Shown here: positions 1 to 64,000 of the stretch, one piece after another
Numbering within the stretch: position 1 is the stretch's first letter
Layout: every line of letters begins with the position of its first letter
NCBI RefSeq assembly: GCF_011064285.1
Contig: NZ_CP049332.1
Coordinates: 620,001-684,000 of the forward strand
Direction: 5' to 3'
Source: Vibrio ziniensis
GTDB taxonomy: Bacteria > Pseudomonadota > Gammaproteobacteria > Enterobacterales > Vibrionaceae
DNA length: 64,000 nucleotides
The notes under the pieces: generated by a model
Seen by the model: the letters and a program-made list of their open reading frames with translations, nothing else
Database searches by the model: none
What the model was told of the DNA's origin: nothing
Position numbers and translations under genes: made by a program

Positions 1-1293
1 TTGTAAATCAGGATTCAATTCTTCAGCTGTTGGAGCTTTCACTTCCACACTTGAAGCCATGCGTTTGACAAAGTGAAGAATTGCGATAATTACACCTATG
101 TTTACAGCGACGACTAAATCCGCAAATACAGTCAAGCTGAAGGTAATCAATAGAATTGCGACGTCGGCTCTTGGTGCTCGTTTTATCAGCTTAATGAAGT
201 GAGGGATCTCACTCATGTTCCAAGCTACTACAAATAGAATGGCACTCAGTGTTGCAAGTGGGATATTAACGGCTAATGGTGCTAACACTAAAAGAATCAC
301 AACCAACGTTAGCGCATGAATAATGCCAGCTAATGGGCTGTTACCTCCATTGCGAATGTTTGTTGCAGTACGTGCAATAGCACCCGTAGCAGCAATCCCG
401 CCAAAGATAGGAGCAATAATATTAGCGATACCCTGACCCACAAGTTCTTGGTTGGAGTTGTGTTTGGTACCAGACATACCATCGGCAACGACAGCAGAAA
501 GCAGTGATTCAATTGCGCCTAGCATTGCGATAGCAAAGGCAGGGCCGATCAGCTGAATGATTTGCGAGAAAGAGATATCGGGTACCGAAAGTTCAGGTAA
601 ACCTTGAGGGATACCACCGAAAGCGGAACCAATAGTACGTACGCCGTCAAACCCAACGAAGTATTGCAGTGTGGTTATAACTAGGAGTGCTAACAAAGGT
701 CCAGGAATACGTGATAGCTTTGGAATTTTAGGACCGAAAATCACTAAAGCTAAGGAGAGTAAAGCTAATAAAGTAGTTGTTAAATGAAACTGTGGAAAAG
801 CGTTGAAAATAGAAATCAATTTTTGGTGGAAATGCGCTCCACTGATTTGAGGCAGTCCGAAGAAATCTTGCCATTGCCCAACCCAAATGATGACACCAAT
901 GCCGCTGGTAAAGCCAACGATAACAGGATCTGGAATGTAGCGAATAATACTGCCTAACTTAGTCACTCCAAGAATGAGCAGAATGACTCCTGCCATCATA
1001 GTAGCAATTTGTAAGCCACCAACACCATATTGAGCAACAATACCCGCTAAGATAACAATAAATGCGCCAGTTGGGCCCGCGATTTGAACTCTCGAACCAC
1101 CAAAGATAGATACAATTAAACCAGCAATAATCGCAGTATAAATACCTTGTTCAGGTTTAACACCTGATGCAATGGCAAATGCCATCGCTAAAGGAAGGGC
1201 AACCACGCCGACAATCAATCCCGCACTTAAGTTGTTTAGCCAATGCTTACTTTTTAGTAGACCTGCTTTGTGGGATTCATAGATGGCAAACAT
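1..1293 (-). CDS. SulP family inorganic anion transporter (3' end beyond window)
   Basis: Integral inner-membrane transporter of the SulP (SLC26) family, probably carrying sulfate, bicarbonate or a similar anion. The 431 codons visible begin MFAIYESHKAG at an ATG and contain the family's N-terminal hydrophobic pattern (LPLAMAFAIASGVKPEQGIY near residues 33-52), then GSRVQIAGPTGAF and repeated long hydrophobic segments. The open frame runs off the left edge, so the cytoplasmic STAS domain expected at the C-terminus is not seen. Substrate cannot be told from sequence. The next gene starts about 250 bp away on the other strand, so this is probably a single-gene unit. Confidence 0.93.
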   Translation of the reverse strand, partial: MFAIYESHKAGLLKSKHWLNNLSAGLIVGVVALPLAMAFAIASGVKPEQGIYTAIIAGLIVSIFGGSRVQIAGPTGAFIVILAGIVAQYGVGGLQIATMMAGVILLILGVTKLGSIIRYIPDPVIVGFTSGIGVIIWVGQWQDFFGLPQISGAHFHQKLISIFNAFPQFHLTTTLLALLSLALVIFGPKIPKLSRIPGPLLALLVITTLQYFVGFDGVRTIGSAFGGIPQGLPELSVPDISFSQIIQLIGPAFAIAMLGAIESLLSAVVADGMSGTKHNSNQELVGQGIANIIAPIFGGIAATGAIARTATNIRNGGNSPLAGIIHALTLVVILLVLAPLAVNIPLATLSAILFVVAWNMSEIPHFIKLIKRAPRADVAILLITFSLTVFADLVVAVNIGVIIAILHFVKRMASSVEVKAPTAEELNPDLQ

Positions 1294-1549
1294 ACCAATA
1301 GCCTTATAAATGAAGTGGTAATCGAACGGCGTTTGATTCTACGCTCATTTTATGTCCTGTAAAGGTAGGATTCGGATACATTTTTTGTTGAAAATGCTTT
1401 ATTAAGCTGACCTATTTTTAGGATTCAAATGTGTGAAGAAAGCGCCTGTTAATGAATTTTTACCAATAGGTTATGGGGTCAATGCTCTTAATGTCAGGAT
1501 GCTTGAGTTATAGTGGACACGCCGAATATAACAATAACCTATAAGTATT

Positions 1550-2179
1550 ATGAAAACTCGTCTTTTACCTATTCCTCTTGTGCTGCTCACGCCGATTGTT
1601 TTACTTGTGATCGTTGTGTTTGCGGGTATCTACCGCTTTTCAATCTCTGATGAACAAATAATGGCCAAGTTTCCGAGCACGATACAGCAGCGAGACCCGA
1701 TTGTTCAAGCTGTGTTTGGGTTAAATGTGCCATATCCAATTACTGTACCTGTTCCTGATACTCCGAGTTATGCCTTTATGGAATCTTGGGACGATCAGCA
1801 TCGTTGGGTTATCGGTGATTATGATTCAGGTCGGGAGAGAGGCTCTGTAGCTTTAGATACCCAATTGATGCTCAAGCTTGAGGATGTTGAAGAAAATTAC
1901 AGGTATGTGTCAGTCATTCGTGTTTCAAATCAAGGCTCTGGTGTATTTAACTATTTGGCTTTATTCAAATATGATGAGCTTAGATCGCGGATGGTTATGG
2001 TGAGTAGCCAATTGTTGGGGGATCGCATCGAAGTGTTGTCCCTGACTCAAAATGCTAGCCAAGTTACCGTTTCGTTGTTAAGCCATGCAAATAATATGGC
2101 TTTTTCTGAGGCACCCACAGAATCTGTGTCTATACTATTTTCGATATCAGAGAAATATCAGCTATCTACATCCAACTAA
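1550..2179 (+). CDS. Conserved membrane-anchored protein of unknown function
   Basis: A 209-residue protein with one strong N-terminal hydrophobic segment (about residues 6-28) that could be a membrane anchor or uncleaved signal. The rest is soluble, with no motif I recognise. It probably faces the periplasm. Codon use resembles its neighbours and the ATG fits a modest upstream purine stretch. The downstream gene is 154 bp away and need not be co-transcribed. I cannot assign a function. Confidence 0.7.
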   Translation: MKTRLLPIPLVLLTPIVLLVIVVFAGIYRFSISDEQIMAKFPSTIQQRDPIVQAVFGLNVPYPITVPVPDTPSYAFMESWDDQHRWVIGDYDSGRERGSVALDTQLMLKLEDVEENYRYVSVIRVSNQGSGVFNYLALFKYDELRSRMVMVSSQLLGDRIEVLSLTQNASQVTVSLLSHANNMAFSEAPTESVSILFSISEKYQLSTSN

Positions 2180-2333
2180 AAGCTTCGTTTCTTGAATGGT
2201 TGGAACATAGCAGGAAAATAGCTTAGTGCTACTCATTAGTCTGAGTAAACATCTTGGCTGAATTTGAAAGTTTGTGATTGAGTTTCTATCATTTGCCTAG
2301 CTGAACACTTTTTGAGCAAAAATGGAGTTTGAC

Positions 2334-2633
2334 ATGATTAATAAGCGTTTCTTTAAGACAAAAGATGAAGTAGAAGTGACATTCGAGCTAGACGCCCCAG
2401 ATGTTGCATCGAATGTGGCTATCGTCGCAGACTTCCTTGATTGGCAACCTCAGCCTATGAAGAAAGTACCTAAAACCAGTGTTTTTAAGTTTAAGGCGCG
2501 ACTACCGAAAGATTCAAACTATCAATTTCGATATTTATTGGATGAAGAGCTTTGGGTGAATGATCCGCAGGCGGATCAATACATTCCAAATGGTTTTGGC
2601 GAAGATAATTGCATGGTTTCTACACATCAGTAA
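2334..2633 (+). CDS. Small glycogen-binding-like E-set (CBM48) protein
   Basis: A 99-residue single-domain protein resembling the isoamylase early-set/CBM48 fold: VASNVAIVADFLDWQPQPM, then FKFKARLPKDSNYQFRYLLDEELWVNDPQAD, ending in NGFGEDNC. In the family this beta-sandwich binds alpha-glucans such as glycogen and sits near enzymes or the AMPK beta subunit. Here it stands alone. I prefer the ATG at 2334 to the in-frame ATG at 2322 because GGAG at 2324-2327 gives a usable ribosome-binding site for the former and lies inside the coding region of the latter. A hairpin terminator follows. Confidence 0.8.
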   Translation: MINKRFFKTKDEVEVTFELDAPDVASNVAIVADFLDWQPQPMKKVPKTSVFKFKARLPKDSNYQFRYLLDEELWVNDPQADQYIPNGFGEDNCMVSTHQ

Positions 2634-2712
2634 TTTGGTTTAGATCCCATATGTTTAAGAGTCATGTTTTTGAGCTACTTAGAGCTAAACTTGCGCTATA
2701 AACGAAATATAT

Positions 2713-2736
2713 AAAAAGGCACTTTTGTGCCTTTTT
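2713..2736 (+). terminator. Intrinsic terminator after E-set gene
   Basis: Perfect stem AAAAAGGCAC / GTGCCTTTTT around a TTTT loop, ending in a T run. It could work on both strands because the stem base is A-rich on the left and T-rich on the right. Confidence 0.85.
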
Positions 2737-2821
2737 ACGTTTCTTTACTCGGTCAATAATGACATTTTGATAAGAAAGCCGTAATCTGTGCCTCTTTTAT
2801 ATCATTCACACAGGTAAGGTT

Positions 2822-4135
2822 GTGCTTTCAAAATCTGTTATTTTGCGATTTTCAGAGCTTTCAAAAAGAAAGAAAGCCTTTGCAATAGGGTTACCTATTG
2901 TAGTTGCTGCAGCCGTCTTGTTGTCTTCAAATCCTGAATCAAATCAGCGACGTATTGCTTTATCTCTTCCAGAGACTGATGTTGTAGAAATCCTTTTCGG
3001 AGAATCAAAGCAAGAGAGTGCGCCACTTCCTGATTACGAGTATGTCATCAAATCTGGTGATAATTTAAGTAGCATCTTTAATCAGCTTGGTTATTCCTAT
3101 CAAGCCCTGATGAAGATTACGGAAACAGATTTAAACTATCTGGCATTGGATACATTGAAACCCGGCAATATTTTGCGTTTCTGGTCCGGTGACGATAAAC
3201 GAGTTCTGGCCAAAATGGAGCTAGAATTTAGTCTGGTCGAGCGAGCGGTGTATTCTCGAGTTGACGATGGAAGCTATGAGTATAAGGATGTAGTGTTACC
3301 GAGCCGATGGAAAGAGTTTGCTCTTGTCGGTGAAATTCAGGGTAGCTTCTCGCAGTCAGCAAACAAGTTAGGCTTAGGTAGTACAGAGATAGACCAAATC
3401 GTTGCCTTGCTAAAAGATAAAGTAAATTTTGCACGAGATTTACGTGCAGGCGATCAATTTGAAGTCGTACAATCACGTCAATATGTCGGTGAAAAACTGA
3501 CTGGAAACCGTGAGATTCAGGCGATTAAAATTTTTAATCGTAGTAACGAAATCTCCGCTTATCTGTATACAGATGGCCAATATTACGATAAAGATGGCAA
3601 CAGTCTTCAACGTGCTTTTCAGCGTTATCCAACAAAAACACATTGGAGAATGTCATCAGGTTTCGATCCTAACCGTCATCATCCTGTTACTGGTTTGTTT
3701 ACTCCACACAACGGGACTGACTTTGCCGCTCCAGTAGGTACTCCAATTCTATCCACGGGGGATGGTGAAGTGATTATGACTCGTAATCATCCTTATGCTG
3801 GCAACTATGTTGTGATTAAACATGACAACACCTATACAACTCGTTATTTGCATTTAAGCAAGATATTGGTGCGTAAAGGGCAGAAAGTGACTCGTGGTCA
3901 ACGAATTGGTTTGTCTGGTCAATCAGGGCGTGTAACGGGACCACACTTACACTATGAGTTGATTGTTCGTGGACGTCCGGTAGATGCAATGAAAGCAAAC
4001 ATCCCAATGGCAACATCGGTACCGAAAAGTGAAATTTCATTGTTCTTGGCTCGTCGAGATGAGCTAAACAAAATACTTGATGACAAAGAGAGCATGATTG
4101 CTTCGAATATCAAAGATGTTTCTCAAGAAGGCTAG
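2822..4135 (+). CDS. shyA: Peptidoglycan DD-endopeptidase, LysM + M23 (ShyA/MepM type)
   Basis: Periplasmic zinc endopeptidase that cuts peptide crosslinks in peptidoglycan and so permits wall growth. The 437-residue protein has an N-terminal membrane segment (about 20-36), a LysM-like domain (about 73-118, YVIKSGDNLSSIF) and a C-terminal M23 domain. Zinc ligands are H296 and D300 in HNGTD and the HLH motif at H375/H377. Domain order, length and the position of the HLH motif match Vibrio cholerae ShyA, which I recall lying on chromosome II near a SulP gene, as here. The start is GTG with AGG upstream. A terminator follows, so it is probably monocistronic. Confidence 0.9.
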   Translation: MLSKSVILRFSELSKRKKAFAIGLPIVVAAAVLLSSNPESNQRRIALSLPETDVVEILFGESKQESAPLPDYEYVIKSGDNLSSIFNQLGYSYQALMKITETDLNYLALDTLKPGNILRFWSGDDKRVLAKMELEFSLVERAVYSRVDDGSYEYKDVVLPSRWKEFALVGEIQGSFSQSANKLGLGSTEIDQIVALLKDKVNFARDLRAGDQFEVVQSRQYVGEKLTGNREIQAIKIFNRSNEISAYLYTDGQYYDKDGNSLQRAFQRYPTKTHWRMSSGFDPNRHHPVTGLFTPHNGTDFAAPVGTPILSTGDGEVIMTRNHPYAGNYVVIKHDNTYTTRYLHLSKILVRKGQKVTRGQRIGLSGQSGRVTGPHLHYELIVRGRPVDAMKANIPMATSVPKSEISLFLARRDELNKILDDKESMIASNIKDVSQEG

Positions 4136-4160
4136 ATGTTACTATTAGCTGTGAATAAGA

Positions 4161-4186
4161 GCCCTGTCATTGAATAGGGCTTTTTT
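4161..4186 (+). terminator. Intrinsic terminator after shyA
   Basis: Stem GCCCT / AGGGC followed directly by six T residues, 26 bp after the stop codon. Confidence 0.85.
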
Positions 4187-4281
4187 ATGCGCGAAATATA
4201 GATGGATGACAACGGTGTCAGTATCGAAATTTCTAATTTTGCGTATATAATCCGCCCGTAATTTATCGAGGAGAGAATTTT

Positions 4282-4632
4282 ATGCAGCAAAACGATTTTG
4301 AAGCATTAGTAAAAAGCCTATGTGAGAAAGAAAATCTACCTCAGGCTCTAGAGCTGCTTAAAGCAAGCGAAGATGAAGAAATTGCAGAAGCTGCCCAGTC
4401 CTTAACAGGTCAGTTTGAGTTGGCTGAAGTTGAAGGAGAGAAGCGCATCTATCATGTAACTTTACAGCAGAATGAACTAGGTGCCGAGCAAGAGTTTGTA
4501 GAGCACGTTATGAATGAAGGTGATGATGTGATCAAATTTGTTGCTTGGTTCTTTGATATTAATTTTGAAGTTAAACAAAGCGATACGTATCAGGCTGCCG
4601 GCAAAACGTATAAGCAACCGAAGAGAAGCTAA
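4282..4632 (+). CDS. Conserved hypothetical acidic protein
   Basis: A 116-residue acidic cytosolic protein without signal peptide or membrane segment. It is helical at the N-terminus (MQQNDFEALVKSLCEKEN) and ends in a basic tail (KTYKQPKRS). GAGGAGAG upstream of the ATG is a strong ribosome-binding site, which supports a real gene. I do not recognise the family. A typical promoter-like GCGTATATAATCC stretch lies just upstream near 4243-4255. Confidence 0.75.
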   Translation: MQQNDFEALVKSLCEKENLPQALELLKASEDEEIAEAAQSLTGQFELAEVEGEKRIYHVTLQQNELGAEQEFVEHVMNEGDDVIKFVAWFFDINFEVKQSDTYQAAGKTYKQPKRS

Positions 4633-5032
4633 TAGCCAAAGTACTATAGTTTGATTTGCGTCTTTTGTAGCTAACTGAGTGTTTTGCTGTTGGCGATAAG
4701 TTTAAAGGAATTACAGCGTTATACTATTATATCAAACTCAGTATTAATTTGTTCAGTATTAGGCAATGAGTACCGAATGAAAACACCCACTTATTGTTTA
4801 ATAAGAACGCCAGTCAGTAATACCACATAATTAAATTTTCTGGAAAGCCTTGAGGTTGAAAAAACTCAGGGTTTTTTTGTGTTCTTAAATGTTAATGGAT
4901 TTGATTGTTGCTGTGTCTTTTAGGTAAATTAACAACCAAAAAATGTGATATAAGTCTTGTTTGTTTGATTTTATGTGATATTATTCACATAAAGGTCAGG
5001 TAATAAACTTACAACAATATCGGAGAAGGATT
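4633..5032 (+). other. 400-bp AT-rich gap with a terminator-like hairpin
   Basis: No gene seen. A hairpin with stem CCTTGAG / CTCAGGG (one G-T pair) and a T7 run lies at 4849-4878, 217 bp after the last stop codon. That is far for a simple 3' end and leaves room for a small RNA. The last 130 bp are AT-rich and probably carry the promoter of the small gene at 5033. Confidence 0.5.
4849..4878 (+). terminator. Terminator-like hairpin with T7 run
   Basis: Stem CCTTGAG (4849-4855) pairs with CTCAGGG (4865-4871), followed by seven T residues. The transcript it ends is not identified. Confidence 0.65.
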
Positions 5033-5173
5033 ATGAATTACCAACTAGGTTCAGCATACACTCTTATGAGCGAAGTTATTGTTAAGCAAGTAATGGACGA
5101 AGCTCTCTACGGTAAAGAAAAGCCAAAGAAAAAATCACTAATCAAGACAATTTTTAAGAAAACAAGTAAATAA
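5033..5173 (+). CDS. Small basic protein, 46 residues
   Basis: An ATG preceded by GGAGAAGGA opens a 46-codon frame beginning MNYQLGSAYTLMSEVIVKQ and ending with a lysine-rich tail (KEKPKKKSLIKTIFKKTSK). A good terminator follows 30 bp after the stop codon. The strong ribosome-binding site, own upstream AT-rich region and own terminator make this a convincing small gene. The amphipathic helix plus basic tail could bind membrane or nucleic acid, but I have no family assignment. Confidence 0.75.
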   Translation: MNYQLGSAYTLMSEVIVKQVMDEALYGKEKPKKKSLIKTIFKKTSK

Positions 5174-5200
5174 TCAAAAATTGTTAGATTTCAATATTCA

Positions 5201-5237
5201 AAAACCCCACAGATGTTGCTCCATTTGTGGGGTTTTT
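5201..5237 (+). terminator. Intrinsic terminator after small gene
   Basis: Stem ACCCCACA (5204-5211) / TGTGGGGT (5226-5233) flanked by A and T runs. It lies between convergent genes and may serve both strands. Confidence 0.85.
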
Positions 5238-5253
5238 ACCTTTCACCGCCACT

Positions 5254-5874
5254 CTATCTGTGGTTAGCAGTATCACCGTTTTTTGATGAGTTTGACGTAA
5301 AATCGGCGATATTTCTCTGTTTCAGCCAGTTTTCAAGCTCATTGCAACCACCAATGTATTTCCCCTCTATCCAAATCTGGGGTACGGTTACTGGTGTTTT
5401 CTCACCAATGATCGCTTTAACTTCTGGAATCATTCTATATAAAGCAGCACCACTTTTTACCACATCAAAGTATTGATAAGTAATACCTGAATCGTGGAGT
5501 AACTGCTTAGCTTTAGCGCAATATGGGCAAGCCTCTTTGCCATAAACAATATTACCTTTCAAAGAATCACGTTTTACCCATTCCTGAATCGCAGTTTGTA
5601 CCAGAATTCCTCTGTTGAGAGCTTCACCTTGGCAGATCACTTTCCCTTCAAGAATAACGATAGGAGCATGCCAAGCTCCATATTTTAAGGGTTCCCACCA
5701 ATTAGAAAGCCAATCCTTAACTTCTAGCTCGATAGGGACGTCTGCGAGCTCATTTTTAAACGTATCAATGAGAATGTCTTTAGTCAGGGTGCATTCGCCG
5801 CATGGGATACTCACTTTAAAGGGGCCAAAGTGACCAGCCCATCGGTATAAAGTAATGTTAATTGGTTTTGTCAT
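5254..5874 (-). CDS. Two-domain thioredoxin-fold/glutaredoxin protein
   Basis: A 206-residue cytosolic protein made of two thioredoxin-fold parts. The N-terminal part (about 1-95) carries a Cys pair at C25/C28 (CGEC) and a WHAPIVI stretch typical of the cis-proline loop region. The C-terminal part (about 106-190) is a glutaredoxin with the classic active site C116-P-Y-C119, TVPQIWI (cis-proline) and GGCNEL for glutathione binding. It probably reduces disulfides or glutathione adducts. Its start is 40 bp from the upstream EamA transporter gene on the same strand, so the two are probably co-transcribed. Confidence 0.85.
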   Translation of the reverse strand: MTKPINITLYRWAGHFGPFKVSIPCGECTLTKDILIDTFKNELADVPIELEVKDWLSNWWEPLKYGAWHAPIVILEGKVICQGEALNRGILVQTAIQEWVKRDSLKGNIVYGKEACPYCAKAKQLLHDSGITYQYFDVVKSGAALYRMIPEVKAIIGEKTPVTVPQIWIEGKYIGGCNELENWLKQRNIADFTSNSSKNGDTANHR

Positions 5875-5914
5875 AGTTAACCTTTGCTTGATTACTTACA
5901 ACATAAGAACGAAC

Positions 5915-6811
5915 TCAGGCTGTTTTAATTTCAGCATGTGTTTTCTTAGTTTCCCATTGAGTAATGAATGCAACAGACAAAATGATTATGATTGCTCCTA
6001 ACCATAATCGACCTGGAGGTACCCAGCCAAAGACCATCCAACCAGCAAGTACATTCAATGGAAGTTTGGCGTGGTCAAATGGTTGTACAAACGACGCATC
6101 GGCAACAGAGTATGCTTTTACTATTGCCCATTGAGCAAGTGCGGTCATGGCTCCGGCCACTATCAGCAAGGCCCACAAAGTACCGCCGACAGGAGTTTGC
6201 CATTCAGGAATTGCAAGAAGTAAGTTAAAAGGCGTGATGAGAAGCAATAGATAAACCACCATCGTTGAAGGACTATCAACCGCAGATAATTTTTTAACCA
6301 TTAGTGAATAACATGCCCAGAAAAATGCAGCGCCAACTGGAAGCAGAGTAGCCCAACTGAAATCTTCAGCCCAAGGTTCCAAAATGATCATTGCACCAAT
6401 AAACCCTGTAAGAGTGGCACTCCAGCGTGCAACACCAACTTTTTCTTTTAGTAACAAACCTGAGCCAACGGTTGCAAATAAAGGTGAAGTCATAAGTAGA
6501 GCAATACCCTGCCAAATTGGTACAGGGTAAGCTAGCGCCCACAGCCACAACTGAATGCCTATAACCGCTAAGAAAACACGAAACACGTGCCAACCTAAAT
6601 ATTGAGTACGTAATGGTTGGCGAACTCCCAGTGTTTTTAAATAAGGAACAATAACCACTATTGCGACTGCATATTGAATCAGAGCAACAGTCGTTGAACT
6701 GAGCCCAAACTGGATGCTCGCAATTTGTGTCACACTATTCACAACAGCAAAAGCTAACCCTGCTGTTAACATCCAAAATGCGCCATGGATTGGCTGGTGT
6801 CTTCCGTTCAT
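5915..6811 (-). CDS. EamA/DMT family transporter
   Basis: A 298-residue integral membrane protein with about ten hydrophobic segments and the internal duplication of the drug/metabolite transporter superfamily. N-terminal AFAVVNSVTQIASIQFGLSS and mid-protein WACYSLMVKKLS fit EamA domains. Members export amino acids, metabolites or drugs, and the substrate here cannot be read. It lies upstream of the glutaredoxin-like gene on the same strand. Confidence 0.88.
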   Translation of the reverse strand: MNGRHQPIHGAFWMLTAGLAFAVVNSVTQIASIQFGLSSTTVALIQYAVAIVVIVPYLKTLGVRQPLRTQYLGWHVFRVFLAVIGIQLWLWALAYPVPIWQGIALLMTSPLFATVGSGLLLKEKVGVARWSATLTGFIGAMIILEPWAEDFSWATLLPVGAAFFWACYSLMVKKLSAVDSPSTMVVYLLLLITPFNLLLAIPEWQTPVGGTLWALLIVAGAMTALAQWAIVKAYSVADASFVQPFDHAKLPLNVLAGWMVFGWVPPGRLWLGAIIIILSVAFITQWETKKTHAEIKTA

Positions 6812-6954
6812 TTGAAATGCTTAGCTATGATAGATAATTTTGTTGAATGATACGTTCTAATTACAGGGAATCCAATCGAGATTATCTGTTGGAGCTATTC
6901 AAGATATTTGAGGTAACACCAACCACATCAATTTCCCATTCAAATAAACATTGA

Positions 6955-7093
6955 ATAGCGATAAGCAAACCCTTCGAGCCATGGAAGGCTCGGAGGAGCC
7001 CCAAGGATGGAGTTCTTTTTAAACAATAAGTGCGGATTTGCGTTCCGTGTTTATTGCATAATACTGAACAGATTAATCGTGAGAATGGTATAG
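6955..7093 (-). repeat. Palindromic repeat, copy 1 (rearranged)
   Basis: It contains GATAAGCAAACCCTTCGAGCC followed by ATGGAAGGCTCGG, near-identical to copies at about 28.03 and 56.43 kb. On the minus strand an ATACCATTCT...CTGTTCAGT arm (7093 downward) matches the outer arm of the other copies, but its orientation relative to the palindrome differs, so this copy looks rearranged. Confidence 0.7.
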
Positions 7094-7100
7094 CGAACAT

Positions 7101-7200
7101 AAAAAAAGACCTCCTAAAAGGAGGCCGAAAGAACATGAAGTGACCAGTGATTTCTGCCTTATCACTGAAAAGAAGCACAAACGCTGCCTGCATTTGTAAT
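7101..7200 (-). ncRNA. Candidate sigma-54-dependent small RNA, about 100 nt
   Basis: The sequence downstream of a sigma-54 promoter folds into three hairpins. The first has stem ACAAATGC / GCGTTTGT with loop AGGCA. The second has stem CAGTGAT / ATCACTG with loop AAGGCAGAA. The third is a terminator, GGCCTCCT / AGGAGGTC with a T7 tail. The two upstream loops share AGGCA, which suggests a repeated base-pairing site for targets containing UGCCU. The start near 7199 is inferred from promoter spacing. I do not recognise the RNA. Its neighbours are a defective porin gene and a repeat copy. Confidence 0.65.
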
Positions 7201-7206
7201 TTATAT

Positions 7207-7225
7207 AAAGCATTTACTGTGCCAA
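7207..7225 (-). promoter_or_regulatory. Sigma-54 promoter (-24/-12) of sRNA candidate
   Basis: Minus-strand TTGGCACAGTAAATGCTTT matches the TTGGCAC-N5-TTGCW consensus with GG and GC exactly 12 bp apart. The only core mismatch is ATGC for TTGC. Confidence 0.7.
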
Positions 7226-7327
7226 TAATTGTTTTTCTTTGATTACAATAGGTTATGTTTATTTTGCGTTTTTGTACAATTAAGTTACGTGCATCTTCAT
7301 GGAGCAGCACGCTGTGATCTGGTGCAA

Positions 7328-7355
7328 ATAAAAAAGGTCAGATTTACATCTGACC
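7328..7355 (-). terminator. Terminator of the porin gene
   Basis: Perfect stem GGTCAGAT / ATCTGACC with a T-rich tail on the minus strand, 35 bp beyond the porin stop codon. Confidence 0.85.
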
Positions 7356-7389
7356 AAAAGGACTTCCCTTGGGAGGGTATTACTACAGA

Positions 7390-8322
7390 TTAGAAATCGT
7401 AACGGATACCAGCCTGCAATTGGTTATCTTTATTGTCTAGTTGTTGCAACATATAACCTGCGTAAGTACGTAAGCTACTATTGAACTTATGCTCTACTTC
7501 TAGTGCTATTTGGTCTTTCGTGTCAGCACTATCTACTTGTTGGTAATTATAAGCAGCGATCAGTGTTGTAGAACCAAAGCTGTATTTGGTTGCCAGTTCG
7601 TACATTTCTGCATCGACTTCAGCGTCGTTAGACACTTTTGTCCCCGTACCGTAAATTGCACCAAGGGTTAATGCTTTAAGTTTGTATTGCACGCCAAAGT
7701 TCAATTGGTCTTCTGAAAGGGTCCCCTGATCTTGAGATGTGTAACCTAAACCCAGTTTCAAACCGAAGTCAAAGCCATATACGGCAGATGCTCCAAACGA
7801 GTTGTTATCTTTTTGTTCTGAAGCAATGTAGTTAGCTTTAACTGATAAAGCATCGAACTTACCAGAGTAAACGAAGTTGTTTTTACGTTTGTCTTTGTTT
7901 GCGTCAATTAAGTCCGCAGCAGCTTCATCAAAAGTATTCATCATATCGGTAAAGTCTGTTACTTGAACCTGTGCCGAGTCTTGTTTACCGTATGAAAATT
8001 CACCAAAAGAAGTACCAAGACCGGCGAAGAAGTAACGGTTATTAATCGTAGATGTATCGTCTGAATCAGTAGTAAATTCAGATTCATATTTACCAAAGCC
8101 GTAGAGATTATCCGAAATATTTGTTTTGCCCACTAGATTAACACGAGCTTTAGATTTGTCTTTGAAAGCGCTAGTTTCATCTGATTCATTATCATCAGAA
8201 ATATTAAATGCAGCTTCCGCACGACCACCAACTTTAAGTTCAGCATCATCTGTTTTATAAACCGTTGCTGCCAGAGCTGAACCTGAAATCAGTGCAGAGA
8301 AAATAGTAGATGCGAGTACAGT
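7390..8322 (-). pseudogene. Outer-membrane porin lacking a start codon
   Basis: The minus-strand frame encodes a trimeric general porin of the Vibrio type. It has signal-peptide-like residues TVLASTIFSALISGSALA cut before ATVYKTDD, then VGGRAEAAF, repeated beta strands and a C-terminal RYDF with terminal Phe. Directly before the Thr codon at 8322 are two in-frame TAA codons, and the expected Met-Lys-Lys start is absent. An AAGG ribosome-binding site survives 5 bp upstream of them. The first in-frame ATG or GTG is inside the mature barrel (GTG 8139, just before the Gly-Lys-Thr run), so no export-competent product is expected. A short deletion at the start is the simplest reading. The rest of the frame is intact. 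Confidence 0.8.
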
Positions 8323-8445
8323 TTATTACCTTAATCAATTTGGCGAGCGTCATTGCTCCTATTTCGATTGAGGTAAGTTAAATTTATTCGATGACAGAAA
8401 TATTTCTAGTCTTTGACGTTTGTATTTTGTTTTTATTGAAGAAAA

Positions 8446-8474
8446 ATGAAAAAGCTCACCATTTGGTGAGCTTT
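8446..8474 (-). terminator. Terminator of ohr
   Basis: Perfect stem AAAGCTCACCA / TGGTGAGCTTT (8451-8461 / 8464-8474) with T-rich flank on the minus strand, 20 bp beyond the ohr stop codon. Confidence 0.85.
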
Positions 8475-8493
8475 AATGCGAATCGATTATGAA

Positions 8494-8919
8494 TTAAGCG
8501 ATTTTCACACCGTTTGCGGTTAACGCTACAGCGATATTACCGCGAGTTGCGTTTGAATATGGACATACTTGATGAGCGGTTTTTACTAGTTCAATAGCCA
8601 AAGTTTCTTCAAGATCGAGCTTAGCTTCGAGGCTAACTGTTAGAGCGAATCCACCATTTTCATTTGGACCGATGCCAACTTCTGCAGTTACAGGCGCTGA
8701 TTTAAGCGCTACTTTCGCTTCACGAGCCACATGTAGTATCGCATTTGAGAAACAAGCTGAATAGCCTGCTGCAAACAGTTGCTCCGGGTTAGTGGCTGTA
8801 CCATTGCCACCCATTTCTGTTGGGTAGCTCAAGTCTACGGATAGTAGACCGTCTTCAGTTGAAACTTTTCCGTTACGGCCTGCTAGTGCAGTTGCTTTTG
8901 TTGTATAGATAGTTGTCAT
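8494..8919 (-). CDS. ohr: Organic hydroperoxide resistance protein Ohr
   Basis: A 141-residue thiol peroxidase of the Ohr branch of the OsmC/Ohr family, which reduces organic and fatty-acid hydroperoxides using lipoylated partners. Two catalytic cysteines are visible: C56 in GYSACFSNA and C119 in HQVCPYSNATRGN. Family motifs NPEQLFAAGY and the length are typical of Ohr. It is transcribed divergently from an OhrR-like MarR regulator 112 bp away, the usual arrangement. Confidence 0.95.
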   Translation of the reverse strand: MTTIYTTKATALAGRNGKVSTEDGLLSVDLSYPTEMGGNGTATNPEQLFAAGYSACFSNAILHVAREAKVALKSAPVTAEVGIGPNENGGFALTVSLEAKLDLEETLAIELVKTAHQVCPYSNATRGNIAVALTANGVKIA

Positions 8920-8948
8920 GTTTTTTTTACCTTAAAATATATTGCGTG

Positions 8949-8959
8949 CAATTTAATTG
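8949..8959. promoter_or_regulatory. Probable OhrR operator between ohr and ohrR
   Basis: Palindrome CAATT-T-AATTG in the divergent intergenic region. It resembles the AATT-based inverted repeats known for OhrR. A second palindrome, TTGTGCACAA, lies at 9001-9010. Confidence 0.55.
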
Positions 8960-9031
8960 TTAGCAATATTAATTCGATCTTTAGGTAGAATGCAAGTATA
9001 TTGTGCACAACTTATTTTGAGAGAGAGAAAC

Positions 9032-9499
9032 ATGAGTCATTGTGTAACAGGTAAGAGTGTCGATTCACTGACAAGAGAAGAGTTATTATTGCTTGATAAT
9101 CAACTTTGTTTTCCTTTGTATAGTGCTGCTAATGCGGTTGTTCGTGCGTATCGACCACTGCTTGATACCCTTGATCTTACCTATGCTCAATATCTGGTTA
9201 TGATGGTGCTGTGGCAAACAAACGGCATTAACGTAAAGATACTTGGCGAACGATTACATCTTGATTCAGGGACGCTAACCCCACTTTTAAAGCGTCTTGA
9301 AAGCAAAGGGATCGTGACTCGGAAACGTGGGCAGTCAGATGAGCGTGTACGTGAGCTCTTCCTGACAGATGAAGGTTTTGCGTTAAAAAGGAAAGCGATG
9401 TCTGTACCAAACGCTATGCTGTGTAAGCTTGATCTCGAATTGGACGAGCTTATTTCGTTAAAAACACTTTGCGAAAAGGTCATTGCGAAGTTGTCTTAA
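9032..9499 (+). CDS. ohrR: Peroxide-sensing MarR regulator OhrR
   Basis: A 155-residue MarR-family repressor beginning MSHCVTGKSVDS. The ATG at 9032 is preceded by GAGAGAGA and is preferred to an upstream ATG at 8957 that lies in the operator region. LLLLDNQLCFPLYSA carries the conserved reactive cysteine (C26). The winged helix includes LHLDSGTLTPLLKRLESKGIVTRKR and DERVRELFLTDEG. In the family, oxidation of this cysteine by organic peroxide releases the divergent ohr promoter. Confidence 0.92.
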   Translation: MSHCVTGKSVDSLTREELLLLDNQLCFPLYSAANAVVRAYRPLLDTLDLTYAQYLVMMVLWQTNGINVKILGERLHLDSGTLTPLLKRLESKGIVTRKRGQSDERVRELFLTDEGFALKRKAMSVPNAMLCKLDLELDELISLKTLCEKVIAKLS

Positions 9500-9609
9500 T
9501 CGGAAAAGCGAGTCAAAGATCTTAGTTTTAGTTTCACATTCATCAATTTAGTTGTTGAATTAAACGGATGAGATAAAATTTTCGCTCACTCATTGTTCAA
9601 GGAAGAAAA

Positions 9610-10224
9610 ATGTACTCAGTTCGATTAGATGAGCAACATGTCTACCCATCAAAAGTAGTCTGTGTGGGGCGCAATTATGTTGAGCATATTAAAGAGCTAA
9701 ATAATGCCATTCCGGATCAAATGGTAGTATTTAACAAACCAAACAGTAGCGTCACTTCAACGTTAAGTTCCTTCCATCAAGAAACGCTGCATTACGAGAC
9801 AGAGATCTGCTTTCTTATTAAAGATGGACAGTTTTCAGCGGTGGGTCTGGGGCTAGATCTTACTAAGAGAGAGCTACAAGCCGAATTGAAGAAGCAAGGT
9901 TTGCCTTGGGAACGCGCAAAGGCATTTGACGGTTCAGCAGTGTTCAGCCGTTTTATTCCATTGGGTGATATAGATATTGCATCTTTGCATCTTGAGTTGC
10001 TTATTAACTGTGTGCGAGTGCAGGCTGGTGGCGTTGAGCAGATGATGTATAAACCTGTTGTGATTCTCAACGAATTGAAGTCATACACTACTTTGTTTGA
10101 CGGCGACGTCATTATGACTGGTACACCACAGGGCGTAGGTGAAGTGCATCGTGGAGACGTGTTCTTGGGTCGCTTAAAAAGTGGCGACAAAACACTTATC
10201 GAAATTGAATGGGCAGCAGAGTAA
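9610..10224 (+). CDS. Fumarylacetoacetate hydrolase family protein
   Basis: A 204-residue cytosolic FAH-domain enzyme, a family of metal-dependent hydrolases, decarboxylases and tautomerases acting on oxo-acids. Motifs seen: CVGRNYVEHIKEL, VVFNKPNSSV, the metal-binding LHYETEICF, GLDLTKRELQ, AFDGSAVFSRF and VIMTGTPQGVGEV. Length and motifs fit the YcgM-like group. The substrate cannot be told. AAGGAAG precedes the start. It is a single-gene unit between ohrR and a convergent operon. Confidence 0.9.
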   Translation: MYSVRLDEQHVYPSKVVCVGRNYVEHIKELNNAIPDQMVVFNKPNSSVTSTLSSFHQETLHYETEICFLIKDGQFSAVGLGLDLTKRELQAELKKQGLPWERAKAFDGSAVFSRFIPLGDIDIASLHLELLINCVRVQAGGVEQMMYKPVVILNELKSYTTLFDGDVIMTGTPQGVGEVHRGDVFLGRLKSGDKTLIEIEWAAE

Positions 10225-10235
10225 CCAGTGTTTCA

Positions 10236-10277
10236 TTCCCTTCTTACTTTCATTTTTTAAATAAAGTAAGAAGGGAA
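10236..10277. terminator. Bidirectional terminator-like inverted repeat
   Basis: Perfect 15-bp arms TTCCCTTCTTACTTT / AAAGTAAGAAGGGAA between convergent genes. There is no clear T run outside the stem, so function as a terminator is likely but not certain. Confidence 0.65.
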
Positions 10278-10313
10278 ATCAAAGTTCTACTTATTTCGCT
10301 TTCGCAAAACTTT

Positions 10314-10631
10314 CTATCCCCAAACAATCAAGTTAAGCACTAAAAATGCAGCCATGCTTACCACAACGGTCAATAGTACATTTTTTGTCTTCCAAGCAAT
10401 AATACCTGCCAACATTGCCGCCCAAAGATAAGGGTTGTGGGCTGAAGCATTAAGAGTATTGCCGTGAGTAAAAACAATGGGGGCCCAAATTGCCGTTAGA
10501 ACTGCAGGACTTGAATAACTCAGTAACTTTTGTACTCCTGGGCTGAGTCGAAGTGGTAGTCTTGGCTCTAAGAAAAGGTAGCGGCTTAGGAAAACCAAAC
10601 AGGTCATTGCCAAAATGGAGAGAATAATCAT
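10314..10631 (-). CDS. azlD: AzlD family branched-chain amino-acid transport subunit
   Basis: A 105-residue hydrophobic protein with four predicted membrane segments, the usual size of AzlD/YgaH. Motif FLSRYLFL, PAVLTAIWAPIVF and NPYLWAAMLAGIIAWKTKN fit the family. It is the small partner of AzlC in branched-chain amino-acid export. Its start overlaps the end of azlC by 4 bp, so translation is coupled. Confidence 0.9.
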   Translation of the reverse strand: MIILSILAMTCLVFLSRYLFLEPRLPLRLSPGVQKLLSYSSPAVLTAIWAPIVFTHGNTLNASAHNPYLWAAMLAGIIAWKTKNVLLTVVVSMAAFLVLNLIVWG

Positions 10632-11377
10632 GCTTCATCTCCTGATTCTTTGTTTCTCACGGTCCTTTTCGCGAGGGCCAACTCCCCGAAGTATCCAGTC
10701 AACATAGCCCCTATACTGGCGTACATTAAGCTGCCGTTTACGTTAAGCATTGTTAGAGCGACGGATAGAACGAGCGCAGTGATCACCGAAACAAGAATAG
10801 GGATACTCTTTACATTCGGAACGACGATAGCGATAAATGTTGCTGCCACAGCGAAATCTAATCCAATTGAGCTAAGTGAGGGGATGTAACTACCTGCGAC
10901 AATTCCGACTAAAGTGGCCAAGTTCCATATGAGATAAAAACTCAGCCCTGCACCTAATGCATACCAATGGTTAAACTGCTTTTCACTTTGTTGACCACAT
11001 AATGCGAATAGCTCATCAGTGAGTAGAAAGCCAAGTATGATTCGCCAACGGGTAGGTAATGGGCTAATTTTTGCTCTCATCGACACGCTATAAAGAAAAT
11101 GTCTCGATGTGATAAAAAAGGTGGTGATCATCATTGTCATGAGACCCGCACCCGCTTTAATCATACCAGTTGCTACTAGCTGAGCTGATCCTGCGAATAA
11201 TATTGCCGATAGTGCTTGGCTTTCCAATGGGTTGAGTCCGGCCTCAATAGCAAAAGAGCCTGCAAGTAGTCCCCAAGGTAACACGGCTACGCTCAGGGGT
11301 AGCATAGCAACTGTGCCTTGCCAAAAAAGCCGTGGATTTGAGTCTACGGCATGTTTTGATAGAGCCGTACTATTCAT
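10628..11377 (-). CDS. azlC: AzlC family branched-chain amino-acid exporter subunit
   Basis: A 249-residue membrane protein of the AzlC/YgaZ family. Family-like stretches include LPWGLLAGSFAIEAGLNPLESQALSA, FAGSAQLVATGMI and TSRHFLYSVSMR. It forms an exporter for valine and related amino acids with AzlD, encoded directly downstream with a 4-bp overlap. The upstream mechanosensitive channel gene ends 23 bp away, so all three may be one operon. Confidence 0.92.
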   Translation of the reverse strand: MNSTALSKHAVDSNPRLFWQGTVAMLPLSVAVLPWGLLAGSFAIEAGLNPLESQALSAILFAGSAQLVATGMIKAGAGLMTMMITTFFITSRHFLYSVSMRAKISPLPTRWRIILGFLLTDELFALCGQQSEKQFNHWYALGAGLSFYLIWNLATLVGIVAGSYIPSLSSIGLDFAVAATFIAIVVPNVKSIPILVSVITALVLSVALTMLNVNGSLMYASIGAMLTGYFGELALAKRTVRNKESGDEA

Positions 11378-11400
11378 AAACTATCCTTAATTTCATTAAA

Positions 11401-12492
11401 CTAATTCGAATCTTCCAGGAAGGCTGCTTCTTTTGGTTCTATGACTAGAGTTCGAGTAGGGAAAGCTATATCGGCACCATTTTGATGAATGATATCAATC
11501 ACTTTCAACATGACATCTTGCTTCACTTCATGAAAGCGAACCCAATTAATGGTTTCTGTAAAGGTATAAATAAAGAAATCGAGCGAAGAAGCACCAAATG
11601 CGTTGAAGTTGACGATTAAGGTTTGTTCTGCATCGATATCTTCATGATTTTCTAACATGTCACGAACTTGAGCGACAATGATAGCCATTTTGTCGACATC
11701 TTGATAACGCAGACCTATGGTTTCATATATGCGGCGGTTCTTCATGCGTGAAGGGTTTTCTACGATGATATTACTGAATACGGAATTTGGCACATAGAGA
11801 GGCCTTTTGTCGAATGTCCGGATGATTGTCATCCGCCAACCAATACGCTCCACGGTACCTTCAATTTCTCTATCTGGAGATCGTATCCATTCGCCAACTT
11901 TGAAAGGGCGGTCGAAGTAAATCATTAGACCACCGAAGAAATTAGAGAGAAGATCTTTTGCCGCAAGACCGACAATTAAACCACCGACACCACCAAAAGT
12001 TAGCAAGCCTCTCAAGCTGACTCCCAGTGTTTGCATCACCGAAAGTAAACCAATGGTCAAAATGATTAGACGTGACACCTTGCCTACCGCTTGGACAGTC
12101 GTTTCGTCGCGTCGTTTATCTTGGAGAAGGTAGTGCTCGACGTTAAGAGCTAAACGAATCAGTATCCATATGAAAATGGCAGCAAGCATGAGCTTTTTAC
12201 TTGTTGCTAACCAACTGAATTTACTTTGAATGTTATCATCTAGCAGTAGCCCCAGAGAAATGGTCGCAGGCCAGCACCAGATTAGGGTACTTATTGGGGT
12301 TTTTAATGCGTGTAATATAAGATCATCCCAGTGAAATTTAGTTTTTTCACTGATGTTGAATAAATGGCTATAGATGAAGCGCCAAACAACCCATGCAACT
12401 AAACTTGCTAAAGTGATAAAAATTACGCTGTTATCCCAGCCTTTTAGATATTGTGAATTCTGAATATCTGTTAATAAATCGTTCATATCCAT
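11401..12492 (-). CDS. MscS-family mechanosensitive channel
   Basis: A 363-residue inner-membrane channel that opens under membrane tension to release solutes after osmotic downshift. It has several N-terminal membrane segments and then the pore helix and beta domain signature LLTFGGVGGLIVGLAAKDLLSNFFGG, FDRPFKVGEWI and VERIGWRMTIIRTFDKRPLYVPN. The extra N-terminal helices and this signature fit the YnaI-like group better than short MscS. The start could be either ATG at 12492 or 12486. It lies upstream of azlCD on the same strand. Confidence 0.92.
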   Translation of the reverse strand: MDMNDLLTDIQNSQYLKGWDNSVIFITLASLVAWVVWRFIYSHLFNISEKTKFHWDDLILHALKTPISTLIWCWPATISLGLLLDDNIQSKFSWLATSKKLMLAAIFIWILIRLALNVEHYLLQDKRRDETTVQAVGKVSRLIILTIGLLSVMQTLGVSLRGLLTFGGVGGLIVGLAAKDLLSNFFGGLMIYFDRPFKVGEWIRSPDREIEGTVERIGWRMTIIRTFDKRPLYVPNSVFSNIIVENPSRMKNRRIYETIGLRYQDVDKMAIIVAQVRDMLENHEDIDAEQTLIVNFNAFGASSLDFFIYTFTETINWVRFHEVKQDVMLKVIDIIHQNGADIAFPTRTLVIEPKEAAFLEDSN

Positions 12493-12698
12493 CCGAACTT
12501 GATGTCATTTTCCTCATCTAAATTAACAGAAAGTAGGTTAATTCTCTAGATTATGTGAGTTAAGTGGCGAATTTTTAAGACCATTCTATGATATTTAAAA
12601 AGTAGACCAAGATTATTCAACACGTTTGGTAATTGTTGTCATTATTATGGTTAGCATCCGTAAAGCTGGATAACCATTTAAGTTAGTAAGGCTAGAAA

Positions 12699-13361
12699 AT
12701 GAAAATTCGTGATAAGCAATTTGCCGTCGTCGGCTTAGGGCGCTTTGGTTTATCGGTATGCCAAGAGTTGGCAGATGCTGGTGCTCAAGTACTGGCTGTT
12801 GATGTGAATGAAGAAAAAGTAAAAGCAGCAACTCAATTTGTTACTCAAGCAGTCGTTGCTAACTGTACTCTAGAAGATACTGTAGCTGAGCTTAAGCTCA
12901 GCGATTACGATATGGTGATGGTATCCATTGGTGAGGATGTTAACGCTTCCATTTTGACCACTCTCGTAATGAAAGAGTCAGGTGTAAAATCGGTTTGGGT
13001 AAAAGCGAGCGACAAGTTCCATTCCAAAATTCTGCAAAAAATTGGTGCTGACCATATCATCATGCCTGAGCGTGATATGGGTGTTCGTGTCGCTCGTAAA
13101 ATGTTGGATAAACGCGTGTTAGAGTTCCAAGAGCTAGGAAGTAACCTTGCGATGACGGAAGTGGTTATTGGTTCGCGTTTGATGGGGAAAACTATTGGTC
13201 AACTGAGTCTCTGCCAGAATGACGAAATTCAAGTTTTAGGGTTTAAGAGGGGCCCTGAAATAATTAAAAACCCTGGGCTCGATAAAGTCATGGAAATTGG
13301 GGATATGTTGATCGTTGCTGGCCCGAAAGATGTGTTAATGGCTAAGTTGAAATCTTTATGA
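12699..13361 (+). CDS. ktrA: KtrA, regulatory RCK subunit of K+ uptake system
   Basis: A 220-residue cytosolic protein with a Rossmann RCK_N domain (VVGLGRFGLSVCQEL glycine motif, D37 of LAVDVNEEK at the end of strand 2) and an RCK_C domain (about 135-220, LMGKTIGQLSL...GDMLIVAGPKD). It forms a ring that gates KtrB in response to nucleotides. It overlaps ktrB by 4 bp, the standard Vibrio arrangement. Confidence 0.96.
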   Translation: MKIRDKQFAVVGLGRFGLSVCQELADAGAQVLAVDVNEEKVKAATQFVTQAVVANCTLEDTVAELKLSDYDMVMVSIGEDVNASILTTLVMKESGVKSVWVKASDKFHSKILQKIGADHIIMPERDMGVRVARKMLDKRVLEFQELGSNLAMTEVVIGSRLMGKTIGQLSLCQNDEIQVLGFKRGPEIIKNPGLDKVMEIGDMLIVAGPKDVLMAKLKSL

Positions 13362-14725
13362 GTTTATTTCGCAGCGGTGTTTTCTACCCTTTGGAAAAAG
13401 AGCATTTAGAAAAGAAAAGCTCTGAACCCAAGATCATCTTATATAGCTTCCTGTGGGTACTGATACCTTCCGCAATCTTACTGACCCTTCCCGTATTTTC
13501 AGTATCTGGTTTAAGTTTTTCTGATGCACTGTTCACTGCAACTTCCGCGATCAGTGTAACGGGACTCGGTGTGGTAGATACCGGACAGCACTTTACGTTA
13601 GCAGGAAAAATTCTGCTGATGGCTTTGATGCAAATAGGTGGCTTAGGGCAAATGACGCTGTCGGCAGTATTGTTATACCTGTTTGGGGTGCGATTAAGCT
13701 TGAATCAACAGGCGCTAGCTAAAGATGCATTAGGACAAGACCGTGCAATTAACTTACGTAAATTGGTGAAGAAAATCATTACTTTTGCACTGCTGGCAGA
13801 ATGCATGGGTTTTATTCTTTTGTCGTTTCGTTGGGTGCCGGAATTAGGGTGGTCAACAGGGCTGTTTTATGCGCTTTTCCATGCAATTTCAGCTTTTAAT
13901 AACGCAGGTTTCTCACTGTTTTCCGATAGCATGACGGGCTATGTGGGAGACCCTCTAGTGATCATTACACTCTCCAGTTTGTTTATCTTTGGTGGGTTGG
14001 GCTTCACTGTTGTGGGAGATGTTTGGACCAACTGGCGAAAAGGCATTAAGCGTTTCAGCTTACATACCAAAATTATGCTGACGGCAACGCCAATGCTATT
14101 GCTGGTGGGAACGGTATTGTTCTGGCTTTTAGAGAGGCACAACCCCAGTACTATGCAAAATTTGGATTTGGAATCGCAATGGCTAGCCGCATTTTTCCAA
14201 TCAGCGACAGCAAGAACGGCGGGATTTAACAGTGTCGATCTTGCTCAGTATACTCGCCCAGCATTGTTAGTGATGATTATCTTGATGTTAATTGGGGCAG
14301 GTTCTACTTCGACAGGGGGAGGTATTAAAGTCTCAACTTTTGCGGTTGCATTCGTTGCTACATGGGCTTTCTTGCGTCAGAAAAAACATGTTGTTATGTT
14401 TCGCCGTAGTGTTAACTGGCCAACCGTAACGAAAGCACTTGCGATTATCGTCGTCAGTGGGGCATTACTTACAATTGCGATGTTCTTGCTGATGATCACG
14501 GAAGTTAATGCCAGTTTTGACCATATTTTGTTTGAGACGATTTCAGCATTCGCTACCGTTGGTTTATCTACGGGACTAACGGCAGAGCTTTCTGAACCGG
14601 GTAAGTACATCATGGTGGTAGTGATGATTATTGGGCGTATTGGGCCGTTAACTCTTGCCTATATGCTCGCAACTCCTCAGCCAACTCTATTGAAGTATCC
14701 TGAGGATACCGTGCTGACAGGTTAG
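13358..14725 (+). CDS. ktrB: KtrB, Na+-dependent K+ transporter subunit
   Basis: A 455-residue membrane protein of the Trk/Ktr superfamily with four pore repeats. The selectivity-filter regions are visible as SAISVTGLGVV, SAFNNAGFSLF, ATARTAGFNSVD and SAFATVGLSTGL, each with the conserved glycine. Together with KtrA it takes up potassium, important in hyperosmotic shock. It ends with a 4-bp overlap on the convergent gene at 14722, so no terminator separates them. Confidence 0.97.
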   Translation: MSLFRSGVFYPLEKEHLEKKSSEPKIILYSFLWVLIPSAILLTLPVFSVSGLSFSDALFTATSAISVTGLGVVDTGQHFTLAGKILLMALMQIGGLGQMTLSAVLLYLFGVRLSLNQQALAKDALGQDRAINLRKLVKKIITFALLAECMGFILLSFRWVPELGWSTGLFYALFHAISAFNNAGFSLFSDSMTGYVGDPLVIITLSSLFIFGGLGFTVVGDVWTNWRKGIKRFSLHTKIMLTATPMLLLVGTVLFWLLERHNPSTMQNLDLESQWLAAFFQSATARTAGFNSVDLAQYTRPALLVMIILMLIGAGSTSTGGGIKVSTFAVAFVATWAFLRQKKHVVMFRRSVNWPTVTKALAIIVVSGALLTIAMFLLMITEVNASFDHILFETISAFATVGLSTGLTAELSEPGKYIMVVVMIIGRIGPLTLAYMLATPQPTLLKYPEDTVLTG

Positions 14726-15156
14726 TTCTGCTCGAAGTGGTTAGTGATAGCTCTTCGGCGTGTTTCTGCTCCGCCTGAGGTATCAATGGTGTCTTCAAAC
14801 CCTTGTTTGATGAAACGCTGAATTGGTGATGAAGGTTGAATACGTTTTAGTTGTGGTGATTTGTCTGTTCCTGCTAAAGCATAGATTGAGCGACCTTGTC
14901 CTGTTTCAATCTTGATGTTCTTGCCATCATATTCAAAGCTAGTGCTAATTAATCGGTGATTACGAAATACGCCTTGGTCATTTAGCGTCAATACTTCAGT
15001 ACGGTAGCCTGGGGCATTAATTTCGATCCATGATCCGTAGACTTGAGAAGGATTGGTGTAGGATTGGTAACCAAAATAAATCATAGAACCACACAATAAT
15101 GCTGCTATACCTAAGGTCGTGGCGAATACGGATTTAAATATTGCTTCGTTTGACAT
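14722..15156 (-). CDS. Membrane-anchored protein, probably DUF2850
   Basis: A 144-residue protein with an N-terminal membrane segment (about 9-30) and a periplasmic domain containing QVYGSWIEINAPGYRTEVL and QGRSIYALAGTD. I recall a Vibrio-specific DUF2850 family with this layout and place it there tentatively. The function is unknown. Its 3' end overlaps that of ktrB by 4 bp in convergent orientation. Confidence 0.75.
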   Translation of the reverse strand: MSNEAIFKSVFATTLGIAALLCGSMIYFGYQSYTNPSQVYGSWIEINAPGYRTEVLTLNDQGVFRNHRLISTSFEYDGKNIKIETGQGRSIYALAGTDKSPQLKRIQPSSPIQRFIKQGFEDTIDTSGGAETRRRAITNHFEQN

Positions 15157-15499
15157 GTGGTTACTAATTACTCCGACGACTTGCTCATTTTGTGGGTTTT
15201 TTCATACGTTTACTAAAAGTACCATTAAATGGCTTAGCATTTAAAGCATCATACCGGATTTAGCTAGCTATCCGCTCTTCATCTGTTCTGAACTGTGAGT
15301 ATTACAGCATAGTCAATCGTTAAAAGTCACAGTCTGATCGCCAATTGTTACATTTGAATTTGCAGTGGATTTCGTGCTTAGCTCCAAATCAATAAAAATA
15401 ATGTGGATATTTTGCGTCTTGAATCAAAGATTGTAATGCGTTAAAACAATACGCTGTAGCTTGGACTAGCAAGCAATTGATAATTTACAAGGAAGAACG
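15157..15499 (+). other. 343-bp divergent promoter region
   Basis: It lies between the membrane protein gene on the minus strand and ppnP on the plus strand. No gene or strong repeat was seen. ACAAGGAAG just before 15500 is the ppnP ribosome-binding site. Confidence 0.5.
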
Positions 15500-15781
15500 A
15501 TGATTAAGGAAAACAGTTATTTTGAAGGCACCGTTAAGTCTTTAGGTTTTACCCACGCAGATAGCGACGTTACTGTTGGAGTAATGGTTCCAGGAACTTA
15601 TACATTCAACACTGGTAGCCCTGAGTGCATGACCGTTGTTAAAGGTGCACTAACTATTAAACGTATTGGTGACAAAGACTGGATGACATTTGAAAGCGGT
15701 GACGCTTTTGAAGTCGCTGGAAACTCATCATTTGACGTGAAAGTTGAAGCGTCTACAGCTTATTTATGTGAATACCTATAA
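15500..15781 (+). CDS. ppnP: Pyrimidine/purine nucleoside phosphorylase PpnP
   Basis: A 93-residue cupin-fold enzyme (YaiE/PpnP family) that phosphorolyses several nucleosides to free base and pentose-1-phosphate. Characteristic stretches are NSYFEGTVKSLGF, GVMVPGTYTFNTGSPE, MTVVKGALTIK and FEVAGNSSFDVKV. The length equals that of E. coli PpnP. Single-gene unit with a good ribosome-binding site and a following inverted repeat. Confidence 0.94.
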   Translation: MIKENSYFEGTVKSLGFTHADSDVTVGVMVPGTYTFNTGSPECMTVVKGALTIKRIGDKDWMTFESGDAFEVAGNSSFDVKVEASTAYLCEYL

Positions 15782-15795
15782 TACTAGGTAAAGGA

Positions 15796-15834
15796 CCACA
15801 CTAGTTTACTCATTTTATGAGTTACTAGTGTGGT
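15796..15834 (+). terminator. Terminator-like long inverted repeat after ppnP
   Basis: Nested arms CCACACTAGT / ACTAGTGTGG and ACTCAT / ATGAGT form a long hairpin 15 bp beyond the ppnP stop codon. The T run is weak. Confidence 0.7.
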
Positions 15835-15943
15835 AAAACAAAAAGGAATGGGCAGTGGATTATTCTCTTTTTGTCCAACTGCTCATTAGCTGTTAAATCT
15901 AAGAGCAGTAGAAAAGCCAAAGTGGCCTTTCAAATTCAATGTA

Positions 15944-16792
15944 TTAATAAGTTTCGAATAAACCTGAGTTATAATCTTTTATCGCTTGTTCGATTTCCTG
16001 AATCGAGTTCATTACAAAAGGCCCATAGTGCACCACAGGTTCATTAATAGGCTCACCAATGAACACTAATACACCGCTTGTGTCATTGGCTGTCATCGAG
16101 AAAGATTCCCCGCTAGACAGCAACGCAAACTCACCTTGCATAAGTACTCGTTCACCCACCTTAATACTACCTTTATAGGCGTAGAGCATCGTATTGTGAT
16201 GTTGAGGTGTTTGCACGGTTACGCTACTGCCAGCAACACTTTGCCAGTCAGCAATAGTGACTGGTACTCCGGTTTTCGTTAGTGGCCCTTGTAACTTGGT
16301 ATTATTAGCTGTGATATCACCAGCTAACACTCTCAATAATGCAAGCTTTTCATCTCTGAACTCAGTAATTGTTTCAGGTTGGAAATCATGGTACTGAGCA
16401 GGTTTCATTTTGTCGCGTGCTGGTTGATTGATCCAGATTTGAAAACCGTGCAGGTCACCGTCTTGCATGATGGGCATTTCACTATGAATAACACCTTGTC
16501 CTGCAGCCATCCATTGTGCACCACCAGTGCGAAGTGAACCCACATTGCCCATATGATCTTTATGTTCAAAGTGACCTTTAAGCATATAGGTCAGAGTTTC
16601 AATACCTCTATGTGGGTGTGGAGGGAAGCCTCCTACATAATCTGAACGCTGGTCTGATTTGAGTTCATCCATCATCAAAAATGGAGAAAAAGCAGCGTTG
16701 TTAAAGCCTGCAACACGCTGAATTTTTACGCCGTCGCCGTCAGACGTTGGTTGAGCTGGGATAATTTGGCGGATTTCACGATGTGTACTCAT
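15944..16792 (-). CDS. Pirin family protein
   Basis: A 282-residue double-cupin protein of the pirin family, metal-binding proteins that include quercetinases and redox-linked regulators. The N-terminal cupin carries PPHPHRGIETLTYMLKG, EHKDHMGN and GEMPIMQ-like IHSEMP, holding the usual His and Glu metal ligands. VHYGPFVMNS near the C-terminus is a family hallmark. I start at ATG 16792 (MSTHREIRQI) because the 38 codons upstream do not resemble pirins. Its biological role here is unknown. Confidence 0.93.
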   Translation of the reverse strand: MSTHREIRQIIPAQPTSDGDGVKIQRVAGFNNAAFSPFLMMDELKSDQRSDYVGGFPPHPHRGIETLTYMLKGHFEHKDHMGNVGSLRTGGAQWMAAGQGVIHSEMPIMQDGDLHGFQIWINQPARDKMKPAQYHDFQPETITEFRDEKLALLRVLAGDITANNTKLQGPLTKTGVPVTIADWQSVAGSSVTVQTPQHHNTMLYAYKGSIKVGERVLMQGEFALLSSGESFSMTANDTSGVLVFIGEPINEPVVHYGPFVMNSIQEIEQAIKDYNSGLFETY

Positions 16793-17008
16793 AATTTTTA
16801 TACCGTAACTTTTATATCGTAAATAAGGTCGGCAGACCTTTAGACTATGTTCGAATTGTAGTAGACGAATTGAAAAAGGATGAGAGGTGTTAGTCGAGGA
16901 AGTCATTCAATTATTTCGAATGAGTGTATACAACGAGTGTGCCTTCGGTAGCCAACATCTTTGTTGGTCTATACTTAAATAGAATGCGAAGCGGACAAGG
17001 AGGTTACC

Positions 17009-17302
17009 ATGGCCGTTCTTCCCAAACATACTGACCAGAATCCTCACTATGACCCGAATGACGATCTCACGGTAGATCAGTTACACAGGTATACACGAGC
17101 TGCCAATAAAGCACAGAAGCAACGTGAAGAAGTCGAAAGAAGTGAAGATCCGTCGATTATCGAAGTTGTTCGTAGAACAAGATTTACAGAGCATAGACTT
17201 GCAGCTAAATCTAAAGGCGGTAAACGAAGTTCACATCAATATGCGATGTATATGGTGTTCATTGCAATACTGGGATTGGCCGTCATGTATTTGACTCAGT
17301 AG
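17009..17302 (+). CDS. Small C-terminally membrane-anchored protein
   Basis: A 97-residue protein with a charged N-terminal part (YTRAANKAQKQREEVERSEDP, probably helical) and one C-terminal membrane helix (YAMYMVFIAILGLAVMYL). The strong ribosome-binding site AAGGAGG 6 bp before the ATG supports a real gene. The tail overlaps the convergent GGDEF gene by 20 bp. I do not recognise the family. Confidence 0.75.
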   Translation: MAVLPKHTDQNPHYDPNDDLTVDQLHRYTRAANKAQKQREEVERSEDPSIIEVVRRTRFTEHRLAAKSKGGKRSSHQYAMYMVFIAILGLAVMYLTQ

Positions 17303-18452
17303 CTCTCAATATCGGTGTAACATTTCCTTCACTATAGTTCGCCATCTGGGTTTGATGGTCACTAATGTTTTGATAATAGTAATATTGGTTTTTACCGTTG
17401 TGTTTAGCTGCATACATAGCTTTATCAGCACAGCGGGTTAATTCTGCAAGGTTGTCTGCATCTTGAGGGTATAAAGCTGCACCTACACTGATGGTTACAT
17501 TGCTAAGTAACTGTTTATCTTTGTATTTACTATCAAATAGATGACAAATTCTGTGTAGGATGTTGTCCAAGTCTTGTAATGAATTTACACCGTAAAGCAG
17601 TAATACAAACTCATCGCCGGCGAATCTCGCTATCGAGTAGTCTGCCTTGTTCGTTTTTCTGTCTCTAGTTCGAACATTATTCTTAATTCTATGCGCAAAA
17701 TTTTTGAGAATTTTGTCACCCATTTCATGGCCGTAGCTGTCGTTTATGTGTTTAAAATTATCGATATCCAGAAACACCAATGCAGTAATCCTTCCGTCTT
17801 GGTGAGTTTCAGACAACTTTCTCTCTGCCCAACTTTCAAAGCTCCAACGATTAGCTAGACCAGTAAGGTGATCTCGATAGGCGAGTTTCTCGATTCCTTC
17901 TAGGTAGAGTGAATTGATATAGTTGATGGCTTTAGAATAAAAATAGGATGATGTATTACAAACTGCACACATAGCGACGAGACTAATGAAGAAACGTTCT
18001 GCAGCAAGTATGTCACTGCTAATAGAAACATGTTGACCGAATATGGCAATCCCAATTAGTGCACAGTAACCACAACTGATGACTAAACCGGCTGAAAATG
18101 TGTTGATGAATATAATAGCTGCGAGTATCGGATATACCCACAGTAAGCGATTCTCTAACTCTGTTCCGTAAACAAAAACCATAAAGCCTTGTGTCAACAT
18201 CACTAAAGTAAGGATGACATCATTGTATTTGGGTCTTTTTGCAATTATCAGGTAAGCCAGATTAGCGGAGGTAATGATAAAGCTAGCTATACATAAAAAA
18301 CCAAAGATATAGTTATTATTCGTTAAATGGTGATAACCATAAAATGCAAATGCAACGATTGATACAAGTGAACCTAATAATATGACTTTGTGTTTTCTGA
18401 CTGAACTAAGCTCTGCCATCTCCTTTAACTGATGTCCCATCAGTTTATTCAT
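17283..18452 (-). CDS. Membrane GGDEF protein (probable diguanylate cyclase)
   Basis: A 389-residue protein with about six N-terminal membrane helices (about 22-180) and a C-terminal GGDEF domain (about 190-360). The domain has DHLTGLANRWSFE, FLDIDNFKHINDSYGHEMGDK and an active-site AGDEF in place of GGDEF, a variant found in some active cyclases. The residues before it (NKAD) lack the usual Arg of the inhibitory I-site and carry a small insertion, so product inhibition may be altered. It probably makes c-di-GMP in response to a membrane signal. Confidence 0.9.
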   Translation of the reverse strand: MNKLMGHQLKEMAELSSVRKHKVILLGSLVSIVAFAFYGYHHLTNNNYIFGFLCIASFIITSANLAYLIIAKRPKYNDVILTLVMLTQGFMVFVYGTELENRLLWVYPILAAIIFINTFSAGLVISCGYCALIGIAIFGQHVSISSDILAAERFFISLVAMCAVCNTSSYFYSKAINYINSLYLEGIEKLAYRDHLTGLANRWSFESWAERKLSETHQDGRITALVFLDIDNFKHINDSYGHEMGDKILKNFAHRIKNNVRTRDRKTNKADYSIARFAGDEFVLLLYGVNSLQDLDNILHRICHLFDSKYKDKQLLSNVTISVGAALYPQDADNLAELTRCADKAMYAAKHNGKNQYYYYQNISDHQTQMANYSEGNVTPILRATESNT

Positions 18453-18707
18453 TATTAAATCGTCCTAGATACAAACCAACTCGATTAAAGTCTAGGAGAA
18501 AAAAATGGAAGCAAGACCAAAAGAAAAAAATATCTTGTGATAGGTTTCACCTTTCTGGCTAAACTTAAATTCTTAAACTAGTTCTAAAGTTTAGAAACGG
18601 TCGCGAAATGGCGTGTAACTTCGTTTTATATGTGGTTAAGAGAAGATAAGTGATCAGATGCTTTGTTGACTAGACTATACGGTTAGTAATAGTAAAGTGG
18701 TTAATAG

Positions 18708-18733
18708 AAAGGCGTAAATGTGATTACGCCTTT
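18708..18733 (-). terminator. Terminator of the DUF3541-like gene
   Basis: Perfect stem AAAGGCGTAA / TTACGCCTTT located 11 bp past the minus-strand stop codon. Confidence 0.8.
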
Positions 18734-18743
18734 TGGGATATTC

Positions 18744-19886
18744 TTACTTAGATACTAGGCCATAAGGAAGGCTAGCAAATACCTTCGGTTGCTTTTCTAT
18801 TGTTGGAATCGAATTCACTTGCTGCCAATCTAGCAACATTATAGCTAGAACGTTGCGATGTTCCCCGTGGCTCAAATCGAAATCACCAGATGTTGAAGGT
18901 ATCATTCCTTGGTCACGGTTGATGGCTTCTTTAATGTGCAGTCTGGTCTTCTCAACCACTGGGTCATTGTTTAATCCCGCTAATAGGAAAGAGATCCCTA
19001 CTTCAGCAATGATGTCTTCTTTGGCCTTGAGCAATATTGTATCGATATTGCTTCGAAAATAGTCAAATATCCATTGATGTTCTGTTTCACTAACCGCATG
19101 TTGGTAATACTGTGAATCAGCAAAAATAATATGAGTCATTCCGTAAAGTTTGTTCCCATATTGCTGATTGGTGAGGTTTTCATCGAGATTATCTGGGTAA
19201 GTGTTGCGAAAAGCCTCGATAAATGGTTGAACTACATCTTGCTCACCGAGTTGCTTTAGCCAATAGACTTGATTAGCAAGCTGCGCGGCCCACGCTTTGA
19301 TCATGCCTTCGTTAGTCACGTAATGGGAAAAGTCATAGCGGCGAATGATCTCTCGCAGTTTCGCATCTTGTTTGTGTTTCAGACCATACTCATCAGCACG
19401 CGCCATCGAGCCCAAAAGGCCAATTCCTAAATACAGATATTCGGGATTGTGCTTGGTTACGGTATAGCGCAGTTTAGATCGTTCATCCGTTTTGTCGAGG
19501 TAATCAGCAAGCCTTGATTGGCTGTTCATATAAATCTGTTCTGGTGTATGAACTTCTTCCGCATATCGGTTTAGACGACTTGCCACTCGCGCTAGATCGC
19601 TCCATATAGCCGCATGATATTTGTCATTTGATGTCTGCCGATACATTCGCAATGCATAATGACCTTCTTCAAATGCGGGTAATGTGTAGAGTTGGCTCTC
19701 GTATGTCTTTCGAATAATATCTGCGAAGTATTGGTAGCTTTTTTCTTGTTGCTGAGCTTGAACTTGGGTAGCTTCACTCCAATTGGGTAGAGTGGAAAGT
19801 AGAAATAGTGAAGCTCCGATACTTAATGCTATGTATTTCTTCCGTAATAACATGATGACAATGATGTTGAAAAAATGATTGCTCAC
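18744..19886 (-). CDS. Secreted or periplasmic protein, probably DUF3541
   Basis: A 380-residue protein with an N-terminal hydrophobic segment (about 17-35, ending near SEATQVQAQ) consistent with a signal peptide. The rest is helical, with YSDLARVASRLNRYAEEVHTP-like and SHYVTNEGMIKAWAAQLANQ stretches and the tail GEHRNVLAIMLLDWQ. I recall a Vibrio DUF3541 family of this size and assign it tentatively. A later ATG at 19853 (MLLRKKYIALS) would shorten the N-terminus and may be the true start. The function is unknown. Confidence 0.75.
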   Translation of the reverse strand: MSNHFFNIIVIMLLRKKYIALSIGASLFLLSTLPNWSEATQVQAQQQEKSYQYFADIIRKTYESQLYTLPAFEEGHYALRMYRQTSNDKYHAAIWSDLARVASRLNRYAEEVHTPEQIYMNSQSRLADYLDKTDERSKLRYTVTKHNPEYLYLGIGLLGSMARADEYGLKHKQDAKLREIIRRYDFSHYVTNEGMIKAWAAQLANQVYWLKQLGEQDVVQPFIEAFRNTYPDNLDENLTNQQYGNKLYGMTHIIFADSQYYQHAVSETEHQWIFDYFRSNIDTILLKAKEDIIAEVGISFLLAGLNNDPVVEKTRLHIKEAINRDQGMIPSTSGDFDLSHGEHRNVLAIMLLDWQQVNSIPTIEKQPKVFASLPYGLVSK

Positions 19887-19998
19887 AGTATTGATGGTGT
19901 GAAAATGATTTGTGTGAGCAATGGGTCAGTAATGTGTGAATTTCATACTTAACCTGACAAAAACATATCGAATAAACTTTATCTGCTTGTCTTTCAAA

Positions 19999-20604
19999 CT
20001 AATAAATATAGCGGAAGGTGAGGTTAATACGTTCGTCCTTGTGCCTCGCTGTCTTGGGTATAGAGTGCTGCCAATAGTGTTGGGTTTCACCTGCCATAAT
20101 AAATAACGAACCATGAGCCAATTCTAGTTGGTATCTCTCTTTAGTAATAAGATGACGCAGGACAAATCGCCGAGATTCGCCGAGTGTTATCGAAGCGATT
20201 ACAGGGTTGATTCCTAGCTCGATTTCATTGTCTTGATGCCACCCCATCGAATCCTGTCCGTTCCGATACAAGTTAGCCAGTACAGAATTAAATGAGTGCT
20301 TAGCTATGGCTTCAGCGCGAGACTTCAAATCGAAAAGAGTTGAAGTCCATGGTAGAGGTTGCATTGCCAATCCAGAGTAGGTGTATGGTTTGTCTCCGTG
20401 CCAAGCTTGCAATCTCGGCTGTAAAACTTGTTTACCAAACATTCGGATTTTTTCTTGCTGCCAATTAATTTCTTTTTTAAGAATGTGAAAAGTCTGGTCT
20501 GCATGATCTTTAGATAGAAAATTGGGTGCATAAAACAGCCTTGCATTAGGTAACTCCACCCAATTATTCTCGCTTTCGTTTAGAAAAAATAACGCAAATT
20601 CCAT
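19999..20604 (-). CDS. alkB: AlkB-type 2-oxoglutarate/Fe(II) dioxygenase
   Basis: A 201-residue DNA repair dioxygenase that removes alkyl groups such as 1-methyladenine by oxidative demethylation. The iron site is H123 and D125 (GWHQDNE) plus H180 (YWQHSIPK). The 2-oxoglutarate-binding motif is RINLTFR at 192-198. QPRLQAWHGDKPYTYSG is the nucleotide-recognition region. Sequence features fit the ALKBH2/3-like group common in Vibrio rather than E. coli AlkB. Single-gene unit. Confidence 0.93.
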   Translation of the reverse strand: MEFALFFLNESENNWVELPNARLFYAPNFLSKDHADQTFHILKKEINWQQEKIRMFGKQVLQPRLQAWHGDKPYTYSGLAMQPLPWTSTLFDLKSRAEAIAKHSFNSVLANLYRNGQDSMGWHQDNEIELGINPVIASITLGESRRFVLRHLITKERYQLELAHGSLFIMAGETQHYWQHSIPKTARHKDERINLTFRYIY

Positions 20605-20753
20605 AAGTTATACCCATAATATTGTTATCTAAATTATAAATATTTGGCTTGGGATCGGCTGAATAGTATTACATTTTCTGTGCTTGTCATCGTTTAGACG
20701 TACGACATAGTGGGACAGTCGTCTTAATCGTTACACAATTGAAGGAACGTTGC

Positions 20754-22112
20754 ATGGGAGTTATCTCAGGCAAACTATGGATAGTTAGAATTCTACTACT
20801 GACTTTTCTTTTGATTTTTATTGGCCTGATTGAGTCTTTCAATATTAGTCAGAGAAACTTCATGAGAGAAGGTTTGTATACACGAGCAAAAGAAGAGCTG
20901 TTATCTATTCGCTTTCGGCTCGAAGCTTCCATTTTGTCTGATATTTATGCCGCTAATGGTCTGCAAGCACTTGTTACAGCACGCCCTAGTACGAACTTTG
21001 AAGACTGGCCTCAAATAGCCGCAAGCGTATTGAGAAAAGGTAAGCATCTTCAGGTTTTGGGGTTAGCCCCTAATGACATCATAAAATATATATACCCATT
21101 AGAAAGTAATCAGGCGGCACTGGGTTTGGATTATCGAACGGTCCCTATACAGTGGGCATCGGTAACCAAAGCGCGAGAAATCCAAGAAATATTCATTTCA
21201 GGACCCGTTGATTTAGTTCAAGGGGGGCGAGCTCTCGTGGCTCGCGTTCCAATATTTACAGATCCTCCGATGAACAAGAATTATTGGGGAGTGTTTAGCA
21301 TCATTATCAACTGGGATTCTCTATTTTCTGCGTCAGGCGTTGAGACTTTCAGCTACTCCTACAATTTCGCAATTCGTGGTTTTGACAGTTCGGGAGAACA
21401 AGGCGCGGTTTTCTTTGGTGAGCAAAGTACATTTGAAAATGCTTTCGCGACAGAAGATGTGCATTTCCCCTATGGCAGTTGGGTGATTGCAGCTTCAGAA
21501 AAGAGAGATCTCTTGAAGCAACTTCCTTGGTATCAAAGCAATATTGTTCGATTGCAGGGGTATCCCATTTTGTTGGTATTGATGTTAATGGCATTCATTA
21601 TTTATCGCCTTTACACCGTTGCAAACGAACGAGCCATGTTTGATGAACTGACTAAACTTCCAAACCGTCGCTATTTTATATTCACGTTACAGCATTTCTT
21701 TGAATTGGCGGAAAAGTCTAAGGGCAAGAACAGTTTTGCGATTTTGAATATTGATCTAGATAAGTTTAAATCCATTAATGACAAATACGGCCATGATGCT
21801 GGAGATAAGGTGCTTATTGCTTGCTCCGAACGAATACGCTCTGTTCTGCGTGCCTCTGATATTGTTTCGAGGATGGGGGGGGATGAGTTCCTTATTCTAC
21901 TCCCTCGTATTAACCGTATTTCTGATTTGGAAAATATCAGCAAAAGTGTAGAGAAGGCGATTTCTGACACTCCGGTTATCTACGAAAAAAAACTGTTTAA
22001 CATACATGCTAGTGTCGGTTATACGCTTTATCAGTCTAAGTATGTTGATATTGATGACATGCTTAAGGCGGCGGATGAAGCAATGTATGTCGTCAAGCAC
22101 GGTCTTGCTTAA
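20754..22112 (+). CDS. CHASE-GGDEF diguanylate cyclase
   Basis: A 452-residue membrane protein with an N-terminal membrane helix, a periplasmic CHASE-like sensor (about 30-275, EELLSIRFRLEASILSDIYAANGL and VLRKGKHLQVLGLAPNDI), a second helix (GYPILLVLMLMAFIIYRLY) and a GGDEF domain. The catalytic motif GGDEF is intact in VSRMGGDEFLILL and an RxxD-type site (RASD) sits upstream. I choose ATG 20754 because GAAGGA at 20741-20746 is correctly spaced for it; a TTG 15 bp earlier is less likely. Confidence 0.9.
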   Translation: MGVISGKLWIVRILLLTFLLIFIGLIESFNISQRNFMREGLYTRAKEELLSIRFRLEASILSDIYAANGLQALVTARPSTNFEDWPQIAASVLRKGKHLQVLGLAPNDIIKYIYPLESNQAALGLDYRTVPIQWASVTKAREIQEIFISGPVDLVQGGRALVARVPIFTDPPMNKNYWGVFSIIINWDSLFSASGVETFSYSYNFAIRGFDSSGEQGAVFFGEQSTFENAFATEDVHFPYGSWVIAASEKRDLLKQLPWYQSNIVRLQGYPILLVLMLMAFIIYRLYTVANERAMFDELTKLPNRRYFIFTLQHFFELAEKSKGKNSFAILNIDLDKFKSINDKYGHDAGDKVLIACSERIRSVLRASDIVSRMGGDEFLILLPRINRISDLENISKSVEKAISDTPVIYEKKLFNIHASVGYTLYQSKYVDIDDMLKAADEAMYVVKHGLA

Positions 22113-22150
22113 TCATGTCATTCTTATATTCATTTGGGTTCTTAATTTTG

Positions 22151-22180
22151 TTGCAAATTGCCAATATTTGCATTTTGCAA
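22151..22180 (+). promoter_or_regulatory. Two LuxO binding sites upstream of qrr
   Basis: TTGCATTTTGCAA at 22168-22180 is a perfect match to the TTGCA-WWW-TGCAA LuxO motif, and TTGCAAATTGCCA at 22151-22163 differs at one position. They lie about 100-130 bp before the RNA start, as expected for a sigma-54 activator. Confidence 0.8.
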
Positions 22181-22253
22181 TTTCGTTATGATATTTGTTG
22201 TAATGAAACGGAGTGTTTTATGTACGAAATGATTAATTTATAGTCAGAAAAAC

Positions 22254-22270
22254 TTGGCACGCTATCTGCT
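22254..22270 (+). promoter_or_regulatory. Sigma-54 promoter of qrr
   Basis: TTGGCACGCTATCTGCT has GG and GC 12 bp apart, with a predicted start at about 22280. Confidence 0.9.
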
Positions 22271-22279
22271 TTATTAGAA

Positions 22280-22386
22280 GTGATCCTTTTAAGCCAAGGA
22301 TCACCTAGCCAACTGACGTTGTTAGTGAATTTATTTTGTTCACACATATCTATAGCCAATCACGAACATTGTGATTGGCTTTTTTT
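22280..22386 (+). ncRNA. qrr: Qrr quorum-sensing small RNA
   Basis: A 107-nt RNA with the invariant Qrr core CTAGCCAACTGACGTTGTTA between a 5' hairpin (TGATCCTTTTAAGCCAAGGATCA) and a terminator hairpin, GCCAATCAC / GTGATTGGC with a T7 tail. In vibrios Qrr RNAs are made at low cell density by LuxO-phosphate and sigma-54, act with Hfq, and repress the LuxR/HapR-type master regulator while activating AphA. The presence of the LuxO sites and sigma-54 promoter completes the unit. Its place away from luxOU indicates one of the qrr2-5 type copies. Confidence 0.97.
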
Positions 22387-22406
22387 CATCAGCGAAGCTT
22401 CAAGAG

Positions 22407-23936
22407 TCACTCTACTTCTGCGTCTTTGCATTTAGCGTAACAGCTTGGCTTCCTTGGACACACTGCACCACGAGAACAAATTAATCGAGCCTCGCCTTCT
22501 ATACCTCTCTCAATCCAATTTATATTGAGGATGCGAGCAATGGTTCTTAGGTCCTTCTTAATATGTGTTGGAATGATGGTGGTACCGCCTTGGCTGACAC
22601 AGGAAGATTTCAATTCTTCAGCGATGGCATTTGCATCTCCCCCTTGTGCTGCAATCGCTGGATTTAAATCTACTCCAGCACAGAGCACTCGAGTATTTCC
22701 TGCCGCATCTAATACGTTGATTGATTCACAGCAGTAAATTCTTGGCTCATCCCCAACGTTGAGAATTGAAATTTGTGCTGAGCTACCTTCTTGAGGTTCA
22801 GCAAGACGTCTGAAGACCGCCCAATGCTGACAGGGATCATGCACTTTACGCATATTTCCCCAAGGTAGTGGTATCCCGTTCCCACGATATACGGCTTTAA
22901 GTTTACCTGGACCGTAAGCATCAAAGTAGTGCCAGTGAGGGTAAGGCGAAACAACGGTCATACGTCGCATTGCAACAGATGGTGAAACTCCCGCCCTTTT
23001 GTGTACATCGATTTCGTAGCCATTTCTATCCAAGAGCTGACGGAAAGGCACTTTCGGGCAGAGAAGTGCGCCAGCAAAAAAGCTCGATTCAAAATCACGC
23101 CATGCCTGAAGAATATCTTGAGAATTCAGTTCGGAATTTGATTGCGAACTTGGTTGATCCTCCCAACTATTGGAATGTCCAACCGAGAGCACGTTTTTGA
23201 GCCCATCTTTACTGTGCAGAACATTATGGCCTATGTACACGGCTAAGTCGTATTTGAGACGAGTCGGATATTGTCGTAAGACTTCATTAAGGTAGATGGT
23301 GTCGGGTGGTTCAAAAAACGAAGTAACAAGTTGTTTGGCACTGACCCCGAGCTCATCGATAACATCATGAGGTGTTCTTTTCACCCATCGGATGTTAAGC
23401 CCCAAGCTCTTTGCCATATCAAGAAGGTCTTCAACAGAGAGATTAAGGCGTTTTTGGCCTATATCTTCGGCGGCTCTTTCTAAGTCGGGAAAGTGATTTT
23501 GCAGGCTTTCTTGATGTGCGCGAATAAGCAAATGCGCGAACTGTCTTCCTGTAATACCCGTTTGAGACAACATTTCAGGAATAGCGATTTGTAAAATGTC
23601 GTTTGAAAACAGAAAGCTCGGTTCTAAGGCCATGCCACTAATACCACCACGGTTTCCTTTTTCAGGCGTGATATCGGTTTGCTCTGGTTCGTCATCAAGA
23701 AACCAAGTGGGTTCTTTTTGGAAAACCTCTGCGATGACTTTCAACATTTCTACACTGGGTACCCGCTTTCCTCTTTCAATCATTGAAAGGTAAGAGACTG
23801 ACGGTGCGTATTCTGAATTGATACGAATACAGCGGGCGGAAAGATCTTCCATCGTTAAATGGTTGCGTTTTCTTAAGTTTCTCACTTTAGTACCTAAAAA
23901 GTGAGACTGTCTGACTAAACTTTTTGACACGGCCAT
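22407..23936 (-). CDS. XRE-family regulator with ScfR/RamB-like layout (DUF3612)
   Basis: A 509-residue transcription factor. An N-terminal XRE helix-turn-helix (about 14-70, SVSYLSMIERGKRVPSVEMLKVIAEVF) is followed by an IrrE-like metallopeptidase-derived region with a degenerate motif (YDLAVYIGHNVLH) and a large C-terminal domain containing conserved cysteines (CSRGAVCPRKPSCYAKC). The layout is that of short-chain acyl-responsive regulators of the glyoxylate or methylcitrate pathways. It is divergent from a malate-synthase-like small protein, which fits such a role. TTGTAAAAT repeats just upstream may be its operator. Confidence 0.82.
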   Translation of the reverse strand: MAVSKSLVRQSHFLGTKVRNLRKRNHLTMEDLSARCIRINSEYAPSVSYLSMIERGKRVPSVEMLKVIAEVFQKEPTWFLDDEPEQTDITPEKGNRGGISGMALEPSFLFSNDILQIAIPEMLSQTGITGRQFAHLLIRAHQESLQNHFPDLERAAEDIGQKRLNLSVEDLLDMAKSLGLNIRWVKRTPHDVIDELGVSAKQLVTSFFEPPDTIYLNEVLRQYPTRLKYDLAVYIGHNVLHSKDGLKNVLSVGHSNSWEDQPSSQSNSELNSQDILQAWRDFESSFFAGALLCPKVPFRQLLDRNGYEIDVHKRAGVSPSVAMRRMTVVSPYPHWHYFDAYGPGKLKAVYRGNGIPLPWGNMRKVHDPCQHWAVFRRLAEPQEGSSAQISILNVGDEPRIYCCESINVLDAAGNTRVLCAGVDLNPAIAAQGGDANAIAEELKSSCVSQGGTTIIPTHIKKDLRTIARILNINWIERGIEGEARLICSRGAVCPRKPSCYAKCKDAEVE

Positions 23937-23965
23937 TTTGTAAAATACACATTGTAAAATTTTTG
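23937..23965. promoter_or_regulatory. Direct TTGTAAAAT repeats, possible operator
   Basis: TTGTAAAAT occurs at 23938-23946 and again at 23953-23961, followed by a diverged TTGTGAAAT at 23965. They sit immediately upstream of the DUF3612 regulator start and may be an autoregulatory site. Confidence 0.4.
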
Positions 23966-24179
23966 TTGTGAAATTGTATTAAAAATTACGCTAGTCTACA
24001 TAGTAACCCAGTCACAAACTTGAACAAAAATTAAACACGAGTTTGAGAACCATTAACTGGGACAATTTTTAAACCGGAACAAATTTTAAGAAAGTTACCC
24101 AGGCGATTGGTGAACGCTAACCCAGAAAAGACACTAGCGTAGCTAAATAGGAAGGGTTTAATCCAATAAGGAAAAGACG

Positions 24180-24758
24180 ATGAATATGCTGACATTTGAT
24201 AAAACTGACATTCAAAAACAACATAAACCATTTATCGCTGAAGCAGTGTTTGCCGTCGAGATTGTCAGTGCACGCCAATCGAGAGAAAAACAAGTTAAGG
24301 CAAAACAGCTCCTAGACCGTTTGTTCCCTTTGGAAAATGGTTCACATCAACACGTGACAAGCTACATGATCGATTACAACCATGTGTTGGCCTACTTTAA
24401 AGATGGTAGCCATAGTGGCTTAAAACATCCAAAGCACTTTACGGCATATATTGGAAATAAAGAACAACCATGTTCGATTCTGTTTCGTGATGGCAGTGGT
24501 AGTCACGTTGAAGTGACACTAGGCTGTAATCGGGGTACTGGATGCATTGAGCTGGTGAAAATTGATGATATTCAATTAGAAACTTGTACCACTTTTATGC
24601 AAACGGATGAGACTTCTATTCCAACTGTTGCAATGCGCCATTGGATTAGTTTGGTGAAAGGTGATGAGCATGGTAAACCTCAAGCATGCAGTGAGGACAA
24701 AGAGTACGTATCGAAATGTGGAGATGAGTACGTATTGAGCTACAGCTTTAGTATCTAA
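24180..24758 (+). CDS. Stand-alone malate synthase G-like domain
   Basis: A 192-residue cytosolic protein. Residues about 40-160 (QLLDRLFPLENGSHQHV, FKDGSHSGLKHPKHFTAYIG, GSHVEVTLGCNRGTG, VKIDDIQLETCTTFMQTDE, HWISLVKGD) align by eye with the region of malate synthase G that follows the first barrel strands (consensus PLASGSH...LKDGSTTGLKDPAQF...GLHIEIQID). The catalytic TIM barrel and C-terminal domain are absent, so it cannot be a full malate synthase. AAGGAAAAG precedes the ATG and a strong terminator follows, so it seems expressed as is. It faces the DUF3612 regulator. Confidence 0.7.
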   Translation: MNMLTFDKTDIQKQHKPFIAEAVFAVEIVSARQSREKQVKAKQLLDRLFPLENGSHQHVTSYMIDYNHVLAYFKDGSHSGLKHPKHFTAYIGNKEQPCSILFRDGSGSHVEVTLGCNRGTGCIELVKIDDIQLETCTTFMQTDETSIPTVAMRHWISLVKGDEHGKPQACSEDKEYVSKCGDEYVLSYSFSI

Positions 24759-24794
24759 CTGCTCTCCATCCAACCTGTCTTGAGCTCTGCTAGC

Positions 24795-24826
24795 ACCTCC
24801 CGCTATATTTCGGGAGGTTTTTTTTT
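24795..24826 (+). terminator. Intrinsic terminator
   Basis: Perfect stem ACCTCCCG / CGGGAGGT with a run of nine T residues, following the malate-synthase-like gene. Confidence 0.9.
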
Positions 24827-24845
24827 GTTTCTCTAACGGACGGAG

Positions 24846-25862
24846 TTAGAATGGCATTACTCGGTTGCGTCCCATTTTCTTCGCTTCATATAGCTTTCTA
24901 TCAGCACGCTCAACCAGTGTTTCTGGTGTGTCTTTAGGCATTTTTTCCGCAACACCGAAAGAAGCTGTAATACTGCTGACTTGTTCACTTGTTCGGCGAT
25001 CTTTCACGTTAAGCCTTTCAATTGACGTTCTCAGCATTTCTGCAAATTGGCGAGCGACTCGCAATGATTTATGGGGCACTAAAAGTGCAAATTCTTCACC
25101 GCCATACCGATAGGCAGTAATTCCGGCTTGGCAGCTGGTTTGCAGTCGTTTTGCAATAGCTCGAATGACGGTATCCCCGAATAAATGGCCGTATTCATCG
25201 TTGAATACTTTGAAATGGTCTATGTCTAAGAAAATGAGGCTGATTGTCTGTTCAGAGTGCATTAGAGATGCTAAATCATCGTCAAACGCTCGACGGTTAT
25301 ATAATCCAGATAGGCTATCAAACAGGGCAGCTTTATGTACCTGAGCCAACTGTGTTTTTAATCGGGTAATCTCTTGGCTTGCACTATTTAATTGTTGGTT
25401 GAGAAACTCAGTTGAATGACGAATCTCTTTCGACTCGCTTACCAATTGACGAATAACATCCATTGCTTCATCAATAGAGAGGTTTTCATTTTGTACTTTT
25501 TCTAGGTTAGCAAAACTTTTATCAATGATTTTTGAAAATGCACTCGTGTCGGATAGCGTGTCATCCATTGAGCTAGAAATTTCATGTACTAATAGCTCAA
25601 CGTTTTGTTTTAGTTCATTGATATTGGTTTCTGCTTTCGAGGCGATATAGTCTTTGTAGAGTTGGTCCCCTGTGGCCGCTGGGCAAAATCCCAAGCTTCC
25701 CAGAATATAATCGAGTTCTTGATTCAGTTCTGGAATCGCATTATCCACATAGGTATACCACAATGCGTAATTCGATGGCGTCGCTGCAATGCGATGCTTC
25801 ATCATAAGTGGTACGGCTTTTTTTAAATTAGAAGTAGCTTTTTTAAACTCGTCTTCGTTCAT
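24846..25862 (-). CDS. Soluble GGDEF diguanylate cyclase
   Basis: A 338-residue cytosolic protein with an N-terminal helical region (about 1-160), including coiled-coil stretches (LNQQLNSASQEITRLKTQLAQVH), and a C-terminal GGDEF domain. The active-site motif is GGEEF in YRYGGEEFALLV. FLDIDHFKVFNDEYGHLFGD carries the metal and guanine-binding residues. It probably synthesises c-di-GMP as a coiled-coil dimer. No partner gene adjoins it. Confidence 0.92.
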   Translation of the reverse strand: MNEDEFKKATSNLKKAVPLMMKHRIAATPSNYALWYTYVDNAIPELNQELDYILGSLGFCPAATGDQLYKDYIASKAETNINELKQNVELLVHEISSSMDDTLSDTSAFSKIIDKSFANLEKVQNENLSIDEAMDVIRQLVSESKEIRHSTEFLNQQLNSASQEITRLKTQLAQVHKAALFDSLSGLYNRRAFDDDLASLMHSEQTISLIFLDIDHFKVFNDEYGHLFGDTVIRAIAKRLQTSCQAGITAYRYGGEEFALLVPHKSLRVARQFAEMLRTSIERLNVKDRRTSEQVSSITASFGVAEKMPKDTPETLVERADRKLYEAKKMGRNRVMPF

Positions 25863-26059
25863 TTTTTAGTATTAATAAATGCTTCTAAAGTTATATGCTA
25901 AGGGTAGCGGAATTCAGCTTCTAGCGCTCTAAAAATAATGCTTATTTAGTACTTTCAACCCAAAGCGTGTTAAATGTGTGAATTTAATGTTGTGTACATG
26001 CTTTATTGTTAATCGTCTGTTTGTCAAAAAAAGTCATAAGATGTAACAAACCATCTTTG

Positions 26060-26962
26060 CTATTTATTTTGCAGTGTAAGTTGTGTTGGGCGACGTTTTT
26101 TCATCACGGTAACAAGCAGTTGAGGCAATAGAGATACTACGATCATTCCCCCCATTAAACTGTATTGATGTATTGAATACAGTTCATTCATTAATAAACC
26201 ACCACATACAATGCCTGCAATTGGATTTGCAATACTGCCAAAGGTAAAGTCAACAATTGACATGCGTTGTAGTAACCATACATACAAGCTGTAGCTAAAC
26301 GCTGTGTTGAGTATTGTAATCCATGCTAACCCAATAAGATTCTTGGTATTTACCGAGCTAACTACATCAAAATATGGTTGTGGGTTTATTGCAACGTGGC
26401 ACAACACTACCAGCGTAAGAGCTATTCCACCTACGAGCATTTGCCATGTCAGTACTGTCCACCAGTCGATTTTCCCCCCCAGAGTTTTCGTCAATGAAGA
26501 CCCAAAAATAATGCATGATATCGCTGCGAGCATAGCGATCAGACCTATCGAGCTGAGGACAATCGATTTAGGATCAAAGAGTAGCCAAGCTAGCATTACC
26601 AACAATATGCCACTAGCTAGTTGTACTATTGACGGAGCAGTTCGATTAAATATCCAGTGAAATGCCATAGCAAATACTGGTACCGAAATCATACCAACTC
26701 CAGATATAGCCGAAGGTAGTGTTAACGCCATTACAAATATTAGGCTAAAGAAAGCAGCGATATTCACAATGCCAATAGTTATCAATGGTTTCCAGTTCTC
26801 TTTTTTCGGAAATGTTGGTTTAACAGCAAGCAAAATTAACCCAGCAGGCAAGGCTCGTAACGCACCAAGCAGAAGGGGAGGCCAGTCTGCGAGGGTGTAT
26901 TGTGTAACAGCGTATGTTGTTCCCCAGAAGAAAGCGGGAATCATGGCAAATAAAACATTCAT
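26060..26962 (-). CDS. EamA/DMT family transporter
   Basis: A 300-residue, ten-helix transporter with a duplicated EamA domain. FFWGTTYAVTQYTLADWPPLLLGALRALPAG at the N-terminus is typical. It is divergent from a MarR-family regulator 116 bp away, and two identical 15-bp sites lie between them, so the regulator probably controls this exporter. The substrate is unknown. Confidence 0.9.
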   Translation of the reverse strand: MNVLFAMIPAFFWGTTYAVTQYTLADWPPLLLGALRALPAGLILLAVKPTFPKKENWKPLITIGIVNIAAFFSLIFVMALTLPSAISGVGMISVPVFAMAFHWIFNRTAPSIVQLASGILLVMLAWLLFDPKSIVLSSIGLIAMLAAISCIIFGSSLTKTLGGKIDWWTVLTWQMLVGGIALTLVVLCHVAINPQPYFDVVSSVNTKNLIGLAWITILNTAFSYSLYVWLLQRMSIVDFTFGSIANPIAGIVCGGLLMNELYSIHQYSLMGGMIVVSLLPQLLVTVMKKRRPTQLTLQNK

Positions 26963-26965
26963 ATC

Positions 26966-27038
26966 AAGTATCTTTATATTAAGATATTAGGGCGCAAATC
27001 TAGAGTAAAAATTAGTTATTGTAAAGTATCTTTATATT
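26966..27038. promoter_or_regulatory. Two identical putative MarR operators
   Basis: AAGTATCTTTATATT occurs exactly at 26966-26980 and again at 27024-27038, 58 bp apart. The first extends into an inverted repeat (ATCTTTATATTAAGAT). One lies at each promoter of the divergent transporter and MarR genes. Confidence 0.6.
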
Positions 27039-27078
27039 GAAGTATTTTAAGGTAATGAAAAGGAAAGAGTTATAAACA

Positions 27079-27564
27079 ATGGATGCAATCGATAGAGTCT
27101 TGTCTCAATGGGATAAAGAAATTCCCGAACTCAACACTGTGCCAATGGCTATGATTGGACGTTTGATGCGTCTTTCCAAAATCCTTGAGAGCCGAATAGC
27201 AGAAGTTCACAAAAAATATGACTTAAAAATGGGTGAGTTCGACGTTTTAGCAACACTTCGCAGAGCCGGGATGCCTTATCGCCTGACTCCTTCTGAGCTA
27301 TTGGCGTCAATGCTTCTGACATCTGGAGCAATGACAAACAGACTGGACAAGTTGGAAAGTAAGAACCTTATTGTTAGAAAACACAGCCAAGCTGATCGAC
27401 GTAGCGTAGAAGTCGAATTGACAGAGAAGGGCTTGGTTTTAGTGGATGATTTGATAGTGGAACATGTCAGAGAGCAGGAAGCGCTTGTGGACGGTTTGTC
27501 TCAAACAGAGCAAGAGCAAATTGGTCAGTGTTTGAAGCTTTGGCTCAAAACATTTGAAGGGTAG
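27079..27564 (+). CDS. MarR family transcriptional regulator
   Basis: A 161-residue winged-helix repressor. LTPSELLASMLLTSGAMTNRLDKLESKNLIVRK is the recognition region and DRRSVEVELTEKGLVLVDDL the wing. It probably controls the divergent EamA transporter through the duplicated sites between them. The yjbR-like gene starts 14 bp after its stop codon and is likely co-transcribed. Confidence 0.92.
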   Translation: MDAIDRVLSQWDKEIPELNTVPMAMIGRLMRLSKILESRIAEVHKKYDLKMGEFDVLATLRRAGMPYRLTPSELLASMLLTSGAMTNRLDKLESKNLIVRKHSQADRRSVEVELTEKGLVLVDDLIVEHVREQEALVDGLSQTEQEQIGQCLKLWLKTFEG

Positions 27565-27578
27565 AGCAGGGGGAACTG

Positions 27579-27971
27579 ATGGATATACAACGTTTAGAAG
27601 AGTTTTTGAATAACTTACCTCAGGTTGAAGCTTGTAATCCTTTCGGCCCAGATCCTTTGGTTTTTAAAATACGCGACAAGATGTTTGCTTATCTTGCATT
27701 CGATACTGACAAGCCGTTTGTCACAGTAAAATGCGAACCTCAAGATGGCGCATTTCTTACAGATCAGTTTGATGCTATTAAACCTGGTTACCACATGAAC
27801 AAACGGCACTGGATTTCTGTTATTTTGAATGGTGATGTGGAGCCAGAAATGATTGAAGACTTATGTTTGAGCTCATTCAGACTGGTTGTCAGCAAATTAA
27901 AAAAATCTGACAGAGAGGCGCTTCAGTTATACCATCTTAGATCAAAATATAATCAGACTGAGCATCGGTAG
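27579..27971 (+). CDS. MmcQ/YjbR family protein
   Basis: A 130-residue protein of the MmcQ/YjbR family, a small DNA-binding-like fold of unknown role. Family features: FGPDPLVFKIRDKMFAYLAF, FVTVKCEP, PGYHMNKRHWISVIL and the C-terminal SFRLVVSKL. GGGGGA precedes the ATG. It follows the MarR gene with 14 bp between them. Confidence 0.88.
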   Translation: MDIQRLEEFLNNLPQVEACNPFGPDPLVFKIRDKMFAYLAFDTDKPFVTVKCEPQDGAFLTDQFDAIKPGYHMNKRHWISVILNGDVEPEMIEDLCLSSFRLVVSKLKKSDREALQLYHLRSKYNQTEHR

Positions 27972-27982
27972 AACAGCGAATA

Positions 27983-28103
27983 GGCGTCAAACGCAAACGC
28001 GCATTAATTCGTCCCTGAAGCTCAGCCGAGCCATCCATGGCTCGGAGGGTTTGCTTATCGACGCCCATTGACTGATCAGGAAATTATCCAGAATGGTATT
28101 ATC
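27983..28103 (-). repeat. Palindromic repeat, copy 2
   Basis: Centre is the perfect palindrome CCGAGCCATCCATGGCTCGG (28026-28045), flanked by GTTTGCTTATC and, on the other side, GCATTAATTCGTCC. Read on the minus strand, ATACCATTCTGG...CTGATCAGT...GATAAGCAAAC...GACGAATTAATGCG follows copy 3 in the same order over about 105 bp. Confidence 0.8.
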
Positions 28104-28135
28104 ACAACCTTAAACTCTGATGGCTTATTTTAGAA

Positions 28136-28170
28136 CCAAAAAATGCAGCGTATAAGCTGCATTTTTACTT
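28136..28170. terminator. Bidirectional terminator between yjbR side and cheV
   Basis: Perfect stem AAATGCAGC / GCTGCATTT flanked by an A run on the left and a T run on the right. Confidence 0.8.
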
Positions 28171-28192
28171 TTATATGTCTCAAATTGGCACT

Positions 28193-29104
28193 TTACGCCA
28201 TTTGCGTTTCTAACTGTTTGGCGCCTCGCAACATCGCTTCAATGAGTTCGGTGGCATTAAACTTTTCAAGTGCTTCGTGAGCACCAACTTGATGTGCCCT
28301 GTCTACACAAATCTCACTTGATAAAGAAGTGTGCAGAATGATGTAGGCATGACTGAGCGCTTTGTCATTTTGCACTTCAAATGCGAGTTCATAACCATCC
28401 AGTCCTGGCATTTCGATGTCACTTACTAGAAGATCGATAGCGTTGCCGTCGCCTGCCATCTTTTTCATAAATTCAGCAGCTTCTATCCCGTTTTTGCAAA
28501 CATAGTAAGGAATGTTTATTCGGTCTAAAGCATCCGATAGCTGTTTACGAGCGATAGATGAGTCATCAACTAGCAGAATATTTAAAGCTTTCAAACGTTC
28601 ACGCTCTACGTCAGTCAGCATCGGCACTTTAGTTGATTCGTATTGTGGGTAAATTTTTGAAAGCAGTAGTTCAACATCAAGTAACTGAACAATCTTGTCT
28701 TCGTAGCGAGTGATCCCTGTGACAAATACATTTTTACCAGCAGTACTGGGTGACGACTCAATAGCTCGCCAGTTACAGTCTATGATTTTTTCAATACTAC
28801 GAACCATAAAGGCTACTACGGTTCGCAGGCAGTCAGTGACTATTAAGTAGCTTTTTTCGTATTCGCTTGGAGCTATTGGTCGAAAACCAATAGCCGCAGC
28901 CATGTCGATAACTGGCACTGTTAAATTACGAAAGGTTACGGTCCCTACCACATGATGGTGCGAATAAGGGATCTGAGTCATAGGCATATAAGGCACAATT
29001 TCACGGACTTTCAATGTTCCAATCGCGAACAGCTGCTTTTGCAGGTTCAACGTGAACATTAACATTCCTTGTGACTGGTTTGCTTTGCTTATTGTCTTAG
29101 CCAT
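28193..29104 (-). CDS. cheV: Chemotaxis coupling/response regulator protein CheV
   Basis: A 303-residue hybrid: an N-terminal CheW domain (about 12-155, MFTLNLQKQLFAIGTLKVREIV, VVGTVTFRNLTVPVIDM) and a C-terminal receiver domain (about 172-300). Receiver residues are D180/D181, the phosphorylated D229 in SDIEMPGLDG, T259/S260 and K281. It couples methyl-accepting receptors to CheA and tunes adaptation. Vibrio genomes encode several CheV copies, and this one is isolated from the main chemotaxis operons. Confidence 0.95.
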   Translation of the reverse strand: MAKTISKANQSQGMLMFTLNLQKQLFAIGTLKVREIVPYMPMTQIPYSHHHVVGTVTFRNLTVPVIDMAAAIGFRPIAPSEYEKSYLIVTDCLRTVVAFMVRSIEKIIDCNWRAIESSPSTAGKNVFVTGITRYEDKIVQLLDVELLLSKIYPQYESTKVPMLTDVERERLKALNILLVDDSSIARKQLSDALDRINIPYYVCKNGIEAAEFMKKMAGDGNAIDLLVSDIEMPGLDGYELAFEVQNDKALSHAYIILHTSLSSEICVDRAHQVGAHEALEKFNATELIEAMLRGAKQLETQMA

Positions 29105-29276
29105 AGCTGTACTACTTCAATAAATTTACTGGTGACTATACTAACGCATATTGACATATCATCAACGGTTGGCGTTGATTTAGATGCTGGTTTTTTGTTT
29201 AAGTTTTCAAAAAGTGGGATGCGTAGCCCTTTAGCTTAGGGTAGACTTCGCGCTTTAAAAATGAGGAGAGAATGAA

Positions 29277-29555
29277 ATGGCAAAAACCGCAGCAGCCCTT
29301 CACATTTTGGTTAAGCATAAAGAGCAAGCGGAAGATATCACTCAGCAGCTAAAAAAAGGCGCCAAATTTCAGGTGTTAGCGAGAAAGCATTCTTTGTGCC
29401 CATCAGGTAAGAAAGGTGGCGATCTTGGTGAATTTCGTCAAGGACAAATGGTGCCACAGTTTGATAAAGCTTGCTTTCAAGGTGAAATTCTTACCCCTCA
29501 GTTAGTAAAAACTAAGTTCGGTTGGCACGTTGTTAAGGTGCTTTACAGGACATGA
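29277..29555 (+). CDS. ppiC: Parvulin-type peptidyl-prolyl isomerase
   Basis: A 92-residue single-domain parvulin. [50 protein letters not shown] and [13 protein letters not shown] match E. coli PpiC almost throughout. It is cytosolic and catalyses cis-trans isomerisation of proline peptide bonds. GAGGAGAG precedes the ATG. Confidence 0.95.
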
Positions 29556-29909
29556 TGGCTAGAGTCTATATAGACAGTGTCTGCGCTTAAACAATATCTG
29601 TACGGTTTACCCACGAGCTAACATTACGGCAGCTACGCTCGGAGCTGCCATGATTAACTCATTTATGCCCCATTAAGCTTTTTAGTTCAATTAGTTGTAC
29701 TTACTAGTTTAGTATGAGGAATGAGAGTTACCCCCTTTAATTTGGGATTAAGTGCCTATAATCAAAGCGGGTAACTCTATTTATCTTAAATTGAAGTGTT
29801 AGATCTGGGGGCATGAATAAACTTAATACATAAAAAGTTCAACTAAATCTCTTATACCGCAAGTCTCTATGTCATAAACATTTGATGGCATTCGTTACGT
29901 AGGCCAAAA
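29556..29909. other. 354-bp gap with a long structured inverted repeat
   Basis: No gene seen. AGAGTTACCC (29724-29733) pairs with GGGTAACTCT (29769-29778), with an inner pair GATTA / TAATC, giving a 55-nt hairpin between convergent genes. There is no clear T run, so it is not an obvious terminator. Confidence 0.5.
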
Positions 29910-30404
29910 CTAATGTTCTTTTCTTGTGATTTTGTCTAAATATCCCATTGCAAAAGCGGAAAGCACAAAAGTGACGTGAAGCAACAAGTACCACTTAATC
30001 TTTTCATCAGGAACATTCTCAGTATTCATAAATACTTTGAGTAGATGAATGGAAGAAATAGCCACTATAGAAGCAGATACTTTATTCTTTAAAGAGCCAG
30101 TGTCTAATTTGCCCAACCACATCAATTTATCAGAGCTGTCACCGACATCGATTTTAGAAACAAAGTTTTCATAACCCGAAAACATCACCATGATAATCAA
30201 GCCACCCACAAGTGAAATGTCTATCAAGGAGAGCGTCACAAGTATCAAGTCTGTTTCCGTAATCGAAAAGATGTGCGGCAGTATATGCCACACCTCTTGG
30301 AAAAACTTGATACCTAAAGCAAGAAGGACAAAGCTCAACCCCAGATAGATAGGTGCCATCATCCAACGAGCTGAATACAACAATTTTTCAAACAAACGCT
30401 CCAT
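29910..30404 (-). CDS. yqhA: UPF0114 membrane protein YqhA
   Basis: A 164-residue protein with about four membrane helices, closely resembling E. coli YqhA along its length ([74 protein letters not shown]). I start at ATG 30404 ([14 protein letters not shown]) because YqhA begins there; an ATG 9 bp earlier is possible. The function is unknown. Confidence 0.92.
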
Positions 30405-31135
30405 AAAATACATCGAACCTTAAGTTATATACTGATATTTGAAGGGCAGATGATAATGATTTGCACACAGGAAAGAAACATCCTTGTAACAGTAGTACCT
30501 CAGCCGGCTGCTGGCAGACGCTACTATCCGCGATACTGAATGTGCAGCTAGCTCTATATCTTGGAGCATCTATTGTATGGAATAACACCATGGGTAGGTA
30601 TTCAGTTGGTTGATTTAACCTTTTATTCATTCATTTTTGTAAAACTCGGTCATTCAGTTAGCGAGTTACAGCAATTTATATTCAGTTTTATAACGAGGCA
30701 GTTAATACACTGACTTCAGTTAAAAGATATTAGTTTTACCGCACTTAGTACTTGAATAATTCAGAATTATCCCTCTACCGACTAGTGCAAAAAGTGATCA
30801 TAGTATCGATAGTGTAAATTTCCCTTATTTTTGTTATTCAATGACATGAGCGTTAATACGTACTGTTTGGATGATTGTAATATCATATATATTGTAAGGT
30901 TCGCAGCATCTTTGATTTCAATACAATTATCCGGATCAGCTCAAAAAGTCTAATTTTTAGCTTTTATACCCGTAGTAAAATAGTTCGCATTTTATACGAA
31001 ATAGTTAAAGATATTTGTTTACCAAAACCTAATAATGAGTCATTATCAACAGTAAAAATAATGTAAAATTGAGTAAATTCTAAAATAGTTGATATTTTAT
31101 AAAATATTTAACGAATTTTTTATGGTGGAATATAC
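30405..31135. other. AT-rich 730-bp gap without recognised features
   Basis: No open frame with a ribosome-binding site and no repeat was recognised. The last 300 bp are markedly AT-rich and lead into two orphan genes, suggesting the edge of an acquired segment. Confidence 0.45.
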
Positions 31136-31357
31136 ATGAAGTTAGAAACAGCGAATTTCATTTTAGATAAAATGCAAGAAACACGATCGATTTATGATGA
31201 AATATTACGTGTGACTAGAGATAATGAAAATGATAAAGATCAGAAAAAAGTGACTGATCGAATAGCAACAGTTGTAATCTCATCGTTCAATGAGTTATGC
31301 CTTCCTATTTATGAAGAGTATCCTGAACTGAAAATGAAAAAATTGACAAAGGAATGA
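31136..31357 (+). CDS. Small orphan protein
   Basis: A 73-residue, charged, probably helical cytosolic protein (MKLETANFILDKMQETRSIYDE...). A GGTGG stretch lies upstream of the ATG. No family recognised. It sits in AT-rich DNA just before another orphan gene and the iron locus. Confidence 0.55.
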   Translation: MKLETANFILDKMQETRSIYDEILRVTRDNENDKDQKKVTDRIATVVISSFNELCLPIYEEYPELKMKKLTKE

Positions 31358-31473
31358 TGAAATAACATCGTCTACAATTTAAAGAGTATGTTCATTAAAG
31401 TCAATGTAGACAATGAGGATCTTTCAAAGTCAATATTGAGTTAAAGAGGGCTGAGAGAAATCAAGGATAATAA

Positions 31474-31875
31474 ATGCTATATCACACAAAAACACCACAT
31501 GACTATGTAGGTGACTTCCAAAAAGCATTTGCTCATGCTATTGCAACTGCGATTAATAATGATACAAATGAAATACTCATTAAAGTTCACGAACAAAGGA
31601 ATTTTGATGGTATTTTGAGTGATGCTATTGGTAGGATAGCTAGGCTGCTTCAAAATATTGGAGGAATTGTAAAGTTAAATGAAGTAAGGGTTTACTCTGA
31701 AACCGAGAGGACTGAATCGTTATTTCGCTCAGGTATTATCGTGGCAGCACATGTAAAAGAAAAATGTCTTAGTTATATATTAGAAGATAAAAGGGCCACA
31801 GATATAATATATGTGCCATTGACTCAAGAAGAATATGAATACTATGTATCAACATATGACTCAATAGAAATATAA
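31474..31875 (+). CDS. Orphan protein of unknown function
   Basis: A 133-residue cytosolic protein with alternating alpha and beta character (FAHAIATAINNDTNEILIKVHEQRNFDGILSDAIGRI...). AAGGATAAT precedes the ATG. No motif recognised. AT-rich codon use like its upstream neighbour, so the two may have arrived together. Confidence 0.65.
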   Translation: MLYHTKTPHDYVGDFQKAFAHAIATAINNDTNEILIKVHEQRNFDGILSDAIGRIARLLQNIGGIVKLNEVRVYSETERTESLFRSGIIVAAHVKEKCLSYILEDKRATDIIYVPLTQEEYEYYVSTYDSIEI

Positions 31876-31952
31876 TGCTGTTCACTTAACATTTAAGCCT
31901 GAAAGCGATAAATGCCGCATTGAGTTTTATCCATGCGACATTTTATTTATGG

Positions 31953-33224
31953 TTAGCTAAGCGAATTGACCCCGATTAGATCGATGTTGTTTTCTTTATA
32001 TGCTTGTTCAAATGCTTTTAATCGTTTGTAAATTGAGAGTAGTTCAACAATTGTTGTCCACGAGTTTACTAGATATTGGAACGAGTGTTCTACTTGATTG
32101 AAAGCATTCATGATACGTTGCATCACACCTAAAGTGAAAGCACCAGCAACAATTGAAGGAGCTAAAGCAATGAATGGGATGAAATTACCAAACTGCAGGT
32201 ATCCATAACGAATCACATTGAAATATACGTAATGCAGATAGAGCTTGAAATAGTTTTGGCGAACATTGCTATATAACTCTTGCAGAGTTAGTGGGTCAGC
32301 TCTGTCTTCGTGGTCTTCTCCATAAACTAATTCTTTGCGATACGCCGCTTCAACTTTCTGATTGTTAAACTCAAGCCCAGGTAGTTTTACCCCAGCACAT
32401 CCTAATAATACAGTACCGAAAATGGACCAAATAGTAGCTATGAAAACCAGAGCTTGTGGAACTTCTCCGACAAATGGAAGAGTGGTTACATAACCTGATA
32501 ACCCCCAAAGGATCGGGAGAAAAGCAATCAGCGTCATAACAGAGTTCAGCAATCGAACTCCTAAGCTTTCAACAATAGTTGCAAAGCGCATGGTATCTTC
32601 TTGAATACGCTGTGCTGCCCCTTCAATATGGCGAACATGCTTCCATCGAGCCGTGTAATAGTTAGTCATTGCAGTGCGCCAACGGAACACATAATGGCTG
32701 ACGAAAAATGAGTTAGCCACAGCAACCATGATGGCAATCATCAGCAGTACCATGACAGTGGAAAGTTCGGAATAAAATTCTCTGAGAGTTATGCTATTGG
32801 GTGTTGTTAAAGCTTTTTGAATCAGGTCATAAAAATCGCCATACCACTCGTTAAGCATGACGCTCACTTTTACCTGAAACCACGTAATAAAAACGATGAG
32901 GCCTGAACCAATTACTGACCACTTAGCCCATTTTTGACCACCCAAGGTCATCCAACTGCTAATAAAAAGGGCGTAACACAAAATCATAAATTGGTAGAGC
33001 CAAGCTTCAGTTGCAGTTTTTGACTGCTGTTCAAACTGGGTTGTTACTACTTCGCTGGCATTTGCAATTAGCGCTGGTGGGTATTCGATGCCAAAGAAGT
33101 GAGCGAGGCTTAGTTGAGAACCCAAGTCCTCGATAATGGTATACCAACCAACAACACAGATTAGAGCCCAAAAAACAAAGCTCATAAAAAATAATTTAGG
33201 TTTTGGAAAGAAGGCGCTAAACAC
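31953..33224 (-). CDS. sbmA: SbmA/BacA-type peptide transporter
   Basis: A 423-residue inner-membrane protein of the SbmA/BacA family, proton-driven importers of peptides and peptide-like antibiotics such as microcins and bleomycin. Signatures are FPKPKLFF at the N-terminus, NEWYGDFYDLIQKAL, FRWRTAMTNYYTARWKHVRHIEGAAQRIQEDT and NQVEHSFQYLVNSWTTIVELLSIYKRL. There is no ATPase domain, as is normal for the family. It follows the TonB-dependent receptor gene by 170 bp on the same strand and is probably part of the iron locus. Confidence 0.93.
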   Translation of the reverse strand: MFSAFFPKPKLFFMSFVFWALICVVGWYTIIEDLGSQLSLAHFFGIEYPPALIANASEVVTTQFEQQSKTATEAWLYQFMILCYALFISSWMTLGGQKWAKWSVIGSGLIVFITWFQVKVSVMLNEWYGDFYDLIQKALTTPNSITLREFYSELSTVMVLLMIAIMVAVANSFFVSHYVFRWRTAMTNYYTARWKHVRHIEGAAQRIQEDTMRFATIVESLGVRLLNSVMTLIAFLPILWGLSGYVTTLPFVGEVPQALVFIATIWSIFGTVLLGCAGVKLPGLEFNNQKVEAAYRKELVYGEDHEDRADPLTLQELYSNVRQNYFKLYLHYVYFNVIRYGYLQFGNFIPFIALAPSIVAGAFTLGVMQRIMNAFNQVEHSFQYLVNSWTTIVELLSIYKRLKAFEQAYKENNIDLIGVNSLS

Positions 33225-33394
33225 AGTAGGTTTCCTTTGATAACAAGCACAGAGCTATAGAATGATGTTGTGCTAAGAAAGTCGTTTTGAAATTTGAGAT
33301 TATGTATGCAGTTCGAAGTTGGTTAAACCTCGGTAAATATTGTTGCAGGATAGGTACATAACAATAAAAAGTGATGTACCCATCATCTGGCGAA

Positions 33395-35839
33395 TTACCA
33401 AATATCGACACTCGCTCCAACCCAGAATGAGCGACCTTTACGATAAGTGCTAGAAGATGTATATGGATCTTCGTTGAGTAAGTTAGTGACACGAACTTCT
33501 AAGGTCGTCTTAGTACTGTTCGTTCGCCATGCTTGTATCTGAGCGTTAAAATTCACTTCAACGTAACCATTAACGGTATCTTTCTCGTAGATTTCGTAAT
33601 CTGTTCCATCGACTTCGATCGTTGTTCCCGTCTCATCAATGACAGAATATTCTCCGCGATAGCGAGCACTTAACATTGTTAAGATGCGTTTGTTCCACCA
33701 TGTGGATGTTAGACTCATTCGTGCCTGAATAGGTGCACCATAGTTTTCTGGGTCTTCAAGCAGATATAAATCGTACTCGGACATTACTGAACCGTTGTAG
33801 TAAATGTAGTTACTTTGGAGCTCATCGATATCTGTTGTCGTTGAAAAGTCTGAGCCTAATGTTCGGGTTTCAGACCAGGTAATATTAGCGGTTAAGCGAT
33901 GGTTTTCTATACCTCCGCTCCATTCCAGAGAAACGCCGTGGTAATCTGTTTTGCCATTATTATTTAATGTCCAGTTGGAATCGCCGTCAGTATCATATTC
34001 TTGAGTGCTGACCAGTCTGTCACGATGATAACGTAAAATACCTTTGATTCTGAAGTTACCATCCAGCGCCGTTGGAATGGTTAAAGCTGCAGTTAATTCA
34101 TCACTGTAAGGTGTATTCAAATCACTATCGCTGTAGTCATAACTCGTGCCGCTTGCCGAATATTGCCAGTCAGAGAGGGAACCATCAGAATTTACTGAAC
34201 GCGTGTATGTTGTGGTCGCCGGGGTCGCAGATTTCATAGCGTAAGCAACAGTGTTTTTGGAGTAGTAACGGTTTGCTCCGAGCGTGAGGAAATAATCTGG
34301 CACAAACTCCCAGGACCCTGTTAATCTTGGCGCTAGGTTATGGTTTTTCATATAGTTTTCATATTCGTAACGCAAACCTGCCCGGAGTGCTACGGAACCA
34401 AATTTGCGTTCGTACTCAGCCCAGAAAGCTTGCTGAAAAACACCAACATCAGCCTCATACGAGTCATAAGTGATTTTTTTTGTAAATGCGAGATCACTGG
34501 TACATGCGTTGTCTGAGTCATCACATACATATTCACTATCCTCATCATATGAGTAACCATAGTAATAACTATTAGTCTCTGGACGACCTTTATAAGCTCT
34601 CGTGTATGTCGACTTTGAGCCGAAATTGATTGTTCCTTCACCGGCATCAGTACTGGCTGATAAATCCAGCGTGTAATCTCTTTGCTTTTGGTAAATATCG
34701 CCAAAGCCGCCTTCATAGCAGTAGCTGTTGTCACAGCCTAATGAACTGCCATATTCAGAATCTGCATCCCATTTATATCGGTCGCCATCCCAGTCTCTGC
34801 TGGCATCGAACTCGTTAAATGAGAGTTTACCGTTCCAATCATAGCCACGGTTATACCCTTTTAACTGCAGGTAAGTAAGTAACCCCGAACTTTGGCTAAT
34901 TCGACGGCTGTTTACATCATTGTCAGAGGTATACTCACTTTCGTAAGGACTTGACGAGATAAAGAACTGAGACTGAAGATCTTCAGTGATGTCGTATATG
35001 GCTTCGATCAAGTAATTTTCCGAAACATCACCGTTAGTGTATTCATTACCACCATATGCTTCGTCCTTCATGTAATGGGATTCGGATTCGGCACGCGTAT
35101 AAGCGACGAGTACTTTTAGTTTATCCGTTAAGGGGAGGTCGAAGCTGGCAGATGTTTTATAGGTCATGAAGTCTGGGTAGTAATCGCCAGATTGGTCTTG
35201 GCCTATGTAATAGACCATTTCATCCATTTGCAACCCAGCACTTATCTTGGCATGAAACTCATCTTTAGGATCTCGGACCTGAAAATCGACGGTCCCGCCA
35301 CTAAACTGCCCTTTACTCGCTGAAATGTTAGAGTCGTTAACTTCAACAGCTTCGAGGAGAGAAGGGTCGATATAAAAAGTTTGAGCTGTTTGACCATTAA
35401 CTTCGTTATAGTTTTCTCGATCGGCATCTTCAGTTACATCCATTATAGAATTGACTGCGACGCCATCTATCATGATGTTGTTATCGTAATACTGACCACC
35501 GGAAATGGAAAAATCAGAAGGCCTAATGTGCTGTTCATTTTCAGCAGAACCTTCGTATCTTTCAACATCGAGTTGGACGAATGGCAAAACATTAAGTAGT
35601 TCAGTGGTATCCATTCCGCCTTGGTATGAAACTTCTGCCGACTCTTTAGATATAACACTTATACCACTATTGACTGGGTCAAAGCTTTCATAAGCTTCAC
35701 TGGCTGTTTCTTTTTGCTCTGTGTTCTCGGTTTTTTCCACGATAGAGATTTCACCAAGCTCTACTGATGAACTTGAATCAGCAAGAGCGTAGAAAGACAT
35801 CCATGCAGTAATAACCACTACTAATCTGTTTTTTTTCAT
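33395..35839 (-). CDS. TonB-dependent outer-membrane receptor
   Basis: An 814-residue receptor with a signal peptide (about 1-20, ending ALA), a possible TonB box near VELGEISIVEK, a plug domain (DTTELLNVLPFVQLDVERYEG, FSISGGQYYDNNIMIDGVAVNS) and a 22-strand barrel ending in RKGRSFWVGASVDIW. Acidic, Tyr- and Asp-rich loops (DSEYGSSLGCDNSYCYEGG, EYVCDDSDNACTSD) contain paired cysteines that may form loop disulfides. It is not an obvious siderophore receptor. It starts the left arm of a divergent locus around a Fur-like box. Confidence 0.93.
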   Translation of the reverse strand: MKKNRLVVVITAWMSFYALADSSSSVELGEISIVEKTENTEQKETASEAYESFDPVNSGISVISKESAEVSYQGGMDTTELLNVLPFVQLDVERYEGSAENEQHIRPSDFSISGGQYYDNNIMIDGVAVNSIMDVTEDADRENYNEVNGQTAQTFYIDPSLLEAVEVNDSNISASKGQFSGGTVDFQVRDPKDEFHAKISAGLQMDEMVYYIGQDQSGDYYPDFMTYKTSASFDLPLTDKLKVLVAYTRAESESHYMKDEAYGGNEYTNGDVSENYLIEAIYDITEDLQSQFFISSSPYESEYTSDNDVNSRRISQSSGLLTYLQLKGYNRGYDWNGKLSFNEFDASRDWDGDRYKWDADSEYGSSLGCDNSYCYEGGFGDIYQKQRDYTLDLSASTDAGEGTINFGSKSTYTRAYKGRPETNSYYYGYSYDEDSEYVCDDSDNACTSDLAFTKKITYDSYEADVGVFQQAFWAEYERKFGSVALRAGLRYEYENYMKNHNLAPRLTGSWEFVPDYFLTLGANRYYSKNTVAYAMKSATPATTTYTRSVNSDGSLSDWQYSASGTSYDYSDSDLNTPYSDELTAALTIPTALDGNFRIKGILRYHRDRLVSTQEYDTDGDSNWTLNNNGKTDYHGVSLEWSGGIENHRLTANITWSETRTLGSDFSTTTDIDELQSNYIYYNGSVMSEYDLYLLEDPENYGAPIQARMSLTSTWWNKRILTMLSARYRGEYSVIDETGTTIEVDGTDYEIYEKDTVNGYVEVNFNAQIQAWRTNSTKTTLEVRVTNLLNEDPYTSSSTYRKGRSFWVGASVDIW

Positions 35840-36028
35840 AATTGATTTTTAACACAACGGTCAATGACGTTGCGATTTAATCCTTTCTTTGCCTAGTTTT
35901 TAAATCATTAATGCTCGTTATAAGAGGCAAACCCGTGTAGCTCACAGAGAATAAACAAGCAGTTATCTCTTATTCTTCGAGGATACGCGAAGATACATTA
36001 TTTAAATGATACTATCAATTGTAATTAT

Positions 36029-36047
36029 AATGAGAACTATTACTATT
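36029..36047. promoter_or_regulatory. Fur-like box in divergent promoter
   Basis: AATGAGAACTATTACTATT matches 14 of 19 positions of the Vibrio/E. coli Fur consensus AATGATAATAATTATCATT and keeps the TGA(N)AA-N-ATTA core. It overlaps a TATAAT-like hexamer (36026-36031) between the receptor gene and the lipoprotein genes. Confidence 0.7.
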
Positions 36048-36134
36048 TACATTTAGTATTGTATTCGTTTAAGATTGTGCACTTCATACAGCAGCGTAAC
36101 TATTCAAAGTATTAAAAAACGTGGTGGAATCAAA

Positions 36135-38123
36135 ATGGAATTAAAAATCGCTCACCCCAATTTTAGAGCGAACTCAATCAAGCTTCTTCTTTTTGTATCA
36201 GCTTTAGCCCTTGCTGGATGTGGTGGTGGAGATGGCGGTAGTACAAAGGAAACTTCATCTTCTAGTTCTGCATTGGTTTCGTCATTCAATTTAGTTGAAT
36301 TGTCGTCAGCAAATAGCCGTAATGACGACGGTTTCGGTGAAATACGACAGTTATCTTTATCGTGGGAAAATGCATCGTCTGACAACTCTAAAGATATAAC
36401 CTATACAGTTTGTCAAACAGATGAATCTAAAGATAACAACTGTTCTGCTCTTACAGTGGTAGAAAATGAAACCACCACCACGGTTGAACTATCGAGCTTG
36501 ATTGATGCTGTTTCTCATACTTACTTTGTTTTAGCCAGTGATGGAACTGATACTATTGCTTCATCAGAAATGAGCATTGATTCAAATACCCTGAGTGAAA
36601 TGATTGGGTATTTTAAAGCGTCTAACACTTATGAAAATGCGGTATTTGGTAATGCAGTTGAATTGAGTTCTGATGGCAACACGCTCGCTGTGGCATCTTA
36701 TTTTGAGAGTTCTGCATCCACAGGTATCGATGGGGAAGATGCTTATTCCAGTGATGACAATTACAGCAAATATAGTGGTGCAGTTTATATATTTGAATAC
36801 GAGAATGGTGTTTGGAGTCAATCAGCGTATATCAAAGCACCAAATGCTGAAGAGCAAGATCGCTTCGGTTCATCTTTGTCCTTAAGCGCTGATGGTTCAA
36901 GGTTGGCAGTTGGTGCTCCATTTGAAGACTCGTCAGCAACCGGTATTAATGGTGATGAAACCAATAATGATGGTAACAATACAGGGGCCGTCTACCTATA
37001 CAGTAATAGTGATTCAGGATGGAGCAAAGAAGCTTATATCAAAGCCTCAAATACCGATACCACCGTCGGTAATACCTATTTCGGCTGGAGCGTATCATTG
37101 AGCGCTGATGGTGAAGTGTTAGCAGTTGGCTCTTATGGAGAAGCTGGTGGCGTTGCTGGTATTGATGGTGATGAAACTCAAAGTAGCACTTACAGCTTCT
37201 CTGGTGCTGTATATGTGTTTAAACAGGTTGATTCTCAATGGCAGCAAGATGCATATCTGAAGTCTGCTGAAATATCAAAAACGGATCAGTTTGGTTACTC
37301 GGTAGCACTAGATGAAGATGGTGACACTCTAGTTGTAGGGGCTAAATTGGAAGATTCAGAAGCGACTGGAGTAAATAGTGATGCAACTGATAGTACTACC
37401 TCCAATTATAATAGTGGCGCTGCTTATATTTTCTCATACGCAGATAATACATGGGTACAAAGCGCTTACTTAAAAGCTTCAAACACTGAGAAAAATGATC
37501 AATTTGGTTCAGTAGTTACTATTGACTATTCGGGGACTGTAGTTGCAGTTAGTGCCGCTGCTGAAGATTCTTCGGCAACCGGAGTGAATGGTGATGAAAC
37601 CGATAATGAAGCTGCTAGTTCAGGAGCTGTATACGTTTATGCCCTAGAAAACAGTAGCTGGAGCCAAACTGCCTATATTAAAGCTTCTAATACTGAGGCT
37701 AATGATAACTTTGGTCAAGGTGTTAAGTTGAGCGGCGACGGTACTACATTAGCTATATCTGCAAATAAAGAAGATTCGGCAGCAACAGGCTTAAATGGAG
37801 AACAAACTGAAACTGCGACAGATGAAGGAGTAGACGGGGTTAATTACGCTAGTGGTGCTGGCGCAGTCTACCTGTTCGAATTGTCGAATTCAGTTTGGAG
37901 TCAAACTCAATATATTAAGGCATCAAACACTGGTGAAAATGACCAGTTTGGCTCTTCTGTCGCATTGACCGAGGATGGCAGTATATTAGCTGTTGGTGCA
38001 CAACAAGAGCAATCTGCATCTACCGGTATTAACGGTGTTCAAACTGAAACCGAAGAAGATGAAGACGCGGGTACGGAAGCAGTGAACTACGCGGACAAAT
38101 CGGGCGCCGTGTATCTCTACTAA
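36135..38123 (+). CDS. FG-GAP repeat lipoprotein, seven-bladed propeller (1)
   Basis: A 662-residue lipoprotein. Signal peptide with lipobox LAGC (about residue 29), an acidic linker of Ser and Asp, a small domain (about 45-150) and seven repeats of about 65 residues. Each repeat starts Y(I/F/L)KASNT...FG, contains a calcium-like LSxDGxxLAVG loop and TGINGDET, and ends SGAVY(V/L)Y. Seven copies would close a beta-propeller of the integrin-alpha type. It is probably anchored in the outer membrane. Chosen start ATG 36135 follows GGTGG; the upstream frame lacks signal-peptide character. Confidence 0.88.
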   Translation: MELKIAHPNFRANSIKLLLFVSALALAGCGGGDGGSTKETSSSSSALVSSFNLVELSSANSRNDDGFGEIRQLSLSWENASSDNSKDITYTVCQTDESKDNNCSALTVVENETTTTVELSSLIDAVSHTYFVLASDGTDTIASSEMSIDSNTLSEMIGYFKASNTYENAVFGNAVELSSDGNTLAVASYFESSASTGIDGEDAYSSDDNYSKYSGAVYIFEYENGVWSQSAYIKAPNAEEQDRFGSSLSLSADGSRLAVGAPFEDSSATGINGDETNNDGNNTGAVYLYSNSDSGWSKEAYIKASNTDTTVGNTYFGWSVSLSADGEVLAVGSYGEAGGVAGIDGDETQSSTYSFSGAVYVFKQVDSQWQQDAYLKSAEISKTDQFGYSVALDEDGDTLVVGAKLEDSEATGVNSDATDSTTSNYNSGAAYIFSYADNTWVQSAYLKASNTEKNDQFGSVVTIDYSGTVVAVSAAAEDSSATGVNGDETDNEAASSGAVYVYALENSSWSQTAYIKASNTEANDNFGQGVKLSGDGTTLAISANKEDSAATGLNGEQTETATDEGVDGVNYASGAGAVYLFELSNSVWSQTQYIKASNTGENDQFGSSVALTEDGSILAVGAQQEQSASTGINGVQTETEEDEDAGTEAVNYADKSGAVYLY

Positions 38124-38154
38124 TTACGTGTACTGAATTTGTAAATTTCTTTAC

Positions 38155-38176
38155 TAGGCCAAATTCGTTTGGCCTA
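38155..38176 (+). terminator. UUCG hairpin between the two FG-GAP genes
   Basis: Perfect stem TAGGCCAAA / TTTGGCCTA with a TTCG tetraloop. The T run is weak (TTTC), so it may attenuate rather than stop transcription into the next genes. Confidence 0.6.
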
Positions 38177-38210
38177 TTTCTACCTATAGAATTTAGCCTG
38201 GATCTATAAG

Positions 38211-40196
38211 ATGAATATGCTTCCTAATGGACTCTCTCCAATAAAATTTTTACTTCTTCTTACTTTAGTTCTCGGAGGGTGCAATAGCGGTGATGGTAGT
38301 TGGCCATCAAGCAGCGATGATGACACTTCCAGCGATTCCAGCGACGATAGTACAAGCTCAGAATCGAGCTATTCTGCTCAAGACACTACGGGTGGTGTAC
38401 TTGTCTCTTCCGGTGACTTTGCACTGAGCAAGTTAGAAACTGCCAACATTTTGAATGACGATGGTTCAGGAAGTATCCGTCAAATGCAATTAACCTGGGG
38501 ACAAGGATTTTCTGATGCTGACAGTGTTACTTATACCGTTTGTCAGTCGGATGAAAATGAAACTGATGACTGTTCAATTCTTGGTACCGTAACAGATACA
38601 TTAACTTATACATTGGAGTTAAGCAGTTTATTAGATGCTGCAAACCAAAGCTATTTTGTGATTGCGAATGACGGTAGCAGTACATTAACTTCGTCTGTAA
38701 AGAATATTCACCCTGGCGAATTGGGGAAAATGGCGGGTTACTTCAAAGCGTCGAATACTGAAAAAGGTGATAATTTTGGTTACAACGTTGCTATTAGTGG
38801 CGATGGTAAAACGATTGTTAGTACGGCTCCATTTGAAGATTCAGCAGGTTCAGGCGTTGATGGAAGCCAAACTGATGATGCTGATGCTTCTGTCGCATCA
38901 GGAGCTGCTTATGTGTTTACCTACAATAGTCAAAGCTTAACCTGGAGCCAGACCGCTTACCTAAAAACGCTAACGCCTGAGCGTCAGGACTATTTTGGAG
39001 ATGGGTATGGACTAGCGATAAACGAAGATGGCACTACCATTGCTATTGGTGCTTATGGTGAAGATTCGGCTATCAATGGTGATCCTACCGACAACAGTGC
39101 GACATACGCTGGCGCGGTTTATATTTTTTCTTACGATGGTTCAGCCTGGAGTCAAACCGCTTATATCCAGAAGTCTTCACCAACAGCAAATGATCGCTTT
39201 GGTTATTCGGTGTCATTGAATGACGAAGGTACGCGTTTAGCGGTCGGGGCTAATTATGAAAGCTCAGACAGTAGTGTAGAGAACACCGGGGCTGCTTATA
39301 TTTTTGATTATGATGGTAGTGATTGGAATCAAACAACGAAACTTGCTCCATCTAATTTGAGTGAAGATGACAAATTTGCCACTACGCTGGATTTGAGTGG
39401 TGACGGCGCAACACTAGCGGTCGGTGTCTACTTGGAGGATTCATCAGCGACAGGTATTGACGGAGATGAAACCAATAACGATGCTGAAGACTCTGGAGCC
39501 GTGTATGTGTTTGCTTATGATGGCAGCAACTGGTCTCAATCTGCATATATGAAAGCTTCAAATGCCGAGGAAGGTGACCAATTTGGCCGTTCTGTTTCAT
39601 TAAATCAGGATGGAACAACGCTAGCGGTAGGGGCTAATTACGAAGACTCATCTAGCACCGGAGTTGACGGTGACCAAAGCGACAACAGTGGTAAAGGGGC
39701 AGGGGCTGTCTATGTCTTTACCTACAGCGGCAGCGCATGGTCTCAACAAGCTTATATCAAAGGTGCCAATACAGATGGCGCCACCTACGGTCACAATAGT
39801 GACTCCGCATGGGACCAAACGGATGCTGTTTGGGGAGACCATTTCGGACTCTCTGTAAAACTGAATCAAGATGGAACCATACTGGCAGTCGGAACTATGG
39901 ATGAAGATTCCGCTGCTATCGGTATTAACTGGGATGATGAAGACGATACTGCAGCGGACTCTGGTGCGGCTTATGTATTTTCGTACAATTCAAGTTCATC
40001 AAAATGGTCACAAAAGTCTTACGTTAAAGCTTCTAATGCCGAAGACAGTGATTGGTTTGGGCGTAGTCTTGATTTAAATAACGATGGCGATGTATTAGTT
40101 ATTGGCGCTTATAACGAGGACTCTAGCGCAACAGGTATCAATGGCGACGATTCAGACAATGATGCCAGTTCTTCAGGTGCAGTATATGTTTACTAA
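38211..40196 (+). CDS. FG-GAP repeat lipoprotein, seven-bladed propeller (2)
   Basis: A 661-residue lipoprotein, a diverged duplicate of the preceding gene. Lipobox LGGC lies about residue 24, followed by an Asp/Ser linker and the shared small domain, then seven FG-GAP repeats (YFKASNTEKGDNFG, YLKTLTPERQDYFG, YIQKSSPTANDRFG and others) each ending GAVYVF or similar. The sixth repeat has an inserted Asp/Trp-rich loop (GHNSDSAWDQTDAVWGD). The end of the gene overlaps the start of the M16 peptidase gene by 11 bp, so translation is probably coupled. Confidence 0.88.
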   Translation: MNMLPNGLSPIKFLLLLTLVLGGCNSGDGSWPSSSDDDTSSDSSDDSTSSESSYSAQDTTGGVLVSSGDFALSKLETANILNDDGSGSIRQMQLTWGQGFSDADSVTYTVCQSDENETDDCSILGTVTDTLTYTLELSSLLDAANQSYFVIANDGSSTLTSSVKNIHPGELGKMAGYFKASNTEKGDNFGYNVAISGDGKTIVSTAPFEDSAGSGVDGSQTDDADASVASGAAYVFTYNSQSLTWSQTAYLKTLTPERQDYFGDGYGLAINEDGTTIAIGAYGEDSAINGDPTDNSATYAGAVYIFSYDGSAWSQTAYIQKSSPTANDRFGYSVSLNDEGTRLAVGANYESSDSSVENTGAAYIFDYDGSDWNQTTKLAPSNLSEDDKFATTLDLSGDGATLAVGVYLEDSSATGIDGDETNNDAEDSGAVYVFAYDGSNWSQSAYMKASNAEEGDQFGRSVSLNQDGTTLAVGANYEDSSSTGVDGDQSDNSGKGAGAVYVFTYSGSAWSQQAYIKGANTDGATYGHNSDSAWDQTDAVWGDHFGLSVKLNQDGTILAVGTMDEDSAAIGINWDDEDDTAADSGAAYVFSYNSSSSKWSQKSYVKASNAEDSDWFGRSLDLNNDGDVLVIGAYNEDSSATGINGDDSDNDASSSGAVYVY

Positions 40197-42987
40197 ATCA
40201 ACATATCTGTTTCTTACTGCAATTTTTGTGATGTTGAGTTCTGTTGCAAATGCAGCAGAACCTTACTTACAGTGGGATAGTCGTATTACACACAATGAGC
40301 TGGATAATGGCTTACAGTATTATTTGTACGATTCTCAGTCAGAAAGTGATCCTTTCAATATTCGTTTAATTGTTCATGCCGGGTCAATCGACGAACCGGA
40401 GGTGAAAGGTATTGCTCACGCGGTTGAGCACATGGTTTTCAATAAAACCCAGGATCACCCAGACAGCATTCACAGCTATCTCGCGCAAATTGGTTGGCGT
40501 ACCGGCAAAGAGATTAACGCTAAAACACGTCAAACAGAAACTCAGTATATGCTCCGTACTCGTCCAAATGATGCACTTGATATCAAAGGCTCTTTGGCAT
40601 TGTTGGCGGATATGATGGGATCTGCTCAGTTAACAGAGCAAGATTGGTTTAGAGAAAAACGTATTATTTCCGAAGAGAAGCGACTCACGGAAAGTGTGGT
40701 TGAGCGACTAAGTCAGCAAATCAAAATGTCGACGCTGGCGAATTCTAAATATGACAAAGGTTCAGTCATTGGTAGTTTTGAAAGCATAGAAAACACGACT
40801 ATTGATGATATCCAACAATTTTATAAGCGTAATTATGTTGCTAGTAATATGACTTTAATTATTAGTGGTCGTTTTGATATTGAAGCAACGGAGGAGTTGA
40901 TAAAAGAGAGTTTTGGTACCTTACCTAAAGTGCAAAAACCAGAACGCCCTTACTTAAATTACCCTCTAGATGAGCAGATCAAAATTAACGCGGTTCAAGA
41001 TCAGCAAGGTTCATCGTCTAAATCCGCGCTCGGTTTTCGTGTCGCGATAGCAGATAAAACAACTCTAGAAGGTCAGCAGACAAGTTTAGAAAATTACTTT
41101 ATACGAAAGCTATTGACTAAGCAGGTTCTGCGTAATTCTGTCTATCTGTCTGATGAAGTCAAAACACTGTCAGCGGTGACAAAGACTCCTGCAAACCAAC
41201 GCTTAACATTAGCGTTTGGCGCTAGTACAGAAAACCATGATCAAGGGCTAAAAGCAATATTGGCCGAAGTTGAGCGTCTAAAAAAATACGGTCTTGATGA
41301 AGCTGATTTCAACGATAGCTTTGAAAAAGCTAAAGCTATTTCTGTTCGTAATGTAGATGCCGCAAAAGGTCGTAGCTTTGCGGAGTGGGAGGACAAAATT
41401 ACTAACGCTGTTATTGGTGAAAGCGTGTTAGCCAGCCCGCAAGATGTACATGATCTCCAAACGAAATTATTTGAAAACATCACGTTAGAACGCCTTAACC
41501 AAAGATTAAGATCAATTCTAAATTCGTCAGATATCTTTATTTACTATCAAGCCCCCTTAGCCGTTAAGCTGCAACTTCCTACCGTCGATACAGTTAAGCT
41601 TTGGCAACAACAAGCTAAAACAGCGGATATCCAAAATCCTGTGGCTTATAGCGAAGTTAAACCAAACAATCCGAAAACTAAAATGGTCTATGCAGAAGTT
41701 GCAACGATTGAATTAGCCAAGCCAAAAGACAATAAGCTACCACAGCCTGATGCCGTCTACCCTGATCAATCTGTATATGAGTGGATATTGAAAAATGGTA
41801 ACCGACTAGTGTGGTTAAATCGCCCCTCATCTGATGGGAAAATCTATCTAAAATCAATCAGCGATATCGGTGCTTTATCTAATCAGTTTCCCGATTGGCT
41901 CGCTCAATCATCGATACAAATTTTTGAGCAAACTCCACCAACTAAACATGAGCAACAAGAGTGGCTGAGTTGGATATCTAGTCATGGTGCAGAGTGGAAG
42001 TTCAAGTTACTGGACCAACATCTAGATATGAGCTTGGTGACTGAAAAAGATCAGCTTGAAAATGCATTACTGGTGTTTTGGCAACACCATCAGGACCGTC
42101 AGTTTACACAAGAGTCAGTAACTGCTGTTAAAGAATCAGCTCAAGCTCTGCTTGATAGCGATCTGCCAGACAGTCTGGCCAAAGCACGATATGGAACTGA
42201 GCAGCTAACTATCCCAACACAGAACCATTTGAACGCCTTAACCTCTTTAGAGTTGAGCCACGCAGCGAACAGATTGGTGCAACAACCTCATAGCTTATTT
42301 GTGGTTGGGGAACTTGATATAGACACTTTAAGGAAACTCGGTGGTAAGTATCTGTCTTCTATCGGTAACGCTGAAGCTCTTACATCTAAACAAAAGGTTC
42401 AAGTCTTTGGTAAACAAAGTGTTACCAGAAATCGAGTCGGTATGAGGCAAACTCAAGTCACTATGTATGGTGAATCTGCACTTGAATGGACACCCGAAAC
42501 GGCATTTATGCTGTCTACGTTAAACCCGATAGCTCAACAAGCGCTACGTAACAGGTTACGTTTAGAGCTCGGTGGTGTTTACCGAGTAGGGTTTGAAATG
42601 ACGCTAGACTCTGTTTCGGATCTCGTGGGGTATGAGCTGACTTTTACGACCCAACCGGAGTTAGCTGATAGGTTATCAAATGAAGCTGAAGACGTTCTAA
42701 GCACCCTTGACCAAGCGATAAAGGAAACAGACTTAGAACGTTTGCGGCAAGATATCGCTTATGCTGAAGCAAATAGGCTTCAGTCGTCCACAACCTGGCT
42801 AAATCGGTTGATGCTGAGCTATCGAGCTTATGGCGATCCTCGTTATTTAACTTCCATGAAATCAATCAGTGATCAGATAACTAAAGTGGCATTAGTCGAT
42901 TTAGCTGACAAGGTATTACCAGCGTCGAAACGTATACAGATTAAGACTGTTATAAAACCAGAAACATCGCTTTCTGCTTCTAATTAA
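40186..42987 (+). CDS. Periplasmic M16 zinc metalloprotease (FusC/pitrilysin-like)
   Basis: A 933-residue protease. A signal peptide ends near residue 23 (SSVANA) and the ATG at 40186 is inside the end of the preceding gene. The inverted zinc motif is H78-A-V-E81-H82 with a downstream Glu (E157 or E164 in FREKRIISEEKR) as third ligand. Four M16 domains fit the length. The second half lacks the zinc motif, as in pitrilysin. Such enzymes degrade peptides or small proteins in a closed chamber. Position between surface lipoproteins and a TonB system resembles FusC of ferredoxin import. Confidence 0.9.
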   Translation: MFTKSTYLFLTAIFVMLSSVANAAEPYLQWDSRITHNELDNGLQYYLYDSQSESDPFNIRLIVHAGSIDEPEVKGIAHAVEHMVFNKTQDHPDSIHSYLAQIGWRTGKEINAKTRQTETQYMLRTRPNDALDIKGSLALLADMMGSAQLTEQDWFREKRIISEEKRLTESVVERLSQQIKMSTLANSKYDKGSVIGSFESIENTTIDDIQQFYKRNYVASNMTLIISGRFDIEATEELIKESFGTLPKVQKPERPYLNYPLDEQIKINAVQDQQGSSSKSALGFRVAIADKTTLEGQQTSLENYFIRKLLTKQVLRNSVYLSDEVKTLSAVTKTPANQRLTLAFGASTENHDQGLKAILAEVERLKKYGLDEADFNDSFEKAKAISVRNVDAAKGRSFAEWEDKITNAVIGESVLASPQDVHDLQTKLFENITLERLNQRLRSILNSSDIFIYYQAPLAVKLQLPTVDTVKLWQQQAKTADIQNPVAYSEVKPNNPKTKMVYAEVATIELAKPKDNKLPQPDAVYPDQSVYEWILKNGNRLVWLNRPSSDGKIYLKSISDIGALSNQFPDWLAQSSIQIFEQTPPTKHEQQEWLSWISSHGAEWKFKLLDQHLDMSLVTEKDQLENALLVFWQHHQDRQFTQESVTAVKESAQALLDSDLPDSLAKARYGTEQLTIPTQNHLNALTSLELSHAANRLVQQPHSLFVVGELDIDTLRKLGGKYLSSIGNAEALTSKQKVQVFGKQSVTRNRVGMRQTQVTMYGESALEWTPETAFMLSTLNPIAQQALRNRLRLELGGVYRVGFEMTLDSVSDLVGYELTFTTQPELADRLSNEAEDVLSTLDQAIKETDLERLRQDIAYAEANRLQSSTTWLNRLMLSYRAYGDPRYLTSMKSISDQITKVALVDLADKVLPASKRIQIKTVIKPETSLSASN

Positions 42988-43005
42988 TCATCACCAAGGA
43001 AAATT

Positions 43006-43641
43006 ATGTTTGAAGACATTTGGCAATTAACGACAGGTATCCCTCTATTACTCTGTTCAATTGTGGCTTTGAGTTTAATCATTGAACGAACTATGTTTCT
43101 AGCAAAGCAGAAAGACTTACCGCAGAACAAATACGAAAGCGCATTGACGCATATTGCGAATGCGCGTCCAGAAGAAGCAACACACGAAATTTTACAAAGT
43201 AAGCCGTTTTATGCCCAAGCATTAGAGTTAATGAAAACGGAAAACTGTAGTGAGAAGTCTGTACGAGATGAACATGTTTCGACACTCATGATACTGTTTA
43301 ACAGCCGATTACGTCAGAGGTTGTCGGGGTTAGTCACTATCGCGGCTTTAGCTCCGATGCTAGGTCTTTTAGGCACTATTGTTGGTTTGATGCGGGCTTT
43401 TCGCACTATCGGTGAACATGCAGGACCGGTTGAACCGTCATTAGTTGCAAACGGTTTATGGCAGGCGTTATCGACAACCGCAGCAGGGCTGGTCATTGCT
43501 GTTATTTGTATTCTTACTCACGCGATATTTTTGTCGAAGATTAAAAGAATGCTTACACGCAGTCAGTTTATTCTAAATAGCCTTTCTCAATCGATGCAGC
43601 TTAAGAATCGTCAGTTGGAGCGAGTAAATGATTCAGATTGA
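43006..43641 (+). CDS. exbB: ExbB-like proton channel subunit
   Basis: A 211-residue ExbB/TolQ/MotA family protein with three membrane helices. The C-terminal signature LSGLVTIAALAPMLGLLGTIVGLMRAF...PSLVANGLWQALSTTAAGLVIAV is typical. It powers TonB from the proton gradient. GGAAAA precedes the ATG, 18 bp after the M16 stop codon. Its end overlaps exbD by 14 bp. Confidence 0.93.
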   Translation: MFEDIWQLTTGIPLLLCSIVALSLIIERTMFLAKQKDLPQNKYESALTHIANARPEEATHEILQSKPFYAQALELMKTENCSEKSVRDEHVSTLMILFNSRLRQRLSGLVTIAALAPMLGLLGTIVGLMRAFRTIGEHAGPVEPSLVANGLWQALSTTAAGLVIAVICILTHAIFLSKIKRMLTRSQFILNSLSQSMQLKNRQLERVNDSD

Positions 43642-44062
43642 ACAGAGCGATTCATTTGAAGGACCTACGACAGATAGCATGACACCTATGATTGATGTCA
43701 TTTTGTCATTGATCGCCTTTATGATGTTGATGATTAATGCGCCACTGTTAACGATGGATGTTGATCTTCCTAATGTTGAACGAAGTGAATACAGCGCTCC
43801 TTCTGAATCAAAAGTGCTCAATTTGTCTATTCTTGAGCAACCTAACCAATGGAATATTGACGGCAAGAAAATTAGCTCCCGTGATGAACTTGAAGAGGCT
43901 CTCAAAGAGCACGTTTTGAGTGTTGAGACCCCCCCTGTGACATTACTGAGTATTGATGAAAAAAGTTCAGCTCAGAGAATGATAGACACTTTAGATATTC
44001 TGAATCGGTTGGGAATCAAGGATACTCAAATTGCTTTAGAAAAATCGAGCGTTGATTCATGA
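43628..44062 (+). CDS. exbD: ExbD-like subunit
   Basis: A 144-residue protein with one membrane helix carrying the essential Asp in TPMIDVILSLIAFMMLM and a periplasmic domain, standard for ExbD/TolR. It overlaps exbB by 14 bp and tonB by 4 bp. The set is therefore one translationally coupled unit. Confidence 0.92.
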   Translation: MIQIEQSDSFEGPTTDSMTPMIDVILSLIAFMMLMINAPLLTMDVDLPNVERSEYSAPSESKVLNLSILEQPNQWNIDGKKISSRDELEEALKEHVLSVETPPVTLLSIDEKSSAQRMIDTLDILNRLGIKDTQIALEKSSVDS

Positions 44063-44928
44063 GTGATTTGTTGCGAGAGACTAAGGTTTCAGTAAGTAAA
44101 GCAACCTTAGTTTCTATTGGGCTGCATATCGTTGTGATATTCGCGATCTGGTGTGAGTGGACGTCTGTTCAGACGGCAGCTCATAAAGCGCCAGCAGCAA
44201 AAATTAGTGTAGGAATTAGGGCAGCTTCTGTTGGTCAAGTCGCTCAAAATGCAGTTAACCCACAAAAGAAAATAGTAGAGGTTACGGAGCCCGTCATCGA
44301 ACCAAAACCAGAGCAACCACTTGAAAAGAAAACGAAATTCGTTGAAAAACCAAAGCCAATCGAGAGTAAGCCTAAACCTGTACCGGCTAAACTGGTTCAA
44401 TCGACAGAGACTAAAGTTGTGCCGAAACGAGAAGACAAGCAGGTAGAAGTTAAAAAGCCAGACAAAAAGGTGAAAGAGAACAAAGCGGAACCTGTCATCG
44501 TCCCCAAACCTATAGAGATAACACCTCCACAAGCTAAACAGGTGGCTCAGCTAAATGGCTCACAAGGTATAAGTGGATCTGCCGACGCAAAAATGAAAGT
44601 TCAGGAAACGGGAAAGAGTAATCAACACGTGGGTGATCCGAACACTGCAATTTTCGATGTTACTTTGCGTCAGCACTTGATGAAATTTAAAGAATACCCT
44701 CGGTCACTAAAGTTAAAGCGTAAAGAAGGAACTGTTGAAGTCCTTTTTACGATCAATAACAAAGGTGAATTATTGTCGAGCAAGATTTTAAGCCGAAAAG
44801 GGCACCGAGATTTTGAAAAGGGAATCGCCGGAATATTTGAGAGGGCCAAGCCGCTTCCTGTTCCATCATCAGAAGCTCAGTGGGTAACCAGAGAATATCG
44901 CTTAGTGTTTAACTTTGAGCTGAATTAG
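44059..44928 (+). CDS. tonB: TonB-like energy transducer
   Basis: A 289-residue TonB protein with an N-terminal membrane helix (SKATLVSIGLHIVVIFAIW), a Pro/Lys/Glu-rich periplasmic linker (about 60-165, EPKPEQPLEKKTK) and a C-terminal TonB domain (YPRSLKLKRKEGTVEVLFTINNKG). It transmits energy to outer-membrane receptors, here presumably the receptor 8 kb to the left. Starts overlapping exbD by 4 bp. Confidence 0.92.
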   Translation: MSDLLRETKVSVSKATLVSIGLHIVVIFAIWCEWTSVQTAAHKAPAAKISVGIRAASVGQVAQNAVNPQKKIVEVTEPVIEPKPEQPLEKKTKFVEKPKPIESKPKPVPAKLVQSTETKVVPKREDKQVEVKKPDKKVKENKAEPVIVPKPIEITPPQAKQVAQLNGSQGISGSADAKMKVQETGKSNQHVGDPNTAIFDVTLRQHLMKFKEYPRSLKLKRKEGTVEVLFTINNKGELLSSKILSRKGHRDFEKGIAGIFERAKPLPVPSSEAQWVTREYRLVFNFELN

Positions 44929-45012
44929 TGGTCAATTACGACTTTTTCTAATTTAAGATTAATGGGTACCTAGTTAAGTTTAACCGCATAGATCCTCAAC
45001 CTTCTTTTAAAA

Positions 45013-45867
45013 ATGATGAAAATTAAATCGATTATAGATCAACCATATAAACAACCTCAAACAGACAAGCTTGTGGTAGTGAACTACTTGAGACTTAACC
45101 GCTTTTGGAAAAAACAGTCGGTACCATTAGATCAAGCTTTAAAAGCGTTGGCTTTAATGGATAGCCGACACGAACTTCAAATCAAACAAAGTAATAAGGT
45201 CACTTTACTTGACTGGTTAGAAAGCGATTTTGATTGTTTGATAACTCAACATGCTGAACTGACTAAACTGGGTAAAGCCGTATGTTCATCACTCTGGCAT
45301 AAGCAGTTGATGGAATTAATCTTCCCTACACTTGTTGCATTGCGTTGGCAGTATAATTTGGTGCCACAGATCGATGCGGAAACAATAGGGCTGGATATTG
45401 AATCAAATGGTCGAATTAGCACTATTTCTATTCCGAATAAAGCCTTGTATTCAGAAGATGATGAAGTGTTAGATCAGCAATTGTCACAACTTATTTCTCT
45501 CATTGCCCAACAAATAGCAAATCTTTTTGCTGAACAGAAGGTAAATAGTAAACGTTTCTGGGGAAATTTAAGCAATGCGTTAGCTCAAGGGTTTACGTGG
45601 GTATCGCAGACTAATTGTTGTGTAAGATGTGAAGATCTAAGCACGGAAATAACCGCATGGCTTAATCGAATTTTAGGTAACAAGCAGCAACTGGTCGAAG
45701 TTAAGTCTGCTAGTGATAATTTGTCATATTTATTGTTCGTCAGAAGAAAAACGTGTTGTCTTAAATATAAGCTAAATAAGGTACGAATGTGTAAAACATG
45801 TAATCTTGTTGATGAACAAGAGCAGGAAGAGTTCTACAGGGAAAAGCTGATTTGCGAAGGAAAGTAA
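45013..45867 (+). CDS. FhuF-like ferric reductase
   Basis: A 284-residue cytosolic protein ending with C248-C249-x10-C260-x2-C263, the exact spacing that holds the unusual [2Fe-2S] cluster in E. coli FhuF and related siderophore-iron reductases. The N-terminal two-thirds is helical and diverged. Two more cysteines in NCCVRC (202-206) are of unknown use. It lies 85 bp after tonB on the same strand. A role in reducing imported ferric iron fits the locus. The motif is certain, the family assignment is by motif and length. Confidence 0.8.
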   Translation: MMKIKSIIDQPYKQPQTDKLVVVNYLRLNRFWKKQSVPLDQALKALALMDSRHELQIKQSNKVTLLDWLESDFDCLITQHAELTKLGKAVCSSLWHKQLMELIFPTLVALRWQYNLVPQIDAETIGLDIESNGRISTISIPNKALYSEDDEVLDQQLSQLISLIAQQIANLFAEQKVNSKRFWGNLSNALAQGFTWVSQTNCCVRCEDLSTEITAWLNRILGNKQQLVEVKSASDNLSYLLFVRRKTCCLKYKLNKVRMCKTCNLVDEQEQEEFYREKLICEGK

Positions 45868-45960
45868 TTATTGGAGTGATTAATGGCGGAGCTGGAAGTT
45901 TAATCAACCTTATACTCCCAAGCTGGGTTATATCGAGTAACTGAATATTAAGGGCTTAGA

Positions 45961-47139
45961 ATGATAAAAACGGTTGCAGTAAGTAACTATCGGTCACTAA
46001 AAAATGTAATTGCTCCTCTATCAGGTTTGAATGTTGTTACCGGCTCAAATGGAACTGGTAAGTCGAATTTGTATAAATCACTTAGGTTTTTATCTGACGC
46101 TGCGAACAATAGTTTGGTGACTGCTCTGGCTAAAGATGGTGGCATTTCGTCTACCTTCTGGGCTGGTCCCGAAAAGTTTACTAAGGACATGTTAGCAGGT
46201 CAGGCTCCAGTTCAAGGTGGTCCAAAGACAATGCCAGCACGGCTTGAGTTTGGCTTCGCTGGTGATAAATTCGGTTATAGTGTTTCTTTAGGGATACCAC
46301 CGCCCATTATTGGCCCGGACCCTGACCCTACAATGTTCAGCTTAGATCCCGTAATACGGCGTGAATGTATATGGGCTGGTTCTTCTTATCGACCAGCGAC
46401 TTGCCTGATAGATCGCCAAGGGCCGCTGGTAAAGATACGAGATGGACGTTCTTGGAGAGTAGTTGCGGGTCATCTAAGCACTTTTGACAGTATCCTCACT
46501 GAAGTGTCAGACCCTGAGTCTGCTCCAGAGGTATTTCATATGCGTAATACGATAAAAAATTGGCGTTTTTATGACTCATTCAGAACGGATGTCGATTCAC
46601 CTATCCGTCAGCCAAAAATTGGAACCTTTACTCCAGTACTTGATCATCACGGACACGGTTTGGTGGCAGCCTTGCGTACTATTCATGAGATAGGTGATAG
46701 ACAGGGAATGTACGACTCGATAAATGATGCATTTCCCGGGGCAACGATTTCCATGACTAAGGATAGTAATAATTGCTTTAGTTTAGAGTTTCATCAATCA
46801 GGCTTATTGCGACCACTGAAACTTGGGGAATTATCAGATGGTACCTTGAGGTATTTGTTATTAATCGCCGCATTATTAACACCAAGACCGCCTTCTTTAA
46901 TGGTTTTAAACGAACCAGAAACTAGCTTACATCCCGATTTGCTTCCCGCACTAGGTAGATTAATTATCAAAGCATCTAAGCAGACCCAAGTCTGGGTCGT
47001 GTCTCATGCAACAAGACTTGTAGCGACATTGGAATGCGATGAAGACTGCAATTCAATTTGCTTAGATAAGGTGTATGGTGAAACACATATCCTGGAACAA
47101 GGAATGCTAGACCAACCGTCTTGGCATTGGCCAAGTTAG
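45961..47139 (+). CDS. AAA family ATPase (SMC/OLD-like), orphan
   Basis: A 392-residue cytosolic ATPase. Walker A is GSNGTGKS (about 29-36), the ABC-like signature is LSDGTLRYLLL, and Walker B is LMVLNEPETSLHP with VVSHATRL as the H-loop. This matches the AAA_21 group of predicted ATPases found alone or in defence systems. No nuclease, TOPRIM domain or partner gene is seen next to it, so no defence role is claimed. Start ATG with a weak ribosome-binding site. Confidence 0.85.
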   Translation: MIKTVAVSNYRSLKNVIAPLSGLNVVTGSNGTGKSNLYKSLRFLSDAANNSLVTALAKDGGISSTFWAGPEKFTKDMLAGQAPVQGGPKTMPARLEFGFAGDKFGYSVSLGIPPPIIGPDPDPTMFSLDPVIRRECIWAGSSYRPATCLIDRQGPLVKIRDGRSWRVVAGHLSTFDSILTEVSDPESAPEVFHMRNTIKNWRFYDSFRTDVDSPIRQPKIGTFTPVLDHHGHGLVAALRTIHEIGDRQGMYDSINDAFPGATISMTKDSNNCFSLEFHQSGLLRPLKLGELSDGTLRYLLLIAALLTPRPPSLMVLNEPETSLHPDLLPALGRLIIKASKQTQVWVVSHATRLVATLECDEDCNSICLDKVYGETHILEQGMLDQPSWHWPS

Positions 47140-47174
47140 GTACATCTTATTGTGCAATTTTGCTGTTTAAGAAC

Positions 47175-48364
47175 TTACTCCAACATAGCCCTTATTTTTT
47201 GTTTATACTCTTTTTTGGTATCAAGCTTTTCTAGAATAGTGAGGGCACTTTGACCTTGGTTATCAACATAAGATACATCAGCGCCAGCATCAATTAAGGC
47301 GGCTATTTTATTTTTTAGAATCTCGAATTCTTCTTCATTTTCCACTTTATTAATTGAAGATATGCCAGTCATTAGTATGCTATACGAGCCATAATTACTA
47401 ATATTAACATCTAACCCTGAGTCGATAAGTGCTGTAATCGTGGTACTATATTGTATGCGTTTTGAATAAATGCTCCTTATAAGCAATGACGCAGTTGCAG
47501 TACTAGACACGTTTGCAGCGTCAAAGTAGGGAAGAATTGCCATGACTGTCTCATCATTGGCACCTTCCGATATCATTTTACTTAGCATCACATCCTTACG
47601 TCCATAGATTGGAGCATTTGGATTTATCGTTGCTAATGTGTTGACCAGAACAGGGTTGTCAAGATTTTCGCTAAAACTAAGTAGTGGGAGTATTTGCAAA
47701 TTCATATTGTCGAAAATATAGCCTCTATCAAATAAATACTCGATCTTAGATTGCGCTAAGGTTCTCTCATTTGTTCTTTTGATAAGATTAATAATGTTCT
47801 TGTTGCTGGGGGCATTTACGTCTTTTACATTATTAACAATTAGCTTAAATACTTCTAGATTGGAATATTCTGCTGACATTCTAAATGCTGATAAATCAGT
47901 TGGAAACTCAGGTAAAGAGCCGATATCAATTTTTCCATTTAAAAACCGATTTATAATATCAGTATTGTTTTTAGCGATAGCTAAATTTAATAGTGCTTGT
48001 CCGGCGTTTAATTCACGAGACCAATAATCAATAGATTTGTCAGTGATAAAGTTGTTCCACTGTATTACATCTAAACTGGATAGTTGATAGCCATATTGTT
48101 TAAGTTCAGATTCTATAATAGTTATACCTGATAGTATTTTCTCGGTTGACCTTTGTTCCTTGCTTTCGTTATATTTTTTATTAAAATTATCAGGTTTTTT
48201 ACTACTTCGTCAGAAATTAAAGATGAAATTTCTGATGAATTTATAATACTGCTTTTTAGCTGTTTGCATTCATTAGTTATTCTCGATGAGCTTTCAGAAA
48301 TGTTATAGCCAATTATTAATGAAATTAGAGACGTAAAGAATAAGTTTAAATGTTTAAAGTTCAT
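47175..48364 (-). pseudogene. Membrane-anchored ankyrin-like protein, frame split at A AAA AAC
   Basis: The minus strand carries one gene in two frames. The first (from ATG 48364) encodes a membrane segment (NLFFTSLISLIIGYN) and a helical region to VVKN. The second stays open from there to 47175 without a stop and encodes ankyrin-like repeats (AGQALLNLAIAKNNTDIINRFL, ALIDAGADVSYVDNQGQSALTIL). Joined they give about 396 residues. The join lies at GTA AAA AAC (48202-48194): a -1 shift, or one extra A, restores the frame. Disabling mutation, sequencing error or programmed frameshifting cannot be told apart. Confidence 0.7.
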
Positions 48365-49147
48365 TTATTATCCTTTATTTTTGATGGTTTTACTGCCGTT
48401 GGTATATCTATTATTTAAAACTTACACTATGAAATTTATATTAACAGAGCTGAATGGAGAATTTCTTAATAGGGAACAGTCGTTAGTTCGGTAGATTCCA
48501 TATATGCTTATAACTCATTGGAGTTGATAATGGTTATCATTACACTTGTGAGTATAAAAGTCAATAAATTAAGTGGATAGTATGTTTTTGTATTATTGTT
48601 AAATCTATTACTAATTACATACAACAACTTTTATTGAACTATAGACATAGGCGTATAGGTATTGGCTTAGCATATTTTATGAAAATTACGATAACTTTTC
48701 ATATTTTTGTAATGCGTGGCTTGCTTAATTAAGTATTAACTTATGTCCACAACGAGCCATAACCGAATGCTTAGAGAAACTTCAAACGGTTTTAAGCTAT
48801 AGAATATTGGGTTGCCGTCGTTTCGATAAATTAATTTTCAATAATTTAATGGCAATATAATCCTTGTTTTTTAAAGTAGGCAGCTTTGAAGAGACGATCC
48901 TAACTCACCGTTAGACCAGCCGGATATTTCTAGCCAAAGAAAAACAAATTCCTCCGGGGAATTGCCATGGCGTGGTTGCTGTAACTAGGCTATGCCCCTT
49001 TTCAAGTTGGAGCTATACTAGTTATCATTTCCTTGCACAGTGTTTGAACTACTTTTTATACTACAAAGTGTCTATGTGTAAAGTGACGATTCAAGATTTT
49101 GAATGGCATAGAAACTAATTTCCGGAGCACTTAGCGCAGAACTCTGG
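48365..49147. other. AT-rich 783-bp gap without recognised features
   Basis: No gene with a ribosome-binding site and no repeat recognised on either strand. Base composition is more AT-rich than core regions, consistent with accessory DNA. Confidence 0.45.
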
Positions 49148-50059
49148 TCATTGCTGGCTTTCTGCTATTAACCAATTTGAAAACGTTGCCGCAGCTTGAG
49201 AGTTTGGTCTGGCTGTAGTTGCCAAAAAATAGGCATTATCGTTTAGGTCGAGAGGAGAACTAATTGCTATCAATTGGCCTTTGGTAATGAGGTCATCCAC
49301 TTGCCAATCCCATACTAACGCAATCCCCGCATTATTAATTGCTGCCTGTATAACAGCGACTTGGTCTTCCACGCGCAAGATATTTTTGGGTTTACGATAA
49401 GTGATACCTGAATACATTGCCCATGATTCCCAGCCCTCCCAATTGGCGTGCTCTTCACTCATCATGATGATCGGGTGATCAAAAATGGCGGATGTTTTTA
49501 CGTCAATGTTAGTTCTAGAATTCAAAAATTTTGGACTACAGACTAAGAACATTCTTTCCTTAAACATAATATGAGTGTGTGAGTTTCTACTGCTTATGCT
49601 TGAATAGAAAAACGCCACATCGTAGTTACCGCCATCTTCAATGTCACGCACACTATTGACACTAATGTTAATCATAATGTTGGGATATTTTTCTCTAAAG
49701 ATCTCCAGTCTGGGTAGAAGCCAAAAGTGTAAAAAACATGGTCCCAATTCTATTGTTATTTCATTTTTTGTTTCTTCAGATCGTTGCTTAAATTTGGCTG
49801 TACACTGGCTTAAATGATTTAGAGCTTGTGTAACATCAGATAAATATTGCTCTCCATTCTCAGTTAATCGCATTCCTTGGGCAGAACGAATAAATAACTC
49901 GGTATTAAGGAATTGTTCGAGCGATTTGATCTGCTTACTAATGGCAGCTGTAGTTACACACAGTTCATCGGCGGCAAGAGACAAGCTGCCCAAACGTGCT
50001 GTTGTCTCAAATGCTATTAGGTGACCAGTAGCAGGGATAGACCTTGTTTTTATCGGCAT
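49148..50059 (-). CDS. LysR family regulator (GcvA-like)
   Basis: A 303-residue LysR protein with an N-terminal winged helix (HLIAFETTARLGSLSLAADELCVTTAAISKQIKSLEQFL) and an effector domain (about 95-300). It is divergent from the CocE-type hydrolase gene with a LysR-type palindrome in between, so it probably controls the hydrolase-transporter cluster. Confidence 0.9.
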   Translation of the reverse strand: MPIKTRSIPATGHLIAFETTARLGSLSLAADELCVTTAAISKQIKSLEQFLNTELFIRSAQGMRLTENGEQYLSDVTQALNHLSQCTAKFKQRSEETKNEITIELGPCFLHFWLLPRLEIFREKYPNIMINISVNSVRDIEDGGNYDVAFFYSSISSRNSHTHIMFKERMFLVCSPKFLNSRTNIDVKTSAIFDHPIIMMSEEHANWEGWESWAMYSGITYRKPKNILRVEDQVAVIQAAINNAGIALVWDWQVDDLITKGQLIAISSPLDLNDNAYFLATTARPNSQAAATFSNWLIAESQQ

Positions 50060-50074
50060 AGACTTTTCCGAGCG

Positions 50075-50089
50075 TTAACTTTATGTTAA
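50075..50089. promoter_or_regulatory. LysR-type palindrome
   Basis: TTAAC-N5-GTTAA in the divergent gap between the LysR gene and the hydrolase gene, matching the T-N11-A layout of LysR binding sites. Confidence 0.5.
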
Positions 50090-50171
50090 TGGGAGTTTAC
50101 AAAATATCATGTCTTTATCCAATCTTTTCTAATGTATAAATGTGATAACAAACGTTTAATGAGAGGTGGCT

Positions 50172-52163
50172 ATGGTTGAGATTAAAGAAATTAGGCATGA
50201 TTGGCTTGAACTGCCGGATGGTACTCGTCTTGCCTTTCGTGCTTGGATGCCTGCAGATGCATTAACAAATCCTGTTCCTGCTATTCTGGAGTACTTACCG
50301 TACCGAAAAAGTGACGGTACGATAGTTCGAGATGAAATCACAATGGCGGAGACAGCAACTCATGGTTATGCATGCATTCGCGTAGATATCAGAGGTTGCG
50401 GGGAGTCTGAGGGACTATTTGATGATGAGTATTCAAAGCAAGAACATCAAGACGGCGTTGATGTTATCGAGTGGATTTCAAACCAAGCCTGGTGCGATGG
50501 GAACGTGGGTATGGTTGGAATCTCATGGGGAGGATTCAACTCTTTACAGATAGCAGCCTTAAATCCACCAGCACTAAAAGCAATAATCACTCAATGTTCA
50601 ACTGATGATAGATACCGAGATGATATCCACTACTCGGGCGGTTGCCTTTTAAATGACAATATGGATTGGGCTGCATTTTTCTGGGCGTATGCTTTAGGAA
50701 GAGCACCAGATCCTAGTTTAGTAGGGAGTAATTGGAAATCTATCTGGAAAGATAGACTGACTAACATGCCTTTTCTTGCTACACCTTGGATACAAAATCA
50801 GACAAGAAATGATTATTGGAAACATGGTTCTGTATGTGAAAACTACTCCGATATCAAAATACCAGTGTACGCTATTGGTGGTTGGGCGGATGCGTATAAG
50901 AATACCGTATTCACACTATTACAAAATCTATCCGTTCCCAAAAAAGGTTTGGTTGGTCCATGGGCTCACAAGTACCCTAACATTGCTTACCCGAACCCTA
51001 AAATGGATTATGTTGCTGAGTCGGTCCGATGGTGGGATAAGTGGTTAAAAAATATTGATAATGGTATAGATGAAGAACCAGAACTTAATTATTTTCTACA
51101 AAACGGTGCTAAACCTAAAACTGACTATGATGCTAGAGAGGGATGTTGGGTTGCCGAGTCAAGCTGGCCAACCCTTAAAACGGATACCAAAACATGGTAT
51201 CTAGCAAGTCAAAGACTCACTGAGAAAACTGAAGATTCTTACCCTGTAGATATATGTTCACCACAACAGGTAGGTCTAGATGGTGGCCGTTATTGTGTTG
51301 GTATTCGTCTAGACATGGAACATCCTGATGATCAGAGAATCGATGATAGTGGTTCCCTTATTTTTGATACAGCTCCGTTGTTAGACGCAATGCCGATAGC
51401 CGGACAAATCGAAGCTAAACTGGCTCTCTCAAGTAGTACCCCGCATGCAAATGTTATTGTAAGAGTATCAGATGTTCACCCGACTGGAGAAGTAACAAAA
51501 ATAACGCACGGGATTCTCAATTTAACGCATCGAGATAGTCATGAGTTTCCGGAGTTGCTTGAGCCAGGTAAAATTTATAACGTTAATATCGCACTGAATC
51601 ACATAGCTTATGTTGTTCCAAAAGGACACAAAGTGCGAGTTTCTGTATCGACTGCATATTGGCCTTTAATCTGGCCATGTAAAGACAACACAACGTTAAC
51701 TGTGGTTTGTGCAAAAAGCTCGGTAACTGTTCCGTTTAATTCGGCTCCGTCACTATCGGATTTTGTCCCAAGCTATGACAAAGCAACGAGATTCGATGGA
51801 GAAGTTGTTCGTGCACCGAATAGCCAACGTACAGTATACAAGGATTATAAAAGTGGTATCTGGACGTTGGAAACGGTAGATGATTTTGGTTGCAACTATT
51901 ATTCATCATCAAATAGCGAAATTGATTTTAATATCAAACAAGTATTTTCTATTCATTCAAATGATCCGTTGAGTGCTAAAAATGAAATAAAATTGCATGT
52001 CGACATGGGGAGGGATAATTGGCGGACATCTATATCAGCTGTATATACGATGACCTGTGACGCTGACCAATTTTATATTCGTGCAAAATGGGAAGCACGA
52101 ACAGAAGGCGAAATATTTTTTGAAAAAGTGTTCGATGAAACTATTTTGAGAAATTTTGTATAA
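50172..52163 (+). CDS. CocE/NonD family alpha/beta hydrolase
   Basis: A 663-residue hydrolase of the X-Pro dipeptidyl-peptidase/cocaine esterase family. The nucleophile is S118 in GISWGGF. The N-terminal core has YLPYRKSD and VDIRGCGESEG, and the C-terminal jelly-roll domain carries HIAYVVPKGHKVRVSVS. No signal peptide, so cytosolic. It may cleave an ester or amide compound imported by the following transporters. ATG 50172 follows GAGAGGTGG; a GTG 6 bp upstream is also possible. Confidence 0.9.
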   Translation: MVEIKEIRHDWLELPDGTRLAFRAWMPADALTNPVPAILEYLPYRKSDGTIVRDEITMAETATHGYACIRVDIRGCGESEGLFDDEYSKQEHQDGVDVIEWISNQAWCDGNVGMVGISWGGFNSLQIAALNPPALKAIITQCSTDDRYRDDIHYSGGCLLNDNMDWAAFFWAYALGRAPDPSLVGSNWKSIWKDRLTNMPFLATPWIQNQTRNDYWKHGSVCENYSDIKIPVYAIGGWADAYKNTVFTLLQNLSVPKKGLVGPWAHKYPNIAYPNPKMDYVAESVRWWDKWLKNIDNGIDEEPELNYFLQNGAKPKTDYDAREGCWVAESSWPTLKTDTKTWYLASQRLTEKTEDSYPVDICSPQQVGLDGGRYCVGIRLDMEHPDDQRIDDSGSLIFDTAPLLDAMPIAGQIEAKLALSSSTPHANVIVRVSDVHPTGEVTKITHGILNLTHRDSHEFPELLEPGKIYNVNIALNHIAYVVPKGHKVRVSVSTAYWPLIWPCKDNTTLTVVCAKSSVTVPFNSAPSLSDFVPSYDKATRFDGEVVRAPNSQRTVYKDYKSGIWTLETVDDFGCNYYSSSNSEIDFNIKQVFSIHSNDPLSAKNEIKLHVDMGRDNWRTSISAVYTMTCDADQFYIRAKWEARTEGEIFFEKVFDETILRNFV

Positions 52164-52174
52164 CAATTTCAAGG

Positions 52175-53773
52175 ATGAAATATATGATAAAAAATATAAG
52201 GACATTGGTATTCTTTCCAACATTTATAATATTAATTAGTGCTCTAGTCTTAAGTCTTGTAGATCTCGAAAGCTTCACGAAGATCACAAGTGAGTTAAAT
52301 AGTCGTGTGCTGAGCAATTTTTCTTGGTTATTTAGCTTAGGAAGTTTTTATCTCTTAGTTCTTGTCGTATGGACTTATTTCTCGAAGCTAGGTGACGTGA
52401 AAATTGGTGGCGACTCTAGTACGCCTCTGGTCAGTAAGCCTCGTTGGTTTATGATAGTTTTGTGTACGACATTGGCTGTGGGCGTTTTGTTTTGGACAAC
52501 AGCTGAACCTATTTATCATTTGTATTCGCCACCTGAAAGCTTTGGTTTAGAGTCTGGAAGTGCAGATGCAAAGCTATTTGCTCTATCGGCGATGTTTCTT
52601 CACTGGGGACCGATCCCTTATTCGATCTATTGTGCTCCTGCGTTAATTTTTGCTTTGGCTTTTTATAACTTAAAATTGCCATTTTCAATTTCAAGCTTGT
52701 TGCGCCCTGTTTTTGGTCGATATTTAACTCCAACCATATCAGATGTAATTGATGCATTGGCGTTATATTCTCTTGTTGTCGGTATGGCGTCTTCTTTGGG
52801 AACTGGTGCATTAACGTTAGTCGGTGGCATGAGTAGGTTTGTTGATATTGAGCGTAATGCCTTTTCTTTAGGTATCGCTATTTTTATTATTGTTGTAACG
52901 TTTGTCTTTTCAGCAGCAAGTGGACTCAATAAAGGGATTGCACGTCTGTCAAAAATCAACTCGTGGATGCTATTTGCGTTGTTTGCATTTGTTCTGTTAT
53001 TTGGACCAACAGTGTATATCTTGTCGATTGGAGTAGAAGGTTTTGGTGAGTTTACAAGAAATTTCTTTCGCTTGAGTCTTTTTACTGGTCAGGCTGCCGG
53101 TGACCTTTGGCCACAATGGTGGAGTGTGTTTTATTGGGCCGTATGGTTTGCATGGGCTCCTATTACTGCGATGTTCTTAGGGAAAATTGCAAGGGGTTAT
53201 ACCGTTAAAGAGTTTATACAAGTAAATATGATATATCCAAGTATCTTTATTTCTGTATGGATAGCAGTTTTCTCTGGTTCAGCACTTTATTTTGATACAG
53301 AAACGGGGGGATCTCTTAATAAGGTGTTAAATGAGCAAGGTGTTGAGCAGCTTCTCTATCATATTATGGATCAATTACCGTTAAGTGGTGTTACTTCATT
53401 TTTCCTTATTTTGGTCGCATTTATTTCATACGTTACTGCCGCTGATTCCAGTACAGATGCAATTGGTGATCTTTGTACTAAGGACTTTAACTCTGAGTCT
53501 GATAACCAAACCTCATTACCAATTAAAATTATTTGGGGAACTATAATTGGTCTTGTTTCTTGGATAATGGTTAGTACTGTCGGTATTAATGGGGTTAAGC
53601 AGTTATCTAACTTAGGCGGATTGCCAGCCACTTTAATAATATTAGCATGTTCTATGACTTTAATTCGCTGGATTCAAAAACCACAATTGCTATCCACAGC
53701 TGAGTTAGTGAAAGAAGAGTATCAAAAAGAAGTTGATTCTAGGCTAATTAAGACAATTGAGCCTGTAAATTAA
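52175..53773 (+). CDS. BCCT family transporter
   Basis: A 532-residue, twelve-helix transporter of the betaine/carnitine/choline family. The family signature is seen in WWSVFYWAVWFAWAPITAMFLGKIARGYTV. It may import a quaternary amine or related zwitterion. The start is 11 bp after the hydrolase stop codon, so they form an operon, suggesting the imported compound or its derivative is the hydrolase substrate. AAGGA precedes the start. The next gene lies beyond a terminator. Confidence 0.9.
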   Translation: MKYMIKNIRTLVFFPTFIILISALVLSLVDLESFTKITSELNSRVLSNFSWLFSLGSFYLLVLVVWTYFSKLGDVKIGGDSSTPLVSKPRWFMIVLCTTLAVGVLFWTTAEPIYHLYSPPESFGLESGSADAKLFALSAMFLHWGPIPYSIYCAPALIFALAFYNLKLPFSISSLLRPVFGRYLTPTISDVIDALALYSLVVGMASSLGTGALTLVGGMSRFVDIERNAFSLGIAIFIIVVTFVFSAASGLNKGIARLSKINSWMLFALFAFVLLFGPTVYILSIGVEGFGEFTRNFFRLSLFTGQAAGDLWPQWWSVFYWAVWFAWAPITAMFLGKIARGYTVKEFIQVNMIYPSIFISVWIAVFSGSALYFDTETGGSLNKVLNEQGVEQLLYHIMDQLPLSGVTSFFLILVAFISYVTAADSSTDAIGDLCTKDFNSESDNQTSLPIKIIWGTIIGLVSWIMVSTVGINGVKQLSNLGGLPATLIILACSMTLIRWIQKPQLLSTAELVKEEYQKEVDSRLIKTIEPVN

Positions 53774-53795
53774 TCACGTTCAGATGAAAACAAAA

Positions 53796-53830
53796 TCTCA
53801 TCTATTTACAAAAATAGATGAGACTTTTTT
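53796..53830 (+). terminator. Intrinsic terminator after BCCT gene
   Basis: Perfect 12-bp stem TCTCATCTATTT / AAATAGATGAGA with an ACAA loop, followed by a T6 run. Confidence 0.92.
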
Positions 53831-53947
53831 GGTTTATTGTATTTAAATAAAATTTTAAAATATGGATGTATCGCTATGTTTTAAATATATATTAGATCAT
53901 TATCGAGGGTTTTGATTACATCTCGCCATATTTAAAATGAGAATACA

Positions 53948-55744
53948 ATGTCAGTAATATATACTTTAAAACCTTTGTCTCTACTTTTTATTAGTTCTTG
54001 TTTTATTATGTTTGGACATGGGTTGAGTGGATTGTTAATTCCAGTCCGATTAACCGCTGATAGTCAAGAAATTTCTATTATCGGTTTTATTCTTTCAATG
54101 TTTTCTGTAGGTTTTCTTCTTGGTGCAATCGTATGTAAAAAAATATTGAAAAATATTGGCATTATTAGAACATTTGCTTTTTGTGGGGGCATATGCTCCG
54201 CCTCTATTCTTATTATGGGAATAACTGAAGATTTATGGGTTTGGTCTCTCTGTCGAGCTATTTTAGGTTTTGGTATTGCTTGTGCAACTGCAAGTTTAGA
54301 TACCTGGTTCAACAGTGTTGCTATTGAAAGTAATCGTGGAAAAATAATGGCAATTAACCAAGTTTTCGTTTTGACAGCAATTACTTTAGGGCAGTTTGGC
54401 TTAGTTATCGCTGAGCCTACTGAAGTGACGCTGTTCATCATCTGTGGTTTAGTTTTTAGCTTGTCGATTATTCCAGTGGTGTTTATTTCAAAGTTCGAAC
54501 CTGAAATAGAGAAAAATGAATCACTTACTTTTAAAGCTCTATATTTTATGTCACCGTTGGGTTTTGTCACATGCTTTGTTTGTGGATTACTTTATTCTAC
54601 AGCGCTAAACCTTTTTCCAATATATTTTGATGCCGCCGGTATACAAGGGTTTAGACTATCTCTATTTATGGGCATGGCAACTATTGGGGCCGTACTTTTT
54701 CAAATGCCTATGGGATATTTTTCAGATAGTTTTGGGCGTAAAGGAGCAGTAGTGCTGAGCTGTATTTCATTATTAGTTTCGAGTTACTTTCTTCCTATTT
54801 CTATTGAATCAAATATAGAAGTTTTATCACTTTGTATCATAGCTGTAGTAATGGGAATGATAGCGTGTTTATATCCACTTAGTATTTCTGAAGTATTCGA
54901 TAAGACGGCTACTTCTCAGATGGTTTCTGTACTATCAACTTTGCTTTGCGTATATGGCTTAGGGGCGATTATCGGACCGTATAGCGTGTCTTTATGGATG
55001 GAATATAGTGGTCCTAAGGCAATCTTTAGTTTTGTATGGCTCATGATAGGTTTACTGTTGATTTTTACGCTGTATCGGATACAAGTGAGACCCTCTTTAC
55101 CCAAGGAAAAGCAAGAGCAGTTTGTGGTCCACATACCGAATATTGGAGCAGAAGAACTTGATCCCCGAACCGTCTTGACAGAGCATTCAATCATTGTTGA
55201 TGAGATTATGGACCAGATGGAAAGGCTCGCCTTAGGCAGCCCTAATTCGGCAATAGCATTCATTCGCAGCATAACAACTAAGCACCCTGAATGGGCGGTC
55301 GTTGTTGCCGGAAGGGCTGCATCTATTGAATCCATTGATACAGTTACTTTATTTAGGGCAATCACAATAACTAACCCTGAACTATCACTAGATATTGTAA
55401 GAAATATTTCTAACTCTACTCCAGAAGAAATAGAGACTTTCGTTGAATGGCTTATAGAGAAAAAGCCAGAAAACTGTGTTGGTTTGTTAGCTACAATTAG
55501 TGAATCTATTCAGTATGACGCAGAACCTATTATTGATATTATTATGGAAAAATCGCCTGATTTATTAGGTGAATTTAGTCAACAGCTTGCTAAAAATATG
55601 TTTGAAACGGCTAGCAATATAAGGCAAGCAGACAAACAGGAAGGTTCGGATAATTATGACTTTAAAGAACTAATAGCATCAATATCGCGAGCTGCACCAG
55701 AACAACTTGATGAAATTCATAATTTACTGGCCAAGTACAAGTAA
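53948..55744 (+). CDS. MFS transporter with long C-terminal cytosolic domain
   Basis: A 598-residue protein. Residues about 1-380 form a twelve-helix major facilitator with the motif GYFSDSFGRKGAVV and a first-half GFLLGAIVCKKI. The C-terminal 200 residues, beyond the usual end of an MFS protein, are soluble and helical with several short repeats of the type (A/S)IAFIRSITTKHPEWAVVV and ENCVGLLATISESIQ, resembling a HEAT-like stack. The substrate is unknown. It follows the hydrolase-BCCT pair after a terminator and a 117-bp AT-rich promoter region. Confidence 0.85.
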   Translation: MSVIYTLKPLSLLFISSCFIMFGHGLSGLLIPVRLTADSQEISIIGFILSMFSVGFLLGAIVCKKILKNIGIIRTFAFCGGICSASILIMGITEDLWVWSLCRAILGFGIACATASLDTWFNSVAIESNRGKIMAINQVFVLTAITLGQFGLVIAEPTEVTLFIICGLVFSLSIIPVVFISKFEPEIEKNESLTFKALYFMSPLGFVTCFVCGLLYSTALNLFPIYFDAAGIQGFRLSLFMGMATIGAVLFQMPMGYFSDSFGRKGAVVLSCISLLVSSYFLPISIESNIEVLSLCIIAVVMGMIACLYPLSISEVFDKTATSQMVSVLSTLLCVYGLGAIIGPYSVSLWMEYSGPKAIFSFVWLMIGLLLIFTLYRIQVRPSLPKEKQEQFVVHIPNIGAEELDPRTVLTEHSIIVDEIMDQMERLALGSPNSAIAFIRSITTKHPEWAVVVAGRAASIESIDTVTLFRAITITNPELSLDIVRNISNSTPEEIETFVEWLIEKKPENCVGLLATISESIQYDAEPIIDIIMEKSPDLLGEFSQQLAKNMFETASNIRQADKQEGSDNYDFKELIASISRAAPEQLDEIHNLLAKYK

Positions 55745-55837
55745 CTATAACTATAGTTATTTTTCAAGATTGAACTTATTTAGCTGTAAAGAAATATTCG
55801 CGGAGTGCATTTTTGGACTATTGCCGTAAAAGCCACG

Positions 55838-56072
55838 CTAGAACCCTTGGAAAATAGTGACAATTCACGGAAGATGCGTGCATATATGCGTTACCAGTTT
55901 CAATTTTATGGGATTCAATAAACGTTACGAAAAGATGCGCTGAAGCTTCTTTTCTCTAAAGAACAACTCCCCCGAGATTGAAGATTTACCTAGGATTGTT
56001 AGAGTACTGTGGTTAATTCCTGGAAGGCAATTTCAAATGGTCGCAATTGACTTTCTAATCAAACGTAAAAAC
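55838..56072 (+). pseudogene. Relic of an AlkD-like DNA glycosylase gene
   Basis: The plus strand reads LEPLENSDNSRKMRAYMRYQFQFYGIQ, stop, TLRKDALKLLFSKEQLPRD, stop, then after a shift EDLPRIVRVLWLIPGRQFQMVAIDFLIKRK. This follows the start of AlkD-family proteins (AYM-x-QF-FGI, then LW-x(n)-REFQ-x-AIDLL). Two stops and a frameshift in about 240 bp, and the loss of the rest, show decay. Boundaries are approximate. Confidence 0.65.
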
Positions 56073-56380
56073 CAGCCTATTATATAGAACACGCGCCTCA
56101 AGGCATGTTATTACCAATATTAGGTTAGTGCTGCTTTCAGTTACAGTAAACTTAATATTTGATGACTAAAGCAAGGGATTTAGTTATTGGCTTTTGTAAA
56201 ACACGGAATTTGGGAACTGTCAAAGGTGTGAATGTGTTTTACACATTTAAGAACGAGGAACAGGTATTGCGCTCACTTTCTTTGGTGCAGTTCGAAGATA
56301 TATGCAGTAGTAATTAGCACGTAGTTGAAGCTTAGATGCGCTTGCCCCGTTACTAGCTATAGATAATGCATAGTCAAATT

Positions 56381-56486
56381 ATACCAATCTGGAAAATTAG
56401 CTGTTCAGTGATTGGGTATTGATAAGCAAGCCTTCCGAGCCAAGGAAGGCTCGGTGGAGGTTCACTGACGAATTAATGCGTGTTTG
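56381..56486 (+). repeat. Palindromic repeat, copy 3
   Basis: It has ATACCAATCTGG, then CTGTTCAGTGATTGGG, GATAAGCAAGCC, the palindrome CCTTCCGAGCCAAGGAAGG followed by CTCGG, and GACGAATTAATGCG. The order matches copy 2 on the opposite strand. Confidence 0.8.
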
Positions 56487-56562
56487 TTCTCTATGCCTAA
56501 CTATTGCTGCACCGTTACTTAATCTGATCACATTTTTACCTAGAATAGTATTACTACTACAC

Positions 56563-57186
56563 TTAAATATCGGTATTCATTTTACGGCGACGCCAAACGC
56601 TAAAGCCAAGAATTCCCATAAAAAATAAAGCTAAAGATGATGGCTCTGGTATTTCACTAACACCCACTAAAATATCAGCGTATGCGACATCGCTATATGC
56701 ACCATTTAGTAGGGTAATAGTAGAGGTGAGATCAGTTCGGGTGAATGTATAATCAATCCAACCATATAAAGAATCTTCAGTTAAAAATCCTAAATAACCA
56801 CTATGGCTAGTTTCCCATATGCTATCAGCCAATCCAGAAACAAGAATTGTATCCCAATCCCCAATGGCACTAATGTGAGAGCCAAAATTTCCGATTCCAA
56901 GCGTTTCTCCAAGCGAATATGAATCTAGGAAGTAATACCCTTCAATTTCACTAGAGGTCGTTGAAAATGTACCGGAGTTAGGAAACATAAAGTCAAAATA
57001 ATCTCCAGAAAATCCTGGATCGAGAATAAATGACCCTGCGCCTCCCAAGCTTATTGTGGTAGAGGGCAGATCAGTCACACCACCTTGAGAAAAAGTTTGA
57101 TTAATAGTAAATGAAATGATTCCAGCATTGGCAAAAGTACAGAAAAGAGCTAGTGGAATTCCCCAAAATATATTTTTTATTTTCAC
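56563..57186 (-). CDS. PEP-CTERM sorting-domain protein
   Basis: A 207-residue exported protein. A signal peptide (about 1-21, ending ANA) is followed by a Ser/Thr/Gly-rich beta domain and a C-terminal PEP-CTERM signal: PEPSSLALFFMGILGF, then a basic RRRK cluster. In bacteria with this tag an exosortase removes it and the protein is released or anchored. No exosortase is in this window, so the processing enzyme must lie elsewhere or be missing. Unusual among typical vibrios. Confidence 0.85.
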   Translation of the reverse strand: MKIKNIFWGIPLALFCTFANAGIISFTINQTFSQGGVTDLPSTTISLGGAGSFILDPGFSGDYFDFMFPNSGTFSTTSSEIEGYYFLDSYSLGETLGIGNFGSHISAIGDWDTILVSGLADSIWETSHSGYLGFLTEDSLYGWIDYTFTRTDLTSTITLLNGAYSDVAYADILVGVSEIPEPSSLALFFMGILGFSVWRRRKMNTDI

Positions 57187-57627
57187 TATTTTATTTCCCC
57201 AATTAATTGTTACTCAGAAACGAATGTGTAAAGAAAACTGACATTTATGCATGTATAAATGCATTCACGGGGCTAAGCAGTGCTACACTGAAACTCCCCA
57301 ACATCAAATTTCTCCTATTCATTTCTGTTCTTTGTTTTATTTTTAGCAGCAGGAGTGGATAAGCAAAATTTGAACCAATTAATAATCATATATAAAACAA
57401 TAAATTAAGTTGATTTTTTTGTTAAAAAGATGAAAAGTGTAAAGTTATTAGACAGTTATAAAAGCATAATAAGATCATAGATATAAAAAACGACAATCTC
57501 TGCAAGTAGGTTAGTCACTAACTGTATATCTGCGCGACGTATATATCGTAGTGTCTCATCCATGCCGAGTTTCTTGGGGAGTTAAATTCAGATTAGAGGC
57601 GAAGAAACATCGTTAAAAGATATAAAA
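57187..57627. other. 441-bp AT-rich gap
   Basis: Upstream region of the PEP-CTERM gene and downstream region of the LysR gene. TGCAT-N6-ATGCA at about 57248-57264 is an inverted repeat that could be an operator. No gene seen. Confidence 0.45.
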
Positions 57628-58548
57628 TTAGTTCGCCTTAATATTTAGTGAGAACATAAGATGATTGATGATCTCTTCTAACCATTGAGTCATGGGCTCA
57701 TTTCGCCATTTCACGCCATACACATAACCGAAGTGACCTTCTAACGTTGGAAGGATGCTATCAATTTGAACGCTTGCATAGCGTTTATCCAACTGTTCTA
57801 TTAAATGAGTCGAGCAGGGAAAGAGTAAATCCCTTTTGCTGATGGCGTCCAAAATGACACTAAGATGAGTTGTTCGTAATTGGATTCTCGGTTCAACATT
57901 AAAGGGTTTCAGCATTCGGGAAATGTGTTGCTCCTTTTCATTCCAATCTTTGATAATGTGCACGGCGAAAGGGTAGCTGGTACAGTCTTCTATACTCATC
58001 ACTTTCTTAGCAAGTGGGTGTTTGTTACTACATACGATGCCAAAATGATCCTTTCCCCCCTTTCTTTGTACAAAGTGCTTTGGTAGCTCCATCGGAAAGT
58101 AGTTAATGCCAAATTGAATTTCACCTGTATCAATTTTCGTCGGAGTGGTTTCAGTCCAGTCTTCAATCGTTAGGTTAATCTGCGGAGCCTTTTCTGATAT
58201 GAGCTGAGCAAGTGGAGCCGCAAACCACTGACCAATTGAACTATTCATTGCAATATGTAGGTCTTGAGTGACTGTTGCTGGGTCGAACTCAACGGCTTGT
58301 TCAACTAAGCCATTGATTGCGATAAGGACATCGGGCAATTGTGTTTTGATGTTTTCGGCTTTTGGCGTTAGTGCCATTTGCCCGCCACTTCGTACCAGCA
58401 AATCATCTGCAAAAAGTTCTCTCAATCGTTTTAGTGATCGACTAATCGCGGGTTGACTGGTGGCGAGCTTATCTGCGGTAGTTGTCGTGCTTTGGGTTTC
58501 TAGCAATACCGCTAGTACCTTTAACAGGTTGTAGTCGAAATTCATCAT
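57628..58548 (-). CDS. LysR family regulator
   Basis: A 306-residue LysR protein. The DNA-binding region is FDYNLLKVLAVLLETQSTTTTADKLATSQPAISRSLKRLRELF, followed by an effector domain from about residue 90. It is divergent from the DUF1254 gene with a perfect palindrome between them and presumably controls it. Confidence 0.92.
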   Translation of the reverse strand: MMNFDYNLLKVLAVLLETQSTTTTADKLATSQPAISRSLKRLRELFADDLLVRSGGQMALTPKAENIKTQLPDVLIAINGLVEQAVEFDPATVTQDLHIAMNSSIGQWFAAPLAQLISEKAPQINLTIEDWTETTPTKIDTGEIQFGINYFPMELPKHFVQRKGGKDHFGIVCSNKHPLAKKVMSIEDCTSYPFAVHIIKDWNEKEQHISRMLKPFNVEPRIQLRTTHLSVILDAISKRDLLFPCSTHLIEQLDKRYASVQIDSILPTLEGHFGYVYGVKWRNEPMTQWLEEIINHLMFSLNIKAN

Positions 58549-58578
58549 AAGTAGCTCTAGCTCATTGAGTTGATGTAA

Positions 58579-58598
58579 CTATATCAAATATGATATAG
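58579..58598. promoter_or_regulatory. LysR-type operator palindrome
   Basis: Perfect inverted repeat CTATATCA-AATA-TGATATAG in the 134-bp gap between the LysR and DUF1254 genes. Confidence 0.65.
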
Positions 58599-58682
58599 AT
58601 TGAATACCTAGTGGTTATTTCCATTATAACCTTCGGCTATTTATAGTGGCTTCATCGATTCAGATACCAAGTAGGTCTCAAG

Positions 58683-60017
58683 ATGAAAACAACGACTAAA
58701 ATACTTACCGCTGCCCTAGGTGCTAGCTTATTGAGCTCTGGCGCATTTGCTGGAACAAGTACCGCTCCTTTGACTCAGAATGAGCACGAATTAGCTAAGA
58801 ATGCCTATGTTTATGCTTACTCAATTGATGAAGCGTATAAGTTCTTTTATCGCACGGTAGTTGAAAAAGATTACCCATTAAACCGCTTTCAAAACATTCG
58901 TCATATTGCGGATGATACCTACACCGATCATGTAACGATTAATAATGACACTTTGCATGTAATGGGTTGGTTGGATGTGGCTGCTGAGCCTGTAATTGTT
59001 AGCGTACCGGATATGGATGAAGGCCGTTATTGGATTCTTCATACTATGGATATGGGACACTACACTAACGCAATGATTGGTTCACGTACGCAAGGTACAA
59101 AAGGTGGCCAGTACATGTTCGCTTCTCAATCTTGGCAAGGTGAAGTGCCAGATTCAGTAGATAAAGTGATCCGTGTTGAGAGCAACATCGTTAAACTCAT
59201 GGGGCGCATTATGGCTGTGGGTAAAGCGGACGAAAAAGTGGCATTGAACTATATGGATCAATGGAACGTTCGTACATTGTCAGCTTACTTAGGTGAAAAT
59301 GGACCTAAACCTATCGTGCGTAGTTATCCAGACGTTAAAGATACCTCATGGCTTGAGCGCGTTAACTTCATGCTTTGCGACGGTAGTATGGTTGAAGCTG
59401 ACAAAATGTGGGTTGAACAATACAAATCTGTTGGTATCGAAGCTTGTAAATACGATTTCACTGACAAACAATTGGAACTTGCAAAAATTGGTCAGAAAGC
59501 GGGTATGGAACATTTGGAGGCTTTAGCCCCGATGATGGTTGACTCCCGTAAATTGCTTGGTACTCGTGAAGATCTTGGTACAGGTGCTCGTGATGAATTT
59601 GCTGAAGGCACGCTGATCGGTCAATGGGGTTTACCGCCAGCAGAAACTGGTTATCGTCAAGCTGTTGTCGACTCTGATGGTGAGTTACTAGATGGTTCAA
59701 AACATGACTATGTAATGCGATTTAAAGCGCCAAATGCGAGTGAATTTTGGTCTGTAACGACTTACGCGAACGACACTAGACTGATGCAACACAATTCTAT
59801 GAACCGTCATAGTCGTGGTGATCGCACGTTAAAGCCAGATGCGGATGGTTACTACACCATTTACATGAGTTCGAATACTGAAGGTAGAGAAAGTGACAGC
59901 AATTTCCTTCCTATCCCAAACAAGCCATTTTACAACATATTACGCTTGTATGGCCCTGACGAAGCAATCCAAAGTGGCGAGTATCAAATGCCTGAGGCAG
60001 TAAAAGTGAAAAACTAA
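58683..60017 (+). CDS. Periplasmic DUF1254/DUF1214 protein
   Basis: A 444-residue exported protein with a signal peptide (about 1-23, ending AFA), a DUF1254 domain (about 40-170, NAYVYAYSIDEAYKFFYRTVVE, RFQNIRHIADDTYTDHVTINNDTLH) and a DUF1214 domain (about 320-435, FWSVTTYANDTRLMQHNSMNRHS). The function of the family is unknown. It is divergent from a LysR gene and followed by a terminator and a broken second copy. Confidence 0.9.
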   Translation: MKTTTKILTAALGASLLSSGAFAGTSTAPLTQNEHELAKNAYVYAYSIDEAYKFFYRTVVEKDYPLNRFQNIRHIADDTYTDHVTINNDTLHVMGWLDVAAEPVIVSVPDMDEGRYWILHTMDMGHYTNAMIGSRTQGTKGGQYMFASQSWQGEVPDSVDKVIRVESNIVKLMGRIMAVGKADEKVALNYMDQWNVRTLSAYLGENGPKPIVRSYPDVKDTSWLERVNFMLCDGSMVEADKMWVEQYKSVGIEACKYDFTDKQLELAKIGQKAGMEHLEALAPMMVDSRKLLGTREDLGTGARDEFAEGTLIGQWGLPPAETGYRQAVVDSDGELLDGSKHDYVMRFKAPNASEFWSVTTYANDTRLMQHNSMNRHSRGDRTLKPDADGYYTIYMSSNTEGRESDSNFLPIPNKPFYNILRLYGPDEAIQSGEYQMPEAVKVKN

Positions 60018-60026
60018 CTAATGAAG

Positions 60027-60056
60027 ACGCTCAGCTAAATATGGCTGGGCGTTTTT
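60027..60056 (+). terminator. Intrinsic terminator after DUF1254 gene
   Basis: Stem ACGCTCAGC / GCTGGGCGT (one T-G pair) followed by five T residues. Confidence 0.85.
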
Positions 60057-60162
60057 GCTTTGAAGATCAGTAATTTTTTTAGTTATTCTCAGCATCCAAA
60101 ATATTCTCACACATCCAAGACTCGTGGAGTCTTCATTACTTACAACATTCTGTAAACTAACA

Positions 60163-60514
60163 AAGTTGGCAAAGATGAGGGTATGACACACCTTCCTGAA
60201 TTGGCTCCTAAAATGACTGACGCTAGAACCTGACTTACTTGGAACTCATGAATCTTTAGGTGACCGCCAAGGAATGTGAAGGCACATACTTAGGCCAACG
60301 GGGATTGCCGTCAGATGACGCCGCTGATCGTAAAACGAATGTTGATGGTTATTCCACCATTAAGATGAGTTCAAGCACCAAAAGTAAAGAAAGTGATGTG
60401 AATTTCTTACCTGTACCGAAAAAGCCATTTTAAGCGATTATGCGTTTCGACGGTGTGGATGAAGATGTCCAAAGTGGCAAATATCAAATGTCAGAAATCG
60501 ACAAAGCGAAATAG
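60163..60514 (+). pseudogene. Decayed duplicate of the DUF1254 gene (3' part)
   Basis: Fragments in several frames match the adjacent intact gene: a piece like QKAGMEHLEALAPMM near 60163-60225, LLGTHESLG near 60235, and DGYSTIKMSSSTKSKESD-x-NFLPVPKKPF, stop, AIMRFDGVDEDVQSGKYQMSE. The 5' half is gone. It has internal stops and shifts, so it is a relic of a second copy, probably an old tandem duplication. Confidence 0.85.
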
Positions 60515-60530
60515 TGGATTCGGATTAATA

Positions 60531-60558
60531 AAAAAACGCCCTTTTAGGGCGCTTTTTA
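60531..60558. terminator. Bidirectional terminator
   Basis: Stem CGCCC / GGGCG with an A run on the left and a T run on the right, between the relic and the convergent outer-membrane protein gene. Confidence 0.85.
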
Positions 60559-60575
60559 TGGATTAAGAATGAAGG

Positions 60576-61367
60576 TTAGAACTGATAGTTAAACTCAATG
60601 CGGTGGTCGCCATCAGCAAAGTCGACTTTTTCATTCCAGTTAGCAAAGTAACGAATATTTGAGCGTGGAGTCATCTGGTATGAGATAGCAAACTCATGAG
60701 TTAAAATATTGTTGTCGCCTGCGAAATAACTATTTTTGTAGAGATCGGAACCCGATAGTGTGTGCATATACATTGGGTTATAGTTGATCCAAATCTTGTC
60801 TGTTAGAGCCACTTTAGCATACATACCTACTACGGTGAATGTACCCGGAATCTCATAACCATTATCACCTTCACCATCATAGTTGTTTGCTACGGTGACA
60901 CCTGCACCTGCCAGTGGGTAAAGGTTTAAAATTCCCATTTTGGGAAGAGCTTGAAGGATACTATAAGAAGCATCAAGTGAATCTGAATCCACATTGTAAC
61001 TCATGTCAAGTTGACGTCCTTGACCGTTAGTTACGTTTGCCTGGAAATTACGTAAACGGAAAGAATCAATGCTATCGTCAACGCTGCTATATAAAGCCTT
61101 ATCGTTGTCACGAATTCCTAGTGCCCCCCCACCAATCCCTTTGAGTTCAAACACATTCATTGCGGCGACGTTTTCTTTACCGGAATCGTAGGTTTGACCA
61201 ACTTTTAAATTTAAACCTTTATCGGTAATGCCGATGCCGCCTTGTGTGAATACCGCAAGAGGATCGGACATGTCTTGAACTTCTTTTGCTTGCTCTTCAG
61301 ACATTGAACTAAAAGAGGTCACGCTGACTAATAGACCGAGAATAGAGAGAGAAATTGTTTTTGCCAT
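60576..61367 (-). CDS. Outer-membrane beta-barrel protein of unknown function
   Basis: A 263-residue protein starting MAKTISLSILGLLVSVTSF with a signal peptide (about 1-22) and then amphipathic strands, ending EFNYQF with terminal Phe, the usual barrel-assembly signal. I prefer ATG 61367 to a far upstream ATG at 61544, whose extra residues are Tyr/Cys-rich and not signal-like. Could be a lipid- or small-molecule barrel. No family recognised. Confidence 0.75.
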   Translation of the reverse strand: MAKTISLSILGLLVSVTSFSSMSEEQAKEVQDMSDPLAVFTQGGIGITDKGLNLKVGQTYDSGKENVAAMNVFELKGIGGGALGIRDNDKALYSSVDDSIDSFRLRNFQANVTNGQGRQLDMSYNVDSDSLDASYSILQALPKMGILNLYPLAGAGVTVANNYDGEGDNGYEIPGTFTVVGMYAKVALTDKIWINYNPMYMHTLSGSDLYKNSYFAGDNNILTHEFAISYQMTPRSNIRYFANWNEKVDFADGDHRIEFNYQF

Positions 61368-61782
61368 AGTTGAAACACCCGATAAAGTGATTATTGAACA
61401 ATAGTTACCATTAGCATAGACACGTTTGTAACTTAGGATGACTAAAATTATTGGAACGACATTCTCTATATAATAACTTAATTTACAAATTATTAGATGC
61501 AGATAACAAAGAAACTTGCACTTTCCACTTTGGAAAGTGGGCAATAATTTAAATATTAAACAGATATAAATTAAATTATTTAATTGAATACGAACCGTAC
61601 GCTGAACCTTAAATAAAGTGAAATGGTTTCTTAAAAATAAGACAATATGATAACTGTATGAAATTACTACAATAATAATAAATTTTTATTGATTATTAAA
61701 TATGGGCGAATTTGTATCATTGACTTATTTTTTATCAACGTTAGTTTTACATAAGTTGGGTCTATGGTTAGGAGTTTTTACA
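61368..61782. other. 415-bp divergent control region of vpsT
   Basis: AT-rich gap between the outer-membrane protein gene and vpsT. A perfect palindrome, CACTTTCCA-CTT-TGGAAAGTG, lies at 61519-61539. GGAG at 61771-61774 is the vpsT ribosome-binding site. Confidence 0.6.
61519..61539. promoter_or_regulatory. Perfect palindrome upstream of vpsT
   Basis: Nine-base arms CACTTTCCA / TGGAAAGTG separated by CTT. It looks like an operator for a dimeric regulator, or a small hairpin. Which gene it serves is not known. Confidence 0.5.
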
Positions 61783-62457
61783 ATGACAGAAGGGAAAAAA
61801 CTAAACGTACGATTACTTTCAGATGTTTGCATGCAATCACGTTTACTTAAAGATGCTTTGGAAACTAAGCTTCCAATAAAAATAGAAATATCGCCTTTTT
61901 GTGATATTTGGATGCAAGAAAATAACCCTTCGTGTCATGAAATTCAGTTTATCTTGATTGATTATGCCCGTTTGGATGACCATGGATTGTCTGATTACGC
62001 TTCATTTAAACATCTGTGCTGCATTGATGCTCGTGAAGTTGTGTTGAACTGCCCTAGTGATATAGAAGTAAAAGATTTATTTAAGTGGCATAGCTTGGCT
62101 GGCGTATTTTATGCGGATGATGACATTGACACACTCGTCAAAGGAATGGGTAAGATCTTAAAAGGCGAGATGTGGCTTACTCGTCGTTTAGCTCAAGAAT
62201 ATATTCTACATTATCGTGCGGGTAACTCTGTGGTCACATCTCAGATGTTCTCAAAATTAACAAAGCGCGAACAACAGATAATAAAGTTGCTTGGTAGTGG
62301 TGCATCCAATATTGAAATCGCGGATCAGCTTTATGTAAGCGAAAATACAGTTAAGACTCATCTTCACAATGTATTTAAGAAGATCAATGCTAAGAATCGT
62401 CTCCAAGCATTAATTTGGGCAAAAAACAATATTGGGCTCGAAGAAGTCAGCCAATAG
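61783..62457 (+). CDS. vpsT: c-di-GMP-binding biofilm regulator VpsT
   Basis: A 224-residue LuxR/CsgD-family regulator. The receiver-like N-terminal domain carries the c-di-GMP motif W131-L132-T133-R134 exactly as in Vibrio VpsT, and the C-terminal helix-turn-helix (KLTKREQQIIKLLGSGASNIEIADQLYVSENTVKTHLHNVF) is typical. Length and motif position are those of V. cholerae VpsT (CpsQ in V. parahaemolyticus). It switches on exopolysaccharide genes when c-di-GMP is high. ATG 61783 is chosen over 61702 because GGAG lies 8 bp before it. Confidence 0.94.
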   Translation: MTEGKKLNVRLLSDVCMQSRLLKDALETKLPIKIEISPFCDIWMQENNPSCHEIQFILIDYARLDDHGLSDYASFKHLCCIDAREVVLNCPSDIEVKDLFKWHSLAGVFYADDDIDTLVKGMGKILKGEMWLTRRLAQEYILHYRAGNSVVTSQMFSKLTKREQQIIKLLGSGASNIEIADQLYVSENTVKTHLHNVFKKINAKNRLQALIWAKNNIGLEEVSQ

Positions 62458-62493
62458 CCTTTCAGCTCATGAGTATTATTTTATTTGTAATGA

Positions 62494-62520
62494 AAAAGGT
62501 AGCTAAGCTGCCTTTTTTAT
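62494..62520. terminator. Bidirectional terminator after vpsT and ybjQ
   Basis: Stem AAAGGTAGC / GCTGCCTTT with one T-G pair, flanked by A and T runs, between the convergent genes. Confidence 0.8.
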
Positions 62521-62837
62521 TCGACAAATACAGCAGTACCGCTTACCGACACCATTAACATACCGTTAGTTTTACCAAACGTTTCGTAGTCTAAATCAAT
62601 TCCAACGACAGCATTCGCTCCGAGCTCTTTGGCTCGAGCTTCAAGTTCAGTTAGTGCGATTGTTCGTGCCTTTTGCAACTCATGTTCATAAGTTGCTGAA
62701 CGTCCACCGACGATATCTCTGATACCTGCGAACAAATCTTTAAATATGTTTGCACCGAGAATGGCCTCTCCTGCAATAACGCCGCAATAACGAACTATTC
62801 GTTTGCCTTCTACGGTAGGGGTTGTGGTTACTATCAT
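62517..62837 (-). CDS. ybjQ: UPF0145 protein YbjQ
   Basis: A 106-residue protein with the UPF0145/YbjQ motifs [46 protein letters not shown] and [14 protein letters not shown] small trimeric cytosolic fold of unknown role, sometimes called heavy-metal-binding. It is convergent with vpsT. Confidence 0.93.
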
Positions 62838-63045
62838 GAGATATTCCCAATTAAAATTATGTGGTTTAACTTTGTTATATCATCTTTAGCTTGTTGTTGC
62901 TTTATTACTTTTGTTACTTGTCTAATATGTTGATTTTTAACAACTATATTTGATAATTAATTTTATCCTTCAAGATTAAGATGTTGATTTGCTGTCCTGA
63001 CATACTCTGGTTATAACGCTTTCTTTTTCTTCGTGTGTGAGGGAT

Positions 63046-63654
63046 ATGGCTTTAGAACAGCTGTTAGATTCAATTGCTGAAAAAGGTTGGTATATCTGGG
63101 ATGATTTCTTAACCATTGAGCAAGTGAAGCTACTCAAGAATTGTGCTTCTGACGATTGGCATCGAGCACGAATTGGACGAAAAGAAGAGATTCAGCGAGC
63201 AACGGACATTCGTCGAGATAAAATTCAATGGCTAGATGTTGATATGGGCCAACCTGTGCAAGACTATCTAGAACGTATGGAGTCTATTCGTAGAGAAGTA
63301 AATCAATCTCTATTTTTGGGCTTGTTTGAATATGAAGCTCATTTTGCTCAATACGAAGTTGGAGACTTCTACAAAAAGCACTTAGATGCATTTCGTGGCA
63401 ATGAAAGTCGCAAATTGACGACGGTCTTTTACATGAATGAAGACTGGAGTGAAGAAAACGGTGGTGAGTTAAACGTTTATGATCTTAATGATCAACTGAT
63501 TCAAACCATTGCACCAATTGCAGGTCGATTAGTTGTATTTCTTTCAGAGCAATTCCCACATGAAGTACTTCCTGCTCGCGCAAAGCGCCATAGTATAGCC
63601 GGTTGGTTTCGTACAAACGGTGTTAGTGAAAGTCGTTTCGATATTCTTTCTTAA
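63046..63654 (+). CDS. 2OG-Fe(II) oxygenase (prolyl 4-hydroxylase-like)
   Basis: A 202-residue protein (start uncertain, ATG 63046 or GTG 63037) of the P4Hc-type 2-oxoglutarate/Fe(II) oxygenases. The iron motif is H-x-D in YKKHLDAFRGNE, with distal His in QFPHEVLP and the co-substrate Arg in RHSIAGWFRTN. VFYMNEDWSEENGGELNVYD is a typical barrel stretch. It may hydroxylate a protein, for example a ribosomal protein or elongation factor, but the target is not known. Confidence 0.88.
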   Translation: MALEQLLDSIAEKGWYIWDDFLTIEQVKLLKNCASDDWHRARIGRKEEIQRATDIRRDKIQWLDVDMGQPVQDYLERMESIRREVNQSLFLGLFEYEAHFAQYEVGDFYKKHLDAFRGNESRKLTTVFYMNEDWSEENGGELNVYDLNDQLIQTIAPIAGRLVVFLSEQFPHEVLPARAKRHSIAGWFRTNGVSESRFDILS

Positions 63655-63658
63655 AGTA

Positions 63659-63681
63659 AAACAGGCTATTAGCCTGTTTTT
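63659..63681 (+). terminator. Bidirectional terminator
   Basis: Stem AACAGGCT / AGCCTGTT with a T run, between convergent genes. Confidence 0.85.
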
Positions 63682-63699
63682 TTACCATATAGTTCAACG

Positions 63700-64000
63700 C
63701 TAAACGCGAGCTTGTGTTAAATACTGATGTTGAAGGATATACATACGTTTCACATCTCTGTATTGACCGTTGATAAAGAACTCTTCAACAAGATGGCCTT
63801 CCTCAATAAAGCCACATTGTTCATAGAGATGCACTGCTTTTTCATTTTCTATTGCTACATGTAAGTAAATTTTATGAAGATTAAGAATTGTGAATGAATA
63901 GTCTAATGCTTTATTGATCAATGTGTTAGCGTATCCTTTACCTTGATGTTCTGGAGTAATAATGATCTGGAACTCTGCACTGCGATGAATGTAGTTAATT
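63700..64000 (-). CDS. speG: Spermidine N1-acetyltransferase SpeG (5' end beyond window)
   Basis: A GNAT-fold acetyltransferase that acetylates spermidine and spermine to limit polyamine toxicity. The frame continues off the right edge; the visible part reads NYIHRSAEFQIIITPEHQGKG (acetyl-CoA loop) and then ALDYSFTILNLHKIYLHVAIEN, EQCGFIEEGHLVEEFFINGQYRDVKRMYIL. This matches V. cholerae SpeG closely from memory, and speG lies near vpsT in that species too. Confidence 0.94.
   Translation of the reverse strand, partial: INYIHRSAEFQIIITPEHQGKGYANTLINKALDYSFTILNLHKIYLHVAIENEKAVHLYEQCGFIEEGHLVEEFFINGQYRDVKRMYILQHQYLTQARV

Follow-up and report, generated by a model that had tools for sequence, protein, structure and literature searches.

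Among the described systems closest to the locus analysed here is Fus of Pectobacterium (FusA, FusB, FusC, and FusD). FusC is reported to bind ferredoxin (PMC6071955) and to cut it in the periplasm, by which the iron-sulphur cluster is freed, and FusD is introduced by name with a proposed transport role (PMC6793856). The same study reports that the Escherichia coli proteins PqqL and YddB fail to sustain growth under iron limitation in LB (Grinter 2019, PMC6793856). In Bacteroides, the propeller lipoprotein XusB, a DUF4374 protein and not an FG-GAP protein (PMC13142918), and BtuG (PMC10404256) are described as lids on TonB receptors, and the sections of these two sources dealing with XusA-XusB and BtuB-BtuG mention neither M16 proteases nor SbmA. 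The main text of Grinter 2019 (PMC6793856), supplement aside, contains no SbmA, FG-GAP, FhuF, ExbB, or Vibrio, and the accessible portions of the literature on Vibrio TonB3 and of a paper on iron in Aliivibrio (PMC4324432) hold nothing on this locus. A literature search retrieved no paper joining FG-GAP, TonB-dependent, and M16, and among the matches listed none pairs SbmA with FusC, PqqL, or YddB.

SbmA is an entry door for antibiotic peptides; to our knowledge its normal role is unsettled, and we know of no nutritional partner genes for it. The known FhuF systems act on ferric siderophores, and BtuG has a propeller fold. The locus described below lies within a 64,000-nucleotide stretch of Vibrio ziniensis DNA (the window, by which we mean the whole stretch analysed), situated on the smaller of the two contigs of the assembly (3.2 and 1.44 Mb). 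Comparisons of sequences and of predicted structures class it as a variant of protease-associated import that is Fus-like in the broad sense and is not Fus in the strict sense.

Results

All nine genes that the first-pass annotation had called between positions 31953 and 45867 were confirmed at their places, and their families were assigned by Pfam and NCBIfam. Two of them, encoding SbmA (31953 to 33224) and a TonB-dependent receptor (33395 to 35839), are on the minus strand, and the remaining seven are read on the plus strand from the other side of a divergent spacer. The latter encode two propeller lipoproteins with FG-GAP_2 matches (36135 to 38123 and 38211 to 40196), an M16 protease (40186 to 42987), the products ExbB (43006 to 43641), ExbD (43628 to 44062), and TonB (44059 to 44928), which were recognized by family searches, and a putative FhuF-like ferric reductase (45013 to 45867). 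The first FG-GAP gene probably starts with the ATG at 36135, and the start of the M16 gene was corrected to 40186, a position at which it overlaps the second FG-GAP gene at its stop. Scans for promoters and terminators gave results at or below the chance level.

A 32-sequence profile of the receptor searched against the PDB scored 333 bits with FusA and 242 bits with YddB, and the next match had 28 bits. The predicted structure of the receptor (mean pLDDT of 83.8) had TM scores, by query length, of 0.80 with FusA and 0.77 with YddB, followed by 0.60 with a ferric enterobactin receptor. The receptor has a TonB receptor plug domain and, judged by profile, tree, and predicted fold, belongs to the FusA/YddB branch, apart from the siderophore receptors, a family whose membership the first-pass annotation had considered incompatible with its import reading. 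The M16 protein (933 amino acids, with Peptidase_M16 and its C domain) has an intact HxxEH motif at residues 78-82 and a signal-peptide-like N terminus, and its start sequence suggests that it is exported. The comparison with FusC proposed in the first-pass annotation identified FusC as the closest solved relative, with 309 bits over almost the full length and 166 bits for PqqL. PqqL and YddB are more distant from the window proteins than are FusC and FusA. In trees made by a quick method (SH-aLRT support only, some branches long), the receptor and the protease both fell into clades separate from those of the Pectobacterium and Enterobacter relatives and of the E. coli pair, the M16 protein being outside the FusC clade in another supported clade. 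A search of 394 genomes of the order at an E value of ≤1e-110 recovered the M16 protein in 4, its own genome counted, and a search of 369 genomes of the class at ≤1e-60 recovered the receptor in 1, which was that of the window.

To describe the gene neighbourhood, 80 M16 loci (the best 80 of 178 relatives) and 13 further stretches were examined, giving 93 loci, whose ORFs were labelled by phmmer against the nine proteins of the window. Counts were made on 91 loci, since a duplicate (L118) and a locus with no callable M16 ORF (L051) were left out; the duplicate pair L041/L149 is still included. In 84 of the 91 loci, a receptor match lay no more than 9 kb from the M16 gene, and in 74 it was the adjoining ORF. 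SbmA relatives were of SbmA size in 9 loci and of ABC transporter size in 22. The neighbourhood whose conservation the first-pass annotation proposed to examine is retained for the receptor and M16 genes, and SbmA recurs, but this does not extend to the FG-GAP genes (no match in 93 loci by phmmer, as far as the contigs reach) or to the FhuF-like gene (2 of 93 loci by phmmer).

The receptor, M16, and SbmA genes occur together elsewhere in Vibrio and in Halomonas/Vreelandella, Aeromonas, and Ferrimonas. The order receptor (divergent)-M16-SbmA-ExbB-ExbD-TonB was found in Vreelandella, Halomonas, and Vibrio hippocampi, where FhuF follows. The contig of the locus in Vibrio sp. D404a stops after ExbD, Ferrimonas has the same genes in a rearranged order and without FhuF, and the Aeromonas loci contain the receptor, M16, and SbmA genes with no ExbB or ExbD labelled. 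In Vibrio pelagius and Vibrio sp. THAF190c, the complete set is plasmid borne (396 and 519 kb, respectively) and has the same order as in V. hippocampi, FhuF included; given these large plasmids, the import gene set may travel between species. SbmA is not in place in Vibrio xiamenensis and four more Vibrio loci (L120, L121, L146, and L148). It is also missing from the Shewanella-like loci (L150, L151, and L038), in which a DUF4920 and PepSY_TM pair stands after the M16 and receptor genes. In Pectobacterium and its relatives, a protein of about 557 amino acids follows M16; the one scanned matches Pfam ABC_membrane_2, SbmA_BacA, and ABC_tran, and by its position we take it to be FusD.

Several neighbouring features were also recorded. 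An AAA-family ATPase gene (45961 to 47139, plus strand) lies directly 3' of the FhuF-like gene of the window. Its product is 71% identical to that of the gene right after fhuF on the V. pelagius plasmid, which exceeds the identity of FhuF (51%) or M16 between the two. This ATPase gene is absent from the corresponding place in Vibrio sp. THAF190c, and its best NCBIfam match is a weak one to an anti-phage ATPase (59.8 bits; cut-off, 420). On the plasmids of V. pelagius (L193) and THAF190c (L192), the import set adjoins parA/parB genes. The receptor-M16 pair of Aeromonas sp. RU39B (L058) is flanked by an SbmA gene on each side. The DUF4920 and PepSY_TM pair of the Shewanella-like loci recalls XusC, a PepSY protein that belongs to Xus in Bacteroides (PMC13142918).

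The SbmA protein of the window reached 603.7 bits with the SbmA equivalog model (cut-off, 492) and had no ABC_tran match; it is a full-length, ATPase-free transporter, as are the SbmA/BacA peptide transporters. It is the second copy of its genome, the other copy, on the larger contig, being 84% identical. SbmA is rare in the genus, with 26 of 227 Vibrio genomes containing it (E value of ≤1e-50), and the receptor was found in 9 of 227 (E value of ≤1e-60). All 9 receptor-bearing genomes have SbmA, versus 17 of the 218 others (Fisher, 8e-10), an association that is made partly trivial by the in-locus cases. The five receptor-bearing Vibrio genomes without an in-locus SbmA all encode a full-length SbmA elsewhere (5 of 5 versus 17 of 218; p of 6e-6), but they correspond to about three lineages in the trees, so that the support is weaker than this p value. 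Fisher values throughout this analysis are overstated because related genomes are not independent.

In the SbmA tree, a short-form group (98/99) unites the in-locus copies from V. hippocampi, V. pelagius, D404a, G322, Halomonas, Vreelandella, Aeromonas, and Ferrimonas, and it also contains a copy of genome G183 that is away from any M16 gene. The window SbmA is located among full-length Vibrio copies, beside the other copy of its own genome and those of G216/G673 (99/92). This tree omits E. coli YddA (below the 60-bit limit), the SbmAs of G151, G168, G208, G636, and G661, and the second copy of G659, and some of its rows start at a late Met. For the window, long-standing vertical inheritance of SbmA within the locus was rejected, since its copy groups with the full-length Vibrio copies. 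The tree suggests that SbmA was probably recruited into such loci at least twice, from two branches, and this is the strongest reason for thinking that the SbmA step matters. In G183 (L189, 9622-12758), the divergent short SbmA gene overlaps an ORF of 707 amino acids, and the 19-kb stretch around it contains no M16 match.

The FhuF-like protein of the window scored just under both model cut-offs (25.0 versus 25.2 and 56.1 versus 63.85), and its homologues gave 65.8, above the 63.85 cut-off, in THAF190c (L192) and 46.8 in L119. Its Cys-Cys-x10-Cys-x2-Cys iron-sulphur motif aligns with E. coli FhuF. A FhuF-like gene was detected in 4 of the 12 genomes searched, namely, those of the window, V. 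hippocampi, V. pelagius, and D404a. The D404a gene is at the edge of another contig and presumably adjacent to the locus. Among the nine receptor-bearing Vibrio genomes, the FhuF-like gene accompanies all four in-locus SbmA genes and is found in none of the five genomes without one (Fisher, 0.008). The coupling fails outside Vibrio, since genome G322 has an in-locus SbmA but no FhuF-like gene, and the SbmA-containing loci of Vreelandella, Halomonas, Aeromonas, and Ferrimonas show no FhuF-like match within the stretches examined, although the Halomonas contig ends shortly after TonB, which limits the search there.

Both propeller proteins have a lipobox-like start, with LAGC in the first. The second is modelled as an N-terminal beta domain and a propeller resembling integrin alpha heads. 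FG-GAP_2 is confined to this locus in the genome of the window, and the propeller lipoprotein genes are encoded together with a TonB receptor, as is the case for BtuG/XusB-like lids. BtuG and XusB were not in the best 50 matches listed for the propeller model, a number that does not exclude them. The absence of matches in the 93 loci, within the limits of their contigs, led us to reject the idea that an FG-GAP pair generally belongs to the system.

The divergent spacer contains a Fur-like operator sequence, AATGAGAACTATTACTATT (36029 to 36047), which is a pattern match to what we take to be a Vibrio-type 9-1-9 Fur consensus. When what we take to be the E. coli Fur consensus was used alone, the best 19-mer of the spacer agreed with it at 13 of 19 positions; this was not significant, being equalled or exceeded by 172 of 1,000 resampled spacers. 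The Vibrio-type consensus gave a p value of 0.018, to be read with caution because this consensus was picked after the E. coli one had failed. Across 16 spacers on the receptor side (15 of them distinct, V. xiamenensis being included twice, and some closely related), the top 19-mer for the Vibrio-type consensus outscored order-1 resampled sequence at p<0.04 in 15, and the lone exception was L151, where the genes are not divergent. As controls, we used 44 other spacers in 13 of the same loci, omitting those that adjoin system genes, and only 1 reached p<0.04. The box in the window ranks among the weaker ones and is convincing only through its conservation across loci. The Fur-like box noted in the first-pass annotation is thus weak by itself but holds as a conserved feature.

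Discussion

The comparison with Fus made in the first-pass annotation was correct and is stronger than was first thought, given a receptor of the FusA/YddB type and a FusC-like M16 protease. The two systems share the receptor family, the M16 protease, a TonB gene, an iron link, and an inner-membrane protein with an SbmA-like membrane domain. SbmA and TonB had been regarded as additions to Fus; however, the Pectobacterium locus scanned contains a TonB gene and an SbmA-like ABC transporter, which removes the SbmA fold and TonB from that list. The additions that stand are the own ExbB and ExbD, the FhuF-like gene, the FG-GAP pair (found in one subclade only), and the ATPase-free form of SbmA. The Pectobacterium protein taken to be FusD has an ATPase domain, and the window SbmA, which lacks one, is on a separate tree branch. 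The window also differs from Fus in its divergent gene order and in the separate clades of its receptor and M16 protein. The E. coli YddA-YddB-PqqL system and the wider protease-associated systems likewise have receptor, M16, and inner-membrane transporter genes that adjoin. YddA, unlike the window SbmA, is annotated as an ABC transporter, and the 16-kb E. coli region contains no FhuF, FG-GAP, or ExbBD. With XusA-XusB and BtuB-BtuG the window shares a propeller lipoprotein paired with a TonB receptor, whereas their cargo is a siderophore or vitamin B12 and they belong to another phylum.

We consider it likely that the locus encodes a Fur-controlled, protease-associated import pathway. At the outer membrane, a protein or long peptide, probably iron-bearing, would be bound or presented by the propeller lipoproteins and drawn in by the FusA-type receptor, powered by an ExbB-ExbD-TonB motor of its own. 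The FusC-like M16 protease would cut the cargo in the periplasm, by analogy with the action of FusC on ferredoxin. Driven by the proton gradient, SbmA would then bring the resulting peptides, some of which may retain iron, into the cytoplasm, in the place that the SbmA-like ABC transporter FusD may have in Fus, and the FhuF-like protein would reduce ferric iron there. Sequence comparison supports the receptor and protease families, the conserved operon, the Fur-like box, and the association with SbmA, and the direction and content of the SbmA step and the roles of the propellers and of FhuF are what the pathway would imply. Iron may enter bound to peptides rather than being released in the periplasm, a reading favoured by the FhuF-like gene beside SbmA, in Vibrio only. 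Against this, the release of the cluster by periplasmic cutting in Fus means that a peptide-iron step is not needed, and two Shewanella-like genomes keep M16 and the receptor with neither SbmA nor a FhuF-like gene. The fuller scheme, in which SbmA as the ATP-free counterpart of FusD brings in iron-loaded peptides released by M16, the FhuF-like protein frees the iron, and integrin-like propellers capture the prey at the surface, is offered as a tentative possibility.

The FhuF-like gene and the Fur-like box would also suit a siderophore route, in which the receptor imports a ferric siderophore that FhuF, known to act on such compounds, reduces in the cytoplasm, the protease and SbmA serving other ends. 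This is improbable, as the receptor falls into the FusA/YddB branch and the ORF adjoining M16 encodes a receptor in 74 of 91 loci, and no siderophore-type permease was present among the 20 neighbouring proteins scanned, a small sample. SbmA and M16 are both peptide-handling families, and the occurrence of SbmA in 9 of 9 receptor-bearing Vibrio genomes agrees with the import of antimicrobial or environmental peptides that are destroyed for carbon and nitrogen, iron being only a regulatory cue. We give this disposal or feeding role little credence in view of the Fur-like box in 15 of 16 spacers, the FhuF-like gene in the operon, and the ECF sigma factor and FecR-like protein that precede the receptor and M16 in L044, the only Rhizobiales locus scanned.

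Vibrio relatives have genes for a phosphate transporter downstream of TonB, which could point to the acquisition of phosphate from phosphoproteins. In L121 (1904-5733; genome G231), PstS (420 bits; cut-off, 339) comes directly after TonB and precedes two permeases and an ATPase, and the gene sizes after TonB are alike in L146 and L148. This arrangement is restricted to one related group and absent from the window, and the spacers concerned also hold the Fur-like box (p of 0.018 to 0.036); we regard a phosphorus route as very improbable and judged pstSCAB to be a mere neighbour. It is somewhat unlikely that the FG-GAP pair represents unrelated adhesin genes lodged in the operon. FG-GAP_2 proteins are very common elsewhere (7,750 of 7,996 scored candidates), and their absence from the 93 loci would agree with such an origin, but FG-GAP proteins among the best 120 matches appear to share contigs with the closest relatives of the system, Psychromonas included, namely, 7 of 10 M16 relatives and 7 of 11 receptor relatives. 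By this apparent contig sharing across three protein searches, the propeller lipoproteins were found only with the subclade of the window, to which Psychromonas belongs.

The protease-associated import reading has consequences for the families involved. In Vibrio, SbmA keeps company with a FusA-type receptor, and its in-locus copies stem from two branches; this offers a directly testable role for the transporter, namely, the uptake of the peptide products of imported proteins. The data suggest that a membrane fold of the SbmA type commonly serves the inner-membrane step in protease-associated import, whether or not an ATPase is attached, and the design of a propeller lipoprotein plus a receptor would extend to Proteobacteria.
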